From Candidatus Eisenbacteria bacterium (GTDB taxonomy: Bacteria > Eisenbacteria > RBG-16-71-46 > JAFGJU01), in assembly GCA_026388185.1 (NCBI GenBank), contig JAPLKG010000011.1, positions 1-64,000 of the forward strand: a stretch of DNA of 64,000 nucleotides. Reading direction: 5' to 3'. How positions within the stretch are numbered: the first letter of the stretch is position 1; the number at the start of each line of letters is the position of its first letter. A program made the position numbers and the translations under genes. Under the pieces are notes generated by a model. That model saw only the letters and a program-made list of their open reading frames with translations. It had not been told where the DNA came from and did not search any database. Of this stretch, positions 1 through 64,000 are shown piece by piece.

Positions 1-143
1 TATATACTGAGACATGGCTGGGCTCCTTTCCTCTTTGAGTGCTTGCGGCACTCATGTGGCTCTAGTAGGAACGGTTAACGATGACAGTTCCACACTAACC
101 CACGATTAGTTGAGGAGTCCAGCCAGATCCATAAAGTCTGATT
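1..143. other. Non-coding lead-in upstream of a truncated gene
   Basis: I see no gene here. A small hairpin (GAGTGC/GGCACTC) lies near 35-52. In-frame stops stand immediately upstream of the next reading frame (TAA at 132-134), so the following protein cannot begin further left. Confidence 0.5.
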
Positions 144-2738
144 GTGACGTGGCATGACTACCGCAACGAGAGCAGCAGTGACATCTATGCGCAGAAGGTG
201 AATGGCTCGGGCGCGGTTCAGTGGGTGGCCAATGGCGTGGACATCTGCACGGCAACGGGGAATCAGGTGTATCCGGCGATCACGTCCGATGGTGCTGGTG
301 GGGCGATTGTGACGTGGTATGACGCCCGCAGCGGTAACTATGACGTTTATGCGCAGCGGGTAACCGCTGCCGGAGACATTGCGGGCGCCGTGGTCAATGC
401 TAGTCCACCGTTCAGCACTACCAACTGCTCCACCAACAAATCCATTGAGTTCCGGTACGATGCATCAGGATTCCCTGAGCAAGTTCGAGGATATGAAGTC
501 ACCTTCTCCATCGATACTAATGTGGTCAGGGTGAGCGATCCCGATGTTGATATCACGGAGGGGACGTTCCTCAGTTCCGTGGGTCCTACCTTCTTTTCTG
601 TTGCTGATGAGGGCGGAGGATCTTACAAGGTAAGCTGTACAATAATTGGTGGCAGTTCGGGGGCGACGGGTGTAGGAGATCTTTTCCAGGTTAACCTGAC
701 TCCCGTTGCTGAAGGAATCAGCGACATTGCTATCACCAACACGAAGGTACGTGACATCAACAACAGTACCGTAATTACCCGTGAAGAGAACGGCGATATC
801 CGGGTTGACTGCACGCCTCCGACGATGGAGCCTATTGCTGAACCTCAGGGTCGGTACTACAGCACGGCTCCTTCTTTCGGCAACTTCGGTTTCGATGATG
901 ACGTGAACCTTGACCTTGCGGACTATCGGATTGACTCCGGCGGGTGGCAGAGCATTTTTGTCGACATTGACACTACCGAGTACAATGCCGACGGATTCAT
1001 CTTGCCGGGATTCGCGGGCTTGTCTGAGGGGTCGCACACGGTCTATTTCCGTGTTAAGGACGACGCGGGCAACTGGAACGGCGAGGGGGTTCCGAACACC
1101 TACAGTTGGCAGTTCTATGTGGATCGCACGGCTCCCACGATGGAGCCAATCGTTGAGACCCAAGGCAAGTACTACAAGACGGCACCGTCTTTCAGTAACT
1201 TCGGTTTCGACGACGACAAGAATCTTGATCGTGCGGACCATCGGATTGACTCTGGCGGGTGGCAGAGCATCTTTGTCAACATTGACGCCAGCCAGTACAA
1301 TGCCGACGGATTCGTCTTGCCGGGGTTCGCGGGCCTGTCTGAGGGATTGCATACGATCTATTTCCGTGTTAAGGACGACGCAGGCAACTGGAACGGCGAG
1401 GGGACGCCCGCTACTTACAGTTGGCGGTTCATTAAGGACACGGTCGCGCCTGCTCCGCCGCACGATTTTCTTGCGCTTCCTGGACACAACAAGGTTCACT
1501 TGACTTGGATGAATCCCGCGGGCGATACCACGTTCTCTCAAGTGGAGATCCGTCGTGTCCGTTGGTCTGACTACCCAGAGTACGAGGGGCCGGCTCCCTC
1601 TTATCCTGCGAATCAGACTCAGGGATCCTTAGTCGTTCAAACAAGTTCTGAAGCGTACGACAACGCTGTTGGCGCCTGGCAGCGCGACATCTATTACTAC
1701 GCTGCGTTCGCTTTTGACAGTGCTGGAAACTATTCGGCATTTGATTCAATTGCGGCAGATCGTTCGACAAGCTACTGGCTTGGGGACATTGATCTCACGG
1801 GTACTGTGGAAGCTTCAGATCTTGTCGTTTTCTCGGGTGCTTTCGGGACCGCAGAAGATGAACCGGGATGGACGCCAGAGAGCGATTTTGGACCTACGGA
1901 CGATGACTCCAGACTCGGCATCCCAATGCCTGACGATGTCGTAGATTTTGAAGATCTCATGATACTTGCGATGAACTACGGGAACGTGTCACCTTTAGGG
2001 ATGCCCGGTCTTCTTGCAATTGAATCCCCCACGGAGCTAGAACAGCTTGTCTCGATCAGAATCTCTGCTGAACAGGTTGTGGAAGCTTCAAGTGGTACGG
2101 CCGTCGTATCTGTCGTGATTGAGAATGACGCCGCTTCACTCAAGGGCTTGCGTCTGCTCCTGGACTACGGAGCCGGTAATGACCTAGTAAGGGTAGAGCG
2201 TGGAGCGCTCATCTCAGAGAGTCCAGAGAGCTTCTTGGGTACGAGGCCGGTTGAAGAGGGCAAAGTGGAAATAGGCATTGCAACTCTCGGGATCGACCGC
2301 GCCTTTGAGGGATCAGGTGAGATCGTGCGGCTCGTTATCCAAAGTGGGAGCAGCGATCCGGTCCGTGTGCATCTGGAGAAGGTAGATCTCAGAAACGTGC
2401 GGAACGAGTCGGGGCAGATCGAGGTGGTTGAAGAGTACGACGCACCTTTCGTTCCCTCTGTTACGGCGATTCTGCAGAACCATCCCAATCCCTTCAACCC
2501 TGTGACAACGATTACCTACGATGTTGCGGCCAGCGGTAACGTGACGATCCAGATCTTTGATGTATCCGGACGACTCATTGTCACGCTAGTCGATGCACAG
2601 AGAGAAGTAGGGCGCTACACGGTTGAATGGAATGGCAAGAGCGCGGATGGAACAGCCGTTCCGACGGGGCTCTATTTCTACCGGATGAAAGCGCTTGGTT
2701 ACGCTTCTTCGGCGAAGAAGATGCTCTTGCTAAAGTAG
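144..2738 (+). CDS. Secreted multidomain protein with FlgD-like C-terminal sorting domain, 5'-truncated
   Basis: This is probably an extracellular or cell-surface protein. The visible frame opens in the middle of a repeat: VTWHDYR...DIYAQKV at the start matches VTWYDARSGNYDVYAQRV about 50 residues later. There is no signal peptide and a stop lies just upstream, so the N-terminus appears lost. Next come a cohesin-like beta segment, two near-identical Ig-like repeats (around residues 230-330 and 330-430, each with FDDDxNLD and RVKDDAGNWNGEG), a fibronectin-like segment, a dockerin-like segment (GDIDLTGTVEASD) and a second cohesin-like segment. The C-terminal ~85 residues carry NHPNPFNPVTTITYDV and GLYFYRMKA, the FlgD-type Ig domain often found on secreted proteins of FCB-group and candidate phyla. 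Expression from a lost promoter is doubtful, so this may be a decaying gene. Confidence 0.6.
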   Translation: MTWHDYRNESSSDIYAQKVNGSGAVQWVANGVDICTATGNQVYPAITSDGAGGAIVTWYDARSGNYDVYAQRVTAAGDIAGAVVNASPPFSTTNCSTNKSIEFRYDASGFPEQVRGYEVTFSIDTNVVRVSDPDVDITEGTFLSSVGPTFFSVADEGGGSYKVSCTIIGGSSGATGVGDLFQVNLTPVAEGISDIAITNTKVRDINNSTVITREENGDIRVDCTPPTMEPIAEPQGRYYSTAPSFGNFGFDDDVNLDLADYRIDSGGWQSIFVDIDTTEYNADGFILPGFAGLSEGSHTVYFRVKDDAGNWNGEGVPNTYSWQFYVDRTAPTMEPIVETQGKYYKTAPSFSNFGFDDDKNLDRADHRIDSGGWQSIFVNIDASQYNADGFVLPGFAGLSEGLHTIYFRVKDDAGNWNGEGTPATYSWRFIKDTVAPAPPHDFLALPGHNKVHLTWMNPAGDTTFSQVEIRRVRWSDYPEYEGPAPSYPANQTQGSLVVQTSSEAYDNAVGAWQRDIYYYAAFAFDSAGNYSAFDSIAADRSTSYWLGDIDLTGTVEASDLVVFSGAFGTAEDEPGWTPESDFGPTDDDSRLGIPMPDDVVDFEDLMILAMNYGNVSPLGMPGLLAIESPTELEQLVSIRISAEQVVEASSGTAVVSVVIENDAASLKGLRLLLDYGAGNDLVRVERGALISESPESFLGTRPVEEGKVEIGIATLGIDRAFEGSGEIVRLVIQSGSSDPVRVHLEKVDLRNVRNESGQIEVVEEYDAPFVPSVTAILQNHPNPFNPVTTITYDVAASGNVTIQIFDVSGRLIVTLVDAQREVGRYTVEWNGKSADGTAVPTGLYFYRMKALGYASSAKKMLLLK

Positions 2739-2750
2739 AAAGCCAAGAGC

Positions 2751-2794
2751 AGGAAAGCGCGGGAGGTGATCTAGGCACCTCCCGCGTGCTTTCC
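2751..2794 (+). terminator. Long hairpin after the secreted protein gene
   Basis: AGGAAAGC and GCGGGAGGTG pair across a 7-nt loop with CACCTCCCGC and GCTTTCCT, giving an 18-bp stem interrupted by a 2-nt bulge. It lies 12 bases after the stop codon. The T-tract is weak. It is most likely an intrinsic terminator or an RNA 3'-end stabiliser. Confidence 0.6.
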
Positions 2795-2816
2795 TATACA
2801 GGAGACAGAAAAAAAC

Positions 2817-3677
2817 ATGAGGAAGGGAGCCTATCTCTTCAGGGTAGCCCTGCTGGTCAGTGGCGTCGTGCTCTTCTCGCCGAGCGAAAGAACGGTCTGT
2901 TTTGCGAACGGGAAGGAATCCTGGCAGACCAACGGCGGGGATGCCAGCGTTTCGTTCTATCCTCAGCATGTCTCTATCGAGCCTGCCGCACGCTGTACGC
3001 TCCAGGTCCTTGTTCAGGACACGATTGATTCCCTTAGCTGTATGGAATGCGTGATTACGTTCGATACTTTGCTCGTGAGATTGGTGTCCACGGGAGAGGG
3101 GAATTTGTTCAAGAAGGCGGCGTTCCCCACTTTTTTCGAGTCAAGACATACCGCTCCGGATACAGAGTCTGTGGCTGATTGTGTCCTCGGTTACCGAAGT
3201 TACTTTCTTCCCCCAGGTGAGTTGGTTCGCTTCGTCTTTGAGGCGAAAGAGAGCGGGGCATGCTTGGTTCGGATCGTCAAGATGAGGCTGTGGGACATAA
3301 ACAGAGACGAGTTGTTTCCCGTGCTTGAGCCCGACGCGTGGGTATTCGTAGGAGCATCTACGGGGATCGAGCCGATGATCGTCTCTGACGAGCGGTTGAC
3401 GAGTTGTCCCAATCCGTTCAACAGACATACGTCGCTCATTCTCAGGCTCCCCTTAGCAGACACGCGCCCCATCGAGTCACGCGCATCCGCTTCAGTCTAT
3501 TCCTTGGCGGGACGAAAGATACGCTTGATCTTCGATGGTCGAGTGGTTTCGGGAGAAAACAGGATGGTCTGGGATGGTCGCGATGAATGTGGCAACGAAG
3601 TGCCTCCAGGTATCTACTTTGCCATTACCAATACAGAAGGAGAGATATACAGAACAAAACTCGTCTTGATTCGTTAG
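2817..3677 (+). CDS. Secreted cohesin-like protein with FlgD-like C-terminal domain
   Basis: A 286-aa protein with an N-terminal signal peptide (basic MRKGAYLFR, then a hydrophobic run to about residue 30). The middle resembles a cohesin/BACON-type beta domain (CMECVITFDTLLVRLVSTGEG). The C-terminal ~85 residues form a FlgD-type Ig sorting domain (CPNPFNRHTSLILRL, VYSLAGRKIR, GIYFAITNTEGE). It sits ~80 bp behind the preceding secreted protein and shares its architecture, which suggests both are exported by the same C-terminal-signal route. The specific substrate or partner is unknown. Confidence 0.65.
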   Translation: MRKGAYLFRVALLVSGVVLFSPSERTVCFANGKESWQTNGGDASVSFYPQHVSIEPAARCTLQVLVQDTIDSLSCMECVITFDTLLVRLVSTGEGNLFKKAAFPTFFESRHTAPDTESVADCVLGYRSYFLPPGELVRFVFEAKESGACLVRIVKMRLWDINRDELFPVLEPDAWVFVGASTGIEPMIVSDERLTSCPNPFNRHTSLILRLPLADTRPIESRASASVYSLAGRKIRLIFDGRVVSGENRMVWDGRDECGNEVPPGIYFAITNTEGEIYRTKLVLIR

Positions 3678-3778
3678 TATCAAACTAACAAGTGAGAATT
3701 GTGTTCTGCGCCGACATACGCCGTCTCTCTCATGGAGTAAAATGATCCAACTTACATGGGGCTCTCTGAAGAGTAAGT

Positions 3779-4001
3779 TCTAGATGGGAGCTTTGTGCGG
3801 CGTGAGGCCGATATCGGGAACTCCCAAACCACCGTACATCCCCTTCCAACGATAGTACGTCTGCTCCCCAATACCGTGGTCCGATGGCTCCTGGCGCGGT
3901 AGTTGTTCCTTCGCCTCCACAGGGATGTTTCGAATTGAGAGGGGTGACCAGACAATCCGGTTATCCCTCTTGTATTGCCGGTCAGGCGACGAAACCCGCA
4001 A
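3779..4001 (-). pseudogene. IS3-family transposase OrfA remnant
   Basis: On the minus strand a 73-residue frame reads ...EQLPRQEPSDHGIGEQTYYRWKGMYGGL, the typical helix-turn-helix end of IS3-family OrfA (consensus-like GISEQTFYRWKxKYGGM). The rest of OrfA and all of OrfB are missing. This is a relic of an insertion sequence and is probably not functional. The surrounding 3680-4146 contains no other gene that I can support. A TATAAT box lies at 4039-4044, upstream of the efflux operon. Confidence 0.55.
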
Positions 4002-4146
4002 GCTTTGCCTTGTCTGCGCGTTCGTTCCGTAATAGACTTATAATTTATGAAAGCTGCTAGCGAAACTCGGGGTCGTCGCGCGAATGGTCTAGTTCACCAT
4101 GACGTGCGCCACCTAGCGTGAACGCGGAGGCCACAGAGGAGAGATC

Positions 4147-5298
4147 ATGACGAGAAGATGTGTGAGCCCTCCATCGCGGGGGCGGGTAGGCTATGTCGTA
4201 CGCGGCTTGGCGTGCTCGTTAATCGCCGCTCTGGTGCTCTCAGGCTGTACAAACAAGAAGGCCGCCCACGTGCCGCCGGTGCCGGTGACCGTGGCTAAAG
4301 TTGTGATCCAACCGACGCCTCTCTCTCTGGACGCCGTTGGCGTTGTGGAGGCCCTGGAGACCGTGTCCGTGAAAGCCCAAGTGGGCGGAGTCGTCACTCA
4401 GGTGAGATTCTCGGAGGGACAGGAGGTGCGAGCAGGCCAGCCGCTCTTCGAGATCGATCCCCGGCCGTTCAAAGTGGCGCTTGACGCCGCCGAGGCCCAG
4501 CTCGCTAGGGACAAGTCTCAATCGGCCAACGCCGAAGTCCAGGCCAAACGCTATGCCGATCTCATCAAGAAGGACTTCGTAACGCAGGAACAGTACGACG
4601 ACGCCGTGACGCAGGCCGAGATGCTCAGATCCACCGTCCAGGCAGACGATGCCGCGGTGGAGCAGTCTCGACTGAACCTGGCCTACGCGTCCATCCTTGC
4701 TCCCATTTCCGGCCGCACGGGCAGCATCCTCGTGAAGAGGGGCAACGTGGTAAAGGCCAACGACGCCACCCTGGTAGTCATCAACCAGATGACTCCCGTC
4801 CGCGTGAGCTTCGCCGTCCCCGAGAGTCGACTGCCGTTGGTAAAGAAATACGCCGATCGGGGAAGGCTGGAGGTCCGCGTGAAACCGTCGAGGGACGGCA
4901 GCCGTCCCGAGGTGAAGGGGCACCTGGCATTTCTCGACAACGCGGTTGATCCTAACACCGGTACCGTGACCCTCAAGGCCGAGCTCTCGAATGAGGACGA
5001 CTCCTTGCTGCCCGGCCAGTTTGTGGACACGGAATTGATTCTCACAGTGGAAACCGACGCCCTCACAGTGCCGGCCGGAGCCGTGGTCACGGGACAAGAT
5101 GGCAGTTTTGTGTTTGTGGTCGGTTCAGACAACAAAGTGGAAAAGCGTCCCGTCGAGGTCAATAGAACGTTCAACAATACGGCCGTCGTTGAACGGGGCC
5201 TGAAGCCGGGCGAGACAGTGGTGACCGACGGTCAGATGCGGCTGGTGCCGGGAGCCACGGTCGCGGTCAGGTTGGAGCAGAAGACGGGGTCCAGATGA
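4147..5298 (+). CDS. RND efflux periplasmic adaptor (membrane fusion protein)
   Basis: This is the periplasmic adaptor of a tripartite multidrug efflux pump, linking the inner-membrane RND transporter to an outer-membrane channel. The N-terminus is a lipoprotein signal with lipobox LSGC (Cys about residue 34). It is followed by the split lipoyl/barrel-sandwich segments (VSVKAQVGGVVTQVRFSEGQEVRAGQ), an alpha-helical hairpin and the beta-barrel domain (NTGTVTLKAEL, LLPGQFVDTEL). The length of 383 aa is normal for the AcrA/MexA family. The stop overlaps the start of the transporter gene by 4 nt (ATGA), indicating translational coupling. No TolC-type gene is visible nearby. Confidence 0.92.
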   Translation: MTRRCVSPPSRGRVGYVVRGLACSLIAALVLSGCTNKKAAHVPPVPVTVAKVVIQPTPLSLDAVGVVEALETVSVKAQVGGVVTQVRFSEGQEVRAGQPLFEIDPRPFKVALDAAEAQLARDKSQSANAEVQAKRYADLIKKDFVTQEQYDDAVTQAEMLRSTVQADDAAVEQSRLNLAYASILAPISGRTGSILVKRGNVVKANDATLVVINQMTPVRVSFAVPESRLPLVKKYADRGRLEVRVKPSRDGSRPEVKGHLAFLDNAVDPNTGTVTLKAELSNEDDSLLPGQFVDTELILTVETDALTVPAGAVVTGQDGSFVFVVGSDNKVEKRPVEVNRTFNNTAVVERGLKPGETVVTDGQMRLVPGATVAVRLEQKTGSR

Positions 5299-8200
5299 AC
5301 ATTTTCATCAACAGGCCCGTCATGACGACCCTTCTCATGGCGGCCATCATCATTGCCGGAATCCTCGGTTACGGGCGTCTGCCCGTTAGCGATCTGCCCA
5401 CCGTGGACTTCCCGACCATTTCCGTGTCGGCTAGCCTCCCCGGAGCGAACCCTGAGACCATGGCCTCGGCAGTGGCCACGCCGCTCGAGAAGCAGTTCTC
5501 CACGATTTCAGGCATCGACAACATGACCAGCACGAGCAGCTTGGGCTCGACGCGCATCACCATCCAATTCAGCTTGGACCGGGACATCGACGCGGCAGCC
5601 CAGGACGTTCAGGCCGCCATAGCGGCGGTCTCCCGGCAACTTCCCAAGGACATGACCACTCCGCCTTCGTACCGGAAAGCGAACCCTGCGCAACAACCGA
5701 TTCTTTTCATCGCTCTCGAATCGCCGACGCTCCCGCTCTATCAGCTCGACGAGTATGCCGAAAACCTCATGGCGCAGCGCATCTCCATGGTGAGCGGCGT
5801 GGCTCAGGTTCAGGTGTATGGAGGTCAGAAGTACGCCGTGCGCATCCAGCTTGACCCTCGCGCGCTGGCCGCCAGGGGCATCGGAATGGACCAAGTGATA
5901 AGCGCAGTGAACTCGAGCAACGTGAACATGCCGACGGGGACCCTGTGGGGCCGCGAGAAGACCTTCACGGTCAAGGCCTCGGGCCAACTCAACAGCGCGG
6001 AGAGCTACAGGTCCATTGTCGTGGCCTACCGTAACGGAGCTCCCGTGCGTCTGGAGGATCTGGGTAACGTCTTCGACAGCGTTCAGAACAACAAGACGGC
6101 CGCGTGGTTCAACGACAGCCGATGCATCATGCTAGCCATACAACGCCAACCCGGTACGAACACCGTGGAGGTGTCGAACGCCGTCAAAGCGCTTCTACCG
6201 AGTTTCAAGAGTCAGATCCCCGCGTCCGTCAACCTCCACGTTATGTTTGACAAGGCCGTGCCCATTCAGGCATCCGTGAACGACGTGAAGTTTACTCTCT
6301 TGCTCACGCTCTTTCTCGTGGTCATGGTTATCTTTCTCTTCCTAAGGAACTTCTCGGCCACCGTGATTCCAAGCCTCGCCTTGCCCATGTCCGTGGTGGG
6401 CACCTTCGCCGCCATGGCGTTGCTCGGGTTTAACCTCGACAACCTTTCCCTCATGGCCCTCACGTTGGCCGTCGCCTTCGTTGTGGACGACGCCGTCGTA
6501 ATGCTGGAGAACATCTTCCGGCACCTTGAGATGGGGAAGACGCCTTTTGTTGCCGCCGTGGACGGAGCGAGGGAAGTGGCCTTTACCATAGTTTCCATGA
6601 CCCTCTCCCTGATTGCCGTCTTCATCCCCATCCTCTTCTTGGGCGGAATCATGGGGCGGCTGTTCAGGGAGTTTTCCGTGACCATCATGGTGGCGATTCT
6701 TATTTCCGGCTTTGTCTCCCTGTCGCTCACCCCCATGATGTGCAGTCGCTTCCTCAAACACGAGACCAAGGAGAAGCACGGGCGCTTTTTCGATACCGTC
6801 GAATCTTTCTGGCTCAAGGCTCTCGGGTTCTACGAAAGGACTCTTGGATGGGTGGTCCAGAGGAAGCGGGTGGCGCTTCTCTTTTCGGCAGCGATCCTGG
6901 CTGGAACCGTTCTTCTGTTCATCATCGTACCGAAGGGCTTCGTTCCCAGCGAAGACACGGGCTTTCTCTCCGGCAGCACGGAAGGGGCAGAGGGGCTTTC
7001 CTTCGAGAGCATGGTCAAGCACCAGAGGGCCGTGGCCGCCGTCCTGGCAGGGGATCCCAACATTGCAGACATCATGTCCTCAGCGGGCGGTGGCGGCGGG
7101 GGGAACCAGGGCGACATGTTCATCAAGTTGAAGCCGCGGCGCGACCGAAAGATGAGCGCCGACCAGGTGGTCAACGCAATCCGGATGAAGGTGGCAAGGA
7201 TCCCGGGCATCCGCGTGTTCATCGTGAACCCGCCGGCCATCAACGTAGGCGGGCGCCACGCCTCAGGGCTCTACCAGTACACGCTTCAGTCCTCGGACCT
7301 CAAGTCACTCTACTCCAGCGAGCCCGGCCTCGAAGCCAAGCTCAAAGCCAGTCCCTTGTTGAGGGACGTGAACAGCGACCTGCGGATCAGTAACCCCGAG
7401 GTAGACGTAGAAATCGACAGAGACCGCGCCGCGTCTCTGGGCGTCACGCCCGAGGCCATCGAGACCGCACTCTACTCCGCTTACGGCACTCGGCAGGTCA
7501 CCACGATCCTGGCTCCCGACAACCAGTACTACGTCATAATGGAACTCTTCCCTGAGTATCAGGCGGACCCCTCGGCCCTGCAGTTTCTCTACGTCCGCTC
7601 GCAGGCTGGGAACCTCGTGCCCGTCTCTGCGCTCACAAGAATCGAGACCGGAGCCGGTCCCCTCACGGTGAACCACGCGGGCCAACTCCCCTCGGTGACG
7701 ATCTCCTTCAACCTCGGCGAGGGGGTGTCTCTCAGCCAAGCCGTGGCCGTGGTGGACAAGATCGCCAGTGAGACGCTCCCGTCCTCCATCGCAACGAGCT
7801 TTTCGGGCACCGCCCAGGTTTTCCAGTCCTCCCAGACCAGTTTGTTGGGTCTCCTGATCCTGGCCGTTCTGGTCATCTATCTGATCCTGGGCATCCTGTA
7901 CGAGAGTTTCGTTCACCCCGTCACAATACTCACAGGCTTGCCCTTCGCCGTGTTCGGGGGCCTCGGGATCCTGCTTCTGTTCCGTGTGGACCTGAACCTT
8001 TACAGTTTCGTGGGGCTCATTCTGCTCATCGGCGTCGTCAAGAAGAATGCCATCATGATGATCGACTTCGCCATCGAGGCGAGGAACCGGGGCATGGAGT
8101 GCGAGGAGGCAATACTCCAGGCCTGTAAGATTCGTTTTCGACCCATCATGATGACGACCGTCGCGGCCCTCATGGCCACCCTCCCCATCGCCTTGGGACT

Positions 8201-8372
8201 GGGCGCGGGCTCTGAGTCCCGCCGTCCCTTGGGTCTGTGCGTCGTGGGCGGTCTACTCTTCTCGCAGCTAGTCACTCTGTACGCCACCCCCGTCTTCTAC
8301 ATCTACCTGGACAAGCTGGAAGGAAGACTGGGAGGGATGTTCGGGCATCTCAGGGGCCGTCGGGTGGGATGA
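5295..8372 (+). CDS. RND multidrug efflux transporter, HAE1/AcrB type
   Basis: A 1025-aa inner-membrane proton-driven exporter. It starts with MNIFINRPVMTTLLMAAIII, the first membrane helix typical of AcrB-like proteins. Periplasmic porter loops follow, then the TM2-6 bundle containing the conserved proton-relay Asp pair (LAVAFVVDDAVVMLEN), a second periplasmic half, and a C-terminal TM bundle (GVVKKNAIMMIDFA). Family knowledge: HAE1 pumps export amphiphilic drugs, dyes and bile salts as trimers. The actual substrate cannot be read from the sequence. It forms an operon with the adaptor upstream. Confidence 0.94.
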   Translation: MNIFINRPVMTTLLMAAIIIAGILGYGRLPVSDLPTVDFPTISVSASLPGANPETMASAVATPLEKQFSTISGIDNMTSTSSLGSTRITIQFSLDRDIDAAAQDVQAAIAAVSRQLPKDMTTPPSYRKANPAQQPILFIALESPTLPLYQLDEYAENLMAQRISMVSGVAQVQVYGGQKYAVRIQLDPRALAARGIGMDQVISAVNSSNVNMPTGTLWGREKTFTVKASGQLNSAESYRSIVVAYRNGAPVRLEDLGNVFDSVQNNKTAAWFNDSRCIMLAIQRQPGTNTVEVSNAVKALLPSFKSQIPASVNLHVMFDKAVPIQASVNDVKFTLLLTLFLVVMVIFLFLRNFSATVIPSLALPMSVVGTFAAMALLGFNLDNLSLMALTLAVAFVVDDAVVMLENIFRHLEMGKTPFVAAVDGAREVAFTIVSMTLSLIAVFIPILFLGGIMGRLFREFSVTIMVAILISGFVSLSLTPMMCSRFLKHETKEKHGRFFDTVESFWLKALGFYERTLGWVVQRKRVALLFSAAILAGTVLLFIIVPKGFVPSEDTGFLSGSTEGAEGLSFESMVKHQRAVAAVLAGDPNIADIMSSAGGGGGGNQGDMFIKLKPRRDRKMSADQVVNAIRMKVARIPGIRVFIVNPPAINVGGRHASGLYQYTLQSSDLKSLYSSEPGLEAKLKASPLLRDVNSDLRISNPEVDVEIDRDRAASLGVTPEAIETALYSAYGTRQVTTILAPDNQYYVIMELFPEYQADPSALQFLYVRSQAGNLVPVSALTRIETGAGPLTVNHAGQLPSVTISFNLGEGVSLSQAVAVVDKIASETLPSSIATSFSGTAQVFQSSQTSLLGLLILAVLVIYLILGILYESFVHPVTILTGLPFAVFGGLGILLLFRVDLNLYSFVGLILLIGVVKKNAIMMIDFAIEARNRGMECEEAILQACKIRFRPIMMTTVAALMATLPIALGLGAGSESRRPLGLCVVGGLLFSQLVTLYATPVFYIYLDKLEGRLGGMFGHLRGRRVG

Positions 8373-8491
8373 GGGTAGCGGTGCCGGGGGCTTGATTGAG
8401 GAGTGTTGGGGCCGACGGGCTTGACACGGGCGATACGGGCGACCTCACAATCCCGCAGGGTTCTACATGCGGATCTCGCATTGAGGAGTGA

Positions 8492-9745
8492 ATGGCAGGG
8501 CGTAAGGTAATCGTCATCGGGGCAGGCGCATCCGGTCTCATGGCCGCCGGGCAGGCCGCGGAACTGGGGGCTGAAACGCTCCTTCTCGAAAAGATGGATC
8601 GCCCCGGACGCAAGCTGAGCATCGCGGGCAAGGGACGCTGCAATCTGACCAACGTGACCCCGCTTCGCGAATTTATCGAGCATTTCGGAGCCAACGGACG
8701 TTTCCTTCGGCAAGCCTTTTCCCGGTTCTTCACGCCGGAACTCGTGGCATTTCTTGAAGAGAGGGCGGTACGCACCGTGACCGAGCGGGGGGGACGCGTC
8801 TTTCCGGCGAGCGGTCGGGCTCAAGACGTGGTGGATGCGTTGGTGCGCTGGGTCCGCGAACGCGGCGTGACCGTGCAGACCCGGTCGCCCGTGGAACAGC
8901 TGATCGTCGAGGGAAAGCGGGTCGTCGGAGTGACAGTGTCCCGCAGGCGCGTTTATCGCGGGGACGCGGTGATCGTGGCTACTGGTGGGGCGTCCTATCC
9001 CGCGACCGGGTCAACGGGGGACGGATATCAACTTGCCGGTTCGGTGGGCCACACCATCGTGCCGATTCGACCGGCGCTCGTTCCCTTAGAAACAGCCGGC
9101 GACATCGCCCCCAAGTTGCAGGGCCTGAGCCTGCGGAATGTGACAGTCAGGGTGCTGGTCAACGGAAAAAAGCGAGCCGAGGCCTTCGGTGAAATGCTCT
9201 TCACACACTTCGGCGTTTCCGGTCCCATCGTCCTCTCACTGAGTAAGCAGGTGGTGGACGCGCTACGCCTCGACGAGAAAGTGGTGCTTTCCATCGACCT
9301 CAAGCCCGCTCTCGACGAGAGCGAGATGGACGCGCGTCTTCTTCGCGACCTTGGCGCGCACGGCAAACGGCAATTTCACACGTTGCTCAAGGGATTGTTG
9401 CCCCAAAAACTGATCCCGGTCTGCGCAGACTTGACACGCATCCCTCCGGACAGGGCGGCGCATGAGATGACTACACAGGAGCGTAAGCGGCTGCGGACGT
9501 GGCTCAAGGATTTTCGCCTGGAGGTCACCGGACACCGTCCTCTTGCGGAGGCGATAGTCACGGCAGGCGGCGTGGATACGCGAGAAGTGGACCCGCGCAC
9601 CATGGCCTCGCGACTTGTGAGCGGCCTTCATCTCACCGGTGAGGTGCTGGACCTGGACGCGGACACCGGCGGCTATAACCTGCAAGCCGCGTTTTCCACC
9701 GGTTGGGTGGCCGGGTGGGCCGCCGCCGGCTGCATGGGGGACTGA
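8492..9745 (+). CDS. BaiN/HI0933-family NAD(P)/FAD-dependent oxidoreductase
   Basis: A 417-aa flavoprotein. The N-terminal dinucleotide-binding motif VIGAGASGLMAAGQAAELG is followed by the family signature KLSIAGKGRCNLTN near residue 45. A second FAD-contacting segment (VIVATGGASYPATGSTGDGY) lies near residue 160, and the C-terminal GGVDTREVDPRTMASR...GYNLQAAFSTGWVAG closes the FAD site. GAGGAG precedes the ATG at a good distance. HI0933-family enzymes are ubiquitous; members related to BaiN reduce bile-acid dehydro-intermediates, but the substrate here is unknown. A diverged, internally deleted second copy of its 3' part occurs at 11357-11469. Confidence 0.88.
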   Translation: MAGRKVIVIGAGASGLMAAGQAAELGAETLLLEKMDRPGRKLSIAGKGRCNLTNVTPLREFIEHFGANGRFLRQAFSRFFTPELVAFLEERAVRTVTERGGRVFPASGRAQDVVDALVRWVRERGVTVQTRSPVEQLIVEGKRVVGVTVSRRRVYRGDAVIVATGGASYPATGSTGDGYQLAGSVGHTIVPIRPALVPLETAGDIAPKLQGLSLRNVTVRVLVNGKKRAEAFGEMLFTHFGVSGPIVLSLSKQVVDALRLDEKVVLSIDLKPALDESEMDARLLRDLGAHGKRQFHTLLKGLLPQKLIPVCADLTRIPPDRAAHEMTTQERKRLRTWLKDFRLEVTGHRPLAEAIVTAGGVDTREVDPRTMASRLVSGLHLTGEVLDLDADTGGYNLQAAFSTGWVAGWAAAGCMGD

Positions 9746-9800
9746 ACTTCACGACGAGATGCTTGCAGCCCTCCCATTGGAGATTGGCTCCGCGGGCTGG
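9742..9800 (+). repeat. Left copy of a 59-bp direct repeat (flavoprotein 3' end plus tRNA-like end)
   Basis: This 59-bp segment covers the stop codon region of the flavoprotein gene and ends with TTGGCTCCGCGGGCTGG. It matches 11411-11469 at about 53 of 59 positions without gaps. The last ~17 bases, read on the minus strand, resemble a tRNA 3' end (CCCGCGGAGCCA). Confidence 0.75.
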
Positions 9801-9860
9801 ACTGGAACCACAAGGCCGCTGCCATTCAGCCGCAAATTGGTCGGTGTTCGAGAAGCCCTC

Positions 9861-11243
9861 TCATGTCAACACACGGAAAACGTCCGCTGCTGTAATCAGA
9901 TCTGTGTCCCTACGAGCCCGTGTTTCAGCAGCGAATACTCGTTCGACTACGCGTTCATAGTTTTTCACAAACGGCAGTCGCGCCGTCTTTCTTTTCAATT
10001 CCTGTCGGGCCCGGGCTAGCCCGCCGGCATCAATTGTCAATCTCGCCTCGCCCACGAGCAACGTTCTGCCGTCGATGGACTCGGCGACGACATCCACCTC
10101 CAAACGATTCTTGTCCGTACCGCCGCCCCACCACCTGTGCGCCGGTCGCCATTCGATTCCCTCCATCGGTAACCGGGGGACGGCGCATCTCACGAGCGTC
10201 TCCCAAACCTCCCCATAGTGCGTCGCGATATCTCTTTCTATCTCGCGCGCGACACTCTTCAAGGCTCCGGCCTCCAACCGTGAACGGTTAGGTTCGACGA
10301 ACCTGAACCAGAAGGCGAGAAAAGGATCCAGTATCTTGTAGAGCGATTTCTTGCTGCTTTTCTCAGAAAAACCGAACGGTTGCTCGCGGTGAACCAGACC
10401 CAGCTCCAGGAGTCGCGACAGAGGGCGCGTGAGAGAGGTCACAGGTTTCTCCATGCGCGCGGCGATCTCCGAAATCCGATTGCAGCCTCGCCCTATCAAC
10501 GAAAGAACAGACGCGGCTTGGGCCGTTTCGCGAAGATCGTCGAGCAGGAGGCGACTCGGCTCGGCGTGAAGAACACCCAACGGATCCAGGACAAGTTCCT
10601 GCACGGCTTCCCAGTTCGAGCCACGGTCCAAAGCCAGTTCCCAGTAGTGTGGAATACCTCCCCACAGGGAGTACACTTCCAGTAGCTGGATACCACGCAA
10701 GTGTTTGAATGCCTCGCTCACCCAAGCAGCCCCCAATGGGCCGACGTTGATGATCTCCTGCGCTCTGCCGTAAAGCGGTGCAGTGGTGTCCAAGACCAAT
10801 CCGTGCATCATCCGCTGTGCCGAGCCAGATACGACCAAGTGAAGGCGCGTCGCCTTATGTTGGTCGATGAGCTTCTGCAAGATGCTCGGCAGCTCGCGGC
10901 TTCCACTGACCAGGTAAGGGAATTCATCGAGAGCCAAAACGGTGCCTCGGGGTGCGTCGCGCCACCACCGCACTAGCAGGCTTGTCCAGTCCGGATAGGT
11001 CACCTGGTCGAATCCCGGCACTACAGTGGAAACTGCAGCAGCGAGCGCCGCCCGTTGCAGACTCGGTTCTCGTTCGTCTCCCACGTAATAGACGGCCGAC
11101 CGGTTCGGTAGTACTTCTTGGAGAAGGCGCGACTTGCCGCAACGACGGCGTCCATAGAGGCAGCAGAACGAACCCTCTTGTCGCACGAACGCCCCAGCAA
11201 GGCGTGACCGTTCATTCTCTCGGTCGAGGAATTCTAGTCGCAT
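9861..11243 (-). CDS. AAA ATPase with C-terminal DUF234-like domain
   Basis: A 460-aa protein. Its P-loop is CLYGRRRCGKSRLLQ (residues ~28-42), the Walker B region is TVLALDEFPYLV (~100) and an arginine/sensor region is LVVSGSAQRMM. A winged-helix segment (~245-290) and a C-terminal domain with D...VGEARL, resembling a PD-(D/E)xK-type fold, follow as in the ATPase_2/DUF234 family common in archaea and mobile DNA. GGAGG precedes the start. The gene stands alone and is flanked by duplicated DNA of the flavoprotein 3' end, so it looks inserted. The role is unknown; members are often considered toxin- or defence-associated. Homologues with this architecture are common, so the family call is solid. 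Confidence 0.8.
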   Translation of the reverse strand: MRLEFLDRENERSRLAGAFVRQEGSFCCLYGRRRCGKSRLLQEVLPNRSAVYYVGDEREPSLQRAALAAAVSTVVPGFDQVTYPDWTSLLVRWWRDAPRGTVLALDEFPYLVSGSRELPSILQKLIDQHKATRLHLVVSGSAQRMMHGLVLDTTAPLYGRAQEIINVGPLGAAWVSEAFKHLRGIQLLEVYSLWGGIPHYWELALDRGSNWEAVQELVLDPLGVLHAEPSRLLLDDLRETAQAASVLSLIGRGCNRISEIAARMEKPVTSLTRPLSRLLELGLVHREQPFGFSEKSSKKSLYKILDPFLAFWFRFVEPNRSRLEAGALKSVAREIERDIATHYGEVWETLVRCAVPRLPMEGIEWRPAHRWWGGGTDKNRLEVDVVAESIDGRTLLVGEARLTIDAGGLARARQELKRKTARLPFVKNYERVVERVFAAETRARRDTDLITAADVFRVLT

Positions 11244-11515
11244 GGCATATTATCCTCCCCTCAGAATTATGCGCCAACAACATTATGTTTTTACAACATA
11301 TCCATCACGCGGTCAAGAGAATAGTTTCCAGTTGGTTCTACCGTAGCCAGCTTTGTGCGCGTCTTCTTCGCGATCTTGGCGCGCACGGCAGACGACAGTT
11401 TCACGCGGCGCTGAACTTCGCGACGAGATGCCTGCAGCCCTCCGATTGAAGAGTGGCCCCGCGGGCTGGAAGATGTTCAAGCTTTTTGTGTAGGCACGTA
11501 GCCTGGTTCGAGTCG

Positions 11516-11531
11516 AGAGTGGCTCCGCGGG
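11516..11531. repeat. 16-bp direct repeat AGAGTGGCTCCGCGGG, possible left attachment site
   Basis: This is identical to 44927-44942 at the end of the serine recombinase gene. Near copies are at 9781-9796 (one mismatch) and 11450-11465 (one mismatch). On the minus strand it ends in CCCGCGGAGCCA, like a tRNA-Asn acceptor end. It could be attL of an element of about 33 kb. The flanks do not form a full tRNA. Confidence 0.5.
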
Positions 11532-11828
11532 CTGGTATCACAGAGCGCGGTGTTGTGGGATACGGTCCGTCTGCGCGTGAGACGCGTAGCGAAGGGCCAC
11601 ACACGCATCACAATCCTTCCCGAACCGACGCCAAGAGCAGTCTGCTGAGCACGTTGGGGTGCAGCCACTCTGACGCTGCTTTGACCCGAAGAAAAATCTT
11701 CCGCCTATTCCACTCGAAGAAATTCAATCTGAGCACAGAAGAGCGCGTTAGCGCCAGCCTTGGGCTGACGATCTCTGCCACCAGCAGACGGGGGGAGGTC
11801 ACGGTTCATAGCTGGGTTCGTTCTTGGT

Positions 11829-11844
11829 AGAGGCAAAAGCCTCT
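11829..11844 (+). terminator. Short hairpin with T-rich tail
   Basis: AGAGGC-AAAA-GCCTCT followed by TGTTCT lies about 40 bp before the primase gene. It could end transcription entering from the left. It is short and the T-tract is poor. Confidence 0.4.
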
Positions 11845-11887
11845 TGTTCTACTACTGGGGTGTATCGAAGCGACAGAAAGGCGGGTC

Positions 11888-14140
11888 ATGAATAAGCCTC
11901 TGCTTGAAGCGGCCTTGCGTTACGCCGAACGGGGATGGGCCGTACTGCCTTTGTACGACACGACGCCCAGCGGGTTGTGTGGCTGTGGAGACCCCCGGTG
12001 TAAAGCGCCTGGGAAGCATCCTCGAACACCTGGTGGGTTCCATGATGCAACGACGAATCCCGAGGCGATTCATGGATGGTGGAGCAGATGGCCCCAGGCC
12101 AACATCGGGATTGCGTGCAAGGCCAGCGGATTGGCGCCGCTGGATGTGGACGTGAAAAAGAGTGCACGTGGTGAGGAATCGTTGCGTTCTCTCATCGAGC
12201 GTTTCGGGTCCGAGTTTACCGAAACGGCTCACGTAGAGACTCCATCCGGAGGGTCACACTACTATTACAGCTTGGTGGATGGTATCAAGAACACAAACGG
12301 AGTGCTCGGCCCCGGTCTTGAAACGAAAGTTGATGCCTATGTGGTTGCCCCACCTTCCAAGATTGGTCATCGAGAATACCGCTGGACACACGCACCGGAA
12401 ACCACACCTGTCTTGCCGTTCCCTGACTACCTCTTGAGTCTTCTGACCGAACGAAGGGCTGACCACAAGATCGCTTCCGGCCTCGCCGTCGATGAGGGCA
12501 TCCCCGAAGGACGCCGTAACATCACGTTGATCAGCTTGGCCGGTGCGATGCGTCGGCGGGGGATGAGCCAGGTGGCAATCGAAGCGGGGTTGGCGGCGGA
12601 AAACGTTCAACGCTGCAACCCTCCCCTGGCAGAGGCTGAGGTGAGAAGTATCGCCCAATCTGTGGGTCACTACTTGCCTGCGGACACGACGCTTCTCGCT
12701 GTGCGGGACTATGCCCATACCGAGACTTTGGCCCTCCTGTTCAAGGACCGTTATCGTTGGGCTGCCCATCGGAGTTCCTGGATGGCGTGGGGAGACGGCG
12801 TATGGCAGCCTGCCACGGAACAGCAGATGGCGGCCAAGGCTGCCGAGGAGCTGCGCAGAGAGTACGCCAGACGGCTGGCGAGTTGCACGGACAAGGATGA
12901 GGTGCGCCGGCTCACGGTGCTGGCGAATGAATCATGCATGTACGCTCGAGTCCAGGGTGCACTGTCGTTTCTCAAAGGTAAGGAGGGGTTTCACACCAAT
13001 CCCGAGCAGTGGGACGCTGACCCCTGGATTCTGAACGTGAGAAATGGAGTAGTGGATCTCCGAGCTGGCGAGCTGCGCTCACATTTGCCCAACGACTTGT
13101 GCACGAAACAGGCCCTCGTGGATTTTGATCCATCGGCGCTTGGCAGCTCCTGGCTGACGCATCTGGAACGGTGTCTACCCAACGTCAATGTAAGGCGACA
13201 GGTGCAGCGGGATCTGGGCTTGGCTTTGGTGGGTGGAACACTCGACGAGTTCTTGCCTATCTGGTTTGGCGTCGGAGCCAACGGTAAGTCCACTACGGCC
13301 CGGGTGATGCAGAACGTCCTCGGGGACTACGCCAAGAAAGCTGCACCAAAACTTCTAGTTCAGGGCAAGAACGAGCGACACCCTACTGAGATCGCCGACC
13401 TGTGCGGCTCAAGACTCGTTTTCAGCATTGAGACGGACGAAGGAAAAGGGCTGGCCGAGGGGTTGGTAAAAGACCTAACTGGCGGCGACCGCAAGAAAGC
13501 ACGCTTCATGCGAGGAGACTTCTTCGAGTTCGGACAAACCTTCACCATCGTGCTCCTGGTCAACCACAAGCCCACTATCAGCGGAACCGACGAAGGTATA
13601 TGGCGACGAGTACGGCTGGTGCCATGGACCGAGACCATTCCGGAAGCAGAGCGGCGACCGCAGGATGAAGTCGTCGCCGAGCTAGGGGCGGAGGGGAGCG
13701 CAGTGCTCAACTGGGTTTTGGCAGGACTTCAGGATTGGCAGCGAGATCATCATTGGATGGCCGAGGAGGTTCGAGTGGCTACTGCAGCATATCGAGATGA
13801 ACAGGACGCCTTGAGCGGCTTTCTGACCGACAGCTGCGAGTTGGGGCCGCGATTCACTGCGGCAATCACCGAGCTGCACGAGACGTACACTGCCTGGTGC
13901 GAAAACGTCTGCGAGGAGCCGTTGACAAAGCGGAGGTTTGGCGAACTGTTGCGACAGAGGGGGATCGTCCAGCGTCGCGTGGGGCACGCAGGCTCCCGTC
14001 AGTGGGTGGGAATACGTCTGTGCAATGACGTGCTGACAGATGCTGACAGACTTTCCATATCATCCCACGCGAGAGACGAATATAAGAATGAACCAGAACA
14101 TTTGTCACCATCTGTCAGCAGTGCTAGGTCCACTGGATAA
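11888..14140 (+). CDS. Bifunctional primase-polymerase / SF3 helicase (phage/plasmid replication protein)
   Basis: A 750-aa replication protein. Residues ~1-200 are an AEP-type prim-pol domain: GWAVLPLY, a Cys/His cluster (CGCGDPRCKAPGKHP), and the metal-binding LAPLDVDVKK. A PriCT-like helix region follows (~225-265, GRRNITLISLAGAMRRRG), then a D5-N-like domain. The SF3 helicase has Walker A GVGANGKSTTARV at ~465 and GTDEGIWRRVRLVPW, the sensor/arginine region. The type is that of P4-alpha-like or D5-like replication proteins of phages and integrative plasmids. It presumably initiates replication of the mobile element. An origin would be expected in the adjacent non-coding DNA, but I cannot point to one. 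Confidence 0.88.
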   Translation: MNKPLLEAALRYAERGWAVLPLYDTTPSGLCGCGDPRCKAPGKHPRTPGGFHDATTNPEAIHGWWSRWPQANIGIACKASGLAPLDVDVKKSARGEESLRSLIERFGSEFTETAHVETPSGGSHYYYSLVDGIKNTNGVLGPGLETKVDAYVVAPPSKIGHREYRWTHAPETTPVLPFPDYLLSLLTERRADHKIASGLAVDEGIPEGRRNITLISLAGAMRRRGMSQVAIEAGLAAENVQRCNPPLAEAEVRSIAQSVGHYLPADTTLLAVRDYAHTETLALLFKDRYRWAAHRSSWMAWGDGVWQPATEQQMAAKAAEELRREYARRLASCTDKDEVRRLTVLANESCMYARVQGALSFLKGKEGFHTNPEQWDADPWILNVRNGVVDLRAGELRSHLPNDLCTKQALVDFDPSALGSSWLTHLERCLPNVNVRRQVQRDLGLALVGGTLDEFLPIWFGVGANGKSTTARVMQNVLGDYAKKAAPKLLVQGKNERHPTEIADLCGSRLVFSIETDEGKGLAEGLVKDLTGGDRKKARFMRGDFFEFGQTFTIVLLVNHKPTISGTDEGIWRRVRLVPWTETIPEAERRPQDEVVAELGAEGSAVLNWVLAGLQDWQRDHHWMAEEVRVATAAYRDEQDALSGFLTDSCELGPRFTAAITELHETYTAWCENVCEEPLTKRRFGELLRQRGIVQRRVGHAGSRQWVGIRLCNDVLTDADRLSISSHARDEYKNEPEHLSPSVSSARSTG

Positions 14141-14284
14141 GGAGGGCTTTCAATGGAGAGATAATTCCCTGATTGATAGGTAATTAAGGCGCGGGCGTTC
14201 CGAATCTCGCGGTGACGCCGTGAAGTGTGGTGGAATGAGAAGCGGAGACTGCCCGCGCCGTTGCTGGGGAGAATGGGAGAGAAG

Positions 14285-15562
14285 ATGGACATGGAAATAC
14301 GTGAAGTGGACTTGGAGAGGCTTGAGCCGGCGCCTTACAACCCGCGTGAGATATCGGGCGAGGCGCTTGCCGGGCTAGCTCACAGCATCGATGAGTTTGG
14401 GCTTGTAGAACCCATCGTCTGGAATGAACGGACCGGGCACGTTGTTGGAGGCCACCAGAGGCTTAAAGTTCTGGAGGAGACGGGGGTCAAGAGCACCAAG
14501 GTCGTGGTGGTTGACCTTGACCCGGCGAGGGAGAAGGCGCTCAACGTGGCCTTGAACAGCAGGCACATACAGGGCGAGTGGACAGAAGGTCTGGGAGCGA
14601 TTCTACAGGAGCTCAAAGTTGAACTGCCGGAATTGTGTGCCGAGCTTAGATTGGATGTCTTGGAGACTGACTTCCAGAAGCTCTTTCCGGCAGAAGGCTA
14701 TGCGGGCCTGGTCGATCCCGACCTCATTCCAGAAGAGCCAGAGAAACCAGTGAGCAGGCCTGGCGATTTGTGGCAACTTGGCAGGCATCGCCTTCTCTGC
14801 GGGGACTCCACAAAGCCGGAGACGCTGAAGGCTCTCATGGGCGGGAAGAAGGCTGTGCTTGTTGCCACTGACCCGCCATACGGGGTGGCCTACGACGGTA
14901 ATCAGCACCGAAGGAAGGTTAGCCCCACGAAGCACGGCGGTGGCATCGTGTATCGCCCGATTCTGAACGACGACCTCGAGGGACAGAAGCTCTTGGAGTT
15001 CTTGACCGGAGCGTTCAAGGCTGCAGCATCGGTCTCTACTCCCGACGCCTCGTGGTATGTGTGGCACGCGAGCGTGACGAGGGACATTTTCATCGAGGCC
15101 TTGAAGTCAGTCGGAGTTGAGGTTCACCAGGAAATCGTGTGGGTGAAAGAGAACTTTCAGTTTGGCCGAGCAGACTACCACTGGCGACACGAACCTTGCC
15201 TCTACGGTTGGGGAAAGAAGCACAGGTTTGTGGGAATGAGAAACCAATCCACTGTGTGGGAAGTGACAAGGGAAACCGACCACAAGCATCCAACTCAAAA
15301 AGCAGTTGAGCTTTTCGCCCGGCCCATGCGGAACAACGCGCTCTCACTGGAGCCATGCCTTGACCTGTTTGTGGGCTTTGGGACGGCCATCATAGCAGCC
15401 GAGGTAACAACGAGGGTCTGCTATGCGGTGGAGCTTGACCCGACTTACGTGGACATGGCAGTGGTCCGATGGGAGCGATTTACGGGGCAGAAGGCTCTCT
15501 TGCTCAGGGACGGCAATCTGATAGGAGGGGGCTATGAGCGAGCCAGAGAAGCAGCTGCCTGA
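14285..15562 (+). CDS. ParB-like nuclease domain fused to DNA methyltransferase
   Basis: A 425-aa protein. The N-terminal ~100 residues form a ParB/Spo0J-like domain (LEPAPYNPREIS, GHVVGGHQRLKVLEE). The C-terminal part is a beta-class amino-methyltransferase with motif IV DPPYGVAY (~200) and motif I DLFVGFGTAIIAAEV near the end. This fusion is common in prophages, where it modifies adenine or cytosine N4. The start at 14285 is chosen for GGGAGAGAAG just upstream; the open frame extends further left without a good ribosome site. It overlaps the next gene by 29 nt. Confidence 0.85.
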   Translation: MDMEIREVDLERLEPAPYNPREISGEALAGLAHSIDEFGLVEPIVWNERTGHVVGGHQRLKVLEETGVKSTKVVVVDLDPAREKALNVALNSRHIQGEWTEGLGAILQELKVELPELCAELRLDVLETDFQKLFPAEGYAGLVDPDLIPEEPEKPVSRPGDLWQLGRHRLLCGDSTKPETLKALMGGKKAVLVATDPPYGVAYDGNQHRRKVSPTKHGGGIVYRPILNDDLEGQKLLEFLTGAFKAAASVSTPDASWYVWHASVTRDIFIEALKSVGVEVHQEIVWVKENFQFGRADYHWRHEPCLYGWGKKHRFVGMRNQSTVWEVTRETDHKHPTQKAVELFARPMRNNALSLEPCLDLFVGFGTAIIAAEVTTRVCYAVELDPTYVDMAVVRWERFTGQKALLLRDGNLIGGGYERAREAAA

Positions 15563-16118
15563 CGGGGTCGTGACCAAAGCCGAGGTCGTGAAGGCAGTCA
15601 GAAGACAACGCCCCATAAGAGGCCGGGTTTACTACGAGGAACGGCGCAAGAGAGTTGCGGAGCTTCGGGCAATAGGCAACCTCACGTTTGACCAGATAGG
15701 GGAGCGCATCACTGCCTACGGTTTTGAGCCCATGACTGGAGAGCGCGCATGGAGAGACTACCAGCTCTGCATGAAGGAGAACGCGAAGGCTTTGAACTCC
15801 GTCGAGCGAAAGAGCGAGATTGTGACGAAGCTTGAGGGTCTCTTCTCTCTTGCGTTGATGGCCTACAAGGATGCGCAGAGACAAACGAAGGAAGGGACGA
15901 GGATCCCTGACCCGTATGCGCAGGCTATCTTGTTGCAGAGGGCCGTGGAGATACTGGAGAGGTTGGCCGAGCTTTCTGGCTTCATCTCTCGCAAGGGTTT
16001 TGTGGTGACGCAGACGGTGAGCACGGAGCAGAAGCAGGTGACGCTCGATTTCCGTCAGATCGTCAACAAGTACAGGCTTGAACGTGGGCTGGCGCCGATA
16101 CCGCTTGATGATAAATAG
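15534..16118 (+). CDS. Phage-like protein, possibly terminase small subunit
   Basis: A 194-aa, mostly alpha-helical protein. A basic N-terminal segment holds a helix-turn-helix-like stretch (RVAELRAIGNLTFDQIGERI), followed by a long helical region and a short C-terminal beta segment (QKQVTLDFRQIVNK). The position after a ParB-methyltransferase and the helix-turn-helix-plus-helical-core layout suggest a terminase small subunit, but no large terminase follows. I do not recognise the family with certainty. It is translationally linked to the methyltransferase (GGAGGGGGC upstream inside that gene). Confidence 0.45.
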   Translation: MSEPEKQLPDGVVTKAEVVKAVRRQRPIRGRVYYEERRKRVAELRAIGNLTFDQIGERITAYGFEPMTGERAWRDYQLCMKENAKALNSVERKSEIVTKLEGLFSLALMAYKDAQRQTKEGTRIPDPYAQAILLQRAVEILERLAELSGFISRKGFVVTQTVSTEQKQVTLDFRQIVNKYRLERGLAPIPLDDK

Positions 16119-16187
16119 AGTGATGCCGGGCCACGGCCAAGCTTGTGACGTGACTCCAGGGCACCGACGGTCGACGGGAAACGTGCA

Positions 16188-17324
16188 CTAGCGGAACATG
16201 GCTTTGATTTTTCCCCAGGTGGTCTCTTCTACCGCAGTCGAGCCGCAGGCAACACCATAAGCCCCGACCTGCCCGCAACCGGAGTAGTTTGCACAAGGCG
16301 AAGTGCAATTCAGATGGAAGTTGCCTCCCGCAGCATCGCAAAACTGAGGATCAAGATGGAAGTCGGCACCGGTACCAGTGCACCCGTAGTAATTGGTTGC
16401 GTTGTTCCACACGTCGTTGCAAGAAAGCGAAGGGGATCCATAGTGACAGTCAATTCCTTCAGCGTTCCCAGCCACAATGTTATTGGATATCACCGGGCTC
16501 GCACCGAAATCAAGTTCAATACCGGTACCCCTGTTGTTAACAACCGTGTTACGAGTGAATACTGGGGTAAGCGAAAGGTGTACGGGGTTCAAACAGCCCG
16601 TGATCAGATTCTCAGCAATGTATGCGTTTGCGTCACCTATGATTCCTCCGAGTTGTGCGGTGCCCAGCAACCTGTTGCGAACCACCTGGGGGGAAGAGTC
16701 CTGAACAACAACATCTGCCTCTACGTTGTTGTAGAATGTGTTGTCTTGAATCACGGTGTTTGACGAGCGGGTGATCACGCCGCCACCAGAGACTGGATAT
16801 GGAGGTTCAATGTAAGTGGTGTAATTCTCCCGCATGATGTTGTTTTCAATAGTCATAGCAGACGTCTCGTCGCAACCGATACTCTTGCCCGCGATGTACT
16901 CAAGCACGCACTCTGCGACAAGACCCGCAGAACCCCTAGAAAAGATTCCGGCTCCGTTTGCCGTCTCGAACGTTCCGGGGTAGTCCATAAGCTCGCCGTT
17001 CCGGATGGTGAAACCTTTGATCACGATTCCGGGCGAAGCAATTCGGTCCAGAAGAATGCAGCGCCCGGTGTTTGTGCCGTCAATAATTGTGACCGAACTT
17101 CCCGATTGACCCACAAGATATATCGCACGACTGACGGTGACGTGTTCCTCGTAGGTTCCAGGATAGACCAAGACTGAATCTCCGGTCTGAGCCGAATCGA
17201 CACAGGCCTGGATGATGGTGCAGTCCCTACTACCGTCCTGTCTAACGAGCCAAGTGCGAGCGGTGGCAGTCAACGGAGTGAGGAGAACAGAGCAGAGAAC
17301 ACATGCGACAACCAGAATTCTCAA
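16188..17324 (-). CDS. Secreted right-handed beta-helix protein with C-terminal WGKIKAMFR motif
   Basis: A 378-aa protein with a signal peptide (RILVVACVLCSVLLTPLTATA). Parallel beta-helix repeats of ~22-25 residues follow (for example NTVIQDNTFYNN, SPVISNNIVAGN). It ends in ETTWGKIKAMFR, a short aromatic-basic tail that may be a sorting signal. GAGGTG lies 7 nt before the TTG at 17324, which favours that start over the GTG at 17333 that overlaps the ribosome site. Such proteins bind or cleave polysaccharides, but no catalytic site is recognisable. It looks like a host protein although it lies among phage-like genes. Confidence 0.7.
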   Translation of the reverse strand: MRILVVACVLCSVLLTPLTATARTWLVRQDGSRDCTIIQACVDSAQTGDSVLVYPGTYEEHVTVSRAIYLVGQSGSSVTIIDGTNTGRCILLDRIASPGIVIKGFTIRNGELMDYPGTFETANGAGIFSRGSAGLVAECVLEYIAGKSIGCDETSAMTIENNIMRENYTTYIEPPYPVSGGGVITRSSNTVIQDNTFYNNVEADVVVQDSSPQVVRNRLLGTAQLGGIIGDANAYIAENLITGCLNPVHLSLTPVFTRNTVVNNRGTGIELDFGASPVISNNIVAGNAEGIDCHYGSPSLSCNDVWNNATNYYGCTGTGADFHLDPQFCDAAGGNFHLNCTSPCANYSGCGQVGAYGVACGSTAVEETTWGKIKAMFR

Positions 17325-17535
17325 GGGAATCACCTCTTGTGGGACAGTTGGATCGCCAGAAACTATCTCAGCTGATGATGCTGCCAGCTCACGCTCTTAT
17401 TATACCACAAAGAAGAGAGGACATCAATCAGCATCACAAATGCGAGGTTTGCTTCCGTGGAGAACACAGCACTTACTGTGTTTCCGATCGCCCCTCAAGC
17501 AACCCAACTTCGTATAATGCCGATTATGGGATGCG

Positions 17536-18402
17536 TCAAAGAGAAAGCTTCTCAAGCGCCTTCCTCAAAGCCTTGTCCTCCACCCGGGCGTAGATCTCGG
17601 TAGTGGTAATGCGCTTGTGGCCGAGGGCTCGCTGCACCAGACGCAGGTCGCCTGTCTTGGAGTAGAGCCGGGTGGCAAAGGTGTGACGCAAGGAGTGGAC
17701 TGAGAGCGGCTTTGTGATGCTTGCTGCTTTGAGCCAGTGATGGAACCTGAGCTGGACTTGGCGTGTGCCAAGCCTGCCGCCGTTACGGGAGCAGAACAGC
17801 GACGAGGTGTTGTCAGCCGTTTGAGCCATGATATGGTGCGCAAGCAGTCGGCAAAGCTGCGGGTTGAGGAACACCGTCTCTTGTCGCCCACCTTTGGCTC
17901 TGATGGCGATGGTCCGCTGGGCAAGATTCAGGTGGCTGACGTTCAGGCCAACCAGCGAGCCGAGTCTGATGCCGGTGCTAAGGAGCACCGAGAACATGCT
18001 GTGGTCTCTCTTGGCAAGGGCGCTGTCGGAGTTGGCAATTGTGCTGAGCAGTTTCCTCGCTTCGTCGATAGACAAGTAGCTCGGCACTCTCCTGTCAGTT
18101 GGTGTCGAGCGAATCAACCTTGCCGGGTTATCGTTCAAATAGTCTGCGTCGGTGAGGAAGCGGAAGAACACCCTGAGCGCAGTCTTGGTTCTGTTGATGG
18201 TGAGAGGGGACGTTGGCTCGCCGTTCCCATTGGCTAGGAAGCGTGCGAGCGTGTCAGGAGTGATGATGCTGACCTCGACATCTCGCTTGAGCCAGCACTT
18301 CAGCTTGCCCAGGTCTCGCAAGTAAGCCTGCTGCGTGCGCTCGCTCTTGCCGTCTGCCCGGAGCTGCGTGTCAAAGCGTTTGATCGTTGTCGAGAGCTTC
18401 AT
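17536..18402 (-). CDS. Tyrosine recombinase, XerC/XerD-like
   Basis: A 288-aa site-specific recombinase. The N-terminal SAM-like domain (~1-95) is followed by the catalytic domain with Arg I in STGIRLGSLVGL, the HxLRH box HSLRHTFATRLY, His in LGHKRITTTEIYARV, and nucleophile Tyr in the same motif. The start at 18402 is chosen because GGGAGGTG precedes it; the frame is open further upstream. It lacks the extra helix insertion of integron integrases. It may serve the mobile element on its left or the cassette array 7 kb to its right; neither is shown. Confidence 0.85.
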   Translation of the reverse strand: MKLSTTIKRFDTQLRADGKSERTQQAYLRDLGKLKCWLKRDVEVSIITPDTLARFLANGNGEPTSPLTINRTKTALRVFFRFLTDADYLNDNPARLIRSTPTDRRVPSYLSIDEARKLLSTIANSDSALAKRDHSMFSVLLSTGIRLGSLVGLNVSHLNLAQRTIAIRAKGGRQETVFLNPQLCRLLAHHIMAQTADNTSSLFCSRNGGRLGTRQVQLRFHHWLKAASITKPLSVHSLRHTFATRLYSKTGDLRLVQRALGHKRITTTEIYARVEDKALRKALEKLSL

Positions 18403-19222
18403 GATTTCACCTCCCTTCGAGCGGATTCTCGAGCCACATCCATGAACACTTCCTTCGAAGAGACAGTCAAGGCGATTATGCGAAGAGTTCGCTGCGTGAA
18501 GCGACTTTCCCGGCACTCAGGCCGAACATTCCGCAATGTGGCCGCGACACAGGCACTGTGTGGCCTTATCTCCGTGGACATGCCCATCTATGCCTAGCCT
18601 CTGGCAAAGCTCCACCTGACCCGCTCGAAATGGTCGAGACTCTGACAAAGGTTACAGCCACCGGGGGACAACAGGCGGTGCAGCACTGAGGACCGAGCGG
18701 TGCTCGTTAATTGCGAAACTATCACGATCTGACGGTTGCTTTTCCTTGTGCAGCGAGTATTTTGGTGATATACCTCACCCTTGGAGCACGTGTTGAGAGC
18801 TGACAACATGATTCGATAAATCGCTTTGCCTGACACGGTCGCCAAATAGGTCTCTCAGAGCCCTGGGTGGCAACAGATGTCCCATGTCTTCCGAGCAAAG
18901 GTTGAGGCGATCCATATGTGGCCCGGTACTGATAGAGTCAACTGCAGGAGGCGAGCAATAAGGTTTCGACGTAGTTTATTATGGTTTCGTGCTAAGGCGC
19001 TTCTTGCGTCCTAGTACTTGGAACGGCATGTTTCGTCTTTTCTGTGAGCCGGAGTACCAAGGTTCAGCTTAGTGTGGTGATACCAGCGATCCTCGGTCAT
19101 CCGATGTGCGGATTGATACAACTCGCAGGGAGGGTTGTTGGGCATCTCTTCTCCACCCGGTGTGCTCTATTGACAGAGGCACTGGATCCTCTGACTGTCT
19201 CAGTAAGAAGGAGGTTTCCCTC
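18403..19222. other. Long non-coding region
   Basis: I find no supportable gene. An imperfect hairpin (GGCC..ACACAG/CTGTGTGGCC) lies at 18540-18565, and a smaller one lies near 18990-19015. The remaining bases carry frequent stops in all frames. AAGGAGG at the right end serves the next gene. Confidence 0.5.
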
Positions 19223-20542
19223 ATGAGGCTCGTATCTCTCTGGGTGTTCGTTCTTCTTATGTTGTGGCCTGTGCTTGGGCTGCAGCTCGACCTAGGGCAA
19301 GCGCTGGAGGCAGCAGAAGAGTCAAACCCCAAGGCGCCTGTTGGTAGCACTGGACAGAGCGTAGTCTCTCTGCCGGACAGTTTGCTGGTCCAACCATCGC
19401 TTCTCTGGACAAGGAGGTTTGACGAGATCGAGGGCGTCACGATGTCCATTGATGGCAGCCGGGTTTTGGTTACCACTGGGCTGGACGTTGGCGGGGAGCA
19501 CGTGAACAAGAGGCACATAGTGAGCAGGCAAGGAGAGGAAATCGGGACGAGCATGGGCAAGGGAGGTGTGCTATCTGGGGATGGGAAGCGGGTTATCGGA
19601 GTGGCAGCAGTTGAAGACTTACAGGGCAAGACCCTCGAATTGCTTGAAGGAAGCCCTATCGAGTCCGGCGAGGAGGAATGGGTAATCTATTCTCCAGCTA
19701 GGGATTACTTCGCTGTAGAGCCTAGCTATGAGGCAGACCATGCGTTCTTGAGAGTGTACGACGCCAGGACAGGAGAGCTCTTGTGGAAGATGGACGGGCC
19801 TGAGCATACGTTCCTTACCGCTTCGTTCTGTTCAGAGGAGACGCTTGCAGCATACACCGAAGGTAAGGTCAGCTTGTATGATGTGAGGACCGGGAAGAAG
19901 TACTGGGAGAAGTTCCTGTGGCTGGTAGGGGAGTCGGCCAGCTACCCCGCGCAACTAGCCACGTCACCATCTGGACAGATTGCCGCCTTGTTGCACAAGT
20001 CCGCGTATCTGCCATCCGAATCATACAGTAAGCGAGAGTCTAGAATTTACTCTCTAAGCAGGGGTGGCGATGTGCGCTGGGAGTACAAGTGCTCCAAGTG
20101 GGGATGGCTGGCGATCTCGCCTGATGGAAGATATGTTGCAGCCCACTTTGGAGAGACCCTGTTCCTTTTCGACAACGACACGGGTCACGTCCTGTGGCAA
20201 AGGGGATTCGATTTCATGTATCCGCCGCAGGGGGCCGCATTCTCAGCCGACGACAAGGTTCTCTTCATAGCGGGATATCTCTCAGGCGATGAGAGAAGGT
20301 ATAAGACACAAGCGAATGGCGCTGGGAAAGAGCTCACGTGGACGAAGAGCACTCTCTATGCGTTCGATGTGCAGGGCAATGTTGTGTGGAGAAGGCCGGT
20401 GGAGGCTGTGGTAGGGGACGTGGATCTGGAGGTACTGGTGGGGGGTAACTACTTACTCGTGAGGGACATGGACGACCTACATATGTTCGATGTCTCGAAG
20501 CTCACGGCTCGAGCCGTGGGGGGCCGGAGCCATGAGAAATAG
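19223..20542 (+). CDS. Secreted beta-propeller (PQQ/WD-like) protein
   Basis: A 439-aa protein. The signal peptide is MRLVSLWVFVLLMLWPVLGL. Repeats of the type TGKKYWEKFLWL, GDVRWEYKCSKWGWLAISPDG, TGHVLWQRGFDF and QGNVVWRRPVEAV indicate a PQQ-like/quinoprotein-type propeller. No catalytic residues are recognised. AAGGAGG precedes the start at 19223; the open frame extends further left without support. The last 11 nt overlap the next gene, suggesting an operon of exported proteins. Confidence 0.65.
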   Translation: MRLVSLWVFVLLMLWPVLGLQLDLGQALEAAEESNPKAPVGSTGQSVVSLPDSLLVQPSLLWTRRFDEIEGVTMSIDGSRVLVTTGLDVGGEHVNKRHIVSRQGEEIGTSMGKGGVLSGDGKRVIGVAAVEDLQGKTLELLEGSPIESGEEEWVIYSPARDYFAVEPSYEADHAFLRVYDARTGELLWKMDGPEHTFLTASFCSEETLAAYTEGKVSLYDVRTGKKYWEKFLWLVGESASYPAQLATSPSGQIAALLHKSAYLPSESYSKRESRIYSLSRGGDVRWEYKCSKWGWLAISPDGRYVAAHFGETLFLFDNDTGHVLWQRGFDFMYPPQGAAFSADDKVLFIAGYLSGDERRYKTQANGAGKELTWTKSTLYAFDVQGNVVWRRPVEAVVGDVDLEVLVGGNYLLVRDMDDLHMFDVSKLTARAVGGRSHEK

Positions 20543-23500
20543 AGCCCCAGCCAGTTTGGCGTGCTTTGCGTCCTTCCTGACGGTTTTTCTTGGCGCGATA
20601 CCCGTTCAGGCATGGGTGTGGCCGACGGTGAGTCATACTATTACCAGCGATTTCGGCCCGCGGCACCATGCGGGAGACTGGGGATTTCACTACGGGGTGG
20701 ATATCCGTGCCGCCAAGGGAACACCCGTATTCGCAGCAGAGGCCGGAGATTTTACATGGCTTGGAGGCGCTTTTGGAGTAGCCGAAGTTGATCATGGCAG
20801 TTTGACGTCAAGATATCGCCACTGCAAGGTTCCTGCAGGCTCAGCTTCCAGGCCGGTTGTGGCTGGGGAGTTCATTGCTCCTTCCGGCGACGCCGGCGCT
20901 CCTGGGTACCCTCATCTGCACTTCGACTTCGGCCAGCCGCATGACGGGCCGCCCGGGCCTCATCCTTTTCGATACCTTCCGTACGACAACGAGGTCGCCC
21001 CTACTGTATCGAAATTCATAAACTCTCGCTGGGAGCAGGAAATCGAAAACGGAGACTATATCAACGGGAGGGTGGACATTAAGACAGTGGTGCGGACCAA
21101 TGATGAGTGGGACCTGAACGCTTTCCAGCTCTTGGTTGATGGTGGTCAGATAGGGTACATAAGCTATGATCCGAGACTCAACTGTAATCCAGCCACGTGT
21201 AAGCCTAACGATCCTGAGCATGGGAAGGATGCAGATACGCTGGTTATCACTTGGGATACGACGAAATTGGAGACTGGATGGCACACTCTTACTGGTCGAG
21301 CCACAGATGCGGGAGGCTCCTTTTGTCCGAAGGCAGTCAACGTCTATGTGGGCAATTGCGTTCAAGACCTTCAGGGATGGGGTGACGTTGGGTGCAACAG
21401 ATTCGCCTGGGTCCAGGCTTGCGAGGACTGCTGTTGGCTTTGCAGGAGCGACCATCGCTGGGGTCCATACGTGGACATTACCGGGGATGTGGAAATAACC
21501 TACGAGGACAACATCAACTTCACTTGTGTCGACCGTACCGTTGAGTATTCACGTCCGTACTGGTACATATTGAATGATGTATATATCGGTTCAGCGGAGC
21601 CGGAGAGCCTGCTGGAGCCGGCTGTTCCCAGCAGGCCGATGGATCTTGTGGCAGCCGAGGATACTACTGATTGCGGCAGCACTGTCTTTCTTTCGTGGGA
21701 GGCGAGCACGGGAGCGGATTCTTACTATGTCTTCCGGTGCACCGGCCAGGGACTTGACGAGTGCGTTCCGGTGCCGGAGCTTCTTGGATCGACCACATCC
21801 ACGAGCTATGTTGACACTGCCGCCTACGGGGATGAGATTTTCTACTATAGCGTGATAGCCTGGAACGCCAGCGGCGCTTCCGAGGAGAGCGTGGCAGATA
21901 GCGCGTGGTCTATGCAAGACCTTCAAGACGTGTCACTGACGGCATCCCAGATTTCCGTGGAGAACGACAGTATCCTGGTGTGTCCTGGAGGAGATGCTGA
22001 TTCATTGGTCATTGACTCGAAAATGGTGGATGTTTGCGGACGGGTCATGGACGAACCTCCGTATGACGTATACGCCGTGCTTACTGCGTACGAAGGCAAC
22101 GTGCACGTTTGCGGCGGTGACACGCTGAGGCCTATTGACTTTAGAGATGAGGAAGGCCACATCAGAATGGTGGCTCATCACATTGGAGGATGCGGAAGTG
22201 TAAGGGTGTGCGTTCACGCAGACAGTCTGGTGATGGCTCAGCAGCCCGTTGTTGTCTTCAGGAGTCCGGACTTTAACGCAGACGGTGTTGTCGACTCGCT
22301 TGACGAGGCTTTGTGGACCCCCGGAGGTGAATGCACTGACCTCAACTGGGATGGGACAGAAAAGGATTCACTGGATTCGGGCATTGTCAGCGCGCACTTG
22401 CTTCACACAAGCAACCCTACAATCGCAATCAACGCCCCGAATGACTCTGAGTGGTGGAACGCTGGCGATGAAGCAGAGATTACGTGGCAGTTCGCTCCAA
22501 CGCAGATGACGAATGCTTACGATACTGTGGATCTCTTCCTCTCGACGGACGGTGGTGTGAGTTACCCCGAGCTGATAGCCAGTGTCCTTTCAAATGATGG
22601 TTCCTATCTGTGGAGCATTCCTCAGGGTTTATCATCCGGGCAATGCAAGGTGAAGGCAGTGGCACAAGACGCGCATGGATGCTTCGTATCGGACACTAGT
22701 AATGCGGCTTTGACGATTGCGGCGGTGAAGAGTGGCTTCGTGGTTGCTGACACGACTTGGAACTCACCGGTTAGTGTTATTGGAGACGTAACCGTGGTCC
22801 AGGGAGTGCGCCTCTGCTTATCTCCTGGCACCAATGTGAGATTCGACACGGTGGACAGTCTTCACGGAGGTACAGACACAGGAAAATGTGAGCTTGTCGT
22901 CGCGGGAGGCTTGACGGCAGATGGCAGCAGGACTCTACCAATAGAGTTCTCATCGCTTTCGTCATCTCCTCAGGCGAGCGACTGGCGTGGGATCAGGCTG
23001 CGTCCGGGTAGCACCAGCAATGTAATCGACAACTGCGTGATCAGGTACGCCTACACAGGCATTGAGGCTGAGTCAACCACTATTACCGTGGATTCATGTA
23101 CCATTTCGGATTTCTCAAACGATGGTATCAAGGCGATCGCATCAGCCGTGACTCTGACCAGAGACAGCCTCTTGGTCGGAAGCACCGGCGTGAGGGGGAT
23201 CGAGCTTACCTCCGCCACTTCCGGCACTGTTGAGCACAACACGATAACTGGCTTCGGTAGCGGGGTCAGATATGGGATTGAACTGAAAGACAACACGGAG
23301 CCCGACGTCACGTACAACTGGATAGAGGGGCTTAAGTACGGGATAAAGTGCACGGACGGCTCGCCAGTTTTCTGGCACAACCGGATTCAGGGAAGCACCG
23401 GTGGCGGGATACAGTGCTATGGAGGCGCGATGCCGAGCGTTCGTTACAACACCATAGAGGGCTTTCAAGGGACAGGTGTTTTGGCAACAGACTATGCAGT

Positions 23501-24023
23501 TCCATTTCTTGGAGATATCCCGGACTCGGGCTCCAATCGCATCTACGCTAGCCAGAGCTCTTTTTGCTACGTGATGAACCTGACGGAGGAGTACACGGTT
23601 TATGCAGAGTACAACTGGTGGGGGACAAGTAGTCCCAGTGCGAAGAGGTTCTTTGGGGACGTTGACTATTCGCCGTGTGACGCGAGCGATCCTGGGACAT
23701 CGTACGCGCTTCCGCTTGTGGCGGTTGTGTCTTCTGTGCCTGGAGCGCCCTATGTGATGCAGAGCTACCCGAACCCGCTCAATCCTCGGGCGACAATAGA
23801 GTACGGCGTGAGCAAGCCGGGGTCACACGTGAGGATCGTCATCTACGACATCTCTGGACGAGTCTTGAAGGCGCTTGTTGATGAGCCTCAACGTACTGGC
23901 AGGTACAGCGTCACGTGGGATGGGAGAGATGGGCGAGGGAATCCTGTGGCTTCGGGTGTGTATTTCTATGAGGTAACAATTGGAGACTTCAGACAGGCCA
24001 AGAAGCTCGTGGTTCTGAAGTAG
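20532..24023 (+). CDS. Large secreted protein: M23 metallopeptidase, beta-helix and FlgD-like sorting domain
   Basis: An 1163-aa protein. A signal peptide is followed by an M23/LytM domain (~30-160) with the complete zinc site HYGVD and HLHFDF, so peptidoglycan endopeptidase activity is plausible. Next come a Cys-rich segment, a fibronectin-like domain, a dockerin-like NADGVVDSLDEALW stretch and several right-handed beta-helix repeats (~790-1050, e.g. NVIDNCVIRYAYTGI). The C-terminal FlgD-type Ig domain has YPNPLNPRATIEYGV and GVYFYEVTIGDF. The mix of a cell-wall peptidase with a surface-sorted beta-helix is unusual. The gene overlaps the upstream propeller gene. Confidence 0.8.
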   Translation: MRNRAPASLACFASFLTVFLGAIPVQAWVWPTVSHTITSDFGPRHHAGDWGFHYGVDIRAAKGTPVFAAEAGDFTWLGGAFGVAEVDHGSLTSRYRHCKVPAGSASRPVVAGEFIAPSGDAGAPGYPHLHFDFGQPHDGPPGPHPFRYLPYDNEVAPTVSKFINSRWEQEIENGDYINGRVDIKTVVRTNDEWDLNAFQLLVDGGQIGYISYDPRLNCNPATCKPNDPEHGKDADTLVITWDTTKLETGWHTLTGRATDAGGSFCPKAVNVYVGNCVQDLQGWGDVGCNRFAWVQACEDCCWLCRSDHRWGPYVDITGDVEITYEDNINFTCVDRTVEYSRPYWYILNDVYIGSAEPESLLEPAVPSRPMDLVAAEDTTDCGSTVFLSWEASTGADSYYVFRCTGQGLDECVPVPELLGSTTSTSYVDTAAYGDEIFYYSVIAWNASGASEESVADSAWSMQDLQDVSLTASQISVENDSILVCPGGDADSLVIDSKMVDVCGRVMDEPPYDVYAVLTAYEGNVHVCGGDTLRPIDFRDEEGHIRMVAHHIGGCGSVRVCVHADSLVMAQQPVVVFRSPDFNADGVVDSLDEALWTPGGECTDLNWDGTEKDSLDSGIVSAHLLHTSNPTIAINAPNDSEWWNAGDEAEITWQFAPTQMTNAYDTVDLFLSTDGGVSYPELIASVLSNDGSYLWSIPQGLSSGQCKVKAVAQDAHGCFVSDTSNAALTIAAVKSGFVVADTTWNSPVSVIGDVTVVQGVRLCLSPGTNVRFDTVDSLHGGTDTGKCELVVAGGLTADGSRTLPIEFSSLSSSPQASDWRGIRLRPGSTSNVIDNCVIRYAYTGIEAESTTITVDSCTISDFSNDGIKAIASAVTLTRDSLLVGSTGVRGIELTSATSGTVEHNTITGFGSGVRYGIELKDNTEPDVTYNWIEGLKYGIKCTDGSPVFWHNRIQGSTGGGIQCYGGAMPSVRYNTIEGFQGTGVLATDYAVPFLGDIPDSGSNRIYASQSSFCYVMNLTEEYTVYAEYNWWGTSSPSAKRFFGDVDYSPCDASDPGTSYALPLVAVVSSVPGAPYVMQSYPNPLNPRATIEYGVSKPGSHVRIVIYDISGRVLKALVDEPQRTGRYSVTWDGRDGRGNPVASGVYFYEVTIGDFRQAKKLVVLK

Positions 24024-24039
24024 CCCCACTCGTAGGGAG

Positions 24040-24573
24040 ATGAAGGTTATGAGAAGAACATACGTGATTCCGCTGGTGCTGGTTTGTGTGGTGCTTTGGG
24101 TCGGGAGTTCTTGGTCTCGAAGTCTTGAGGTTGATGCGAGCCAAGTAGCAGTGATCAAGCCTTCGGCAGAATCGACCGAGACGAGGCTCCTCGTTCAGTT
24201 CACTCTGCCTGAAATCCTGGCTGGCCATTCAGTCGACTTTGCCTCTCTGTCCTTCGGGGCTGATTGCGTCGGAGATGAGGGAATGGTTTCCTTCCAGGCA
24301 TATGCTATTACGAGCGCCTGGGATGCGAAGAGTGTGAGCTGGACGGGTTCGTGGGAGAAGGCGGGTGGAGATTGGGACGGTCGGCACTCGGCCTGTGAGA
24401 TAAGCGAGGTGGGCAGCGGCAAAGAGTTGTCTTTCGACGTGACAGACTTCGCGAACGCTTGGCTGAGGGAGCCTTCGAAGAACTTTGGGGTTCTTGTGAA
24501 GGTGTCCGGGGCGTTCTCGGGGACCTTCTCAGTGGACAGGGTCTCCGCGCCCAAGCTCAGGATATTGTACTGA
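24040..24573 (+). CDS. Secreted DNRLRE-like beta-sandwich protein
   Basis: A 177-aa protein with a signal peptide (RRTYVIPLVLVCVVLWVGSSWS) and one domain resembling the DNRLRE/CBM96-like fold. Evidence is TRLLVQFTLPEI near residue 47, AYAITSAWDAKSVSWTGS and VTDFANAWLREPSKNFGVLV. Such domains occur in surface proteins and some bind glycans. It follows the M23/beta-helix gene by 16 bp and is probably in the same operon. Confidence 0.6.
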   Translation: MKVMRRTYVIPLVLVCVVLWVGSSWSRSLEVDASQVAVIKPSAESTETRLLVQFTLPEILAGHSVDFASLSFGADCVGDEGMVSFQAYAITSAWDAKSVSWTGSWEKAGGDWDGRHSACEISEVGSGKELSFDVTDFANAWLREPSKNFGVLVKVSGAFSGTFSVDRVSAPKLRILY

Positions 24574-25076
24574 GAAAAACAGATTCAGAGTTGAGGGATC
24601 GGGGCAGTTCCGCATGTGGGCTGCCCTTTCCCTTCAGGCGTCTATTTCTACTGCCTCGAGGCCGGCGGCTTCGCTGGCGATTCGGCAGACTCGTCAGCGT
24701 GTCGTCGCTTCACCACCGTGAACCCAAAGCACAGTTGTGGGAACGCTGGTCACACCCCGTGAACGAGATTCATGCTACCGGTAGGACCGTTCACACCTCT
24801 GCGTCGTCCTCTAGAATCGATTCTGCCACTGAAAAAGGCCACCTACAGCGGCATTTCGCTGACGATCTCCCGCCGGGTATACATCTGACTAGGGTCCCCT
24901 GAATTCACGCGGCAAACCGCGCCTTTTCCTCCGCTTTCTGCCCTGTCTTCTGGCCAAAAGAATCTTCGCCTGAGCCGCAGAATTGAGTTGATACCTTTCC
25001 CAGCCAGAGCGTTCATGGAGCTAGGCAGTGATTGTAACTGCTTCCACAAAAAGCTTTTAGAGAGGAGGTGAGAAAC
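24574..25076. other. Non-coding junction before the cassette array
   Basis: No supportable gene. A hairpin GCGG-CAAA-CCGC followed by GCCTTTTCC lies around 24911-24930. The promoter module repeated in the array is not present here, so gene X at 25077 has a different upstream region. AGGAGG stands at 25060-25066. Confidence 0.5.
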
Positions 25077-25616
25077 ATGGCAAAGAAGGCGAAGAAAGGC
25101 AACGGAAAGGCCAAGGCGGGGGTGAAGCACAGGCAACCCGGGCAATCGTCCCAGGCCGCAAAGCCCGCACGCGAGGTTCCCGACCTCGACGCCCTACGTA
25201 AGCCGGTGCTCGACGCCAACGCTGGCTTGACCAAGGCTGAAACTGAGGCGAAGGCGCTCTTGGACAAGGCTCAAGCCCTCGTGGCAACGGCCAGAGGTCA
25301 GTATCGCGAGGCAGCAGCGCTATACCGCGAAGCTTGCCGCAAGGCCGGAGTGGATTGCGAGTTCGAAGGCGGGCGCTCAACCAACGTGAGCCCGAAGGTC
25401 AGCTTCATCGTCGAGAAGGCGGACAAGGGCATCCGCGTGATGGTGAAGGGCAAGTCGGACAGCGAGGAGCTGATTCCGCTGGCGGCGCTTAAGGCATCGG
25501 TCAACAAAGCAGCTTACGCCTACACCGACAAGCATGTCGGCCCGCGTGAGCGCGTTGGTAACAAGGGAGGGACGTTGGGAAACAGGCTTAGAGCTGTGAT
25601 GGCGGGGAAGATGTAG
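25077..25616 (+). CDS. Unknown basic protein 'gene X', intact head gene of the cassette array
   Basis: A 179-aa protein that I do not recognise. The N-terminal ~35 residues are Lys/Ala/Pro-rich (MAKKAKKGNGKAKAG). A helical, possibly coiled-coil segment follows (ETEAKALLDKAQALVATARG, then YREAAALYREACRKAG). A central beta segment contains VSFIVEKADKGIRVMVKGKS. The highly basic tail reads AYAYTDKHVGPRERVGN...RLRAVMAGK. The strong AGGAGG site supports ATG 25077. Pieces of its C-terminal coding sequence, 4 to ~55 codons long, recur after nearly every cargo gene up to 38.6 kb and differ from it largely at synonymous positions. That implies descent from a diverged family once under protein-level selection. 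A nucleic-acid-binding role is a guess based on charge only. Confidence 0.6.
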   Translation: MAKKAKKGNGKAKAGVKHRQPGQSSQAAKPAREVPDLDALRKPVLDANAGLTKAETEAKALLDKAQALVATARGQYREAAALYREACRKAGVDCEFEGGRSTNVSPKVSFIVEKADKGIRVMVKGKSDSEELIPLAALKASVNKAAYAYTDKHVGPRERVGNKGGTLGNRLRAVMAGKM

Positions 25617-25800
25617 CACGCTGAGTGAGGACCGTCTATGATAGGCGGCCTTGCTCTTTCCTGTTTTGTGCGGATTCAAGGGTTGACAGGCAAGCTATTC
25701 GTGACTATGCTCACTGTGGCTGATTGAGCAGAGAGTGCAATCTAGAAAGGAAGATGTTGGAAAGGCACTTGTTTGGAAACGGCATAAGGAGTAGTTAGGC
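25617..25800 (+). repeat. Array repeat A: terminator-promoter-leader module
   Basis: It follows the intact gene X. A hairpin GACCGTCT..AGGCGGCC at 25630-25650 is followed by TTGCTCTTT. The promoter TTGACA (25683-25688), 17-nt spacer and TATGCT (25706-25711) come next. The leader contains GTGGCTGATTGAGCAGAGAG and ends in ACGGCATAAG..GTAGTTAGGC. This is the reference copy of the module. Confidence 0.85.
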
Positions 25801-25817
25801 CGACCGGAGGATTGACT

Positions 25818-26465
25818 ATGAAGGTGAGCGAAATGCTGAAGGTGGTCAAAGACAAGGCAGACAAGACGCGGTGTCGACCACTCAATGTGTTCGTTAGCTC
25901 CACCTTTGTGGACCTGAAGCCTGAACGTCTGGCCGTCAGGGAGGCCATACTCCGGTGCGGGTGTTTACCGAGGCTTGCAGAAGAGGCCGATATGCAGCCT
26001 CGCAAGACGGTGCTCCAGCAAATCCCGTATTGGTTCCGAGATATTCACGTACTTGTACTACTTGTGGCGACGCGGTATGGTGAGTTGGCTCCGTCAGAGG
26101 TTTCTTGGACCGAACAAGAAGTAAGAAGAGCCGCCAAGATTCGAGGCGTGTTCATCTTGCCATACTTTCTAAGTCCGAACCTACCGGCTGGTATTGAGTT
26201 CAACAAGAATAGACAGAACCGCTTGAAGAAGTTCAAGGAATACTTGATGAACCTTCCGAGCTGTGGTCCGGCGCTCGCACAGCCCCCTCAATATCCGAAC
26301 AGCACAGTCGATCTGCAGCTCCGTGTAGCCCGAGATGTGGGGGCTTGTCAATCTGATCTTCGCATTATGGAAGTGCTTAAGGAAATGTTAGCTGTCTGGA
26401 AGACGGAGCTTGAGTCGGAGGAGAAAAGAGGTCGTGAAGCCCATGACGGTAGCTTCGTCGCTTAG
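25818..26465 (+). CDS. Cargo 1: DUF4062 domain protein
   Basis: A 215-aa protein. Residues ~20-110 match DUF4062: LNVFVSSTFVDLKPERLAVR, then the short alpha/beta region VLVLLVATRYGELAPSEVSWTEQEVRRA. DUF4062 is a TIR-like fold domain found at the N-terminus of many NTPase-type antiviral proteins. Here it stands alone, without an NTPase. GGAGG 7 nt before ATG 25818 decides the start. The promoter in repeat A lies ~110 bp upstream. The C-terminal part is not recognised. Confidence 0.75.
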   Translation: MKVSEMLKVVKDKADKTRCRPLNVFVSSTFVDLKPERLAVREAILRCGCLPRLAEEADMQPRKTVLQQIPYWFRDIHVLVLLVATRYGELAPSEVSWTEQEVRRAAKIRGVFILPYFLSPNLPAGIEFNKNRQNRLKKFKEYLMNLPSCGPALAQPPQYPNSTVDLQLRVARDVGACQSDLRIMEVLKEMLAVWKTELESEEKRGREAHDGSFVA

Positions 26466-26470
26466 AGTGG

Positions 26471-26660
26471 TCTAACCCGGCGCTGCGGGCAGGCGGGCCT
26501 TGCTCTCTCCTGGTGAGCACTGGCTTAGCAGAAGGCTTGGCAATTGACAGGCAAGCAGTTCACAGATATGCTGGCTGTGGCTGATTTGGTAGAGCGCGTT
26601 TCATGCGGTAAGCTGGGCCTCATAGGGGTTTCTGCCCGAGAGTACCATAACGCGTAGTCT
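26471..26660 (+). repeat. Array repeat B (degenerate, no gene X tail)
   Basis: It starts after cargo 1 with TCTAACCCGGCGCTGCGGGC, followed by a degraded hairpin/GGGCCTTGCTCTCTCC. The promoter TTGACA (26544-26549), 17-nt spacer and TATGCT (26567-26572) is fully kept. The leader shares CTGTGGCTGAT and then diverges. No gene X codons are visible. Confidence 0.8.
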
Positions 26661-26680
26661 GATGTAAGAGGATATGGGCA

Positions 26681-27919
26681 ATGACCATGACTGTCATCCA
26701 AATCGCCGCCTTGATTCTCGGCACCATCGGCGCCCTCGCCTCCGCCTGGTACCTCTATGAGAGATTTTTCCCCCTTAGGCGCCTGTCTTGGCGTTCGGCT
26801 CAAAATGCCGCCTTGCGCATCTCGGAGCAGATGAAGCAGGCGGGCTACGACCCCACGCTTATTGTCGGAATTGGACGAGGCGGTGCGATAATGGGTGCAC
26901 TGATCTCGGGAAGCCTTGGTCACCGTCCCCTGCTGGTCATAGACCGGAAGTATATGTGGATGGATGGGCGCCGGATAGACGATATGGTTCTTCATTTGCA
27001 GTTACCACTCGTTCTCGTTGATAGGGTACTCCTGGTCGCTGGAGAAGCGCACAGTGGCAATACCATGAGACTGTACTACAACCATTTCGTCCTAATGGGT
27101 GCTGTGTCGGTCAAGCGCGCCGCCTACTTTGTTAGAAAGGGCTGCACAGAACCCATAGAATACGTAGGCATTCGCTCTGGGCGGGAATTGCGGATGCCCT
27201 GGATGTTTACGAGAACCTATGTCAGGGATAGCAGAAGCGAACACGAAGCGAGGGCGATTGAGCACTGCCGCAGCTCAACGTTAGCCGCGGACACACGCGT
27301 GAAGACCTGGTTTGTCGTTCGTCACGGCGAAAGTACAGACAACGAGAGCGGCGATCGTTACTCTGGTATTACCGAATCCACGGTCACCGAAAACGGGCTT
27401 CGTCAAGCCGAATCCGTGGGACGATTCCTCCAACCGGAGGGCATCCAAAAAATCTTCTCGAGCCCGATGAAGCGCGCTGTGGCCACGGCGCGCATGATTC
27501 AGTCACTTACCGGGGGCCAGTTGGTCATTGACCAACGTCTTCGAGAAATCGACTATGGAGAGTGGGAAGGTCTGACAAGAAAAGAGGTCTTCGCTAGGTG
27601 GCCTGAATCGTACTCCAGGTACAAGGAGGACCCCGTGACCAACACACCACTTGCCGGTGAAAGCCCCGTGAGGGTGCTTGAGCGAGTTCAGGAGTTCTGG
27701 CAAGAGATGCAACACTCTCCCTCAATGCTGGGGATATCAAAGATTGTTGTTGTCACTCACAACACCGTCACCCGTATTCTTCTTGCTCATCTGAGTGGTA
27801 CCCCGCTCAAGCGCTACAGAGAACGCCGCATCGACAACGCATCAATCTCAAAGGTGCTACACGACGAGCTTGGCAAGACATCTGTGCTATATGAGAATCG
27901 TACTGACCATCTTGTATAG
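26681..27919 (+). CDS. Cargo 2: membrane-anchored phosphoribosyltransferase-histidine phosphatase fusion
   Basis: A 412-aa protein. An N-terminal membrane helix (VIQIAALILGTIGALASAWY) precedes a type-I PRTase-like domain (~50-170): LIVGIGRGGAIMGALISG and the PRPP-loop-like VLLVAGEAHSGNT, where the usual acidic DD pair is replaced. Residues ~205-400 are a histidine phosphatase with VRHGESTDN (catalytic His in RHG), SSPMKRAVATA, the acid motif IDYGEWEG and the second His in VVTHNTVTR. The combination suggests nucleotide or phospho-sugar metabolism at the membrane. A signalling or defence role is inferred from neighbours. AGAGGA 8 nt before ATG 26681 supports the start. Confidence 0.8.
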   Translation: MTMTVIQIAALILGTIGALASAWYLYERFFPLRRLSWRSAQNAALRISEQMKQAGYDPTLIVGIGRGGAIMGALISGSLGHRPLLVIDRKYMWMDGRRIDDMVLHLQLPLVLVDRVLLVAGEAHSGNTMRLYYNHFVLMGAVSVKRAAYFVRKGCTEPIEYVGIRSGRELRMPWMFTRTYVRDSRSEHEARAIEHCRSSTLAADTRVKTWFVVRHGESTDNESGDRYSGITESTVTENGLRQAESVGRFLQPEGIQKIFSSPMKRAVATARMIQSLTGGQLVIDQRLREIDYGEWEGLTRKEVFARWPESYSRYKEDPVTNTPLAGESPVRVLERVQEFWQEMQHSPSMLGISKIVVVTHNTVTRILLAHLSGTPLKRYRERRIDNASISKVLHDELGKTSVLYENRTDHLV

Positions 27920-27984
27920 ACAGAGCAACGAACCTGTGGCCTGACGGTCTCGGGCGGGTGAGCTTACTCGTTGGGTCTCACGTG

Positions 27985-28260
27985 GGCTGAACTCAACTTA
28001 GCTCGACTACCTCGAAGGAGTGTGGATAGCTGCCCGTCCCGGGGAGCGAGGGCTGATCCCACTGGCCGTGCTCAAGGCGTCGATTGGCAAGGCTGCTTAC
28101 GCCTACACCGAGAAGCACGTGGGCCCGCGAGAGCGCGTGGGAAATAAGGGAGGCACGCTGGGAAACAGGATTAGGGCTGTGATGAGCGGCAAGTAGTCGC
28201 CGAGATTGCGAGGACTGCTGAATGGCGGTCTTCGCTTCTTCTTCATTTTGATGGGCGAGT
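27985..28260 (+). repeat. Array repeat C (long gene X tail, promoter not conserved)
   Basis: It begins CTGAACTCAACTT, as do repeats E and H. It then carries ~50 codons of the gene X 3' end, readable as a 57-aa frame at 28022-28195 ending IRAVMSGK. A diverged hairpin follows (AGGACTGCT/GGCGGTCTT near 28210-28232) with TTCGCTTCTTCTTC. No TTGACA-N17-TATGCT is present, so the next cargo may depend on a different promoter. Just upstream, CAACGA (27927-27932) and TCGTTG near 27968-27973 could pair. Confidence 0.7.
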
Positions 28261-28356
28261 AGGTCGCAATAATGGTAAGTTCTGGGGTAGGTACGGGAGG
28301 TAGAAGACTGCTCCCGTAGTCCTAAGATCGGTCTGAAAGGTGGTTGATCAAGTAGG

Positions 28357-28797
28357 ATGCCCTCCAAGAAATCAACTCGAAGCGCGACTGAAGATGCCAG
28401 CCTCGGGAAACAGGCCTATGTTCTCTATCTTCGAATAGAGCAGTATCGAGTTGATCTTCACGGGGCCAAACTCGAGCCTGTTCCGGCCTTTCCACTCTTC
28501 GAGCCAGAACGATTGGCAGCAGAGCAGGCGTTCGGAACAGCATTGATGGCTGCGTTGAACGAGTTCAACGCGCTCCTCAAGGAAACCAGGCAGTTGCTGG
28601 AAAAGGACCCTGATTTATCGCCGGAACTTGTTCGCCTTGTGCCTGCCGGTGCGTCAGAGGAAGAGATGAAAGAAGCTTTGAGTGTCTCCTCCAAGGAGCA
28701 ACTGCTAATTTGGAGTGGCAGGTTGCTGGCGATTGTGAAAGCGTATGTGATGTTCCATGCTCCCATGGAAGAGAAGAGAAAGATCGGATTTGTTTAG
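28357..28797 (+). CDS. Cargo 3: unknown helical protein
   Basis: A 146-aa protein that I do not recognise. It has a basic N-terminus (MPSKKSTRS), then predominantly helical segments (EQAFGTALMAALNEFNALLK, EEEMKEALSVSSKEQLLIW) and a C-terminal hydrophobic helix LLAIVKAYVMFHA. No signal peptide or catalytic motif is visible. It lies between repeats C and D. Confidence 0.55.
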   Translation: MPSKKSTRSATEDASLGKQAYVLYLRIEQYRVDLHGAKLEPVPAFPLFEPERLAAEQAFGTALMAALNEFNALLKETRQLLEKDPDLSPELVRLVPAGASEEEMKEALSVSSKEQLLIWSGRLLAIVKAYVMFHAPMEEKRKIGFV

Positions 28798-28850
28798 GCA
28801 ATACGCTAGATATGGCTGACGAAACATGTAGTACACTGTGAGCACGCTGG

Positions 28851-29109
28851 CAACAAAGTCAGCAGCTTGGGAACAGGCTCAGGGCCGTGATGGCGAGGAA
28901 GAAATAGCAAGCTGAGTGAGGACCGTCTATTGCAGACGGCCTTGCTCTTTCGGGTTCTGTGACGATTCAGGAAACACTTTGGCGATTGACAGGTAAGCTA
29001 TTCGTGACTATGCTCTCTGTGGCTGATTAAGCGTAGAGTGTTGTTATGCGGAAAAGAAAGCGTTCTCTAGGTACTTATCTGGAAACGGCATAAGGTGTAG
29101 TTGGGCGAG
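28851..29109 (+). repeat. Array repeat D
   Basis: About 20 codons of gene X tail (NRLRAVMARKK) end at 28906. The hairpin GGACCGTCT..AGACGGCC at 28920-28941 is followed by TTGCTCTTT. The promoter is TTGACA (28986-28991), 17-nt spacer, TATGCT (29009-29014). The leader, with GTGGCTGATTAAGCG, ends ACGGCATAAGGTGTAGTTGGGC. Confidence 0.85.
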
Positions 29110-29131
29110 AACAAAGGCTAGAGGAGTACAA

Positions 29132-31066
29132 ATGGAGACCGCAAAGCTTGTCGATGATTTGCTGGTCAACCTGAAGTATCAAGCAGCCAGATCTCCTCGT
29201 TCTTGCTTTGTCGTATTCTCGTCGAGAGAAAAGCATGTCGAGATTGTCATTGACTGCGTTGAGACGGTTTTTCAAGAGGCTAAGTCCCACAGGTTCGAGG
29301 TACTGCGGCTCGATCAGTATCTGAAATCCGGTGACAGTCAATACGCGGAACTTACTGACCTGCTCTCCTCATGTTGCTTCGCCGTGGTGATTCTTGATGG
29401 CCTTCGTCCAAACGTGTTGTTCGAGTATGGGATTCTCAAGGGCCTTCGCAAGCCCTGCATCGTCCTGCTTGGCCACGGAGCAACAATAGATATCCAGGGC
29501 TTCTACTCGCCCGATGCTGGCGGCCTCTCTCCTGCGCCTGAAATTGACATGGATAGGCACTTCTCTGATGTGAAAGACCGTTTTTATCTTCGATACGACA
29601 GGAATAACCCCAAGCAGATACGCTCGATGCTCCTCGCCGCATATAAGAAATTGGCGAAACAGATTGAAGATGAGTTTCTCCACAGCATGTTCCCTCACAA
29701 GGAAGTGGTCGAGAAGGAGCTCAAAGCACATCTTGCTGAAATCGTCAGCGTGCTCACCAAGAGCCCCGATAGTCATGACGAGAGGGATGCCCGCATACTC
29801 GACATTGCACACTCCCACGTCGAACGTATAGCGGCGGAGCATTCCGTTACTTTGCCCCCACGCTATTTCGCAACACTCGCTCACAGTTATGCGAACATAA
29901 ACGTTGTTGACAAGGCTGTGGCTGTCATTGACGGGCACATCTCGGGGGTGCCGGAGGACGCAACGCTCCTGTCAGACAAGGCCTATATCCTCCGCAGGGC
30001 AGGCAAACTTGAAGATGCGCTGGCAGCATTGGACGCTGCAATCCGGTTGAGACCTAAGGCCGAATTCCTTTGGCACAACAAGGCTATCACGCTCGACAAG
30101 CTTCGCCGCACTGAGGAGGCGGCGCTATGTTACAAGAAGGCAATTGTGCTGGATTCGGGTTGCGCATTACTTCACTACCATTATGGAATTCTACTCTACG
30201 AGCAAAAGGAGTTCACGTCTGCCGTGAAGGAGCTCAACAGAGCGCTTCGCATACGCCCGATGGAATCAGGATTCCTTCTTTGGAAAGCACAAGCTCTGGC
30301 TTCGTCTGGCCAACCAGCTGAAGCTCGCCGCACCGTGGAAACACTGCTCACGAAAGATCCAGTGAATGCCGACGCCTGGTTTGTGCTCGGCAGGATTGAG
30401 CAATCTGACGCAAAGGCCCTGCCGTGCTTCCAGAAGGCTGTCCAACTAGATCCGAAGCATAGTGGAGCACTATGTTCTTCTGCCGCCTGCCTGTCCAACT
30501 TGGGAAAGTGCGATGAGGCGCTTCGGGTTTTTGCACGAATGGAAGAATTGTGCCCCGAGCACAAGTCATGCGAAACACGGGTGTTGAACATCTGTAGAAC
30601 TTTCATGAAGCTAGGGCGTCCGCAAGATGCCTTGGATGTTTGTAACGAGGTTCTCTCCAAGAATTCGAAGACTCCGGGTGCACTCACAATCAAGGCTCTC
30701 TGCCTTGCGCAAACGGGAAGGCAGGGGGAAGCCTTGGAACTGTTTTCAGCCATGTTGTCAGCGAGTCCCGCTGATGCCGAATTGTGGTACGACCAGGCAT
30801 GCACCTATGCTCTTGCCAAGCAGCCCCGCGAGGCTGCGCGGAGCCTCCAGAAGGCCATAGCGATCGACTTACGGTATTGGCAAATGTCACAGCGTGATTC
30901 CGACTTTACCGCCGTGCGCCGAACGAAGGTCTTCCGTGATGTATTCAAGACTGGAAGGCAGAAAGTCCGCAGGAAAGCCCCTAGGGATACGGCCAACTCG
31001 GAGCATGGCAAAGACAGACGATGTCCAACTAGAGCATCCAGCCGACGTCCTAATGGCCGCAGCTGA
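29132..31066 (+). CDS. Cargo 4: TIR-like nucleotide-binding domain with TPR array
   Basis: A 644-aa protein. Residues ~20-160 resemble the TIR-like fold of CAP12/Pyc-TIR-type or related NAD-processing domains: CFVVFSSREKHVEIV and a conserved Asn-x-x-x-Glu stretch NVLFEYGILKGL, with Glu as the candidate catalytic residue. Residues ~240-620 contain about ten tetratricopeptide repeats, e.g. AYILRRAGKLEDALAALDAA. TIR-TPR proteins occur in bacterial abortive-infection systems such as Thoeris-like proteins. The extreme C-terminus is Arg/Ser-rich low-complexity and may be read-through into junction DNA. The repeat D promoter lies ~120 bp upstream, and GAGGAG precedes the ATG. Confidence 0.72.
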   Translation: METAKLVDDLLVNLKYQAARSPRSCFVVFSSREKHVEIVIDCVETVFQEAKSHRFEVLRLDQYLKSGDSQYAELTDLLSSCCFAVVILDGLRPNVLFEYGILKGLRKPCIVLLGHGATIDIQGFYSPDAGGLSPAPEIDMDRHFSDVKDRFYLRYDRNNPKQIRSMLLAAYKKLAKQIEDEFLHSMFPHKEVVEKELKAHLAEIVSVLTKSPDSHDERDARILDIAHSHVERIAAEHSVTLPPRYFATLAHSYANINVVDKAVAVIDGHISGVPEDATLLSDKAYILRRAGKLEDALAALDAAIRLRPKAEFLWHNKAITLDKLRRTEEAALCYKKAIVLDSGCALLHYHYGILLYEQKEFTSAVKELNRALRIRPMESGFLLWKAQALASSGQPAEARRTVETLLTKDPVNADAWFVLGRIEQSDAKALPCFQKAVQLDPKHSGALCSSAACLSNLGKCDEALRVFARMEELCPEHKSCETRVLNICRTFMKLGRPQDALDVCNEVLSKNSKTPGALTIKALCLAQTGRQGEALELFSAMLSASPADAELWYDQACTYALAKQPREAARSLQKAIAIDLRYWQMSQRDSDFTAVRRTKVFRDVFKTGRQKVRRKAPRDTANSEHGKDRRCPTRASSRRPNGRS

Positions 31067-31090
31067 TGCCGCCGATTGGGCAAGGGCCGC

Positions 31091-31466
31091 AGCAAACTGA
31101 ACCTCACCGATCCTTACCAACTTGAAGGAATATGCTTACACGCCCGCACTAGACAGCGACAAGCTGATACCTTCTGCTTCTCTAAAGGCTTCGATTGGCA
31201 AGGCAGCCTATGCCTACACCGACAAGCACGTGGGGCCGAGGGAGAAAGTGGGGAATAAAGGAGGTACGTTAGGGAATAGGCTGAGAGCTGTGATGGCGGG
31301 GAAGAAGTAGCGCGCTGAGTAAGGACCGTCTGTAGAGGCGGCCTTGCTCTTTCTTGTTCTGTGCGGGTTCCGGGGTTGACAGGCAAGCAATTCGTGACTA
31401 TGCTCGCCGTGGCCAAAGACGACGCTCTGAAGGCCTGTGTGTCGAAACGGCACAAGCAGTAGTTGG
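31091..31466 (+). repeat. Array repeat E (long gene X tail)
   Basis: It begins CTGAACCTCACC. A 62-aa frame from TTG 31122 to 31310 carries the gene X C-terminus and could be translated. The hairpin GGACCGTCT..AGGCGGCC at 31323-31343 is followed by TTGCTCTTT. The promoter is TTGACA (31376-31381), 17-nt spacer, TATGCT (31399-31404). The leader is shorter and ends ACGGCACAAGCAGTAGTTGG. Confidence 0.85.
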
Positions 31467-31499
31467 TTTACGCAGAGTCATACAGGGAGGTTCTATCAA

Positions 31500-31886
31500 A
31501 TGAAGAAACTACACCTTGTTTGTATTGTCTTCCTTGTAGCAATTGTGCTGGGCTGTTCCTCGGGCAGCAAGAAAGAGGAGAAGGCGCAAGTCGAACCAAC
31601 AGACGTGATAATCGCGGATGAGTTGGTTGTCCTCAAGGACGGAGAATCGAGGACATTCAAGCTTGATCCTGGAAGCTATAAGCTGGAAGTGACAGCAACT
31701 GGTGATGGCGTCTCAGTGGAGTGGCTCGGCTCCGCATGCCCGTCCTCAGGCCAGATCAGTTCCTTGGTCATGGCTTGCAGAGTAATTCAAACGGGTCAAG
31801 TTGTAGTGAAGAACCCCACAGGCTTTGGCATGGGTGCCTTGTCCAATGCTACAATCAAGCTGATCAAGCTGGCTAGGGATATCTAA
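31500..31886 (+). CDS. Cargo 5: small lipoprotein
   Basis: A 128-aa predicted lipoprotein: KKLHLVCIVFLVAIVLGC with lipobox Cys near residue 18, then a Lys/Glu-rich linker and a beta-rich domain (FKLDPGSYKLEVTATGDGVS). GGGAGG at 31485-31490 fixes the start at ATG 31500; the frame is open further upstream. No family is recognised. The repeat E promoter lies ~95 bp upstream. Confidence 0.65.
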   Translation: MKKLHLVCIVFLVAIVLGCSSGSKKEEKAQVEPTDVIIADELVVLKDGESRTFKLDPGSYKLEVTATGDGVSVEWLGSACPSSGQISSLVMACRVIQTGQVVVKNPTGFGMGALSNATIKLIKLARDI

Positions 31887-32100
31887 CTGAGAAGAAGTAG
31901 CAGTAAGCTGAGTGGGGACCGTCTACCAAGACGGCCTTGCTCTTCCTGTTCTGTGCGACTAAGAAGACGGCTGAGCAGTTGACAGGCGAGCTAACCGCGT
32001 CTATGCTCGCTGTGACTGATTGAGCGCGGAGCGCAATCTGGAAAGAAAGACGTTCCAAAGGCACGTATGTGGAGACGGCATAAGCCGTAGTTCGGCGGAT
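31880..32100 (+). repeat. Array repeat F
   Basis: It begins inside the stop of cargo 5 (ATCTAACTGAG). Only the last gene X codons remain (GAGAAGAAGTAG). The hairpin GGACCGTCT..AGACGGCC near 31916-31936 follows. The promoter is TTGACA (31979-31984), 17-nt spacer, TATGCT (32002-32007). The leader ends with a perfect hairpin ACGGC-ATAA-GCCGT, then AGTTCGGC. Confidence 0.85.
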
Positions 32101-32159
32101 CGCCAATGTCGACCACATACTTGTACAGAGAAGAGCCCCTGACCAGAGGTGATTGATCC

Positions 32160-32729
32160 ATGAGATCGATTTTCTCTCGCATTGCAGGAATCATCCTCGC
32201 CGCACTTGCGGTTCTGGTACTCATAAATGTGATTCGCGATCGCGAGTACTCGTCTATTCTGTTCGTAGCCATCTTCGGCGAACTCTCCTGGTACTGCCTG
32301 AGGCACGGCAGCGCAGGACGTTCACTGACCGTCAGATCTGCCCGGAGAATAAGAGACCTGGTGGCAGCGGATGCTCGCGCTCGGATGAAAAGGGAACGAT
32401 CTCCGGAAGGATCGCTCATCAGGCGCTTTTCTCGCATCCTCTCAATTCCGGGAGGGATCGCAGGCATAGGAATCGCGTACAGCGCTATGCTCGGCTCACG
32501 TCTCCATGTCTTGATTCCGGGGATACGGCCGACTCCGCGTTATCTCACGAGCGATGAGCAGACTCAACTTGTAGTCGGGCTTTTCTTGGGTCTTCTGATT
32601 GGTAACTACATCGGCGCTCTACTGGGCCGTGCGCTAGAAGAACGAAAAAACCTGCCAACAACGTCTGGCGGACGAAGTTCACCGCCGAACAGCGACATGC
32701 AGCCGCCGGCGAGCGCGGAGAGACCATGA
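32160..32729 (+). CDS. Cargo 6: unknown membrane protein
   Basis: A 189-aa protein with about three to four membrane segments (IAGIILAALAVLVLINVI near residue 10, ILFVAIFGELSWYC, a Gly-rich segment IPGGIAGIGIAYSAML, and QLVVGLFLGLLIGNYIGALLG near 145). The C-terminus is hydrophilic. I do not recognise the family. It could be a membrane effector of a defence cassette, but only its position suggests this. Confidence 0.6.
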   Translation: MRSIFSRIAGIILAALAVLVLINVIRDREYSSILFVAIFGELSWYCLRHGSAGRSLTVRSARRIRDLVAADARARMKRERSPEGSLIRRFSRILSIPGGIAGIGIAYSAMLGSRLHVLIPGIRPTPRYLTSDEQTQLVVGLFLGLLIGNYIGALLGRALEERKNLPTTSGGRSSPPNSDMQPPASAERP

Positions 32730-32778
32730 GTCTTCTTGTGCACGGATGGTGCTAGCGCAGCTGACCTGCGTCGTTCGG

Positions 32779-33032
32779 GCCTATGCCTACACCGACAAGC
32801 ACGTGGGGCCGCGTGAACGCGTGGGAAACAAGGGAGGCACGCTCGGCAACAGGCTGAGGGCTGTGATGGCTGGGAAAAAGTAGCTTCAAGGTGAGTGAGG
32901 ACCGTCTGAGAGGACGGCCTTGCTCTTCGTGTTTTGTGCGATTGACAGGCAGGCACCTTGAGATTATGCTCGCTGTGGCTAATCAAGCAGAGAGTGCTGT
33001 TGTGCGGGAAGCGCATGAGCCGTAGTTGGGCA
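32779..33032 (+). repeat. Array repeat G
   Basis: About 34 gene X codons (AYAYTDKHVGPRERVGNKGG...) end at 32883. The hairpin GGACCGTCTgagAGGACGGCC near 32899-32920 follows. The promoter is TTGACA (32942-32947), 17-nt spacer, TATGCT (32965-32970). The leader is shorter and ends GCGCATGAGCCGTAGTTGGGC, only ~15 bp before the next start codon. Confidence 0.85.
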
Positions 33033-33041
33033 TGGTGACAC

Positions 33042-33806
33042 ATGGCTATTGACATCGAGTCTATGCTCTTCTTAACACAATATGTGCCGCTGATCAACAC
33101 GGTGGCGGTGACTATTGCCACGATTATCTTGGTCTGCCTGACCGCAAAGTACGTGCGCTTGACAAAGCTGATGTTGGAAAGCATGAGGGAGGCTCGAGAC
33201 CCTGCAATCAATGTCGACTTTGAACTCCCAGGCAATGACCTGCGTTTAGTAATCACTAACTCCGGCCTTTCCCCTGCCAAGAATGTGCGATTCGCAGTGA
33301 CAAAGGACCTGTCGTGGATACGACGTAGGACGGGTAGGGGCGGCATATCAGACCTGCCAGTGATAAAATACGGGATTCCTCATTTCTCAGCAGGTCGAAA
33401 GCTCAAGTACTATCTCGGCTTTCCTCAATGGAAGGTAGAGAAAAGCGGTGAACAATGTCTTTCACTGCGCGTCACATTCGAGAACGAGAGTGGGAAACAG
33501 ATGACGCAGTACATCGACATCGACATGACCCAGTTTGAAGATGTCTTGTTTGAATCATTCCAGGATCCAGAGCTCGAAGTAGCCAAGGCAATTCGAGAGT
33601 CAGGAAGAGCGGAAGACTTTCGCCAAATGAGCCCGCTTAGGATTGGTCTTCCCTCACCGAAAAGAGCCTGCCCCACGTGTGGAGAGTTCGTTTCCCTGAA
33701 GGCCAAGAAATGTCCGCATTGCATGGAGTGGATTGAGATTCCCGACCAAACCCGCCCCCCCGCTGGAACTAACGGCGAGCCCTCAGTTCCTGCAACTGAC
33801 CCATGA
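33042..33806 (+). CDS. Cargo 7: membrane-anchored protein with C-terminal zinc ribbon
   Basis: A 254-aa protein. One N-terminal membrane helix (VPLINTVAVTIATIILVCLT) precedes a beta-rich soluble domain (~65-180: INVDFELPGNDLRLVITNSG, typical of phage/defence-associated membrane proteins). Near the C-terminus is a zinc-ribbon-like four-Cys motif, CPTCGEFVSLKAKKCPHC. The family name is unknown to me. The layout resembles sensor or scaffold proteins of the inner membrane. Confidence 0.6.
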   Translation: MAIDIESMLFLTQYVPLINTVAVTIATIILVCLTAKYVRLTKLMLESMREARDPAINVDFELPGNDLRLVITNSGLSPAKNVRFAVTKDLSWIRRRTGRGGISDLPVIKYGIPHFSAGRKLKYYLGFPQWKVEKSGEQCLSLRVTFENESGKQMTQYIDIDMTQFEDVLFESFQDPELEVAKAIRESGRAEDFRQMSPLRIGLPSPKRACPTCGEFVSLKAKKCPHCMEWIEIPDQTRPPAGTNGEPSVPATDP

Positions 33807-33884
33807 AAGGATTAGCTTCGGCGGCGGTCATTGCCGTGCGAGCCGGTCTGCGCTTCCGCTCAGTGCGATGCGTTGGTGCCACAG

Positions 33885-34255
33885 TAAGTTGAACTCAACC
33901 TGCCCGGCCAACCTGTAGGAATACACCTAAATGCCCGCACCGGATCAGCGAGGAGATTATTCCGCTGGCTACCCTCAAGGCATCCATCAGCAAGGCAGCC
34001 TACGCCTACACCGACAAGCACGTGGGTCCGCGCGAGCGAGTGGGCAACAAGGGCGGGGGATTGGCGAATCGGCTCAGAGCTGTGATGGCAGGGAAGGGGT
34101 AGCGAGCCAGCAAGAGTGAGGACCGTCTGTGATGACGGCCTTGCTCTTTCCTGTTCTGTGCGCACTCAGAGGTTGACAGGCAAGCACGGTACAGTTATGG
34201 TTACTTGGGCAGGCGTTCAACAGAGCTCATGCGGAGATGGGATAGGATGTGACTA
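33885..34255 (+). repeat. Array repeat H (long gene X tail)
   Basis: It begins TTGAACTCAACC as in repeats C and E. Gene X similarity runs from SEEIIPLATLKAS (near 33948) to its stop at 34102. The hairpin GGACCGTCTgtgatGACGGCC lies at 34120-34140. The promoter TTGACA (34173-34178), 17-nt spacer, TATGGT (34196-34201) is slightly off consensus, and the leader is diverged. Confidence 0.8.
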
Positions 34256-34295
34256 GCTCACAGTCAGCGAACGTGAGAAGAGAGAGTCCTCGCCC

Positions 34296-35186
34296 TTGAT
34301 TCAAAGAAGGACCGTCCTCATTCTGGGAGCAGGCGCCAGCAAGCCGTACGGGCTGCCCCTTGGATACGAGCTGCGTGACGATGTTCTCACGCTGTCGGCG
34401 AATTCCGCCTACGAAAAGCTCTATCGGCAATTCGGAATAGCAGACACGGAGTTCCTCGACTTCCACCACGATCTCTCAGAATCGGGATCGCCTTCTGTCG
34501 ACGCATTCCTAGAGGAGCGTCCGAAATGGACTGACGTTGGCAGATCCGCAATTGCGCTGTGCCTTCTCTCATTTGAGTACCGGGCCAAGCACAAGCTGTT
34601 TCCTCCGCACCAACCCAGGGATCACTGGTACGAAATACTCTGGTCACGGCTGAAGGCTCCGTCTTGGGTGGCTTTCAAGAAGCAACCAGTTCACATCGTT
34701 ACATTCAACTACGATCGCTCACTGGAGCACTACCTTTGCCATGTCCTCTGCAACAACTACTCGATTAGGCCTGAGACGGCTCGTGAGAGGCTGTCGATCC
34801 TGCACGTTCATGGATCGCTAGGGAACTACGATGGTTCATTCGGCGATCCCGTGAATGACGATATGTACAAGGCAGCTGCGGGCTCAATCCGAGTCGTCCA
34901 CGAGGCGAACATTGAGCATTCAGATTTCGTACAGACTCGGAGGCTGATCTCATCTGCAGAGCTTGTCCTCTTCATCGGGTTCGGCTACCACAAGGCAAAT
35001 ATGGGCAAACTTGGTTTCGGGCCCAAACTCCGCGATCGTTTTAGCGACCCTCGGATTCTCGGCACGCACAAGGGCATCAAGGCTGTCGTCTGGCACCGAC
35101 TGTGTCGAAATTACCGATTTTCGCCAGAGGCGCAGACACAAGGAGGGGGTCCGATCTCAGAGTTCGTGGCGGAGTGGCTTGAGTAG
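34296..35186 (+). CDS. Cargo 8: SIR2-like NADase domain protein
   Basis: A 296-aa SIR2-like protein. The NAD-binding start is LILGAGASKPYGLPLG, the Asn-containing TFNYDRSLEHYL lies near residue 140, and the catalytic-type His is in ILHVHGSLGNYD near 172. VLFIGFGYHKANMG completes the Rossmann-like fold. Bacterial SIR2-like proteins deplete NAD+ in several anti-phage systems. The start is TTG 34296; there is no good upstream alternative, because repeat H ends just before it. Confidence 0.82.
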   Translation: MIQRRTVLILGAGASKPYGLPLGYELRDDVLTLSANSAYEKLYRQFGIADTEFLDFHHDLSESGSPSVDAFLEERPKWTDVGRSAIALCLLSFEYRAKHKLFPPHQPRDHWYEILWSRLKAPSWVAFKKQPVHIVTFNYDRSLEHYLCHVLCNNYSIRPETARERLSILHVHGSLGNYDGSFGDPVNDDMYKAAAGSIRVVHEANIEHSDFVQTRRLISSAELVLFIGFGYHKANMGKLGFGPKLRDRFSDPRILGTHKGIKAVVWHRLCRNYRFSPEAQTQGGGPISEFVAEWLE

Positions 35187-35228
35187 ATTGACTACTTGGC
35201 GCATCAACACGGAAAGGTAAGCGTCTTG

Positions 35229-35412
35229 GAGAAGTAGTAAGCTGAGTGAGGACCGTCTATGATAGACGGCCTTGCTCTTTCCTGTTTTGTGCGATTGACA
35301 GGCGAGCGGGTCACAACTATACTCGCCATGGTGGATTAAGCAGAGAGCGCAATCTGGGAAAGAAGACGTTGTAAAGGTACTTATTCGGAAACGGCATAAG
35401 GCGCAGTTACGC
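35229..35412 (+). repeat. Array repeat I
   Basis: Only GAGAAGTAG of gene X remains, followed by TAAGCTGAGTGAGG. The hairpin CCGTCTatgatAGACGG lies at about 35252-35269. The promoter is TTGACA (35295-35300), 17-nt spacer, TATACT (35318-35323). The leader is closely related to that of repeat A and ends ACGGCATAAGGCGCAGTTACGC. Confidence 0.85.
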
Positions 35413-35430
35413 GTCAGAGCTACAGAATTC

Positions 35431-36015
35431 ATGAAGACTCCACTGAGCAATCTACTTTCTGTGATTTTATTGTTCCTTCTCTTGGGAATCAATGGATGCT
35501 CAAGAGAGGAGCCGATCAATATGCCGAGCGGCAGTACACCGTTTTGGAAACCTTCCGATCTAGAGATATCGAAGCTTAAGGAAGGCCAATCTGCGTATCA
35601 GTACATCGTTACCGCAGAGGAAAAACCGCCATACTGTAAGGGGCCGATGCCTCTGGAGTACAAGGTGGGCTATCCGCCGTGGGGGCTCCCCGGCTATGCG
35701 TTTCAAAGTGAAATCCCACTCTACTTCAAGTTCAGCGAGTTCACAGTGTATTTTGTCTACGATGGCCCAATACTGATAGGTGCAGGAGCAACAGATAGCG
35801 ATGGGAATGTAGTAGCCGAAGCTCGGTTGAGGTACTCTCCTTCGGAGGATCGAACCCAGGGGATTGAAGCTGAAGAAGTCCATTACGATACCGGAGGTCG
35901 CGCAATATTTCACTGCACGAGTACGATCGACTCAAGCTCCGGTCATAAGGTGAACGAGAACCATAGTGAAGGGAAAAAGCGGCGGGACTATTTCTTCATC
36001 TGGCCGCATCAGTGA
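35431..36015 (+). CDS. Cargo 9: lipoprotein of unknown function
   Basis: A 194-aa protein with a lipoprotein signal (LLSVILLFLLLGINGC, Cys near residue 23), then a mainly beta-stranded globular region (VYFVYDGPILIGAGATDSDG). No family is recognised. It is driven by the repeat I promoter ~110 bp upstream. GCCTAAC follows the stop by 11 bp. Confidence 0.6.
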   Translation: MKTPLSNLLSVILLFLLLGINGCSREEPINMPSGSTPFWKPSDLEISKLKEGQSAYQYIVTAEEKPPYCKGPMPLEYKVGYPPWGLPGYAFQSEIPLYFKFSEFTVYFVYDGPILIGAGATDSDGNVVAEARLRYSPSEDRTQGIEAEEVHYDTGGRAIFHCTSTIDSSSGHKVNENHSEGKKRRDYFFIWPHQ

Positions 36016-36085
36016 TTTGTGGACGCCTAACCCGTATGAGGCCTCCCGTTGTCAAGAGATGAAGTTTCCCTTTGACCGATGCGGG

Positions 36086-36340
36086 GCCACAAGGGCGGGA
36101 CGCTCTCTAAGAGGCTTAGAGCAGTGATGGCAGGGAAGAACTAGCCCTGAGCTGAGCGAGACCGTCTGTGAAGGCGGCCTTGCTCTTTCCCCTGTCTTCC
36201 ATGAACACAAATCTCCCAGTTGACAGGTGCGCACGTCACAGTTATGCTAACCATTGCTGATTAATCTGAGCTCGCAGTACTAATAGAAAGATGTTCCACG
36301 GCCTATATGCGGGAACCGCATAGGCCGTGGTTCGACATCT
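36086..36340 (+). repeat. Array repeat J
   Basis: About 20 gene X codons (RLRAVMAGKN) end at 36143. The hairpin ACCGTCTgtgaAGGCGGCC near 36160-36180 is followed by TTGCTCTTTCC. The promoter is TTGACA (36220-36225), 17-nt spacer, TATGCT (36243-36248). The leader ends ACCGCATAGGCCGTGGTTCGAC. Confidence 0.82.
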
Positions 36341-36371
36341 GGGCGGGACCTGAAATGACAAGGAGGCGATC

Positions 36372-36695
36372 ATGGATTTCCAGGAGCTTAGCCAAGCGAT
36401 GGAGTCGATGGGAATTCGACTAGGCGTAGGCCCAAAAGGGGGATGCACTCTGCAGGTGCCGTGTCGAAGAGCGGGATCCCAGAATGTATCTTGTAGAACA
36501 ATCGCGGCAGTTATGTTTGAGGGGGATTCGTACGTCGTGTTTGGTTTGGCACTACCGTATTTTCATGGTCCGAGATGGCGAGAAATTACTGGAGGGCGCC
36601 CGATGAAAGTCGAATGCGAGACGCTTTACGATTTGATGGGATATCTTGGTGAGACTTTCGGTGATCGGTGGGTTGACGGCGCACTTATGATTTAA
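36372..36695 (+). CDS. Cargo 10: small unknown protein
   Basis: A 107-aa soluble protein that I do not recognise. It has a helical N-terminus (MDFQELSQAMESMGIRLG), Gly/Cys-containing strands and YFHGPRWREITGG. AGGAGG 5 nt before the ATG is a strong ribosome site. It lies between repeats J and K and is the shortest cargo. Confidence 0.6.
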   Translation: MDFQELSQAMESMGIRLGVGPKGGCTLQVPCRRAGSQNVSCRTIAAVMFEGDSYVVFGLALPYFHGPRWREITGGRPMKVECETLYDLMGYLGETFGDRWVDGALMI

Positions 36696-36727
36696 CCTGG
36701 TTCCATTTTCTGATTTGTGAGAGCCGA

Positions 36728-36822
36728 TCGCTAGGGAATAGGCTGAGAGCAGTTCCCGCAGAAAAGAAGTAGCGCCAAGCTGAGTGAGGACCGTCTGCAG
36801 AGACGGCCTTGCTCTTTCTGCA
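36728..36822 (+). repeat. Array repeat K (terminator half only)
   Basis: A short gene X tail (about 15 codons, partly corrupted) ends at 36772. The hairpin GGACCGTCTgcAGAGACGGCC near 36788-36808 is followed by TTGCTCTTT. The promoter half is absent; ~270 bp of unrelated DNA follows before the next gene. CCGATATAATCC near 36934 may be a replacement -10. Confidence 0.75.
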
Positions 36823-37093
36823 GCAAGATATTCAGGGTCGTCTTCAGGCTAGCAGAATCCCGCACCTCACGTACTCACGCCGTCACACATCGAACAAATC
36901 ACGCTCCAAAAACCTTGCAAAGAACCTCCGCCTTCCGATATAATCCCCATAGGTAAGTGCGAAGAGGCTCAGTTCAACAAATTGTATCCAGAATACTCAC
37001 GCTCTTCCGTCTCCTGATGAGTCGTCTCTTACTACCGTGAGCACTCCGGATACAATCCTATAGTTAGATGCTAGGCCCAAGGAGAGGTCAACT

Positions 37094-37888
37094 TTGAGTG
37101 CCGACAAACCCGACGATGTTCCAGCTAGCGAGGTTGAACCCGGGGCATGCCCCAAAGATGCGAGAGGCAATTCTAAGCACCTCGGCCTGGGTGAGATCTT
37201 GAACACCTTTTTCACCGGAGTCATTGCGCTCACTGCGATCGTTGGCACAGCACTTCTGGTCGGGGAGTTCCGAGAGCTCAAGATTCAAAATTCACATTTG
37301 AATCGCTCGCTCAAGCAGTCGTATAGACCTGTTGGCATCGTATACCAGCCGACAAGTCAAGAACACCTGGGTCAAACTCAGTTCCTCCCCTTGGCTACCC
37401 GCGGCGAGAAGAATTCGTGGAACCTATTCTATGCTCCTCTCTTGACTAACGGCGGCCATGGACTCCTTTCGTACATCGGTCACGTCTATACTGTCGTGTG
37501 GGATCAAATGGACTTCCGCGAGAGGTTCCTAGAGGGAAGGGCTGGTAGAGTTGCCTTTGACGGGCTGTCCGGATATGCACGCGGCCAATCTCTCGCACCA
37601 GTGGATAGCCTTCGTTTGGTTTTCTACTGGAAACACCTTGCCGTAGGGAAGAGGTTCTTCCTCTATGCGTTGATCTTCTACAAAGACCAGGATGGTGATC
37701 TTTTCGATACAGAGCACTTGATGTCTGCCGCAGTCCTCGATACCTCGGGCACAGACACGACTCAGGCATTCCGCATCGGGACAGCACCCGGAACGCGTGA
37801 TAACTATCATTCGTACACTGATACAGAGCGGCGGGTCTTGCGACATCGACTCTTGCAGTTGAAACATCCTCTTGCGGGACATTTGTGA
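37094..37888 (+). CDS. Cargo 11: membrane-anchored protein of unknown function
   Basis: A 264-aa protein. A charged N-terminus is followed by one membrane helix (TFFTGVIALTAIVGTALLVG near residue 38) and a short coiled segment (EFRELKIQNSHLNRSLKQS). A soluble beta-rich domain, presumably outside or in the cytoplasm near the membrane, completes it. The TTG start at 37094 is preceded by GGAGAGG. I do not recognise the family. It is followed by another membrane protein 98 bp downstream with no repeat in between, so the two may be a two-gene cargo. Confidence 0.6.
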   Translation: MSADKPDDVPASEVEPGACPKDARGNSKHLGLGEILNTFFTGVIALTAIVGTALLVGEFRELKIQNSHLNRSLKQSYRPVGIVYQPTSQEHLGQTQFLPLATRGEKNSWNLFYAPLLTNGGHGLLSYIGHVYTVVWDQMDFRERFLEGRAGRVAFDGLSGYARGQSLAPVDSLRLVFYWKHLAVGKRFFLYALIFYKDQDGDLFDTEHLMSAAVLDTSGTDTTQAFRIGTAPGTRDNYHSYTDTERRVLRHRLLQLKHPLAGHL

Positions 37889-37986
37889 GATACACTCAGG
37901 AACGCATCTAACCTGCGGATGGAGCGGACGGAAAGCCCCACCACTCCCGCAATTCGTTATGCAAGTACAGGGATAGGTCACCCGAG

Positions 37987-38577
37987 ATGCACGAAGTTAT
38001 TGGTCCCGTCAACCTAGTGGCTGCTGCACTCATCACTCAGCTCTCGCTAGCAGCCATCGTATTCCTCGCGGTGCTGGTACTCCAAAGCGGTGATCTGCCG
38101 GTAACGGTTTCCCAGCGCCCGGCCAGGTCAGTTGGGCTTCACCTGGTCACATTGGCTGCTGCGCTTATTACTGTTGGCCTCCTCGTTTTCTCAGATGAGT
38201 ACTCGACAATCTGGCGGCCTCTCTTCGGTACCTCGTCCCACTCAGGCGTCCCTTGGTCCTGGGCCCTATTCTTTGTCTTCCTCTTGAATATTCTCTGGAT
38301 TACTGTGCTCGTGGTAACGACTGGGGGAAGCGAGAGTAGCCCATTCGGACCGATCTATTTCCTGTTGCCAGCTCTTGCTATCTTTCTAAGGGAACCCCTG
38401 CATCGCGCGGGACTGTACTTGCTGCTTATCGTTGTCTCTTTCACCCTGAATTTCTTCATCGCCAGTGATAAGGGAAAAGCTCGGGGCGGGCGCAGAAGGC
38501 CCTACGCGTATTGGTTCGTCTCTGTTGCATGTTTCGCCCTAGCAACATTCGTAGGCTACGTCACCCGACCGCGTTAG
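37987..38577 (+). CDS. Cargo 12: multi-pass membrane protein
   Basis: A 196-aa protein with about six membrane helices (AALITQLSLAAIVFLAVLVL, LVTLAAALITVGLLVF, WALFFVFLLNILWITVLVV, IYFLLPALAIFL, LLLIVVSFTLNFFIA, and a final one before the C-terminus). The family is unknown. It probably partners the preceding membrane-anchored protein, because no array repeat separates them. Confidence 0.6.
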   Translation: MHEVIGPVNLVAAALITQLSLAAIVFLAVLVLQSGDLPVTVSQRPARSVGLHLVTLAAALITVGLLVFSDEYSTIWRPLFGTSSHSGVPWSWALFFVFLLNILWITVLVVTTGGSESSPFGPIYFLLPALAIFLREPLHRAGLYLLLIVVSFTLNFFIASDKGKARGGRRRPYAYWFVSVACFALATFVGYVTRPR

Positions 38578-38578
38578 C

Positions 38579-38790
38579 AACAACGGAGGGACGCTCTCAA
38601 ACAGGCTCAGAGCCGTGATGGCAGGGAAGAAGTAGCAAGCTGAGTGAGGACCGTCTGCAGAGACGGCCTTGCTCTTGGTGTTTTGTGCGCATTCAAGGAT
38701 TGACGGGCAAGCGAGTTAGAGGCTATTCTCTTTGGGACCAATCGGACGCAGGGTGCTGTCATGCGGAACTCGCATAAGATAGACTGCAGA
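38579..38790 (+). repeat. Array repeat L, last copy
   Basis: About 17 gene X codons (SNRLRAVMAGKK) end at 38634. The hairpin GGACCGTCTgcAGAGACGGCC near 38649-38669 follows. A weakened promoter, TTGACG (38700-38705), 18-nt spacer, TATTCT (38724-38729), comes next. The leader is diverged but keeps GGAACTCGCATAAG. No copy was found to the right of this one. Confidence 0.82.
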
Positions 38791-38848
38791 TATCACATTG
38801 TTGCTCAAAGTGTTTTGAATAAACTAGAGTTCGCCGGTTTTTAGAGAC

Positions 38849-39607
38849 ATGCGACCAGTTTCACAGAATATGATCAAGCGTTTCGCGGCGGCCTTTTGTT
38901 ATGGGCGCGAGGGGTACAGCCTCCGCGAGTTACAGGATCTCTTTCCCGTGTATCAAGTGGATGTCCCGAGTGTAGACCCAGGATTACCTCCAACAAAAGG
39001 CGCCTTTTTTCTGAACTGCGTTAGTGCTATGACCCCCGCCATTCAGCGGCAGTTCCTCTACGACCTATGTGACAATCCACCACCAGCGAGAAATGCTCTC
39101 CCGAGCGAAACCAACCGGAAGGCTCTCCTTTCCCAGCTTGCCGCAGCGGACGGAGTATCTCCGCTTGCAACCGGTCTCTCTGCGCTCTCAGTTCATTCGG
39201 TCCGGAATCAGTGGTTCGCAGCCGCGTCTCGTGTCACTCAATCAGCTTCCTCGGCTATAACGGCTGCTCGAACTTTGCTAGAATCAACTTGTCAAACAAT
39301 CTTAATCGAGCGAGGTCAGACACCTGACTCGTCAGGGGATGTTTCGCGTCTCTACAATCAGACTGCGCGAGTACTTCAACTTGACCCGTCAAAGGGAATT
39401 CAGCAAGCTGTTCATCAATTGCTAAATGGGTTGACTCAAATCGTTAATGGTCTGGCGTCCTTGAGTAACAAAGCAGGTGACCGCCACGGTCTGCCTGATG
39501 GTGCGCGAATCAGTGACCACTCAATCGCTAGCCTCGCCGTACATTCAGCGGGGACAGTTTCTCTGTTTCTGGTCACCGTTCACAGAAGTACGTGGCGCGC
39601 AATTTAG
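38849..39607 (+). CDS. Cargo 13: abortive-infection Abi-C domain protein
   Basis: A 252-aa protein. Residues ~130-250 match the Abi C-terminal family (Abi-C): [59 protein letters not shown] and a final [17 protein letters not shown]. The N-terminal domain is not recognised. Abi-C proteins are linked with phage exclusion. The likely start is ATG 38849. Confidence 0.75.
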
Positions 39608-39711
39608 CTGCCGACAAGATGTATCGCATCTTCCAATCGATTCGTTCTTGTGATACCCTCCCATTGTTGACAATTCACAACGTCCTGACGCCTATCGACG
39701 GAGGCAATAAC

Positions 39712-41478
39712 GTGGGCGAGTGGAAAAACAGGCTCTACTACGGCGATAACCTGGACATTCTGCGGCGATACGTAAAGGACGAGTCGGTAGACCTTGTCTA
39801 TCTGGACCCACCTTTCAAGAGCAACCAGAGCTATAACGTTCTGTTCCAGGAAAAGGATGGCACCCGCGCCGCGTCGCAAATCCGCGCTTTTGAAGATACT
39901 TGGACATGGGACCAAGAAGATGAGGCCGTCTTTACTGAACTGGTCACGGCAGGTGGGCGCGTTGCGGACGTCATGCAAGCCTTCCGTGCCTTCCTTGGTC
40001 CTTGCGACATGCTGGCCTATCTCGTGATGATGGCCCCGCGCCTTGTAGAATTGCGCCGCGTGATGAAAGCCACCGCCAGCATCTACCTTCACTGCGACCC
40101 GGCGGCGAGTCACTACTTGAAGATGCTCATGGACGCCGTCTTCAGGCCGCAAGACTTCCTGAACGAAATCGTCTGGAAACGGACAAGCGCGCACTCTGGG
40201 TCAAAGCGATGGGGGCCGGTCCATGACGTGATCTTGTTCTATGCGAAGTCTGCCGCCTTCGTTTGGAATCCGGTCTTCCAGGACTACTCGGAAGACTACG
40301 TTGAGCGGTTCTACCGGTTCTCCGATGAGAAAGGCCGTTTCCGCGTGGGCGATTTGACCGGAGCAGGAACGAGGACAGGCGAATCCGGGCAACCGTGGCG
40401 CAGTGTGAACCCGACGGACGCCGGGCGTCATTGGGCCGTGCCAAACAAGGTTCTTCAGGAACTCTTCGGCAAGGAATACGCCGGATGGACTGTTCAACAG
40501 AAGTTGGACGCACTTGACAAGGCGGGGTTGATCTGCTGGCCGCCGAAAGGGAAGGTGCCCGGGTTTAAGCGGTACTTCAACGAGAAAGCCGGCGTCTCCA
40601 TTACGGACGTTGTTACGGACATCAACCCGATTGGCGCACAAGCGGCGGAACGACTGGGCTATCCGACCCAGAAGCCGGAAGCTCTGCTCGAACGTATCGT
40701 CCGCGCCAGCAGCAACGAGGGCGACCTTGTTCTTGACCCTTTCTGTGGGTGTGGCACCACAATTGCCGCGGCACAGAAGTTAGGCCGCCGGTGGATCGGG
40801 ATAGACATCACGCACCTTGCGATCACGTTGATCAAGCAGCGCCTCAAGGATGCGTTCGGGGTTGAAACGCCCAGCACGTCCGTGTCGGTTGGAAACTGTG
40901 TTGCTGAGGCACACGCCGAGTATGGGGCTGCCAAGCGACCTTACCAGGTTATCGGTGAGCCGGTGAGTGTGCCCGACGCAGCGGCATTGGCAGCGTCGGA
41001 TCCGTATCAATTTCAGTGGTGGGCGCTTGGCCTTGTCGGTGCCCGTCCGGTCGAGCAGAAGAAGGGGGCTGACAAGGGCATTGACGGAAAGATCGTTTTC
41101 TTGGGAGACAGCGCCGGGAAGTTTGAAACGGTCATCCTGTCTGTGAAGGCCGGGCACGTCACTGCCAATCACGTCCGCGACTTGCGCGGCGTGGTGGACC
41201 GGGAAAAGGCAGCGATAGGTGTCTTGATTTCCATGGAAGACCCTACCGGACCGATGCAGGCCGAAGCTGTCACCACAGGGTTCTTTGAATCGAAGACGTG
41301 GGGCCGGAAACATCCCAAGATTCAACTTCTCACAGTGGCAGACCTTCTGTCCGGAAAGAAGATAGAGATGCCCCCAATCAAGCAGGTGGGCGCGACATTC
41401 AAGAAAGCACCGAAGGCGAAAGGCAAGACGGCGGAGAATCAGCAACTACCATTTGACACAAAGCTTCCCGAAAAGTGA
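39712..41478 (+). CDS. DNA methyltransferase fused to Mrr-like restriction endonuclease domain
   Basis: A 588-aa protein. The beta-class methyltransferase has motif [11 protein letters not shown] near residue 30 and motif [17 protein letters not shown] near residue 340, with a long insertion in between. The C-terminal ~110 residues resemble Mrr-type PD-(D/E)xK nucleases: [13 protein letters not shown] (Asp) and VILSVKAG (Lys), with H-R-D-L following. A single-chain restriction-modification or modification-dependent enzyme is likely. GGAGG at 39700-39704 supports the GTG start at 39712; the open frame runs ~40 codons further left, overlapping the Abi-C gene. TTGACA at 39667-39672 may be its -35. 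Confidence 0.82.
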
Positions 41479-41632
41479 AAGAGATTGACGAGCTGATTCC
41501 GAAGTGGCCGATTGAGTGAAGTGTGGCGAACCTCGGCAAGGTGTGTCGAACGCCTGAACGTTCACGCCCGAATGCAGTAGACCAGGCGGGGGAACGGTTG
41601 TGGGCCGAGCGTTCCAGGTCTGCGATGCCGAG

Positions 41633-42193
41633 ATGAATACTCACGAACAGCTTGAGATGTTCAGCGCGAGAGTCGAACAACTGCGGAATACTCGTCTCAT
41701 TCGACAAGGATTCAATCCCGCGATTACCATTAGTTGGGATAGAATGAAGGGCCTACGATTCCAATCTGAGGAACCCGACGAAGAAACCCTTCGCTCCTTC
41801 CTGCTCACTTTTCGCCAGTTTGTCTCAAACAACGAGCCTGTGTTCTTGAATAGGGTTTACAACCTTTGTCAGCGACACCTTTCAAGCGACCAATTGAAGG
41901 GCTATCTGGTCGAATCACGTGAAGCTTGGAGGCAAGCACAGAGAAGTAGTGGCATAAGGCTCGTAATCAATAATGAAGAGTTGACGCCAGAGTTTGTAAC
42001 CGACCTCTGGATTAATGGTTACTATTTCCACAGCGATCCTGAGAAGTTATCGAGACTCAAGCAACTGCTCCCCCATGAGGGCATGCTTGTAAGGAATCAA
42101 TTCCTTAGTTACCTTGTAGATGCAACGCGGCAAGTGATCTATTTGGGCAATGTTGTCACGATCGCCCTGCACGAGAACTTGTTTAGATTCTAG
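41633..42193 (+). CDS. Unknown protein next to the methyltransferase-nuclease
   Basis: A 186-aa soluble, helical protein (MNTHEQLEMFSARVEQLRN, EETLRSFLLTFRQFVSNNEP, LTPEFVTDLWINGYYFHSD). I do not recognise it, although the fold-like layout resembles uncharacterised proteins found among defence genes. ATG 41633 is taken as the start; a GTG at 41600 is an alternative. No array repeat separates it from the methyltransferase. Confidence 0.55.
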   Translation: MNTHEQLEMFSARVEQLRNTRLIRQGFNPAITISWDRMKGLRFQSEEPDEETLRSFLLTFRQFVSNNEPVFLNRVYNLCQRHLSSDQLKGYLVESREAWRQAQRSSGIRLVINNEELTPEFVTDLWINGYYFHSDPEKLSRLKQLLPHEGMLVRNQFLSYLVDATRQVIYLGNVVTIALHENLFRF

Positions 42194-42948
42194 TTCTATG
42201 GACGAGAAGAACGAATTTACGTCACGCAAGGGCGAACCCCATGGCAAACCCAAAATTGACCTTGTCCCGCATTCGCGCCAGCCTGCTCTCGAAGACCAGC
42301 GAGTTCACGCACTTCATCTCCCCCGCTAGTGCAGGACTTCGAAGCTGCGGGAGCTGACTCACTCGATGCACGGGGGAATGTGCCCTGAGAACTACGCACA
42401 GACATACCCCTCGCGGCTGTGAAGACGGCGCGCAGCGGTGGGAACTAGCTTCATGGCTGGGTCGGCTTGAGTGTACGCATGTTCTGCCTGCGCTCCATCA
42501 CACAAGATTACCCGCTACGAGACAGTGGAAGTCTGTCGAGATTAGCCCCTGCGAGCACAAAGACCCAGAGACGGGAACGGTGGAAACGCTGGTAGCTATA
42601 GTGGAGGCGACGCCCAGAACAAAGTTGACCGCCGGTGAACTTAGTCCTTGACAATGTTGCGTTTCTGCCACATATTGCATTTGACGGGACTTCTTGGTTT
42701 GGGAGCAAGCCAAAGGAGTCTCTTTTTTGTTGACCGGCAAGAACACGAGCAGAAAATCACGTTCGAGAGAAATAATCTCCTCGTCGGAGACGCAGGGCAA
42801 TTTTGTCTCTTTGCGGTCTGCTGGCAATACGCTTCCCAATGTTCCAAAGCCCGCCTTCACGCCATCGCAACACCTAACATTCCATGTGCCTACCGAAGTT
42901 CCGGCTAGAGTAACACGCCAAGAAACAGGTCGGGATACCTGCGTTGAT
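42194..42948. other. Mostly non-coding stretch
   Basis: A 43-codon frame at 42198-42329 (MDEKNEFTSRKGEPHGKP) starts 3 bp after the preceding gene and might be a small gene, but support is weak. The rest has only short frames. I see no array repeat and no RNA gene. Confidence 0.4.
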
Positions 42949-43221
42949 ATGTGTTCGGGGCACAATCAAGAGACATTGGCAGATCAGGTGAAAAGAGAGC
43001 ATCTGTTGCTGGAGGACAGAGCAGCTGAAGCTCCTATGCCGCCAGCTGCCGGGAACAGACTCGCCATGTTGAAAGGCCCCGTAGTCTCGTACGTTGAAGG
43101 CTCGGATGAGGAAAGCAGACGAGGAAGGATAACAGAAATCCTTTCAGAAGGCGTCCACGCGTACCTCAGACACAAGGGGTCCGTGCGCAAGCAGCCGCCG
43201 CTTAGGGGCAAGGAGAATTGA
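42949..43221 (+). CDS. Small protein upstream of the serine recombinase
   Basis: About 90 residues if the ATG at 42949 is used; the frame is open to 42694. The C-terminal part, ITEILSEGVHAYLRHKGSVR, resembles the small conserved proteins often encoded just ahead of recombinase genes in mobile elements. The function is unknown and the start uncertain. Confidence 0.45.
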   Translation: MCSGHNQETLADQVKREHLLLEDRAAEAPMPPAAGNRLAMLKGPVVSYVEGSDEESRRGRITEILSEGVHAYLRHKGSVRKQPPLRGKEN

Positions 43222-43343
43222 GTTGACTACCGGTCGGAACAGAGCGGGAATTGGGACACAGGATCGGAAGGCGTGTGGTTGCGATGAACAGGTTGTACTA
43301 GTGGCTCGGCTGCGGCTCTAAGGATTCGAGGTAAGGCTAAGCG

Positions 43344-44945
43344 ATGAAAAAGTGCGGGCTTGTAATACGGGTAAGCACCCAAGAACAAGCGATGAACAAA
43401 GAGGGGTCTCTCACTAATCAGCCCCAAATGTTGAGAGACCATCTGCAGCATATGACGAGGATCGGCGGCGAGCCGTGGGTCGAAGTGAAGCTATACATAC
43501 TGAGAGGAATTTCTGGCAAGGACTCCCTTCGGAGCAAGGAGTTCGCACCGATTCTAGAGGACATCAAGACTGGGACGATCAACACGCTCTGCTGCACAGC
43601 CCTGGACAGGGTTAGCCGCTCGGTGAAGGATTTCCTCAACTTCTTCGAGTTCCTGAACAAGCACAATGTCGAGTTTGTTTGCCTGAAGCAGAGCTACGAC
43701 ACGACATCATCGCAGGGCAGACTCCTAACGAACATCGCAATTAGTCTTGCTCAGTTCGAGCGGGAGCAAACCTCGGAGCGAAACAGAGACACGAGCCTAG
43801 CCAGGGCGGAACGTGGCCTATGGAACGGTGGCTACCTGCTTGGCTACGACCTCGACCCTGACAAGAAGGTCTATCTCATCCCTAACCCCGATGAGAGAGT
43901 GGCAGTCAACTTTGCTTTCGATAAATGCCTGGAACTGGGTTCTGCGGTCGGGGCCATGAAGGCATTGAACAGCCAGGGCTTCAGGACAAAGGAATACACG
44001 TCGCGCAGGGGAAAGCGCCACTCGGCCAAGAAGTTCAGCTACATGTCCACGTTCCAGCTGCTCACGAACCGGGCCTACATCGGCAAGAAGGAAATCAACA
44101 AGAAGAAACGAGTGCTCGACCAGGAGAAGCTCCCCGAGAGTCAGCAATATCGGACCGTGGATGCTCGCTGGGAGGGCATCGTTGATGGGGAGAAGTTCTG
44201 GAAGGTCCAGGAACTGCTCAAGAAGAACAGCAAATCGAGGCACAACAGCGCGAAGGCCGTTAAGCACAACTACATTGTGAACGGGGTGCTCTTTTGTGCT
44301 AAGTGCGGGAGCGAGATGCAGGGCCGACCGGGGAATGGCGCCAGAGGCGTCAAGTATTACTACTATGTTTGCAAGAGCAAGGAGTGCAGGTTCGCGATGC
44401 CAGCCGGCGAGGTTGAGCAGGTGGTTCTAGAGAGAATCAAAGAGCTCTCCGGCCGCAGCGACATCCTAGAGGGCATTGTGAAACGCACCAACGAGAGGAT
44501 GAAGACAGAACTACCTCAGCTCCGGGAGCGGAAAGATACGCTTGAGAGGGAGCTAGTCAATATCAAGGCTACCGCAACTGGCATCATCAGAGATCGTGAG
44601 AAGATTGGAGGTGAGAAGGGCGAGGTTTTCGTACGGGAGACACTTGAAGAGTTAGGCGATAGACGAAAGGGGGTTGAGACAGGGATTCAAGAAGTGGAGC
44701 AGGCTATCGGGGAGATAGAGCGGGAGTCAGTGAGTCATCGGGACGTGATGCACGCCCTAAGCGAGTTCGGCGAAGTCTTTGGGCAGATACCGCCGTATCA
44801 GCAGAAAGACCTCGTGAAACTCGTGGTGAACCGTGTGGAATTGGCGTCGGACTCGATGAAGATGGCCCTGTACGGCCGTGTGGCCGCCGTAGGGCCGGTC
44901 AGTGGGGGAGTACGCACTGGGATACAAGAGTGGCTCCGCGGGTAG
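43344..44945 (+). CDS. Large serine recombinase (integrase/transposase type)
   Basis: A 533-aa site-specific recombinase. The resolvase domain starts GLVIRVSTQEQAM with catalytic Ser in RVS. It continues with TALDRVSRSVKDF and SLAQFEREQTSERNRD. The recombinase domain (~160-280) is followed by a zinc-ribbon segment CAKCGSEMQGR...CKSKECRF and a long coiled coil (~385-465) typical of large serine integrases. Its last codons run into a tRNA 3'-end-like sequence, as expected when the integrase gene sits beside attP or an att junction. This is the best candidate for the enzyme that brought in the accessory region. Confidence 0.88.
   Translation: MKKCGLVIRVSTQEQAMNKEGSLTNQPQMLRDHLQHMTRIGGEPWVEVKLYILRGISGKDSLRSKEFAPILEDIKTGTINTLCCTALDRVSRSVKDFLNFFEFLNKHNVEFVCLKQSYDTTSSQGRLLTNIAISLAQFEREQTSERNRDTSLARAERGLWNGGYLLGYDLDPDKKVYLIPNPDERVAVNFAFDKCLELGSAVGAMKALNSQGFRTKEYTSRRGKRHSAKKFSYMSTFQLLTNRAYIGKKEINKKKRVLDQEKLPESQQYRTVDARWEGIVDGEKFWKVQELLKKNSKSRHNSAKAVKHNYIVNGVLFCAKCGSEMQGRPGNGARGVKYYYYVCKSKECRFAMPAGEVEQVVLERIKELSGRSDILEGIVKRTNERMKTELPQLRERKDTLERELVNIKATATGIIRDREKIGGEKGEVFVRETLEELGDRRKGVETGIQEVEQAIGEIERESVSHRDVMHALSEFGEVFGQIPPYQQKDLVKLVVNRVELASDSMKMALYGRVAAVGPVSGGVRTGIQEWLRG
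44927..44942. repeat. 16-bp direct repeat AGAGTGGCTCCGCGGG, possible right attachment site
   Basis: It is identical to 11516-11531. It overlaps the final codons and stop of the serine recombinase and the acceptor end of the tRNA fragment next to it. Together with the left copy it would bound an element of about 33 kb. Confidence 0.55.
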
Positions 44946-44958
44946 TACTTGAACCTAC
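44931..44958 (-). pseudogene. tRNA 3'-end fragment, tRNA-Asn-like
   Basis: On the minus strand: T-arm GTAGG-TTCAAGT-ACTAC, then acceptor strand CCGCGGA, discriminator G and CCA. An acceptor beginning UCCGCGG with discriminator G is typical of bacterial tRNA-Asn. The anticodon and D arms are absent to the right, so this is a truncated att remnant and not a working tRNA. Confidence 0.55.
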
Positions 44959-45353
44959 AATGTCTCTCAGCACGCGCCCTTGCCCCAACACGCGCTTTCC
45001 CTTGCCAGATACAATTTGTGCGTCTCACTCCGGCGTATCGCCTCGGCCCAGGCGGCGCCTCCCGGTTGTCGGCATCTAGGTCCACGTTATCGCGTCGGCT
45101 CTGCAAGCGCTTTCCCTTGCCTGCCCCAATGATTTCCCGCCGAGTGGCGCACCCCTTTAGCCCAACAAGCACTTTTCCTCTCTCCTTGACTTCAATTGTC
45201 TATCTGGTAGCATAACGCCGAAGAATACCCATACGTTCATCCGGGCCCCAAAACGGCGAGTTTTTCATAGCGCCGAAGAATGCTGGGAAAAGTGGGGCTC
45301 CGTTCGGGTAAGGGTCTACTATCGGCTGGACACACGAACCCAGAGGTTTTGCA
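44959..45353. other. Non-coding region right of the island
   Basis: No gene. It contains direct repeats GCGCTTTCCCTTGCC at 44992-45006 and 45107-45121, and a related pair ATARCGCCGAAGAATRC near 45211 and 45269. These may be regulatory or remnant repeats. AGAGG near 45342 serves the next gene. Confidence 0.5.
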
Positions 45354-46607
45354 GTGCGGTTCATTGCAGACTTCCACGTCCATTCTCGCTACAGTCGTGC
45401 CACCAGCACGGAAATGGAAGTCGAGACTCTGGCCCGCTGGGCCGCACTCAAGGGAATCAAGCTTCTTGGCACGGGTGATTTCACGCATCCCACCTACTTC
45501 GCCGAGTTGAGCGCGAGGCTCGAGCCCGCAGAAGAGGGGCTGTTCCGCGTCAAGAAAGGCGACCATCCCACTCGCTTCATGCTGACGGGAGAAGTGTCCA
45601 ACATCTACCACCAGAGCGGGAAGCTCAGAAAGATCCACACGCTCATCTTCGGGCGCAGTCTCGCGGACGTCGAGAGGCTCAACGCCAAGCTTCAGAGGTA
45701 CGGGAAGCTCTCGAGCGACGGTCGCCCCATCTTCACGTTTTCTGCAAAGGAATTGGTGAAGATGGTCCTGGAGATATCGCCCTCGTTCATCTTGATTCCG
45801 GCACACGCTTGGACTCCGTGGTTCAGTGTGTTTGGCGCCAATTCCGGCTTCGACTCGCTCGAGGAGTGTTTCGAAGAAACGGTCGGCCACATCTGGGCGA
45901 TCGAGACGGGACTCTCTTCCGACCCACAGATGAACTGGAGGCTTTCCAAGCTCGACAAGCTGACTTTGATTTCCAACTCGGACGCCCATTCTCCGTCCAA
46001 AATAGGGAGAGAGGCAAACGTCTTCGACTGTGAGCTCTCGTTTTCTGCGATACGTGACGTCATCAAGAAGCGCGACGCGAAGAGGTTTCTTTTCACGATC
46101 GAGTTTTTCCCGGAGGAAGGCAAGTATCACTACGACGGGCACAGGAAATGCGGAATCCTGTTTGCGCCCGCCGAGAGCAGGAAACACTCGAACGTCTGCC
46201 CCGTCTGTAAGAAACTCCTTACCATCGGGGTCTGTCACAGAGTCGAGGAGCTTGCCGACAGGGAACCGGGCTTTGTTCCGAAGGGCGCGATACCGGCGCG
46301 CCATCTGATTCCTCTCGGCGAGATCATCGGGGAAGCGCTCGGAGTCGCTCCGGGTGCCGCGTCCGTCGAGCGGGAATACATGAGAATAGTCCAGACCTTT
46401 GGGAGCGAGTTTGACGTGCTTCTGGATCGTTCCGTGGAAGAGCTTTCGCGCTACGTACCGAAGAACATCGTGGATAGAATTCGGAGGGTCAGGGAGGGAA
46501 AGGTCAAGATCGTGCCGGGTCACGACGGCGTCTTCGGGAAGATAAGCATCGTGGGAGAAGAGGAGTGTGGAGAGGTGCCGGCCACCGAGCAAATGAGTTT
46601 CTTCTGA
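45354..46607 (+). CDS. Endonuclease Q (PHP-domain DNA repair nuclease)
   Basis: A 417-aa protein. The PHP metal motif FHVHSRYS is at the N-terminus (residues 7-14), followed by GTGDFTHPTYFAEL, IPAHAWTPWF and SNSDAHSPSKIGRE. A four-Cys zinc finger with YDGHRKCG...CPVC...GVCHRVEELADR lies near residues 265-300. This is the arrangement of EndoQ, which cuts 5' to deaminated bases (uracil, hypoxanthine, xanthine) and AP sites. The start is GTG 45354 with AGAGG upstream. EndoQ is common in Thermococcales and sporadic in bacteria. Confidence 0.85.
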   Translation: MRFIADFHVHSRYSRATSTEMEVETLARWAALKGIKLLGTGDFTHPTYFAELSARLEPAEEGLFRVKKGDHPTRFMLTGEVSNIYHQSGKLRKIHTLIFGRSLADVERLNAKLQRYGKLSSDGRPIFTFSAKELVKMVLEISPSFILIPAHAWTPWFSVFGANSGFDSLEECFEETVGHIWAIETGLSSDPQMNWRLSKLDKLTLISNSDAHSPSKIGREANVFDCELSFSAIRDVIKKRDAKRFLFTIEFFPEEGKYHYDGHRKCGILFAPAESRKHSNVCPVCKKLLTIGVCHRVEELADREPGFVPKGAIPARHLIPLGEIIGEALGVAPGAASVEREYMRIVQTFGSEFDVLLDRSVEELSRYVPKNIVDRIRRVREGKVKIVPGHDGVFGKISIVGEEECGEVPATEQMSFF

Positions 46608-46706
46608 CGGAGCGACCTTGAGATATTACTGTAAATAGTCGCGATAACGTGTTGATATAACAATCGTTATTCTCTTGGTAGGTCCTTTACGAGGGGAGGT
46701 CTTGCG

Positions 46707-47045
46707 ATGATAGACTCTTACGAATTCGGAGAGATCATCGTCGACGGGAAATCCTACGTCTCCGACGTCATCATCTATCCTGACAGAATCGATGACAAGT
46801 GGTGGCGCAAGGATGGACACAAGCTTTCGATCGAAGATGTCAAGGACATCATGAACGCCAAACCCGAAATGCTCATCGTCGGCACCGGCTACTCCGGCTT
46901 TCTCGAAATCACATCGAGGACGAAGCGCTTTCTGGAAACCAACGGCGTCGAGCTTCTTGCCGCCAACACCAAGAAGGCGTGCCAGAAATACAACGAGATC
47001 TCGAAGACGAAGCGAGTCGTAGCAGCGTTTCATTTGACGTGTTGA
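46707..47045 (+). CDS. Mth938-like domain protein
   Basis: A 112-aa protein of the DUF498/Mth938 family: IDSYEFGEIIVDGKSYVSDV, WWRKDGHKL, PEMLIVGTGYSGFLEI and GVELLAANTKKACQKYNEI. The function is unknown; relatives include the mitochondrial assembly factor NDUFAF3. It is preceded by GGGGAGG. It stands 41 bp before the enoyl-CoA hydratase gene, and the two are probably co-transcribed. Confidence 0.85.
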   Translation: MIDSYEFGEIIVDGKSYVSDVIIYPDRIDDKWWRKDGHKLSIEDVKDIMNAKPEMLIVGTGYSGFLEITSRTKRFLETNGVELLAANTKKACQKYNEISKTKRVVAAFHLTC

Positions 47046-47085
47046 GGCGCGGCCGCATAAAGTTCCACGCGTACAGGAGGATTCC

Positions 47086-47868
47086 ATGGCTTACGAGAAC
47101 ATTCTCTACGAGAAGAAGGACAGGGTTGGAATCGTCACGTTGAACAGGCCCAAGGTTCTGAATGCTCTCAATGTTGCGACGATGGACGAGCTCCGACGCG
47201 TCGTGCTTGAAATAAAACATGACGATTCGGTGGGAGCAGTGATATTCACCGGCAGCGGCGAGAAGGCCTTCGTGGCGGGTGCGGACATAAAGGAATTTCT
47301 CGGCCTCAGTCCCGAGGGAGCCCGACGATTCTCGCTCGCCGGGCAACACGTATTTCGTTTGATAGAGAAGCTCGGCAAGCCCTCGATAGCCGCCATCAAC
47401 GGTTTCGCTCTGGGCGGAGGTTGCGAGCTGGCGCTTGCGTGCACGGTGAGAGTCGCCTCCGAGAACGCGAAGATGGGTCAGCCGGAACTGAACCTAGGGC
47501 TTATCCCGGGGTACGGAGGAACGCAGAGGCTGGCGAGGCTCGTCGGTAGAGGAATCGCGATGGAGCTCGTTCTGTCCGCGAGGTTTGTCGACGCCCAGGA
47601 AGCTCTGCGCATCGGACTTGTGAACAAGATAACGCCTCCCGAAAAGCTCATGGAGTCGTGTGAGGAGATGGCGAGGGGATTCGTTTCCAAGGGGGCTCTG
47701 GCGCTTCGCTATGCCATGGAGGCGATCGACGAGGGTCTTCAGGTTTCGCTTGACGAAGGCGCCTACATAGAGGCAAACATGTTTGGGCTTTGCTTTGCCA
47801 CCGAGGACATGAAAGAAGGTGTCACCGCGTTCCTGGAAAAGAGACAGCCGAATTTCAAAGGGAAGTGA
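47086..47868 (+). CDS. Enoyl-CoA hydratase/isomerase (crotonase family)
   Basis: A 260-aa crotonase. The oxyanion-hole segments are KAFVAGADIKEFLGL (~65) and AAINGFALGGGCELALAC (~105). The two catalytic Glu positions of hydratases are present (GCELALA and PELNLGLIPGYGGTQRLARL). This supports 2-trans-enoyl-CoA hydration in fatty-acid or butyrate-type metabolism. No partner acyl-CoA genes are adjacent, so the exact substrate is open. Start ATG 47086 with AGGAGG upstream. Confidence 0.9.
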   Translation: MAYENILYEKKDRVGIVTLNRPKVLNALNVATMDELRRVVLEIKHDDSVGAVIFTGSGEKAFVAGADIKEFLGLSPEGARRFSLAGQHVFRLIEKLGKPSIAAINGFALGGGCELALACTVRVASENAKMGQPELNLGLIPGYGGTQRLARLVGRGIAMELVLSARFVDAQEALRIGLVNKITPPEKLMESCEEMARGFVSKGALALRYAMEAIDEGLQVSLDEGAYIEANMFGLCFATEDMKEGVTAFLEKRQPNFKGK

Positions 47869-47919
47869 CGCCGAACGGACTTGGAACGAACTTGTGCACC
47901 GCCTAGCGGGGAGGGAGAG

Positions 47920-49143
47920 ATGAAGGCTTGCCGCTCGTCGACGGTCGTGGTGTCGACTATTGTGATTGCAGGATGTCTCGCTCTGGTCGGTTGCTCGCTC
48001 GGCCTTCTCCTGGCCGGATGCGGAGGGGAGCCTACCAGCCCGCGCGCAAAAGCCCTCGTTTACGTGAACTCAATACCCGCAAGGGCCTTGATACATCTTG
48101 ATGCGGTGAGCACCGGGAAGCTCACTCCCGACAGTGTTCTGGTTCGCGAGGGAGATCACACGCTCACCCTGACGCTCGACGGCTACAGGGATTCCACCGT
48201 TTCTTTTTCGACGGCCCGCGAGGACACCGTCAGTCTTGACGTCAGACTCACGGCAATCGAAGGCACTTTCACTTGGAGTCGCGTGACGGGAATCGACGCC
48301 GCGGTCTACGGCATTGACTTCGCCACCCTGACCTACGGTTGTGGGGTCGGGGAGGCCGGAAACGTTTTCAGGACTTCCAGCGCCGGTGCGAGCTGGGTGC
48401 AACTGAACGCCGGGACGAGCGAGGACTTGTTGTCCGTGAGCTTCGCTTCGCCCTCGGTCGGATGGGCCTGCGGGACAAACGGGGTCATTCTGAAGACCAC
48501 GGACTACGGCGACACGTGGACTTCCTGGCCCAGCACGACCAGCCAGGACCTTCACGACGTGTGCTTTGTCAACGCCAGCAACGGTTGGGCGGTGGGAGAT
48601 TCCGGCAAGATTCTACGCAGCACGGACGGTGGTCTTTCGTGGAGCCCTCGAACCAGCAATACCACGAAGAACCTTTCGGCCGTCTACTTCCTTGACATCA
48701 CGCACGGGTGGGTGGTCGGCGGCAATCTGGCGGGCGAGGGGCAAGTGATCCTTAGAAGCACAAACGGCGGCGTCACGTGGCAGTCGAGCTCCACGGTTTC
48801 CACCTCTTGCCTCAGAGATGTGTTCTTCTTCACGTCCGAGATTGGCCTCTGTGTCGGCGACGACGGTCTTGTACTTCGCTCCACCAACGGCGGCATTTCC
48901 TGGGAGTCGATGGGCAGCGTGGGGTCTCTTTCGCTACGCGCCTTGACCGCATGGAGCAGCACCGATTACTGGGCCGTCGGCTACGAATATGGTGCGGTCG
49001 GTTACGTGTTCAGAAGCGCCGATGGCGGTCTCACGTGGTATCTCTTTGAAGAAACCCCGCAAGGCCTCCTGTGCGTCGACGCAATCCAGGGTTCGCCGAA
49101 CGGCTGGGCAGGAAGTCTGTCCGGGCTCTGGGGGTACGAGTAG
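47920..49143 (+). CDS. Lipoprotein with PEGA domain and YCF48-like propeller
   Basis: A 407-aa protein. The signal is of lipoprotein type (LGLLLAGCGGEP). A PEGA-like beta domain follows (~45-105: VYVNSIPARALIHLDAVSTG). Seven or so repeats of the YCF48/HCF136 type come after it (TTDYGDTWTSWPSTTSQDL, STDGGLSWSPR, STNGGVTWQSS), with F..xxxGWAVGDxGKIL features. GGGAGGGAGA fixes ATG 47920; the frame is open to 47881. It is likely surface- or periplasm-exposed, with an unknown role. Confidence 0.72.
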   Translation: MKACRSSTVVVSTIVIAGCLALVGCSLGLLLAGCGGEPTSPRAKALVYVNSIPARALIHLDAVSTGKLTPDSVLVREGDHTLTLTLDGYRDSTVSFSTAREDTVSLDVRLTAIEGTFTWSRVTGIDAAVYGIDFATLTYGCGVGEAGNVFRTSSAGASWVQLNAGTSEDLLSVSFASPSVGWACGTNGVILKTTDYGDTWTSWPSTTSQDLHDVCFVNASNGWAVGDSGKILRSTDGGLSWSPRTSNTTKNLSAVYFLDITHGWVVGGNLAGEGQVILRSTNGGVTWQSSSTVSTSCLRDVFFFTSEIGLCVGDDGLVLRSTNGGISWESMGSVGSLSLRALTAWSSTDYWAVGYEYGAVGYVFRSADGGLTWYLFEETPQGLLCVDAIQGSPNGWAGSLSGLWGYE

Positions 49144-49145
49144 CA

Positions 49146-50414
49146 TTGGGAGTTCGTGTACGAATCAGTCTTGGCAGTGTACTGCGGGTCAGAAGCTTCC
49201 TGGCTCTGAGCATCGGGCAGACAGTCTCCCAGTTCGGTGACAGGCTCAACCACATGGCCCTCATCGCGCTTGTCTCGGAGATGATGCCCGGCTCCACGTT
49301 CAAGTTCTCAAAGCTCATGATCTTTGTCACGCTCCCCGGCCTCGTGTTCGGTCCCATATCCGGCGTTTTCATCGACAGATGGAACAAGAAGAAAGTTCTC
49401 TTCTTCTGCGACCTGATGAGAGGGTCGTTGGTTCTCCTCATACCCTTCATTCCCTCATCCAACGTCATCTTCGCCGTCGTGTTTCTTGTCTTCTCTGCGG
49501 GCCTGTTCTACTCGCCGGCAAAGAACGCTCTCGTTCCCAGCGTGATAGCGAAGAGAAAGATACTGATGGCGGGTTCGGTCACAACCTTCACGGCGAGAGC
49601 TTCGACGGTGATCGGCGCCGTTGCGGGCGGAATGATAGTGGGCTACTTCGGCTGGAGAACAAGCTTCTATCTCGATTCCATTTCCTACGTTTTCTCGGCG
49701 GCGATGTTGCTTCTCGTGACTTATCATCCTGCGGCGCGCCCGGAAGAGGAAATCGTGTCCTCTATTCCGACTCCCCGGTTGGGTGGATTCCAGGTTTTTT
49801 TGAGGGAGTCCAAGAAGCTTTTCTTGGAAGTGTGGGAGGGAATAAAGTTTGCTTTCTCACACAAGCCCACCGTGTTTGTTTTCTCGAGCGCAATCGCGAT
49901 GGCTCTTGCGGGAGGCAGCCTCTACGTTCTCGTTATTGTCTTGGTGAAGGAAGTGTTGGGTAAGGGAATAGAGGGGCTCGGCACATTGATCGGCTCGCTC
50001 GGCGTGGGCATGATACTTGGCTCGGTGATAACCGGTAGATTCGGGCACGTCACCACACAGAGACGCATTGTCCTTTGGGGACTCGCAGTGTTTGCCGCTC
50101 TGATCGTGGTTTTCGCCAGAGTGAAGAGCCTCGTGTGGATGAACACACTGGCGTGTATTTCCGGTGTGGCGCTGTCACCGGTGCTGATTTGTCTCGACAC
50201 GTTGCTTCAGAAGTCCGTGCCGCAGCAATTTCGTGGAAGAGTTTTCAGCGCGCGTGACGCGATTCTCAACGGAGGGTTTCTTATTTCGAGCGTCCTCATC
50301 GGTCTCCTGGCAGAGAATCTGGACAAGGCGAAAACGTTGACCTTTGTCGGCGTTGCGCTTCTGGCGGTCGTGATTGTCGTAAGGCAAACGTCGAGAGGGC
50401 TGACAGAGGAGTAG
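49146..50414 (+). CDS. MFS-type transporter
   Basis: A 422-aa membrane protein with ~12 hydrophobic segments, beginning SFLALSIGQTVSQFGDRLNH. The major-facilitator loop 2-3 motif is represented by GPISGVFIDRWNKKKVLFFCD, with the second half at HVTTQRRIVLWG. It resembles the enterobactin/macrolide-type MFS_3 permeases. The TTG at 49146 directly after the previous stop is the likely start; the frame extends upstream inside the lipoprotein gene without support. The substrate is not predictable. Confidence 0.75.
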   Translation: MGVRVRISLGSVLRVRSFLALSIGQTVSQFGDRLNHMALIALVSEMMPGSTFKFSKLMIFVTLPGLVFGPISGVFIDRWNKKKVLFFCDLMRGSLVLLIPFIPSSNVIFAVVFLVFSAGLFYSPAKNALVPSVIAKRKILMAGSVTTFTARASTVIGAVAGGMIVGYFGWRTSFYLDSISYVFSAAMLLLVTYHPAARPEEEIVSSIPTPRLGGFQVFLRESKKLFLEVWEGIKFAFSHKPTVFVFSSAIAMALAGGSLYVLVIVLVKEVLGKGIEGLGTLIGSLGVGMILGSVITGRFGHVTTQRRIVLWGLAVFAALIVVFARVKSLVWMNTLACISGVALSPVLICLDTLLQKSVPQQFRGRVFSARDAILNGGFLISSVLIGLLAENLDKAKTLTFVGVALLAVVIVVRQTSRGLTEE

Positions 50415-50449
50415 CGGGGTATCTAAACAAGACGAAAGGAGTGGTCTGA

Positions 50450-51712
50450 ATGAGCCGTAACGTCAAGATTGTCGCCTGGGTGCTGGTGGCGGTGATCGTC
50501 GCAATCTTCGTGGTCGCAATTCCCAAGTTTCCGAAGATGGCTGAGAAAAGGGAGAAGGAAGCCCTCAGAACCGCGAGGGAGGAGGTCGAACCGGGCAAGA
50601 GAATTGTGAATCTCGTGTCGTTTCTCAAGGCGCATCCGAAAGGCAAGTACAGGGGCTACGCTCACGTCTACGTGTTCGACGCGTATTTGAGCGACCTTAA
50701 AGACACGACGAAGGCCCTCTCCTACGCAAGAGAAATCCTTGCGTCCGGCGAAACACTGGAAGGAAAGGGACCCATCTATCCTTCGCTGTTTATGTTCTGG
50801 CGAGAGGTCGGCAAGGCGGACAGCGCGCTCGCAATCGCGAAGGAAGCGCTGGCGTTCAATCTCAAGGACAGCTCCATTTACAGCGACATGGGATATGCTC
50901 TGGCCGAGGCGGGCGAACAGCTGGAGTTGGCGATAGAGCTCGGCAAGAAGGCAGTTGGTCTCGCGAAGGACGAGGCTACCAAGGCCTACGCTTACGAAGG
51001 TCTCGGATGGGCCTATATGAAGGCGGGCAGGATTGCCGAAGCCACAGACGCACTCAAGAACGCGGTCAAATCGGCAGGCGAAGACGTGGATGAGTCCACG
51101 GTGCAGCATCTGGGCGAAGCGTATCTCGCGGCCGGTAAGGTAGAGGATGCAATAGCAACATATCTGGATTTGATGGCGAGAGGACAGTACGACGACGTTC
51201 GAGACAAGCTTGACAGCCTCTACACCGCGACGAGCCGTTCCACCGCCGACCTGGACAGGGACATCAAATCACGGAGAGAGCAGAGACTGAGCCCTGCTCC
51301 TCAATTCGCGCTCCGTGACACGCAGGGCCTGATCAAGACCCTTTCGGGCTACAAGGGCAAGGTTGTTCTGCTCAATTTCATGCAGCCTACTTGAGGACCT
51401 TGCGTCGCGGAGTTTCCGCGACTCGAGGAGCTCGCCAAAGAGTTCCCGTCCGCTCAATTCGCCGTCGTCTCTGTTGACGTCTCCAATCAGAAGAAAAGAA
51501 CTATCAAGGTAGTGAGCGATACCGGCGTGAGTTTCCCGGTGCTTCTTGACAACAGGTCCGTTGGAAGGAAGCTCTACAAAGTGAGAGGGACACCCACGAC
51601 GCTGATAATCAACGGCGACGGCTTTGTGGCCTTTAGGCATGTGGGCTACTCCGACGGCATGGAGGAGATTCTCAAGAAGGAGATTCAAGGCTTGTTGGCG
51701 GGTCCAGCGTAA
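50450..51712 (+). CDS. Membrane-anchored TPR-thioredoxin (TlpA-like) protein, probable selenoprotein with in-frame UGA
   Basis: The full frame is 420 codons with TGA at 51392-51394 (codon 315). An N-terminal membrane helix (VAWVLVAVIVAIFVVAI) is followed by TPR-type helices (~80-270), then a TlpA/thioredoxin fold: VVLLNFMQPT-TGA-GPCVAEFPRL, FAVVSVDV, and the cis-Pro loop VRGTPTTLIIN. The TGA occupies exactly the first Cys of the CGPC active site. A perfect 8-bp hairpin lies just downstream (51404-51422) with a G as first loop base, 17 nt after the UGA. I infer read-through as selenocysteine. The alternative is a nonsense mutation, but the frame and motifs continue intact for another 106 codons. 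Confidence 0.78.
51404..51422 (+). promoter_or_regulatory. Bacterial SECIS-like hairpin after the UGA
   Basis: GTCGCGGA and TCCGCGAC pair perfectly around the loop GTT. The first loop base G is 17 nt after the UGA, within the spacing known for bacterial SECIS elements. The hairpin is within the coding sequence (VAEFPR), as expected for bacteria. Confidence 0.7.
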
Positions 51713-51967
51713 GTCGGCCACAAGATGCCTTCGAGGCTCGGCCTTGGCTTGCGACCCGGCGAGGCCACTGGAGGGGTTTGCCGTAGTAAGGCAGACCCCT
51801 CTCTCGTTCTCGGGTCATGCAACGGGCGGGCCGTCGCGCGTCCGGTGGGCCGTCGCGAGGCGCGAGCCCTGCGAACCTCCCCGTACCCCGGTGCGCGCTA
51901 CCTTGTTGCTCGACTGTCGGTTAGGCCGTCTTCCTTGCCTCTCGGCACCGTATTGCTTTTCGGATTC

Positions 51968-51993
51968 GATGTGTTATACTGATGTGTTATACT
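51968..51993 (+). promoter_or_regulatory. Tandem duplicated -10 region before tRNA-Leu
   Basis: GATGTGTTATACT occurs twice in direct succession (51968-51980 and 51981-51993). Each copy contains TATACT. TTGCTT about 16 nt before the first copy could be the -35. Only one copy can be well placed relative to it. Confidence 0.5.
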
Positions 51994-52014
51994 TAAGTAA
52001 GAGGAAGCACGCCC

Positions 52015-52099
52015 GCGAGAGTGGCGGAACTGGCAGACGCGCTGGACTTAGGATCCAGTGAGGAGACTCATGGGGGTTCAAATCCCCCCTCTCGCACCA
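52015..52099 (+). tRNA. tRNA-Leu (anticodon UAG)
   Basis: The acceptor GCGAGAG pairs with CTCTCGC, followed by A and encoded CCA (52097-52099). The anticodon arm is CTGGA-CTTAGGA-TCCAG with anticodon TAG. A long variable arm and T-arm GGGGG-TTCAAAT-CCCCC complete the class II tRNA. Confidence 0.95.
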
Positions 52100-52184
52100 A
52101 CTCGCGAGTTGCGTCCTTGGGACTTCGGTTCCTTGAGGCCGGGATTTCCCGAGGTTGTATTGCGTTACTCAAGAAGGAGGTCTG

Positions 52185-53468
52185 ATGAAGGTTCAAGTGG
52201 AAGAAGGGACACTCTGGAAACGTACTCTCAAGATTGAGATTCCTCCTGAACGGGTGAGCAAGGAGATGGAGGAGGTTGTCAAGGAGTTCAGGAACAGACT
52301 CGAAATCCCCGGCTTTCGAAAGGGGCGGGCGCCTCTGGGATTGGTTGAGGCTCAGTTGGGAAGCGGGTTGGACGTAGAGTTCTTGAAGAGAGTTGTCCCT
52401 CGCGCGTACGAGGAGGCACTTCGCGAAGCGCAGCTTGAGCCGATCTGTGACCCCAGTTTCGACGACATCAGCTTCAAGCGCGGCCAGGCGCTCACCTTCA
52501 CGGCCACGTTTGAAGTGAAACCGCAGGTAGAGGTCTCCGGCTACAAGGGGCTCGGGCTGGAGAAAATAGAGTTCGAGATAAGTGACGACGACATGGAGAG
52601 GGCGCTGGAGGAAGTGAGAAAAAGCAATCCCGAGTTCGTCGCAATAGCCAGGGAGGCCAGAGAAGGCGACCTCGTTGTCATTGACTACGAAAGGCTAGGC
52701 AAGACGGAGGGCGCCCAGGAGTCGTCGAAAGTTCAGAGCTACGCCGTGGTGCTGGGTTCGCACACGCTTCTCGACGAAATCGAGAAGGCTCTCGAGGGAG
52801 CCGTGGCCGGTGACGAAAAGAAAGTAAGGGCGAATCTGCCTGCGAGCCACTCCGACAAGAAGCTTGCAGGAAGCTCGATCTCCTTCAGGATCAAGGTGAA
52901 GGAAATAAAGGAACGCAAGGAGGCGGTTCTTGACGACGAATTCTCGAAGAGGCTTGGCGCGACAGGCGGTCTCGAAGAGCTGCGCGCGAGGGTAAAGCTC
53001 GAGCTCGACGGGAAGGCCATAATGCGTTCGCAGGAGTTGCTTGAATCCAGTCTCTTCGACGAGCTTTCCTCCATGAATACCTTTGATCTGCCCGAATCGA
53101 TGGTTGAACGCATGCTCGGACACATTCTCGAAAAGCAGGATCCCGACGTTTCTCCGAAAGACGACGCCAAGCTCCGGGAGGAGCTCAAGCCTTCGATCAT
53201 GCGCTTCATCAAACGGCTGATAGTAATCCAGCAGGTGGCCAAACAAGAGAGCATTCAGGTGACCGATAAGGACGTGGATGACGAGATCGCGCGAATCGCC
53301 GCGTACCAGCAGTTGAAACCGGAGGAGGTCAAGGAGCGCCTGCAGGGTGAGACGGAGCTAGGCCGGCTCAGGGACAATCTGTTGGAGAGAAGGGTGATCG
53401 ATTCTCTCGTTTCTCAAGCGAACGTGAAGATCGTGAAGCAACCACTGCCGAAACCGGAGGGTAATTGA
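52185..53468 (+). CDS. tig: Trigger factor (ribosome-associated chaperone / PPIase)
   Basis: A 427-aa protein. The N-terminal ribosome-binding domain has the signature [19 protein letters not shown] (near residues 37-55). A central FKBP-type domain (~150-245) and a helical C-terminal chaperone domain with [20 protein letters not shown] follow. AAGGAGG before ATG 52185 sets the start; an in-frame ATG at 52155 lacks a site. It leads the protein-quality-control cluster tig-clpP-clpX-lon, the standard arrangement in many bacteria. Confidence 0.95.
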
Positions 53469-53469
53469 A

Positions 53470-54054
53470 ATGTCTCTTGTACCGATCGTAGTTGAACAGA
53501 CTGGAAGAGGGGAAAGGGCATACGACATATTCTCGAGACTTCTCAAGGACAGGATCGTCTTCATGGGTTCCGTGATAGACGACGTTGTGGCGAATCTGGT
53601 CATAGCCCAGATGCTCTTTCTCGAGGCAGACGATCCGGACAAGGATATACATCTCTACATACACAGCCCCGGAGGGCTGGTTTCTGCGGGTCTTGCGATA
53701 TACGACACGATGCAATTCATCAAGCCCGCCGTCGTCACTATCTGTATGGGGCAGGCGTCCAGCATGGGGGCGGTGCTTCTGGCTGCGGGTACAAAGGGAA
53801 AGCGCTCGGCTCTCCCGCACTCCAGGATCATGATTCACCAGCCCGCGGGGGGCAGCCAGGGGCAGGCGTCCGACCTCGAGATTTACACCAAGGAAATCTT
53901 GACGCTTCGGGAGCAGGTCAACGAAATTCTGTCGAAGCACACGGGTCAGCCCATAGAAAGAATAAGGAAGGACACCGACAGGAATTTCTTCATGTCGGGC
54001 GAAGAGGCTAAGACGTATGGCCTTGTTGACGATGTGATTGTTAAGAGAGCGTAG
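53470..54054 (+). CDS. clpP: ATP-dependent Clp protease proteolytic subunit
   Basis: A 194-aa serine protease. It starts [20 protein letters not shown]. The catalytic Ser is in [16 protein letters not shown] (~95), His in [12 protein letters not shown] (~122) and Asp in [10 protein letters not shown] (~171). Tetradecamers of ClpP degrade unfolded proteins fed by ClpX, whose gene follows 17 bp downstream. The start almost abuts the stop of tig. Confidence 0.97.
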
Positions 54055-54071
54055 GAAGGAAGTAGGCAGTC

Positions 54072-55325
54072 ATGAAGAAGAGGGCCGCTTCTCCGCATCC
54101 GATTCGTTGCTCATTCTGCGGCAGGGGACAGGACGAAGTCACGCGGCTGGTCTCGGGTCCTTCCGTCTACATTTGCAGCGAATGCGTCAAGCTTTGCAGC
54201 GACATTCTTGAGGGCGAGCTCGAAGAAAAACAGCCCCTTCAGAAAGAGAGCCTTTCCAAGCCGGCCGATATAAAGAAGGTTCTCGACGAATATGTGATAG
54301 GGCAGGAGTTGGCCAAGAAGATACTCTCCGTCGCAGTTTACAATCACTACAAGCGTATTTTCAACCCTTCCACTTCTCACGACGTCGAAATCGAGAAGAG
54401 CAACATATTGCTGGTGGGGCCGACGGGGACGGGCAAGACATTGCTCGCGAGAACCCTGGCCAGCTTTCTCAGGGTGCCGTTTGCGATCGTTGACGCCACG
54501 TGTCTGACTGAGGCAGGCTACGTCGGCGAAGACGTCGAGAATATTCTCGTGCGGCTTCTCCAGGCCGCCGATTTTAATCTGATGAACGCCCAGCACGGGA
54601 TTGTCTACATAGACGAGATAGACAAGATCGCGAGGAAGAGTGACAATCCCTCCATCACGAGGGACGTTTCCGGAGAGGGAGTGCAGCAGGCGCTTCTCAA
54701 GATTCTGGAGGGAACCGTTGCAAACGTGCCTCCCCAGGGGGGCAGAAAACACCCGCAGCAGAAATACATCGAGGTCGACACCAAGGAAATACTCTTCATC
54801 TGCGGGGGCGCTTTCGAAGGGCTTGAGAAGATAATTGAGAAGAGAATAGGGCGTAAGGTCATGGGCTTCGGAGCCGAGATAAAGAGCAAGTCCCAGAAAA
54901 GCTACGGGGAGATCCTGTCGCTCATAGAACCTGAGGACTTGCTGAGGTTCGGTCTCATACCCGAGCTCGTGGGCAGACTTCCGATCGTTGCTCCTTTCCA
55001 CGAGCTCGACCAGGATTCGCTCGTCGAAATACTGACGCGGCCGAGAAACGCTCTCGTGAAACAGTATCAGAGATTCTTTGACATGGAGGGCATAAGGCTC
55101 GAGTTCACCGAAGATGGGTTGCGAGCAGTCGCGAAGCTAGCGATGAAGCGCAAAACAGGCGCCAGGGGTCTCAGGGCCGTGCTCGAGGAATCCATGCTGG
55201 ACGTGATGTACGACCTTCCCTCGCGCACCGACGTCGTGGCCTGTACAATCACCAAAGAAATGATTCTTGACAAGACGCCCGCCCTCCTGACGTTCAGAGG
55301 CGAGAGAAAAAAGAAGGAGGCGTGA
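54072..55325 (+). CDS. clpX: Clp protease ATP-binding subunit ClpX
   Basis: A 417-aa AAA+ unfoldase. The N-terminal zinc-binding domain ([11 protein letters not shown]...[10 protein letters not shown]), Walker [12 protein letters not shown] (~117), Walker [11 protein letters not shown] (~180), the pore-loop region GYVGEDVE and the sensor/arginine region [11 protein letters not shown] are all present. It recognises tagged or unfolded substrates and delivers them to ClpP. Confidence 0.97.
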
Positions 55326-55332
55326 ACGACAA

Positions 55333-57735
55333 ATGCTGGTAATAAAGCGCGGTGACGAAGTCTTCGAGATCGACGACAAGCTACCACTTCTTCCGCTGAG
55401 GGACGTCGTTATATTCCCCTACATGACGATTCCGCTCCTCGTGGGAAGGGTTCCATCGGTGAACGCCATAGAGGAAGCCGTCGCCAGCGACAGGATGGTG
55501 TTCGTTGCCACGCAGAAGCGGCCGGAAATCGCGGATCCCACGAGGGACGAACTCTACAGGGTGGGAACCGTCGTCAGGATCCTTCAACTGTCGAGACATC
55601 CCAACGGCACGATGAGAGTACTCGCAGAGGGAATCTGTCGGGGCAGGGTGCGCCGTTTCCACATAGGAAAGGAAATGTACTACGTAAACATCGTCCTCAT
55701 GAAGGAGGAGAGCCAGAGTTCGCCACAGACAGAGGCTCTGATGAGAAGCGTGGTGAGCTCTTTTGGCGAATACGTGCGGCTCAGCAGGCGCATCTCCGAT
55801 GAGATATTCATGACCGTCAGCAACATGACTGACGCCACCTGTCTGGCTCACACGGTGGCCGCGCATCTCTTCCTCAAGGTCAGCGCGAAGCAGGAGCTCC
55901 TCGAGATAGAAGATGTGTCCGAGCGGCTCAAGGCTCTGTGCCGCGTGCTCACTTCTGAGCTCGAGATCCTCAAACTCGAGCGTAAGATCGAGGGACAGGT
56001 TCGCAGCCAGGTGCACAAGAACCAGAAGGAGTTCTATCTCAACGAGCAACTCAAGGCCATTCGCAAAGAGTTGGGATATCAGAACGAGTTTTCAAACGAG
56101 CTCGAAGAACTCGCCCAGCAGATAAAGAAAGCCAAGATGCCCAAGGAAGTGAACGAGAAGGCCATGAAGGAGTTAGACAGGCTGAGCAAGATGTCCTTCA
56201 TGTCACCGGAGGCAACCGTCGTGCGCAACTACATCGACTGGCTTGTTGCGTTGCCCTGGGCAAAGAGAACCGACGACAACCCGGACATGAAGGCCGTCGA
56301 GGATGTGCTCAACGAAGACCATTACGGGCTTAAGAAGGTGAAGGAGCGCATACTGGAGTACATCGCCGTCCTCAAGCTTACAGGTTCGCTCAAGGGTCCG
56401 ATCATATGCTTTGTCGGTCCTCCGGGGGTCGGGAAGACGTCTCTTGGGAAGTCCATCGCGAGAGCCCTGGGAAGGAAGTTCGTCAGAATGTCGTTGGGCG
56501 GTGTCCGGGACGAGGCGGAGATACGCGGGCACAGACGGACGTACATCGGTTCGCTTCCGGGGCGCATCGTTCAGTCCATAAAAAGGGCTGGCTCGATGAA
56601 CCCCGTCTTTCTGCTGGACGAGGTGGACAAGCTCGGCGTTGATTTCAGGGGCGATCCCGCTTCCGCGCTGCTCGAAGTTCTGGATCCCGAGCAGAATTGC
56701 ACGTTCACAGATCACTATCTTGAAGTGGAGTTCGATCTCTCGCAGACGATGTTCATAACGACTGCGAACGTGCTTCACACGATACCGCCTGCCTTGCAGG
56801 ACAGGATGGAAATATTGAGACTGCCCGGCTACCTTGAGTACGAGAAGGCGGAAATAGCCAAGGGTTTCCTTGTCCCCAAGCAGCTTGCCGCAAACGGTCT
56901 GCGCGATTCCGATTGCAGCTTCACCTCGGGCGCGCTGCGCACAATGATAAACGAGTACACGCGCGAAGCGGGTGTGAGGAGTCTGGAGAGAGAAATCGCT
57001 TCCGTGTGCAGGAAGGTGGCCAAACGAAAGGCGGCGGGGAAGGCGAAGAGGAAAGTGGTCGTTACCGGCAAGAGGCTCCAGGAGTTTCTTGGCGTGCCGA
57101 AGTACATGGACAGCGTGGTGGAGCAGAAAGCCCGGACCGGTATTGCGACCGGGCTCGCTTGGACCGAAGCCGGCGGCGACGTGCTCACGGTTGAAGTGAG
57201 CGTGCTGCCCGGCAAGGGTGAACTCCTTCTCACGGGCAAGCTCGGCGAGACAATGAGAGAGAGCGGTCAGGCCGCCCTGAGCTACGCGCGTTCGAGGGCC
57301 ACGGTCCTCGGTCTTGACAGGGGCTTCTACAAAGAAGTGGACGTGCACGTTCATGTTCCCGAGGGTGCCATGCCCAAGGATGGACCTTCGGCAGGAATTA
57401 CGATGGCCGTCGCTCTTGTTTCCGCTCTAACGGGGGTTCCGACGCGCAAGGACGTCGCCATGACGGGAGAGATTACTCTGCGGGGCAACGTGCTGCCCGT
57501 GGGTGGTCTCAACGAGAAATTGGTTGCTGCGAGGCGCGCCGGTATAGAGACCGTGCTTATTCCCAAGCTGAACGAGCGCGAGTTGACGGAGCTTCCGGCC
57601 GAGGTTCGAAACAGCCTGAACATAGTGGGCGTTGAGACGATGGACGAGGTGTTGCAACTCGCCCTGGACATGGAGAGAGGCAAGCTTTACTTGGCCAAAG
57701 AATCTCGCCAGGACGAAGCCTCCCCGGCCCACTGA
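55333..57735 (+). CDS. lon: ATP-dependent protease Lon
   Basis: An 800-aa protease. The N-terminal substrate-binding domain ([20 protein letters not shown]), a coiled-coil middle, Walker [16 protein letters not shown] (~360) and a C-terminal Ser-Lys dyad protease follow in order. The catalytic Ser is in [12 protein letters not shown] (~682) and Lys in [14 protein letters not shown] (~725). It starts 8 bp after clpX and is probably in the same operon. The size is typical for LonA. Confidence 0.97.
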
Positions 57736-57786
57736 ACGTTGAGCGCGTCGCAGAGCTGCCCTGCTTGACTCTTCCGGACTCTCTGA

Positions 57787-59148
<1,362 letters not shown>

Positions 59149-59160
59149 AGCGTTGGACAA

Positions 59161-59233
59161 GGCCCGTTAGCTCAGGCGGTAGAGCACCTGCCTTTTAAGC
59201 AGGGAGTCGCTGGTTCGATTCCAGCACGGGTCA
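59161..59233 (+). tRNA. tRNA-Lys (anticodon UUU)
   Basis: The acceptor GGCCCGT pairs with ACGGGTC (one G-U). The D-arm is GCTC..GAGC, the anticodon arm CCTGC-CTTTTAA-GCAGG with anticodon TTT, and the T-arm GCTGG-TTCGATT-CCAGC. The discriminator is A. CCA is not encoded. Confidence 0.95.
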
Positions 59234-59295
59234 CATTGGGGGCGGCCAAGGCCGCCCCTCTCTTAAAACGTTTCCACACGACGAGGAGGTCAGGC

Positions 59296-60966
59296 ATGAA
59301 GACATTTCTGCACGGAATCGTCTTGTCGATCGTTTCCGTGATGTTGGCCGCTTCCTTCTCTCCGTTGCCTGCCGCTGCTTTTACCGGTCAAGTTTCTCAG
59401 GAACTGCCGGCGCCGTGCGGCTACGCAACCGGTTTGGCTTGGGACGGCGGGCACCTCTGGGTTTCTGACTGGAAAGAGGCCAAGGCCTTCAAAGTCGACC
59501 CCTCCGACGGAGAAGTTCTGGAGTCGGTCGAACTGCCGTGCGCGAGACCTGAGGACATAGTCTATGCGGACGGGTGCTTGTTCGTCTGCGACGCCACCTC
59601 AGCGCTGATTTACAGACTGGACCTCGCCACAGGCATAGTCGTCAAGAGCTATCCCGCCCCTCAGTCGGCACCGTCTGCCCTGGCGTGGGACGGGGAGAAT
59701 CTCTGGGTTGCCGACAGGGGGAGCGACACGATCTACAAATTGAATCCTTCTGACGGGACAACACTTGACTATTTCCCCGCACCCGCGGGCGATACGGAAG
59801 GACTCACGTGGGACGGAAAGTATCTCTGGGCGGCCGACAGGGTGAGAGATGAGCTCTACATGTTGAGCTCTCTCGACGGCACCGTCATCATGGTAGTGCG
59901 TTCACCCGGTCCTTATCCCACGGGCCTGGTCTTTGACGGGAAATTTCTGTGGAACGTGGACTTTCAGAATGATCTGCTCTACAAACTGAACTATGACGAC
60001 GGTGAGGACGTCTACACGACGGATGCCACCGACAGGCAGATGACGTTTGTTCACCGGTTCACGAATCTCGGCCCCGGCGTCGTTACGACTGCGGAGGTCT
60101 TCCTTGCCATACCGGAGGACTCAATCCCCGGACAAAAGCTCCTCGGCCCCGTTCGCTTCCAATCCGAACCAAACAAGTTCGACATCGACGAATGGGGACA
60201 GAAGGTCGCCGTCTATGAGTCTCGCGACCTGAAGCCGGGAGAGACGAAAGAGACAAGCTACACCGTGAGGGCCTCGATCGGCGTTCGAAGGTTCTGCATC
60301 TTCCCCGACAAGGTGGGTGGTCTTGGGGGCGTGCCTCTATCAATCCGAAAGGCCTACACCGCGGACGGGAGTCGCTATCGCATTTACCAACCTCTGATCG
60401 CTGAGACGGCGAAGGAGATAGTCGGCGAGGAGAAGAACCCTTACTGGATCGCTCGGAAGATCTGCAAGTGGGTGCAGGACCACGTTGAATACGAGAGGGC
60501 AGGCGGATGGGACATCGCTGAGACTCTCGTGAAACGCGGAACGGGCTCCTGTTCAGAATATTCGTTCCTTTACATAGCCCTTTGCCGTGCGGCAGGACTG
60601 CCGGCTCGTTACGAAGGGAGCGTCGTGGTGCGGGGAGACGACGCATCCATGGATGATGTCTTCCACAGATGGTGCGAGGTCTACCTACCCAACTACGGCT
60701 GGATTCCAATCGATCCGAGCGGGGGAGACAGCCCCGTCCCTTCTAATCAGGGCAGGGCCTTCGGGATGTTAGGGAACAAGTATTTTGTCACGACGCACGG
60801 CGGCGGCGACTCGAGGTATTTGGGTTGGGATTACAATTACAGCTCGCGGTTTTCGTACAGGGGAAAGTGTGACGTGAAGGAAGAAGCCTTCGCTCTGTGG
60901 GAGCTCGCCGGCGAGGCCTCGGGCACTTCCAGTGAATTATCAGGAAAAGCCTGTAAACCGAAATAG
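59296..60966 (+). CDS. Secreted protein with beta-propeller and transglutaminase-like domain
   Basis: A 556-aa protein. A signal peptide (LHGIVLSIVSVMLAASF...AAA) precedes a propeller of the SMP-30/NHL-like type (~25-270) with repeated GLAWDGGHLWVSDWKE and ALAWDGENLWVADRGSD units. A linker beta domain and a transglutaminase-like Cys protease domain (~400-510) complete it, with Cys in GTGSCSEYSFLYIALCRAAG, His in DVFHRWCEVYLP and Asp in WIPIDPSGGD. The triad is complete, so activity on peptide or isopeptide bonds is plausible. GAGGAGG supports ATG 59296. Confidence 0.82.
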   Translation: MKTFLHGIVLSIVSVMLAASFSPLPAAAFTGQVSQELPAPCGYATGLAWDGGHLWVSDWKEAKAFKVDPSDGEVLESVELPCARPEDIVYADGCLFVCDATSALIYRLDLATGIVVKSYPAPQSAPSALAWDGENLWVADRGSDTIYKLNPSDGTTLDYFPAPAGDTEGLTWDGKYLWAADRVRDELYMLSSLDGTVIMVVRSPGPYPTGLVFDGKFLWNVDFQNDLLYKLNYDDGEDVYTTDATDRQMTFVHRFTNLGPGVVTTAEVFLAIPEDSIPGQKLLGPVRFQSEPNKFDIDEWGQKVAVYESRDLKPGETKETSYTVRASIGVRRFCIFPDKVGGLGGVPLSIRKAYTADGSRYRIYQPLIAETAKEIVGEEKNPYWIARKICKWVQDHVEYERAGGWDIAETLVKRGTGSCSEYSFLYIALCRAAGLPARYEGSVVVRGDDASMDDVFHRWCEVYLPNYGWIPIDPSGGDSPVPSNQGRAFGMLGNKYFVTTHGGGDSRYLGWDYNYSSRFSYRGKCDVKEEAFALWELAGEASGTSSELSGKACKPK

Positions 60967-61006
60967 TACATAGAATAACGCTGTTGGCAATTGGGGTGAA
61001 ACTGTC

Positions 61007-62089
61007 TTGAGAATCGGACTTGTGGGACTACCTTTGAGCGGCAAGAGCACGGTCTTCAATGCGCTCACTCGCGGCACGGCTCGCACCGGCATTTTCTCGG
61101 CCGCGAGGGAAGAGGTCCACGTGGGCGTGGTGGAGGTGCCCGACGAGAGGGTGGACATTCTCTCGAAGATTCTTCGCCCGACCAAGACAACGAGGGCGAA
61201 AATAGAGTACGTGGACGTGGTAGGAATAGAGCAGGGAGCGGCGAGAAAGACCGACGCGGCCGTACAATTCCTTGCGCCCGTGCGCCAGACGGACGCGTTA
61301 CTCCACGTGACGAGAGCATTCTTGGACGGAAGCGTTCCTCATCCTCTTGGCAGTATCGACGGCTCGAGAGACGTGAAGGCGCTGGAAGAAGAGTTCATCA
61401 TCGCGGACCTGCTTGCCGTAGAAAAGCGTCTGGAAAAAGTCGTCAAGCTTGCGTCCGTCGGAAAAAAACCGGAAGAGAAGGGCGAGCCCGAGATACTCGA
61501 AAAGTGCCGCAAGTATCTGCTTGAAGAAACGCCGTTGCGGGAGGTTGAATTCACACAAGAGGAAGAGAAGCTCTTGAGAGGGTTTCAGTTTCTCTCTCTC
61601 AAGCCCCTGCTGGTGGTCGTGAACGTTGGCGAAGAGGTGGACGAGACCAAGTTTGTAGAAACGGCGGGAACCTGGACGGGCAAGAAGCGCGGAGTTGTGT
61701 CGCTTTGCGGAAGGCTCGAGATGGAGATTGCGAGTGCACCTCCACAGGACGCTGCCGAACTCATGGAACTCGCGGGACTCTCCGAACCGGCGTCTTTGAA
61801 GGTAATAAGGGCCTCTTATCAGCTCTTGGGCCTCATCACGTTCTATACGACGGTCCACTCGGAGCTCACAGCCTGGCCCATCGCAAAGGGGACACCCGCT
61901 GCCAGAGCCGCGGGTGAGATTCACACTGATCTCGAAAAGGGCTTCATAAAGGCCGAGGTCATAGCTCTTGACGATCTGGTTTCTTGCGGCTCGATTGCGA
62001 AAGCAAGGGAAAAGGGGCTCCTCAGGGTCGAAGGAAGAAGCTACGAGGTCAAGGACGGGGACGTGCTGACCATACGATTCAACCCATGA
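61007..62089 (+). CDS. YchF-like GTPase/ATPase with atypical P-loop
   Basis: A 360-aa protein. The N-terminal P-loop is GLPLSGKSTVFNALTRG, whereas YchF/Obg proteins usually have GxPNVGKST. IEYVDVVGIEQGA stands where the DxxG-type motif is expected, a helical insertion follows at ~120-195, and the C-terminal DUF933/TGS-like domain contains AWPIAKGTPAARAAGEIHTDLEKGF. The NKxD motif is weak (VVNVGEEVDE), as in YchF proteins, which prefer ATP. TTG 61007 with GGGGTGA upstream is the start. Confidence 0.82.
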   Translation: MRIGLVGLPLSGKSTVFNALTRGTARTGIFSAAREEVHVGVVEVPDERVDILSKILRPTKTTRAKIEYVDVVGIEQGAARKTDAAVQFLAPVRQTDALLHVTRAFLDGSVPHPLGSIDGSRDVKALEEEFIIADLLAVEKRLEKVVKLASVGKKPEEKGEPEILEKCRKYLLEETPLREVEFTQEEEKLLRGFQFLSLKPLLVVVNVGEEVDETKFVETAGTWTGKKRGVVSLCGRLEMEIASAPPQDAAELMELAGLSEPASLKVIRASYQLLGLITFYTTVHSELTAWPIAKGTPAARAAGEIHTDLEKGFIKAEVIALDDLVSCGSIAKAREKGLLRVEGRSYEVKDGDVLTIRFNP

Positions 62090-62105
62090 TGGCGAGGAAC
62101 ATTCC

Positions 62106-62429
62106 ATGAAGGACGACAGATACGAAAAAAGCGATCTGGTCGAGGCATTCGTGGCTCCGGATGAACTCTTGGCCACGATGATCAAGGACATGCTCGAATC
62201 AGAAGGCATAGACGCCACCATCCGCTGCGATCAGATCGTCTGCTACGACAGCATAGCCAAGGCCGGGAGGGGCTACTGGGGTAAGGTCTTTGTGAGGGGT
62301 GAGGATCGAGAACGGGCCAAGGAACTTGTCGCCGAGTTTCTGAAAGCGGGGGAGGCGTCTGAGCAAGGGACGGGAGACTCCGAGCAGGTGACCGGCGACG
62401 ACGAGGAAGGCGAGACACGATTGTCTTGA
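62106..62429 (+). CDS. DUF2007-like small protein
   Basis: A 107-aa protein whose first ~80 residues resemble the DUF2007 'signal transducing' family: VEAFVAPDELLATMIKDMLE, SEGIDATIRCDQIV and KVFVRGEDRERAKELVAEFL. The C-terminal tail is acidic and low-complexity. It follows the YchF-like gene by 16 bp. The function is unknown. Confidence 0.7.
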   Translation: MKDDRYEKSDLVEAFVAPDELLATMIKDMLESEGIDATIRCDQIVCYDSIAKAGRGYWGKVFVRGEDRERAKELVAEFLKAGEASEQGTGDSEQVTGDDEEGETRLS

Positions 62430-62455
62430 CAGGCGTGGATCGGATTTGCTAGTCT
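62426..62455 (+). promoter_or_regulatory. Promoter of the riboflavin operon
   Basis: TTGACA (62426-62431), an 18-nt spacer and TAGTCT (62450-62455) lie ~20 bp before the FMN riboswitch. The extended TTGACAGGC matches that of the array promoters, which supports both as sigma-70-type promoters in this host. Confidence 0.6.
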
Positions 62456-62473
62456 GTAGTACGTTAGAGGCAG

Positions 62474-62639
62474 ATCCTTCGGGGCGGGGTGAGAGTCCCC
62501 ACCGGCGGTAAAGCCCGCGAGCCGAGGAACGAAACAGGCGATCGTCAGGCCAAGAATGGCCCTGGGCGATCGAGCTCGTTCTGGTGCAGATCCGGGGTGG
62601 CTCCGGAGCCGACAGTGAGAGTCTGGATGGAAGAAGGAT
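62474..62639 (+). promoter_or_regulatory. FMN riboswitch (RFN element)
   Basis: The closing stem ATCCTTC (62474-62480) pairs with GAAGGAT (62633-62639). Characteristic blocks are GGGGCGGGGTGAGAGTCCCC, ACCGGCGGTAAAGCC, GCAGATCCGGGG and CCGACAGTGAGAGTC. It binds FMN and controls the riboflavin genes downstream. Confidence 0.95.
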
Positions 62640-62696
62640 AAGCGTCGATTTTGGCAGAAACGAATTCTGACAAGAACGAAGTGAGTTTGCTTTGCC

Positions 62697-62724
62697 CCGC
62701 AGGTCTTTGCCTGCGGTTTTTTCG
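62697..62724 (+). terminator. Riboswitch-controlled intrinsic terminator
   Basis: CCGCAGG-TCTTTG-CCTGCGG followed by TTTTTTCG lies between the aptamer and ribD. With FMN bound, transcription would stop here. It also shows that an upstream in-frame start near 62692 cannot be the real ribD start. Confidence 0.85.
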
Positions 62725-62793
62725 TTTGAAAGCGCGGAGCTCGTTTCTACGTGCAGGCCTGGCCGGAAGATCCAGGCGCCCTGCGGTCTCGAC

Positions 62794-63918
62794 ATGACAA
62801 ACGTGAGGCATCCGGACGCGACATCGAGTCCGGCACAACTTGAAGAATTCATGAGGCTGGCTCTCAGGCTGGCCTCCGGAGGACGCGGGAAAACCTCGCC
62901 CAACCCCATGGTGGGAGCGGTCGTGGTGCGCGCCGGCAAGGTGGTCGGGACCGGATGTCACCGTTACCCGGGAGGACCTCACGCGGAGGTGGTGGCCATA
63001 GAGAAGGCGGGGAAACTGGCCAAGGGGAGCGCGCTTTTCGTTACCCTCGAACCCTGCTGCCACTACGGTCGCACCCCTCCCTGTGTCACGAAGATAGTAG
63101 AAGCTGGGATAAGCGGAGTCTTCGCGAGCATCGTCGACCCCGACCCGAGAGTGAGGGGCAAGGGGTTCAGGTTTCTGAGGCAGCAGAAGGTCAAGGTGAA
63201 CGTGGGCCTTCTCGCTGAAGAGGCCGGCAAGCTCAACGAAGCCTACATCAAATGGGTGACCGAGAAACGTCCGTTTGTGGCCGTCAAGGTGTGCGAGAGT
63301 CTTGACGGACGGATCGCCACTTCAAGCGGCCAATCGCGTGGTCTCGGCTCTGAGGAAGAGATAGAGTTTGCTCACGCTCTTCGCGCCAGGTATGATGCAG
63401 TTCTTGTGGGGGTGGGTACCGTCCTCGCGGACAACCCCAAGCTCACGGTCAGAAACGTGAGAGGCCGCAACCCTCACAGAATCGTTCTGGATTCGCGCCT
63501 CAGGACGCCCGTTTCTTCAAAGATGCTCAAGCGCGACGGGAACGAAAGGGTGATCGTAGTTTCGGTCGAGGGTGTAGCGAAGACGAGAGTTGAAGCCCTC
63601 GAGTCAAGGGGAATCGAGGTGTGGACCCTGCCTGGGAAGAAGGGAAGGGTGAATCTCGAGAGTTTTCTCTCCGAGGCCGCCGGTCGCTCCATCCAGAGCA
63701 TTCTGGTCGAAGGCGGTAGCGACGTGATAACCTCTTTCTTGAAGGGAAAACTTGTAGACAAGGTCTACGTCGCCATCGCCCCCAAGATACTGGGCGGAAC
63801 CCAGCGCGTCTCTTGGCCGAAGGAGCTGGGTATTCGAAGCGTCACCCGGGGCCTCGGGCTGAAGGAACTGCGCGTGAGAAGATTGGGGACCGACATACTG
63901 GTGGAGGGTTACCTGTGA
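62794..63918 (+). CDS. ribD: Bifunctional riboflavin biosynthesis deaminase/reductase
   Basis: A 374-aa enzyme. The deaminase domain has zinc ligands in GGPHAEVVAIE and the PCCHYGRTPPC motif. The reductase domain (~160-370) has KVCESLDGRIATSSGQSRG and LVEGGSDVITSFL. It performs the second and third steps from GTP-derived pyrimidine to ribityl-aminouracil. ATG 62794 is chosen because it lies after the riboswitch terminator, although the ribosome site is weak. Confidence 0.93.
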   Translation: MTNVRHPDATSSPAQLEEFMRLALRLASGGRGKTSPNPMVGAVVVRAGKVVGTGCHRYPGGPHAEVVAIEKAGKLAKGSALFVTLEPCCHYGRTPPCVTKIVEAGISGVFASIVDPDPRVRGKGFRFLRQQKVKVNVGLLAEEAGKLNEAYIKWVTEKRPFVAVKVCESLDGRIATSSGQSRGLGSEEEIEFAHALRARYDAVLVGVGTVLADNPKLTVRNVRGRNPHRIVLDSRLRTPVSSKMLKRDGNERVIVVSVEGVAKTRVEALESRGIEVWTLPGKKGRVNLESFLSEAAGRSIQSILVEGGSDVITSFLKGKLVDKVYVAIAPKILGGTQRVSWPKELGIRSVTRGLGLKELRVRRLGTDILVEGYL

Positions 63919-63987
63919 GGAATCGTCGGAGGCGCGGCGCACTCCTAGCGTGCAGCGGCGCCGGACAGACTGCGTGAGGGAGAACGA

Positions 63988-64000
63988 ATGTTCACTGGTA
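63988..64000 (+). CDS. ribE: Riboflavin synthase alpha subunit, start only
   Basis: ATG at 63988 is preceded by GAGGGAGA. The four visible codons, MFTG, are the near-universal start of riboflavin synthase, and the position after ribD fits. The gene runs off the window. Confidence 0.65.

Follow-up and report, generated by a model that had tools for sequence, protein, structure and literature searches.

Selenoproteins with a UxxC motif have been catalogued as several types. Table 1 of PMC13188914 lists a Thiol-disulfide isomerase-like type (cd02966), a Redoxin family type (PF08534) and a Prx-like thiol:disulfide oxidoreductase (PF00578), and some of these types have been known since the Sargasso Sea study (PMC1088965). 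NCBIfam also holds a model for a ResA-like WAxxUGC motif-containing protein (NF041054), whose ResA-like domain carries Sec in the active site.

We analyzed a stretch of 64,000 nucleotides from a Candidatus Eisenbacteria bacterium (hereafter the window), in which the original prediction had placed a TlpA-like selenoprotein. In the set of papers searched, none paired Eisenbacteria with selenoprotein or selenocysteine. The present results support the TlpA-like reading and very strongly favor a single gene, whose product would be a thiol:disulfide reductase anchored in the membrane and facing outward, composed of a TPR solenoid and a TlpA/ResA-type domain, with Sec as the first catalytic residue (UGPC). 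Judged from the sequence, an apparently broken gene almost certainly encodes one intact redox protein whose UGA is read as selenocysteine.

Like the UxxC types listed in PMC13188914, the predicted protein has a PF00578/PF08534 thioredoxin-fold domain, Sec as the first residue of UxxC and a bacterial SECIS hairpin; unlike the types described there, it carries a TPR solenoid and a membrane anchor N-terminal to this domain. It shares a ResA-like domain and an active-site Sec with NF041054, but the motif is UGPC and not UGC, and the score was 31 bits, far under the cut-off of 300. The whole-protein score for ResA (NF002854) was 75.3 bits against a cut-off of 170; the window protein is ResA-like, not ResA. 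Because no NCBIfam model reached its cut-off with this protein, and because a term search for TPR or tetratricopeptide gave no occurrence in the catalogue text of PMC13188914, it seems to represent a TPR-fused subfamily, so far unlisted, within a known kind of selenoprotein, by which a TPR-fused form would be added to the UxxC selenoproteins.

The predicted selenoprotein coding sequence was located at 50450-51712 on the + strand, as are the other parts of this locus described below. This 420-codon frame (420 aa) starts with ATG at 50450, runs over 314 sense codons to the TGA at 51392-51394 and, after 105 more sense codons, closes with TAA at 51710-51712; full-length homologues have TGA at the same codon. 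The TGA is codon 315 and the sole internal stop of the frame. It had been predicted to occupy the place of the first Cys of CGPC, and this was borne out: the protein context is NFMQPT-U-GPCVAEFPRL, with putative Sec315 as the N-terminal residue of the UGPC motif. The thioredoxin fold also continues beyond the UGA as proposed, through 105 sense codons and a stop, with the resolving Cys of UxxC (Cys318, 51401-51403), which is invariant in the alignment, and a cis-Pro loop GTPTT whose Pro382 (51593-51595) is likewise invariant. Automated calling was expected to break the gene in two, and the plain ORF list indeed gives 50450-51394 (314 aa) and 51512-51712 (66 aa); reading the UGA as Sec would restore the complete gene.

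A Shine-Dalgarno-like AAAGGAG (50435-50441) lies 8 nt ahead of the ATG, and the motif also precedes the orthologues L018 and L019. The gene for an MFS transporter (49071-50414) ends 35 nt upstream of the coding sequence. This neighbor is kept in both same-family genomes, upstream in L018 and L019 with 71-74% identity by tblastn, and the trigger factor gene downstream is kept in L019. When the window was scanned for further in-frame TGA codons with redox-type neighbors and a SECIS-like stem, one other match was obtained, at 44278. This second candidate was rejected, as the 533-aa ORF at that place is read in another frame.

The protein is divided into three parts. An N-terminal membrane anchor is predicted at residues 8-25 (50471-50524) from the sequence, the alignment and a modelled helix. 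It is followed by a TPR-type helical solenoid (residues 28-279, 50531-51286) and a TlpA/ResA-type thioredoxin-fold domain (residues 282-416, 51293-51697), the latter assigned from Pfam, profile and fold matches. The anchor and the solenoid, about 250 residues, had been overlooked in the original prediction. Pfam matches over residues 282-405 were PF00578 (AhpC-TSA; 3e-18, 66.2 bits, cut-off 26) and PF08534 (Redoxin; 3e-15, 56.9 bits, cut-off 26.6). TPR models of Pfam matched the window protein weakly, all below cut-off, and several orthologues match TPR models. The AlphaFold2 model (pLDDT 92.5, pTM 0.84) is a single confident fold across the UGA, with a helix at 3-23, a helical-repeat solenoid at 28-279 (pLDDT mostly 90 or more) and a thioredoxin fold at 287-416.

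The closest solved folds were the DsbE-like protein 3gl3 of Chlorobium tepidum and ResA (1st9/1su9), with TMt of about 0.9, and a profile search also matched 3gl3 and ResA 1st9. These structures (1st9, 1su9 and 3gl3) share the same fold over about 136 residues at about 31-36% identity, but they have Cys for Sec and are without the TPR part. Both family features of TlpA/ResA-like proteins, the UxxC active site (U315-G-P-C318) and the invariant Pro382, are present. The protein would be extracytoplasmic and membrane-bound, and the N termini of the orthologues L020-L022, which are lipobox-like in place of a plain anchor, fit this location.

The position of the UGA in this architecture bears on whether the gene might yield two products by design, i.e., a free TPR protein when the UGA acts as a stop and the full protein on read-through under some conditions, as in a selenium-dependent switch. 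UGA recoding competes with RF2 termination, a recoding of 30-40% in vivo is reported in PMC4513850, and only a short part of the thioredoxin domain precedes the UGA. Against this, the UGA lies inside that domain, past the core strand 305-311 of the model, so that a truncated form would carry a broken piece of the fold, and nothing in this analysis points to a function of such a form. We consider a two-product design very unlikely and favor one full-length selenoprotein.

Homologues were compared at the codon for residue 315. When the read-through protein was searched in 59 genomes, five relatives gave the best matches, with 51, 50, 34, 31 and 31% identity; each of them has exactly one internal stop, always TGA. 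In all six (the window gene and the five relatives of its class), the TGA is at the same codon and in frame; stops elsewhere in the frame, which were named as an argument against a selenoprotein, were not seen in these best relatives. An alignment search of 385 genomes yielded three more homologues outside the class (L159-L161) with TGA at this codon. Homologues with Cys at the Sec position, which the original prediction suggested looking for, were found as well: five (L137, L053 and L162-L164) have the same overall architecture, with CxxC at that position. These Cys forms differ from the window gene in their Cys codon and have no hairpin of equal strength at the SECIS position. In total, the codon is TGA in nine homologues and Cys in five others. 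A contig-wide scan added little beyond the Cys form L053: L052 is apparently identical with the gene L021 (of G023, whose class is shared with the window), and the remaining matches were mostly to the thioredoxin domain alone. In the Sec forms L160 and L161 (about 540-550 aa overall), the helical/TPR region at the N terminus is far longer; the length of this region thus varies, while the unit of UGA and hairpin stays fixed.

Outside the class, selA was present in all three TGA genomes and in none of the three Cys genomes (L162-L164); this comparison was a prediction, checked once the codons were known. Downstream of the UGA, pN was 0.22-0.28 and pS 0.64-0.66 among three same-family orthologues, and second codon positions were the most conserved. 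This part of the gene is under purifying selection.

These comparisons bear directly on the explanation of the TGA as a nonsense mutation or base-call error in a Cys gene. Only one base parts TGA from TGC or TGT, and the genome is a 20-contig assembly. Such an explanation is refuted by the fact that nine genomes from different genera, including three outside the class, share the TGA at this codon, and the selection acting downstream as well as the covarying hairpin described below also speak against it. A pseudogene or sequencing error is hardly credible, and a conserved selenocysteine codon is preferred.

A hairpin was found directly downstream of the UGA. The original prediction described a perfect 8-bp stem with loop GTT, 17 nt after the UGA. 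The stem (51404-51411 with 51415-51422) and the loop (GUU in the RNA, 51412-51414) are as described; the 17 nt is the distance from the UGA to the apical loop, whereas only 9 nt separate the UGA from the first base of the stem. This putative apical hairpin of a bacterial SECIS element (51404-51422) is lengthened by a lower 5-bp stem (51398-51428), in which 51398-51402 pairs with 51424-51428, and an analogous lower stem is also found in L020-L022. The fold energy was -27 kcal/mol (z -3.9), and none of 200 shuffles was as low. According to the bSECIS constraints on stem, loop, G, spacing and MFE given in PMC13188914, the upper stem has 4-16 bp, the apical loop has 3-9 nt with G in the first two positions, the UGA-to-loop distance is 16-37 nt and the MFE is <= -7.5. 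With 8 bp, a 3-nt loop beginning with G, 17 nt and -27 kcal/mol, the window hairpin lies within all four published constraints. Rfam at E <= 10 over 50400-52100 gave no SECIS family, only a tRNA at 52015 and sub-threshold noise.

The hairpin on its own is weak evidence, because a stem of at least 8 bp in SECIS geometry occurs at 2.6% (1 in 38) of 9,986 ordinary codons of the window. The hairpin is found at constant spacing after the TGA in the homologues. Among nine homologues, columns 14-19 and 25-30 form six pairs with 98% of cells paired, and three of the six pairs have changed on both sides, i.e., are compensated. None of 500 shuffles reached the covariation score, and the covariation was destroyed when the partner strand was slid by 1-3 columns. 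The combination of a conserved TGA and compensated stem changes in nine homologues is well beyond chance. Covariation with nine related sequences is supportive and not formal proof, and we regard the conservation at the codon level as the stronger evidence. One outer stem pair (columns 13/31) fails in L020-L022. The stem of L159 has just 5 bp (MFE -8.7), and the loop of L159-L161 is the 5-nt AGUUG with G in second position, still inside the bSECIS model.

The machinery for selenocysteine was searched in the own genome (2.6 Mb in 20 contigs, 98% complete). We detected selA (568 bits, cut-off 268), selB (365 bits, cut-off 242), selD (344 bits, cut-off 125) and tRNA-Sec with anticodon TCA (69.5 bits, gathering 47). 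The original prediction named absence of selB or selC as an argument against the selenoprotein; all four of selA, selB, selC and selD are present. The selD gene (L048:1481-2532, about 334927-335978 of contig C11) has its 3' end 9 nt before the tRNA-Sec gene. It is itself a candidate selenoprotein gene, with an in-frame TGA at L048:1531 in the context MTRKEKIRLTTRVACSG-U-ASKIGPGDLEK, which brings the number of candidate selenoprotein genes in the genome to at least two.

An in-frame UGA followed by a conserved protein would also be seen if UGA were reassigned throughout the genome (to Trp, Gly or Cys) or were generally read through. In the window, TGA ends 18 of the 32 long non-overlapping ORFs (one of the 18 is the upstream part of this gene), among them those of what we take to be Lon-, ClpX-, trigger-factor- and enoyl-CoA-hydratase-like proteins. 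TGA is an ordinary stop in the window and is therefore not reassigned genome-wide. In addition, the tRNA(UCA) belongs to the Sec type, and the homologues carry Cys at this position, not Trp or Gly. We give almost no credence to reassignment, and retain selenocysteine as the reading of codon 315.

Across the class, selA was over the cut-off in 40 of 47 genomes and selB in 37 of 47, which supports the use of selenocysteine in a little-studied lineage. Only six of the 47 genomes have the gene in its TGA form; other selenoproteins therefore presumably maintain the trait. The gene is dispensable for many relatives, since it is missing from most of the class.

In a tree of the thioredoxin domain, all nine TGA forms fell into a single clade (97/94), and nested inside it was a lone Cys form, L053, as sister to L161 (99/98). 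The hairpin of L053 (L053:5001-5832) is decayed, with 2 bp left (MFE -4.4), and the genome of L053 keeps selB. The simplest reading would be one gain of Sec in the subfamily followed by one loss, within the limits that the root and long branches of the tree set on any gain/loss reading. On balance, we lean toward an undescribed TPR-TlpA (UxxC) selenoprotein subfamily of single origin, spread over several groups of bacteria and not confined to one class, in which L053 would be a natural Sec-to-Cys reversion, with selB kept and the SECIS hairpin decayed. The Sec/Cys pairs and the putative reversion offer a natural test of the circumstances under which selenocysteine is retained or given up.

We propose the following mechanism. 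SelA and SelD would make Sec on tRNA-Sec(UCA), and SelB would deliver it at the UGA, guided by the hairpin with its loop 17 nt downstream. Sec315 may then attack a substrate disulfide, and Cys318 would resolve the mixed selenide-sulfide. The oxidized protein, which would act as a reductase outside the cytoplasm, would be re-reduced, most likely by a transmembrane donor of the CcdA/DsbD type. For the TPR part, a role in recruiting or positioning clients, or in binding a partner, is probable. At other loci the own genome encodes two DsbD_TM proteins, which are candidate electron donors, linked to the TPR-TlpA gene by plausibility alone. One of the two is the product of a CcdA-like gene on contig C6 of the own genome (L165:1489-2202), which is directly followed by a gene for a Cys-containing ResA-like protein (L165:2227-2757) with a lipoprotein-like N terminus.
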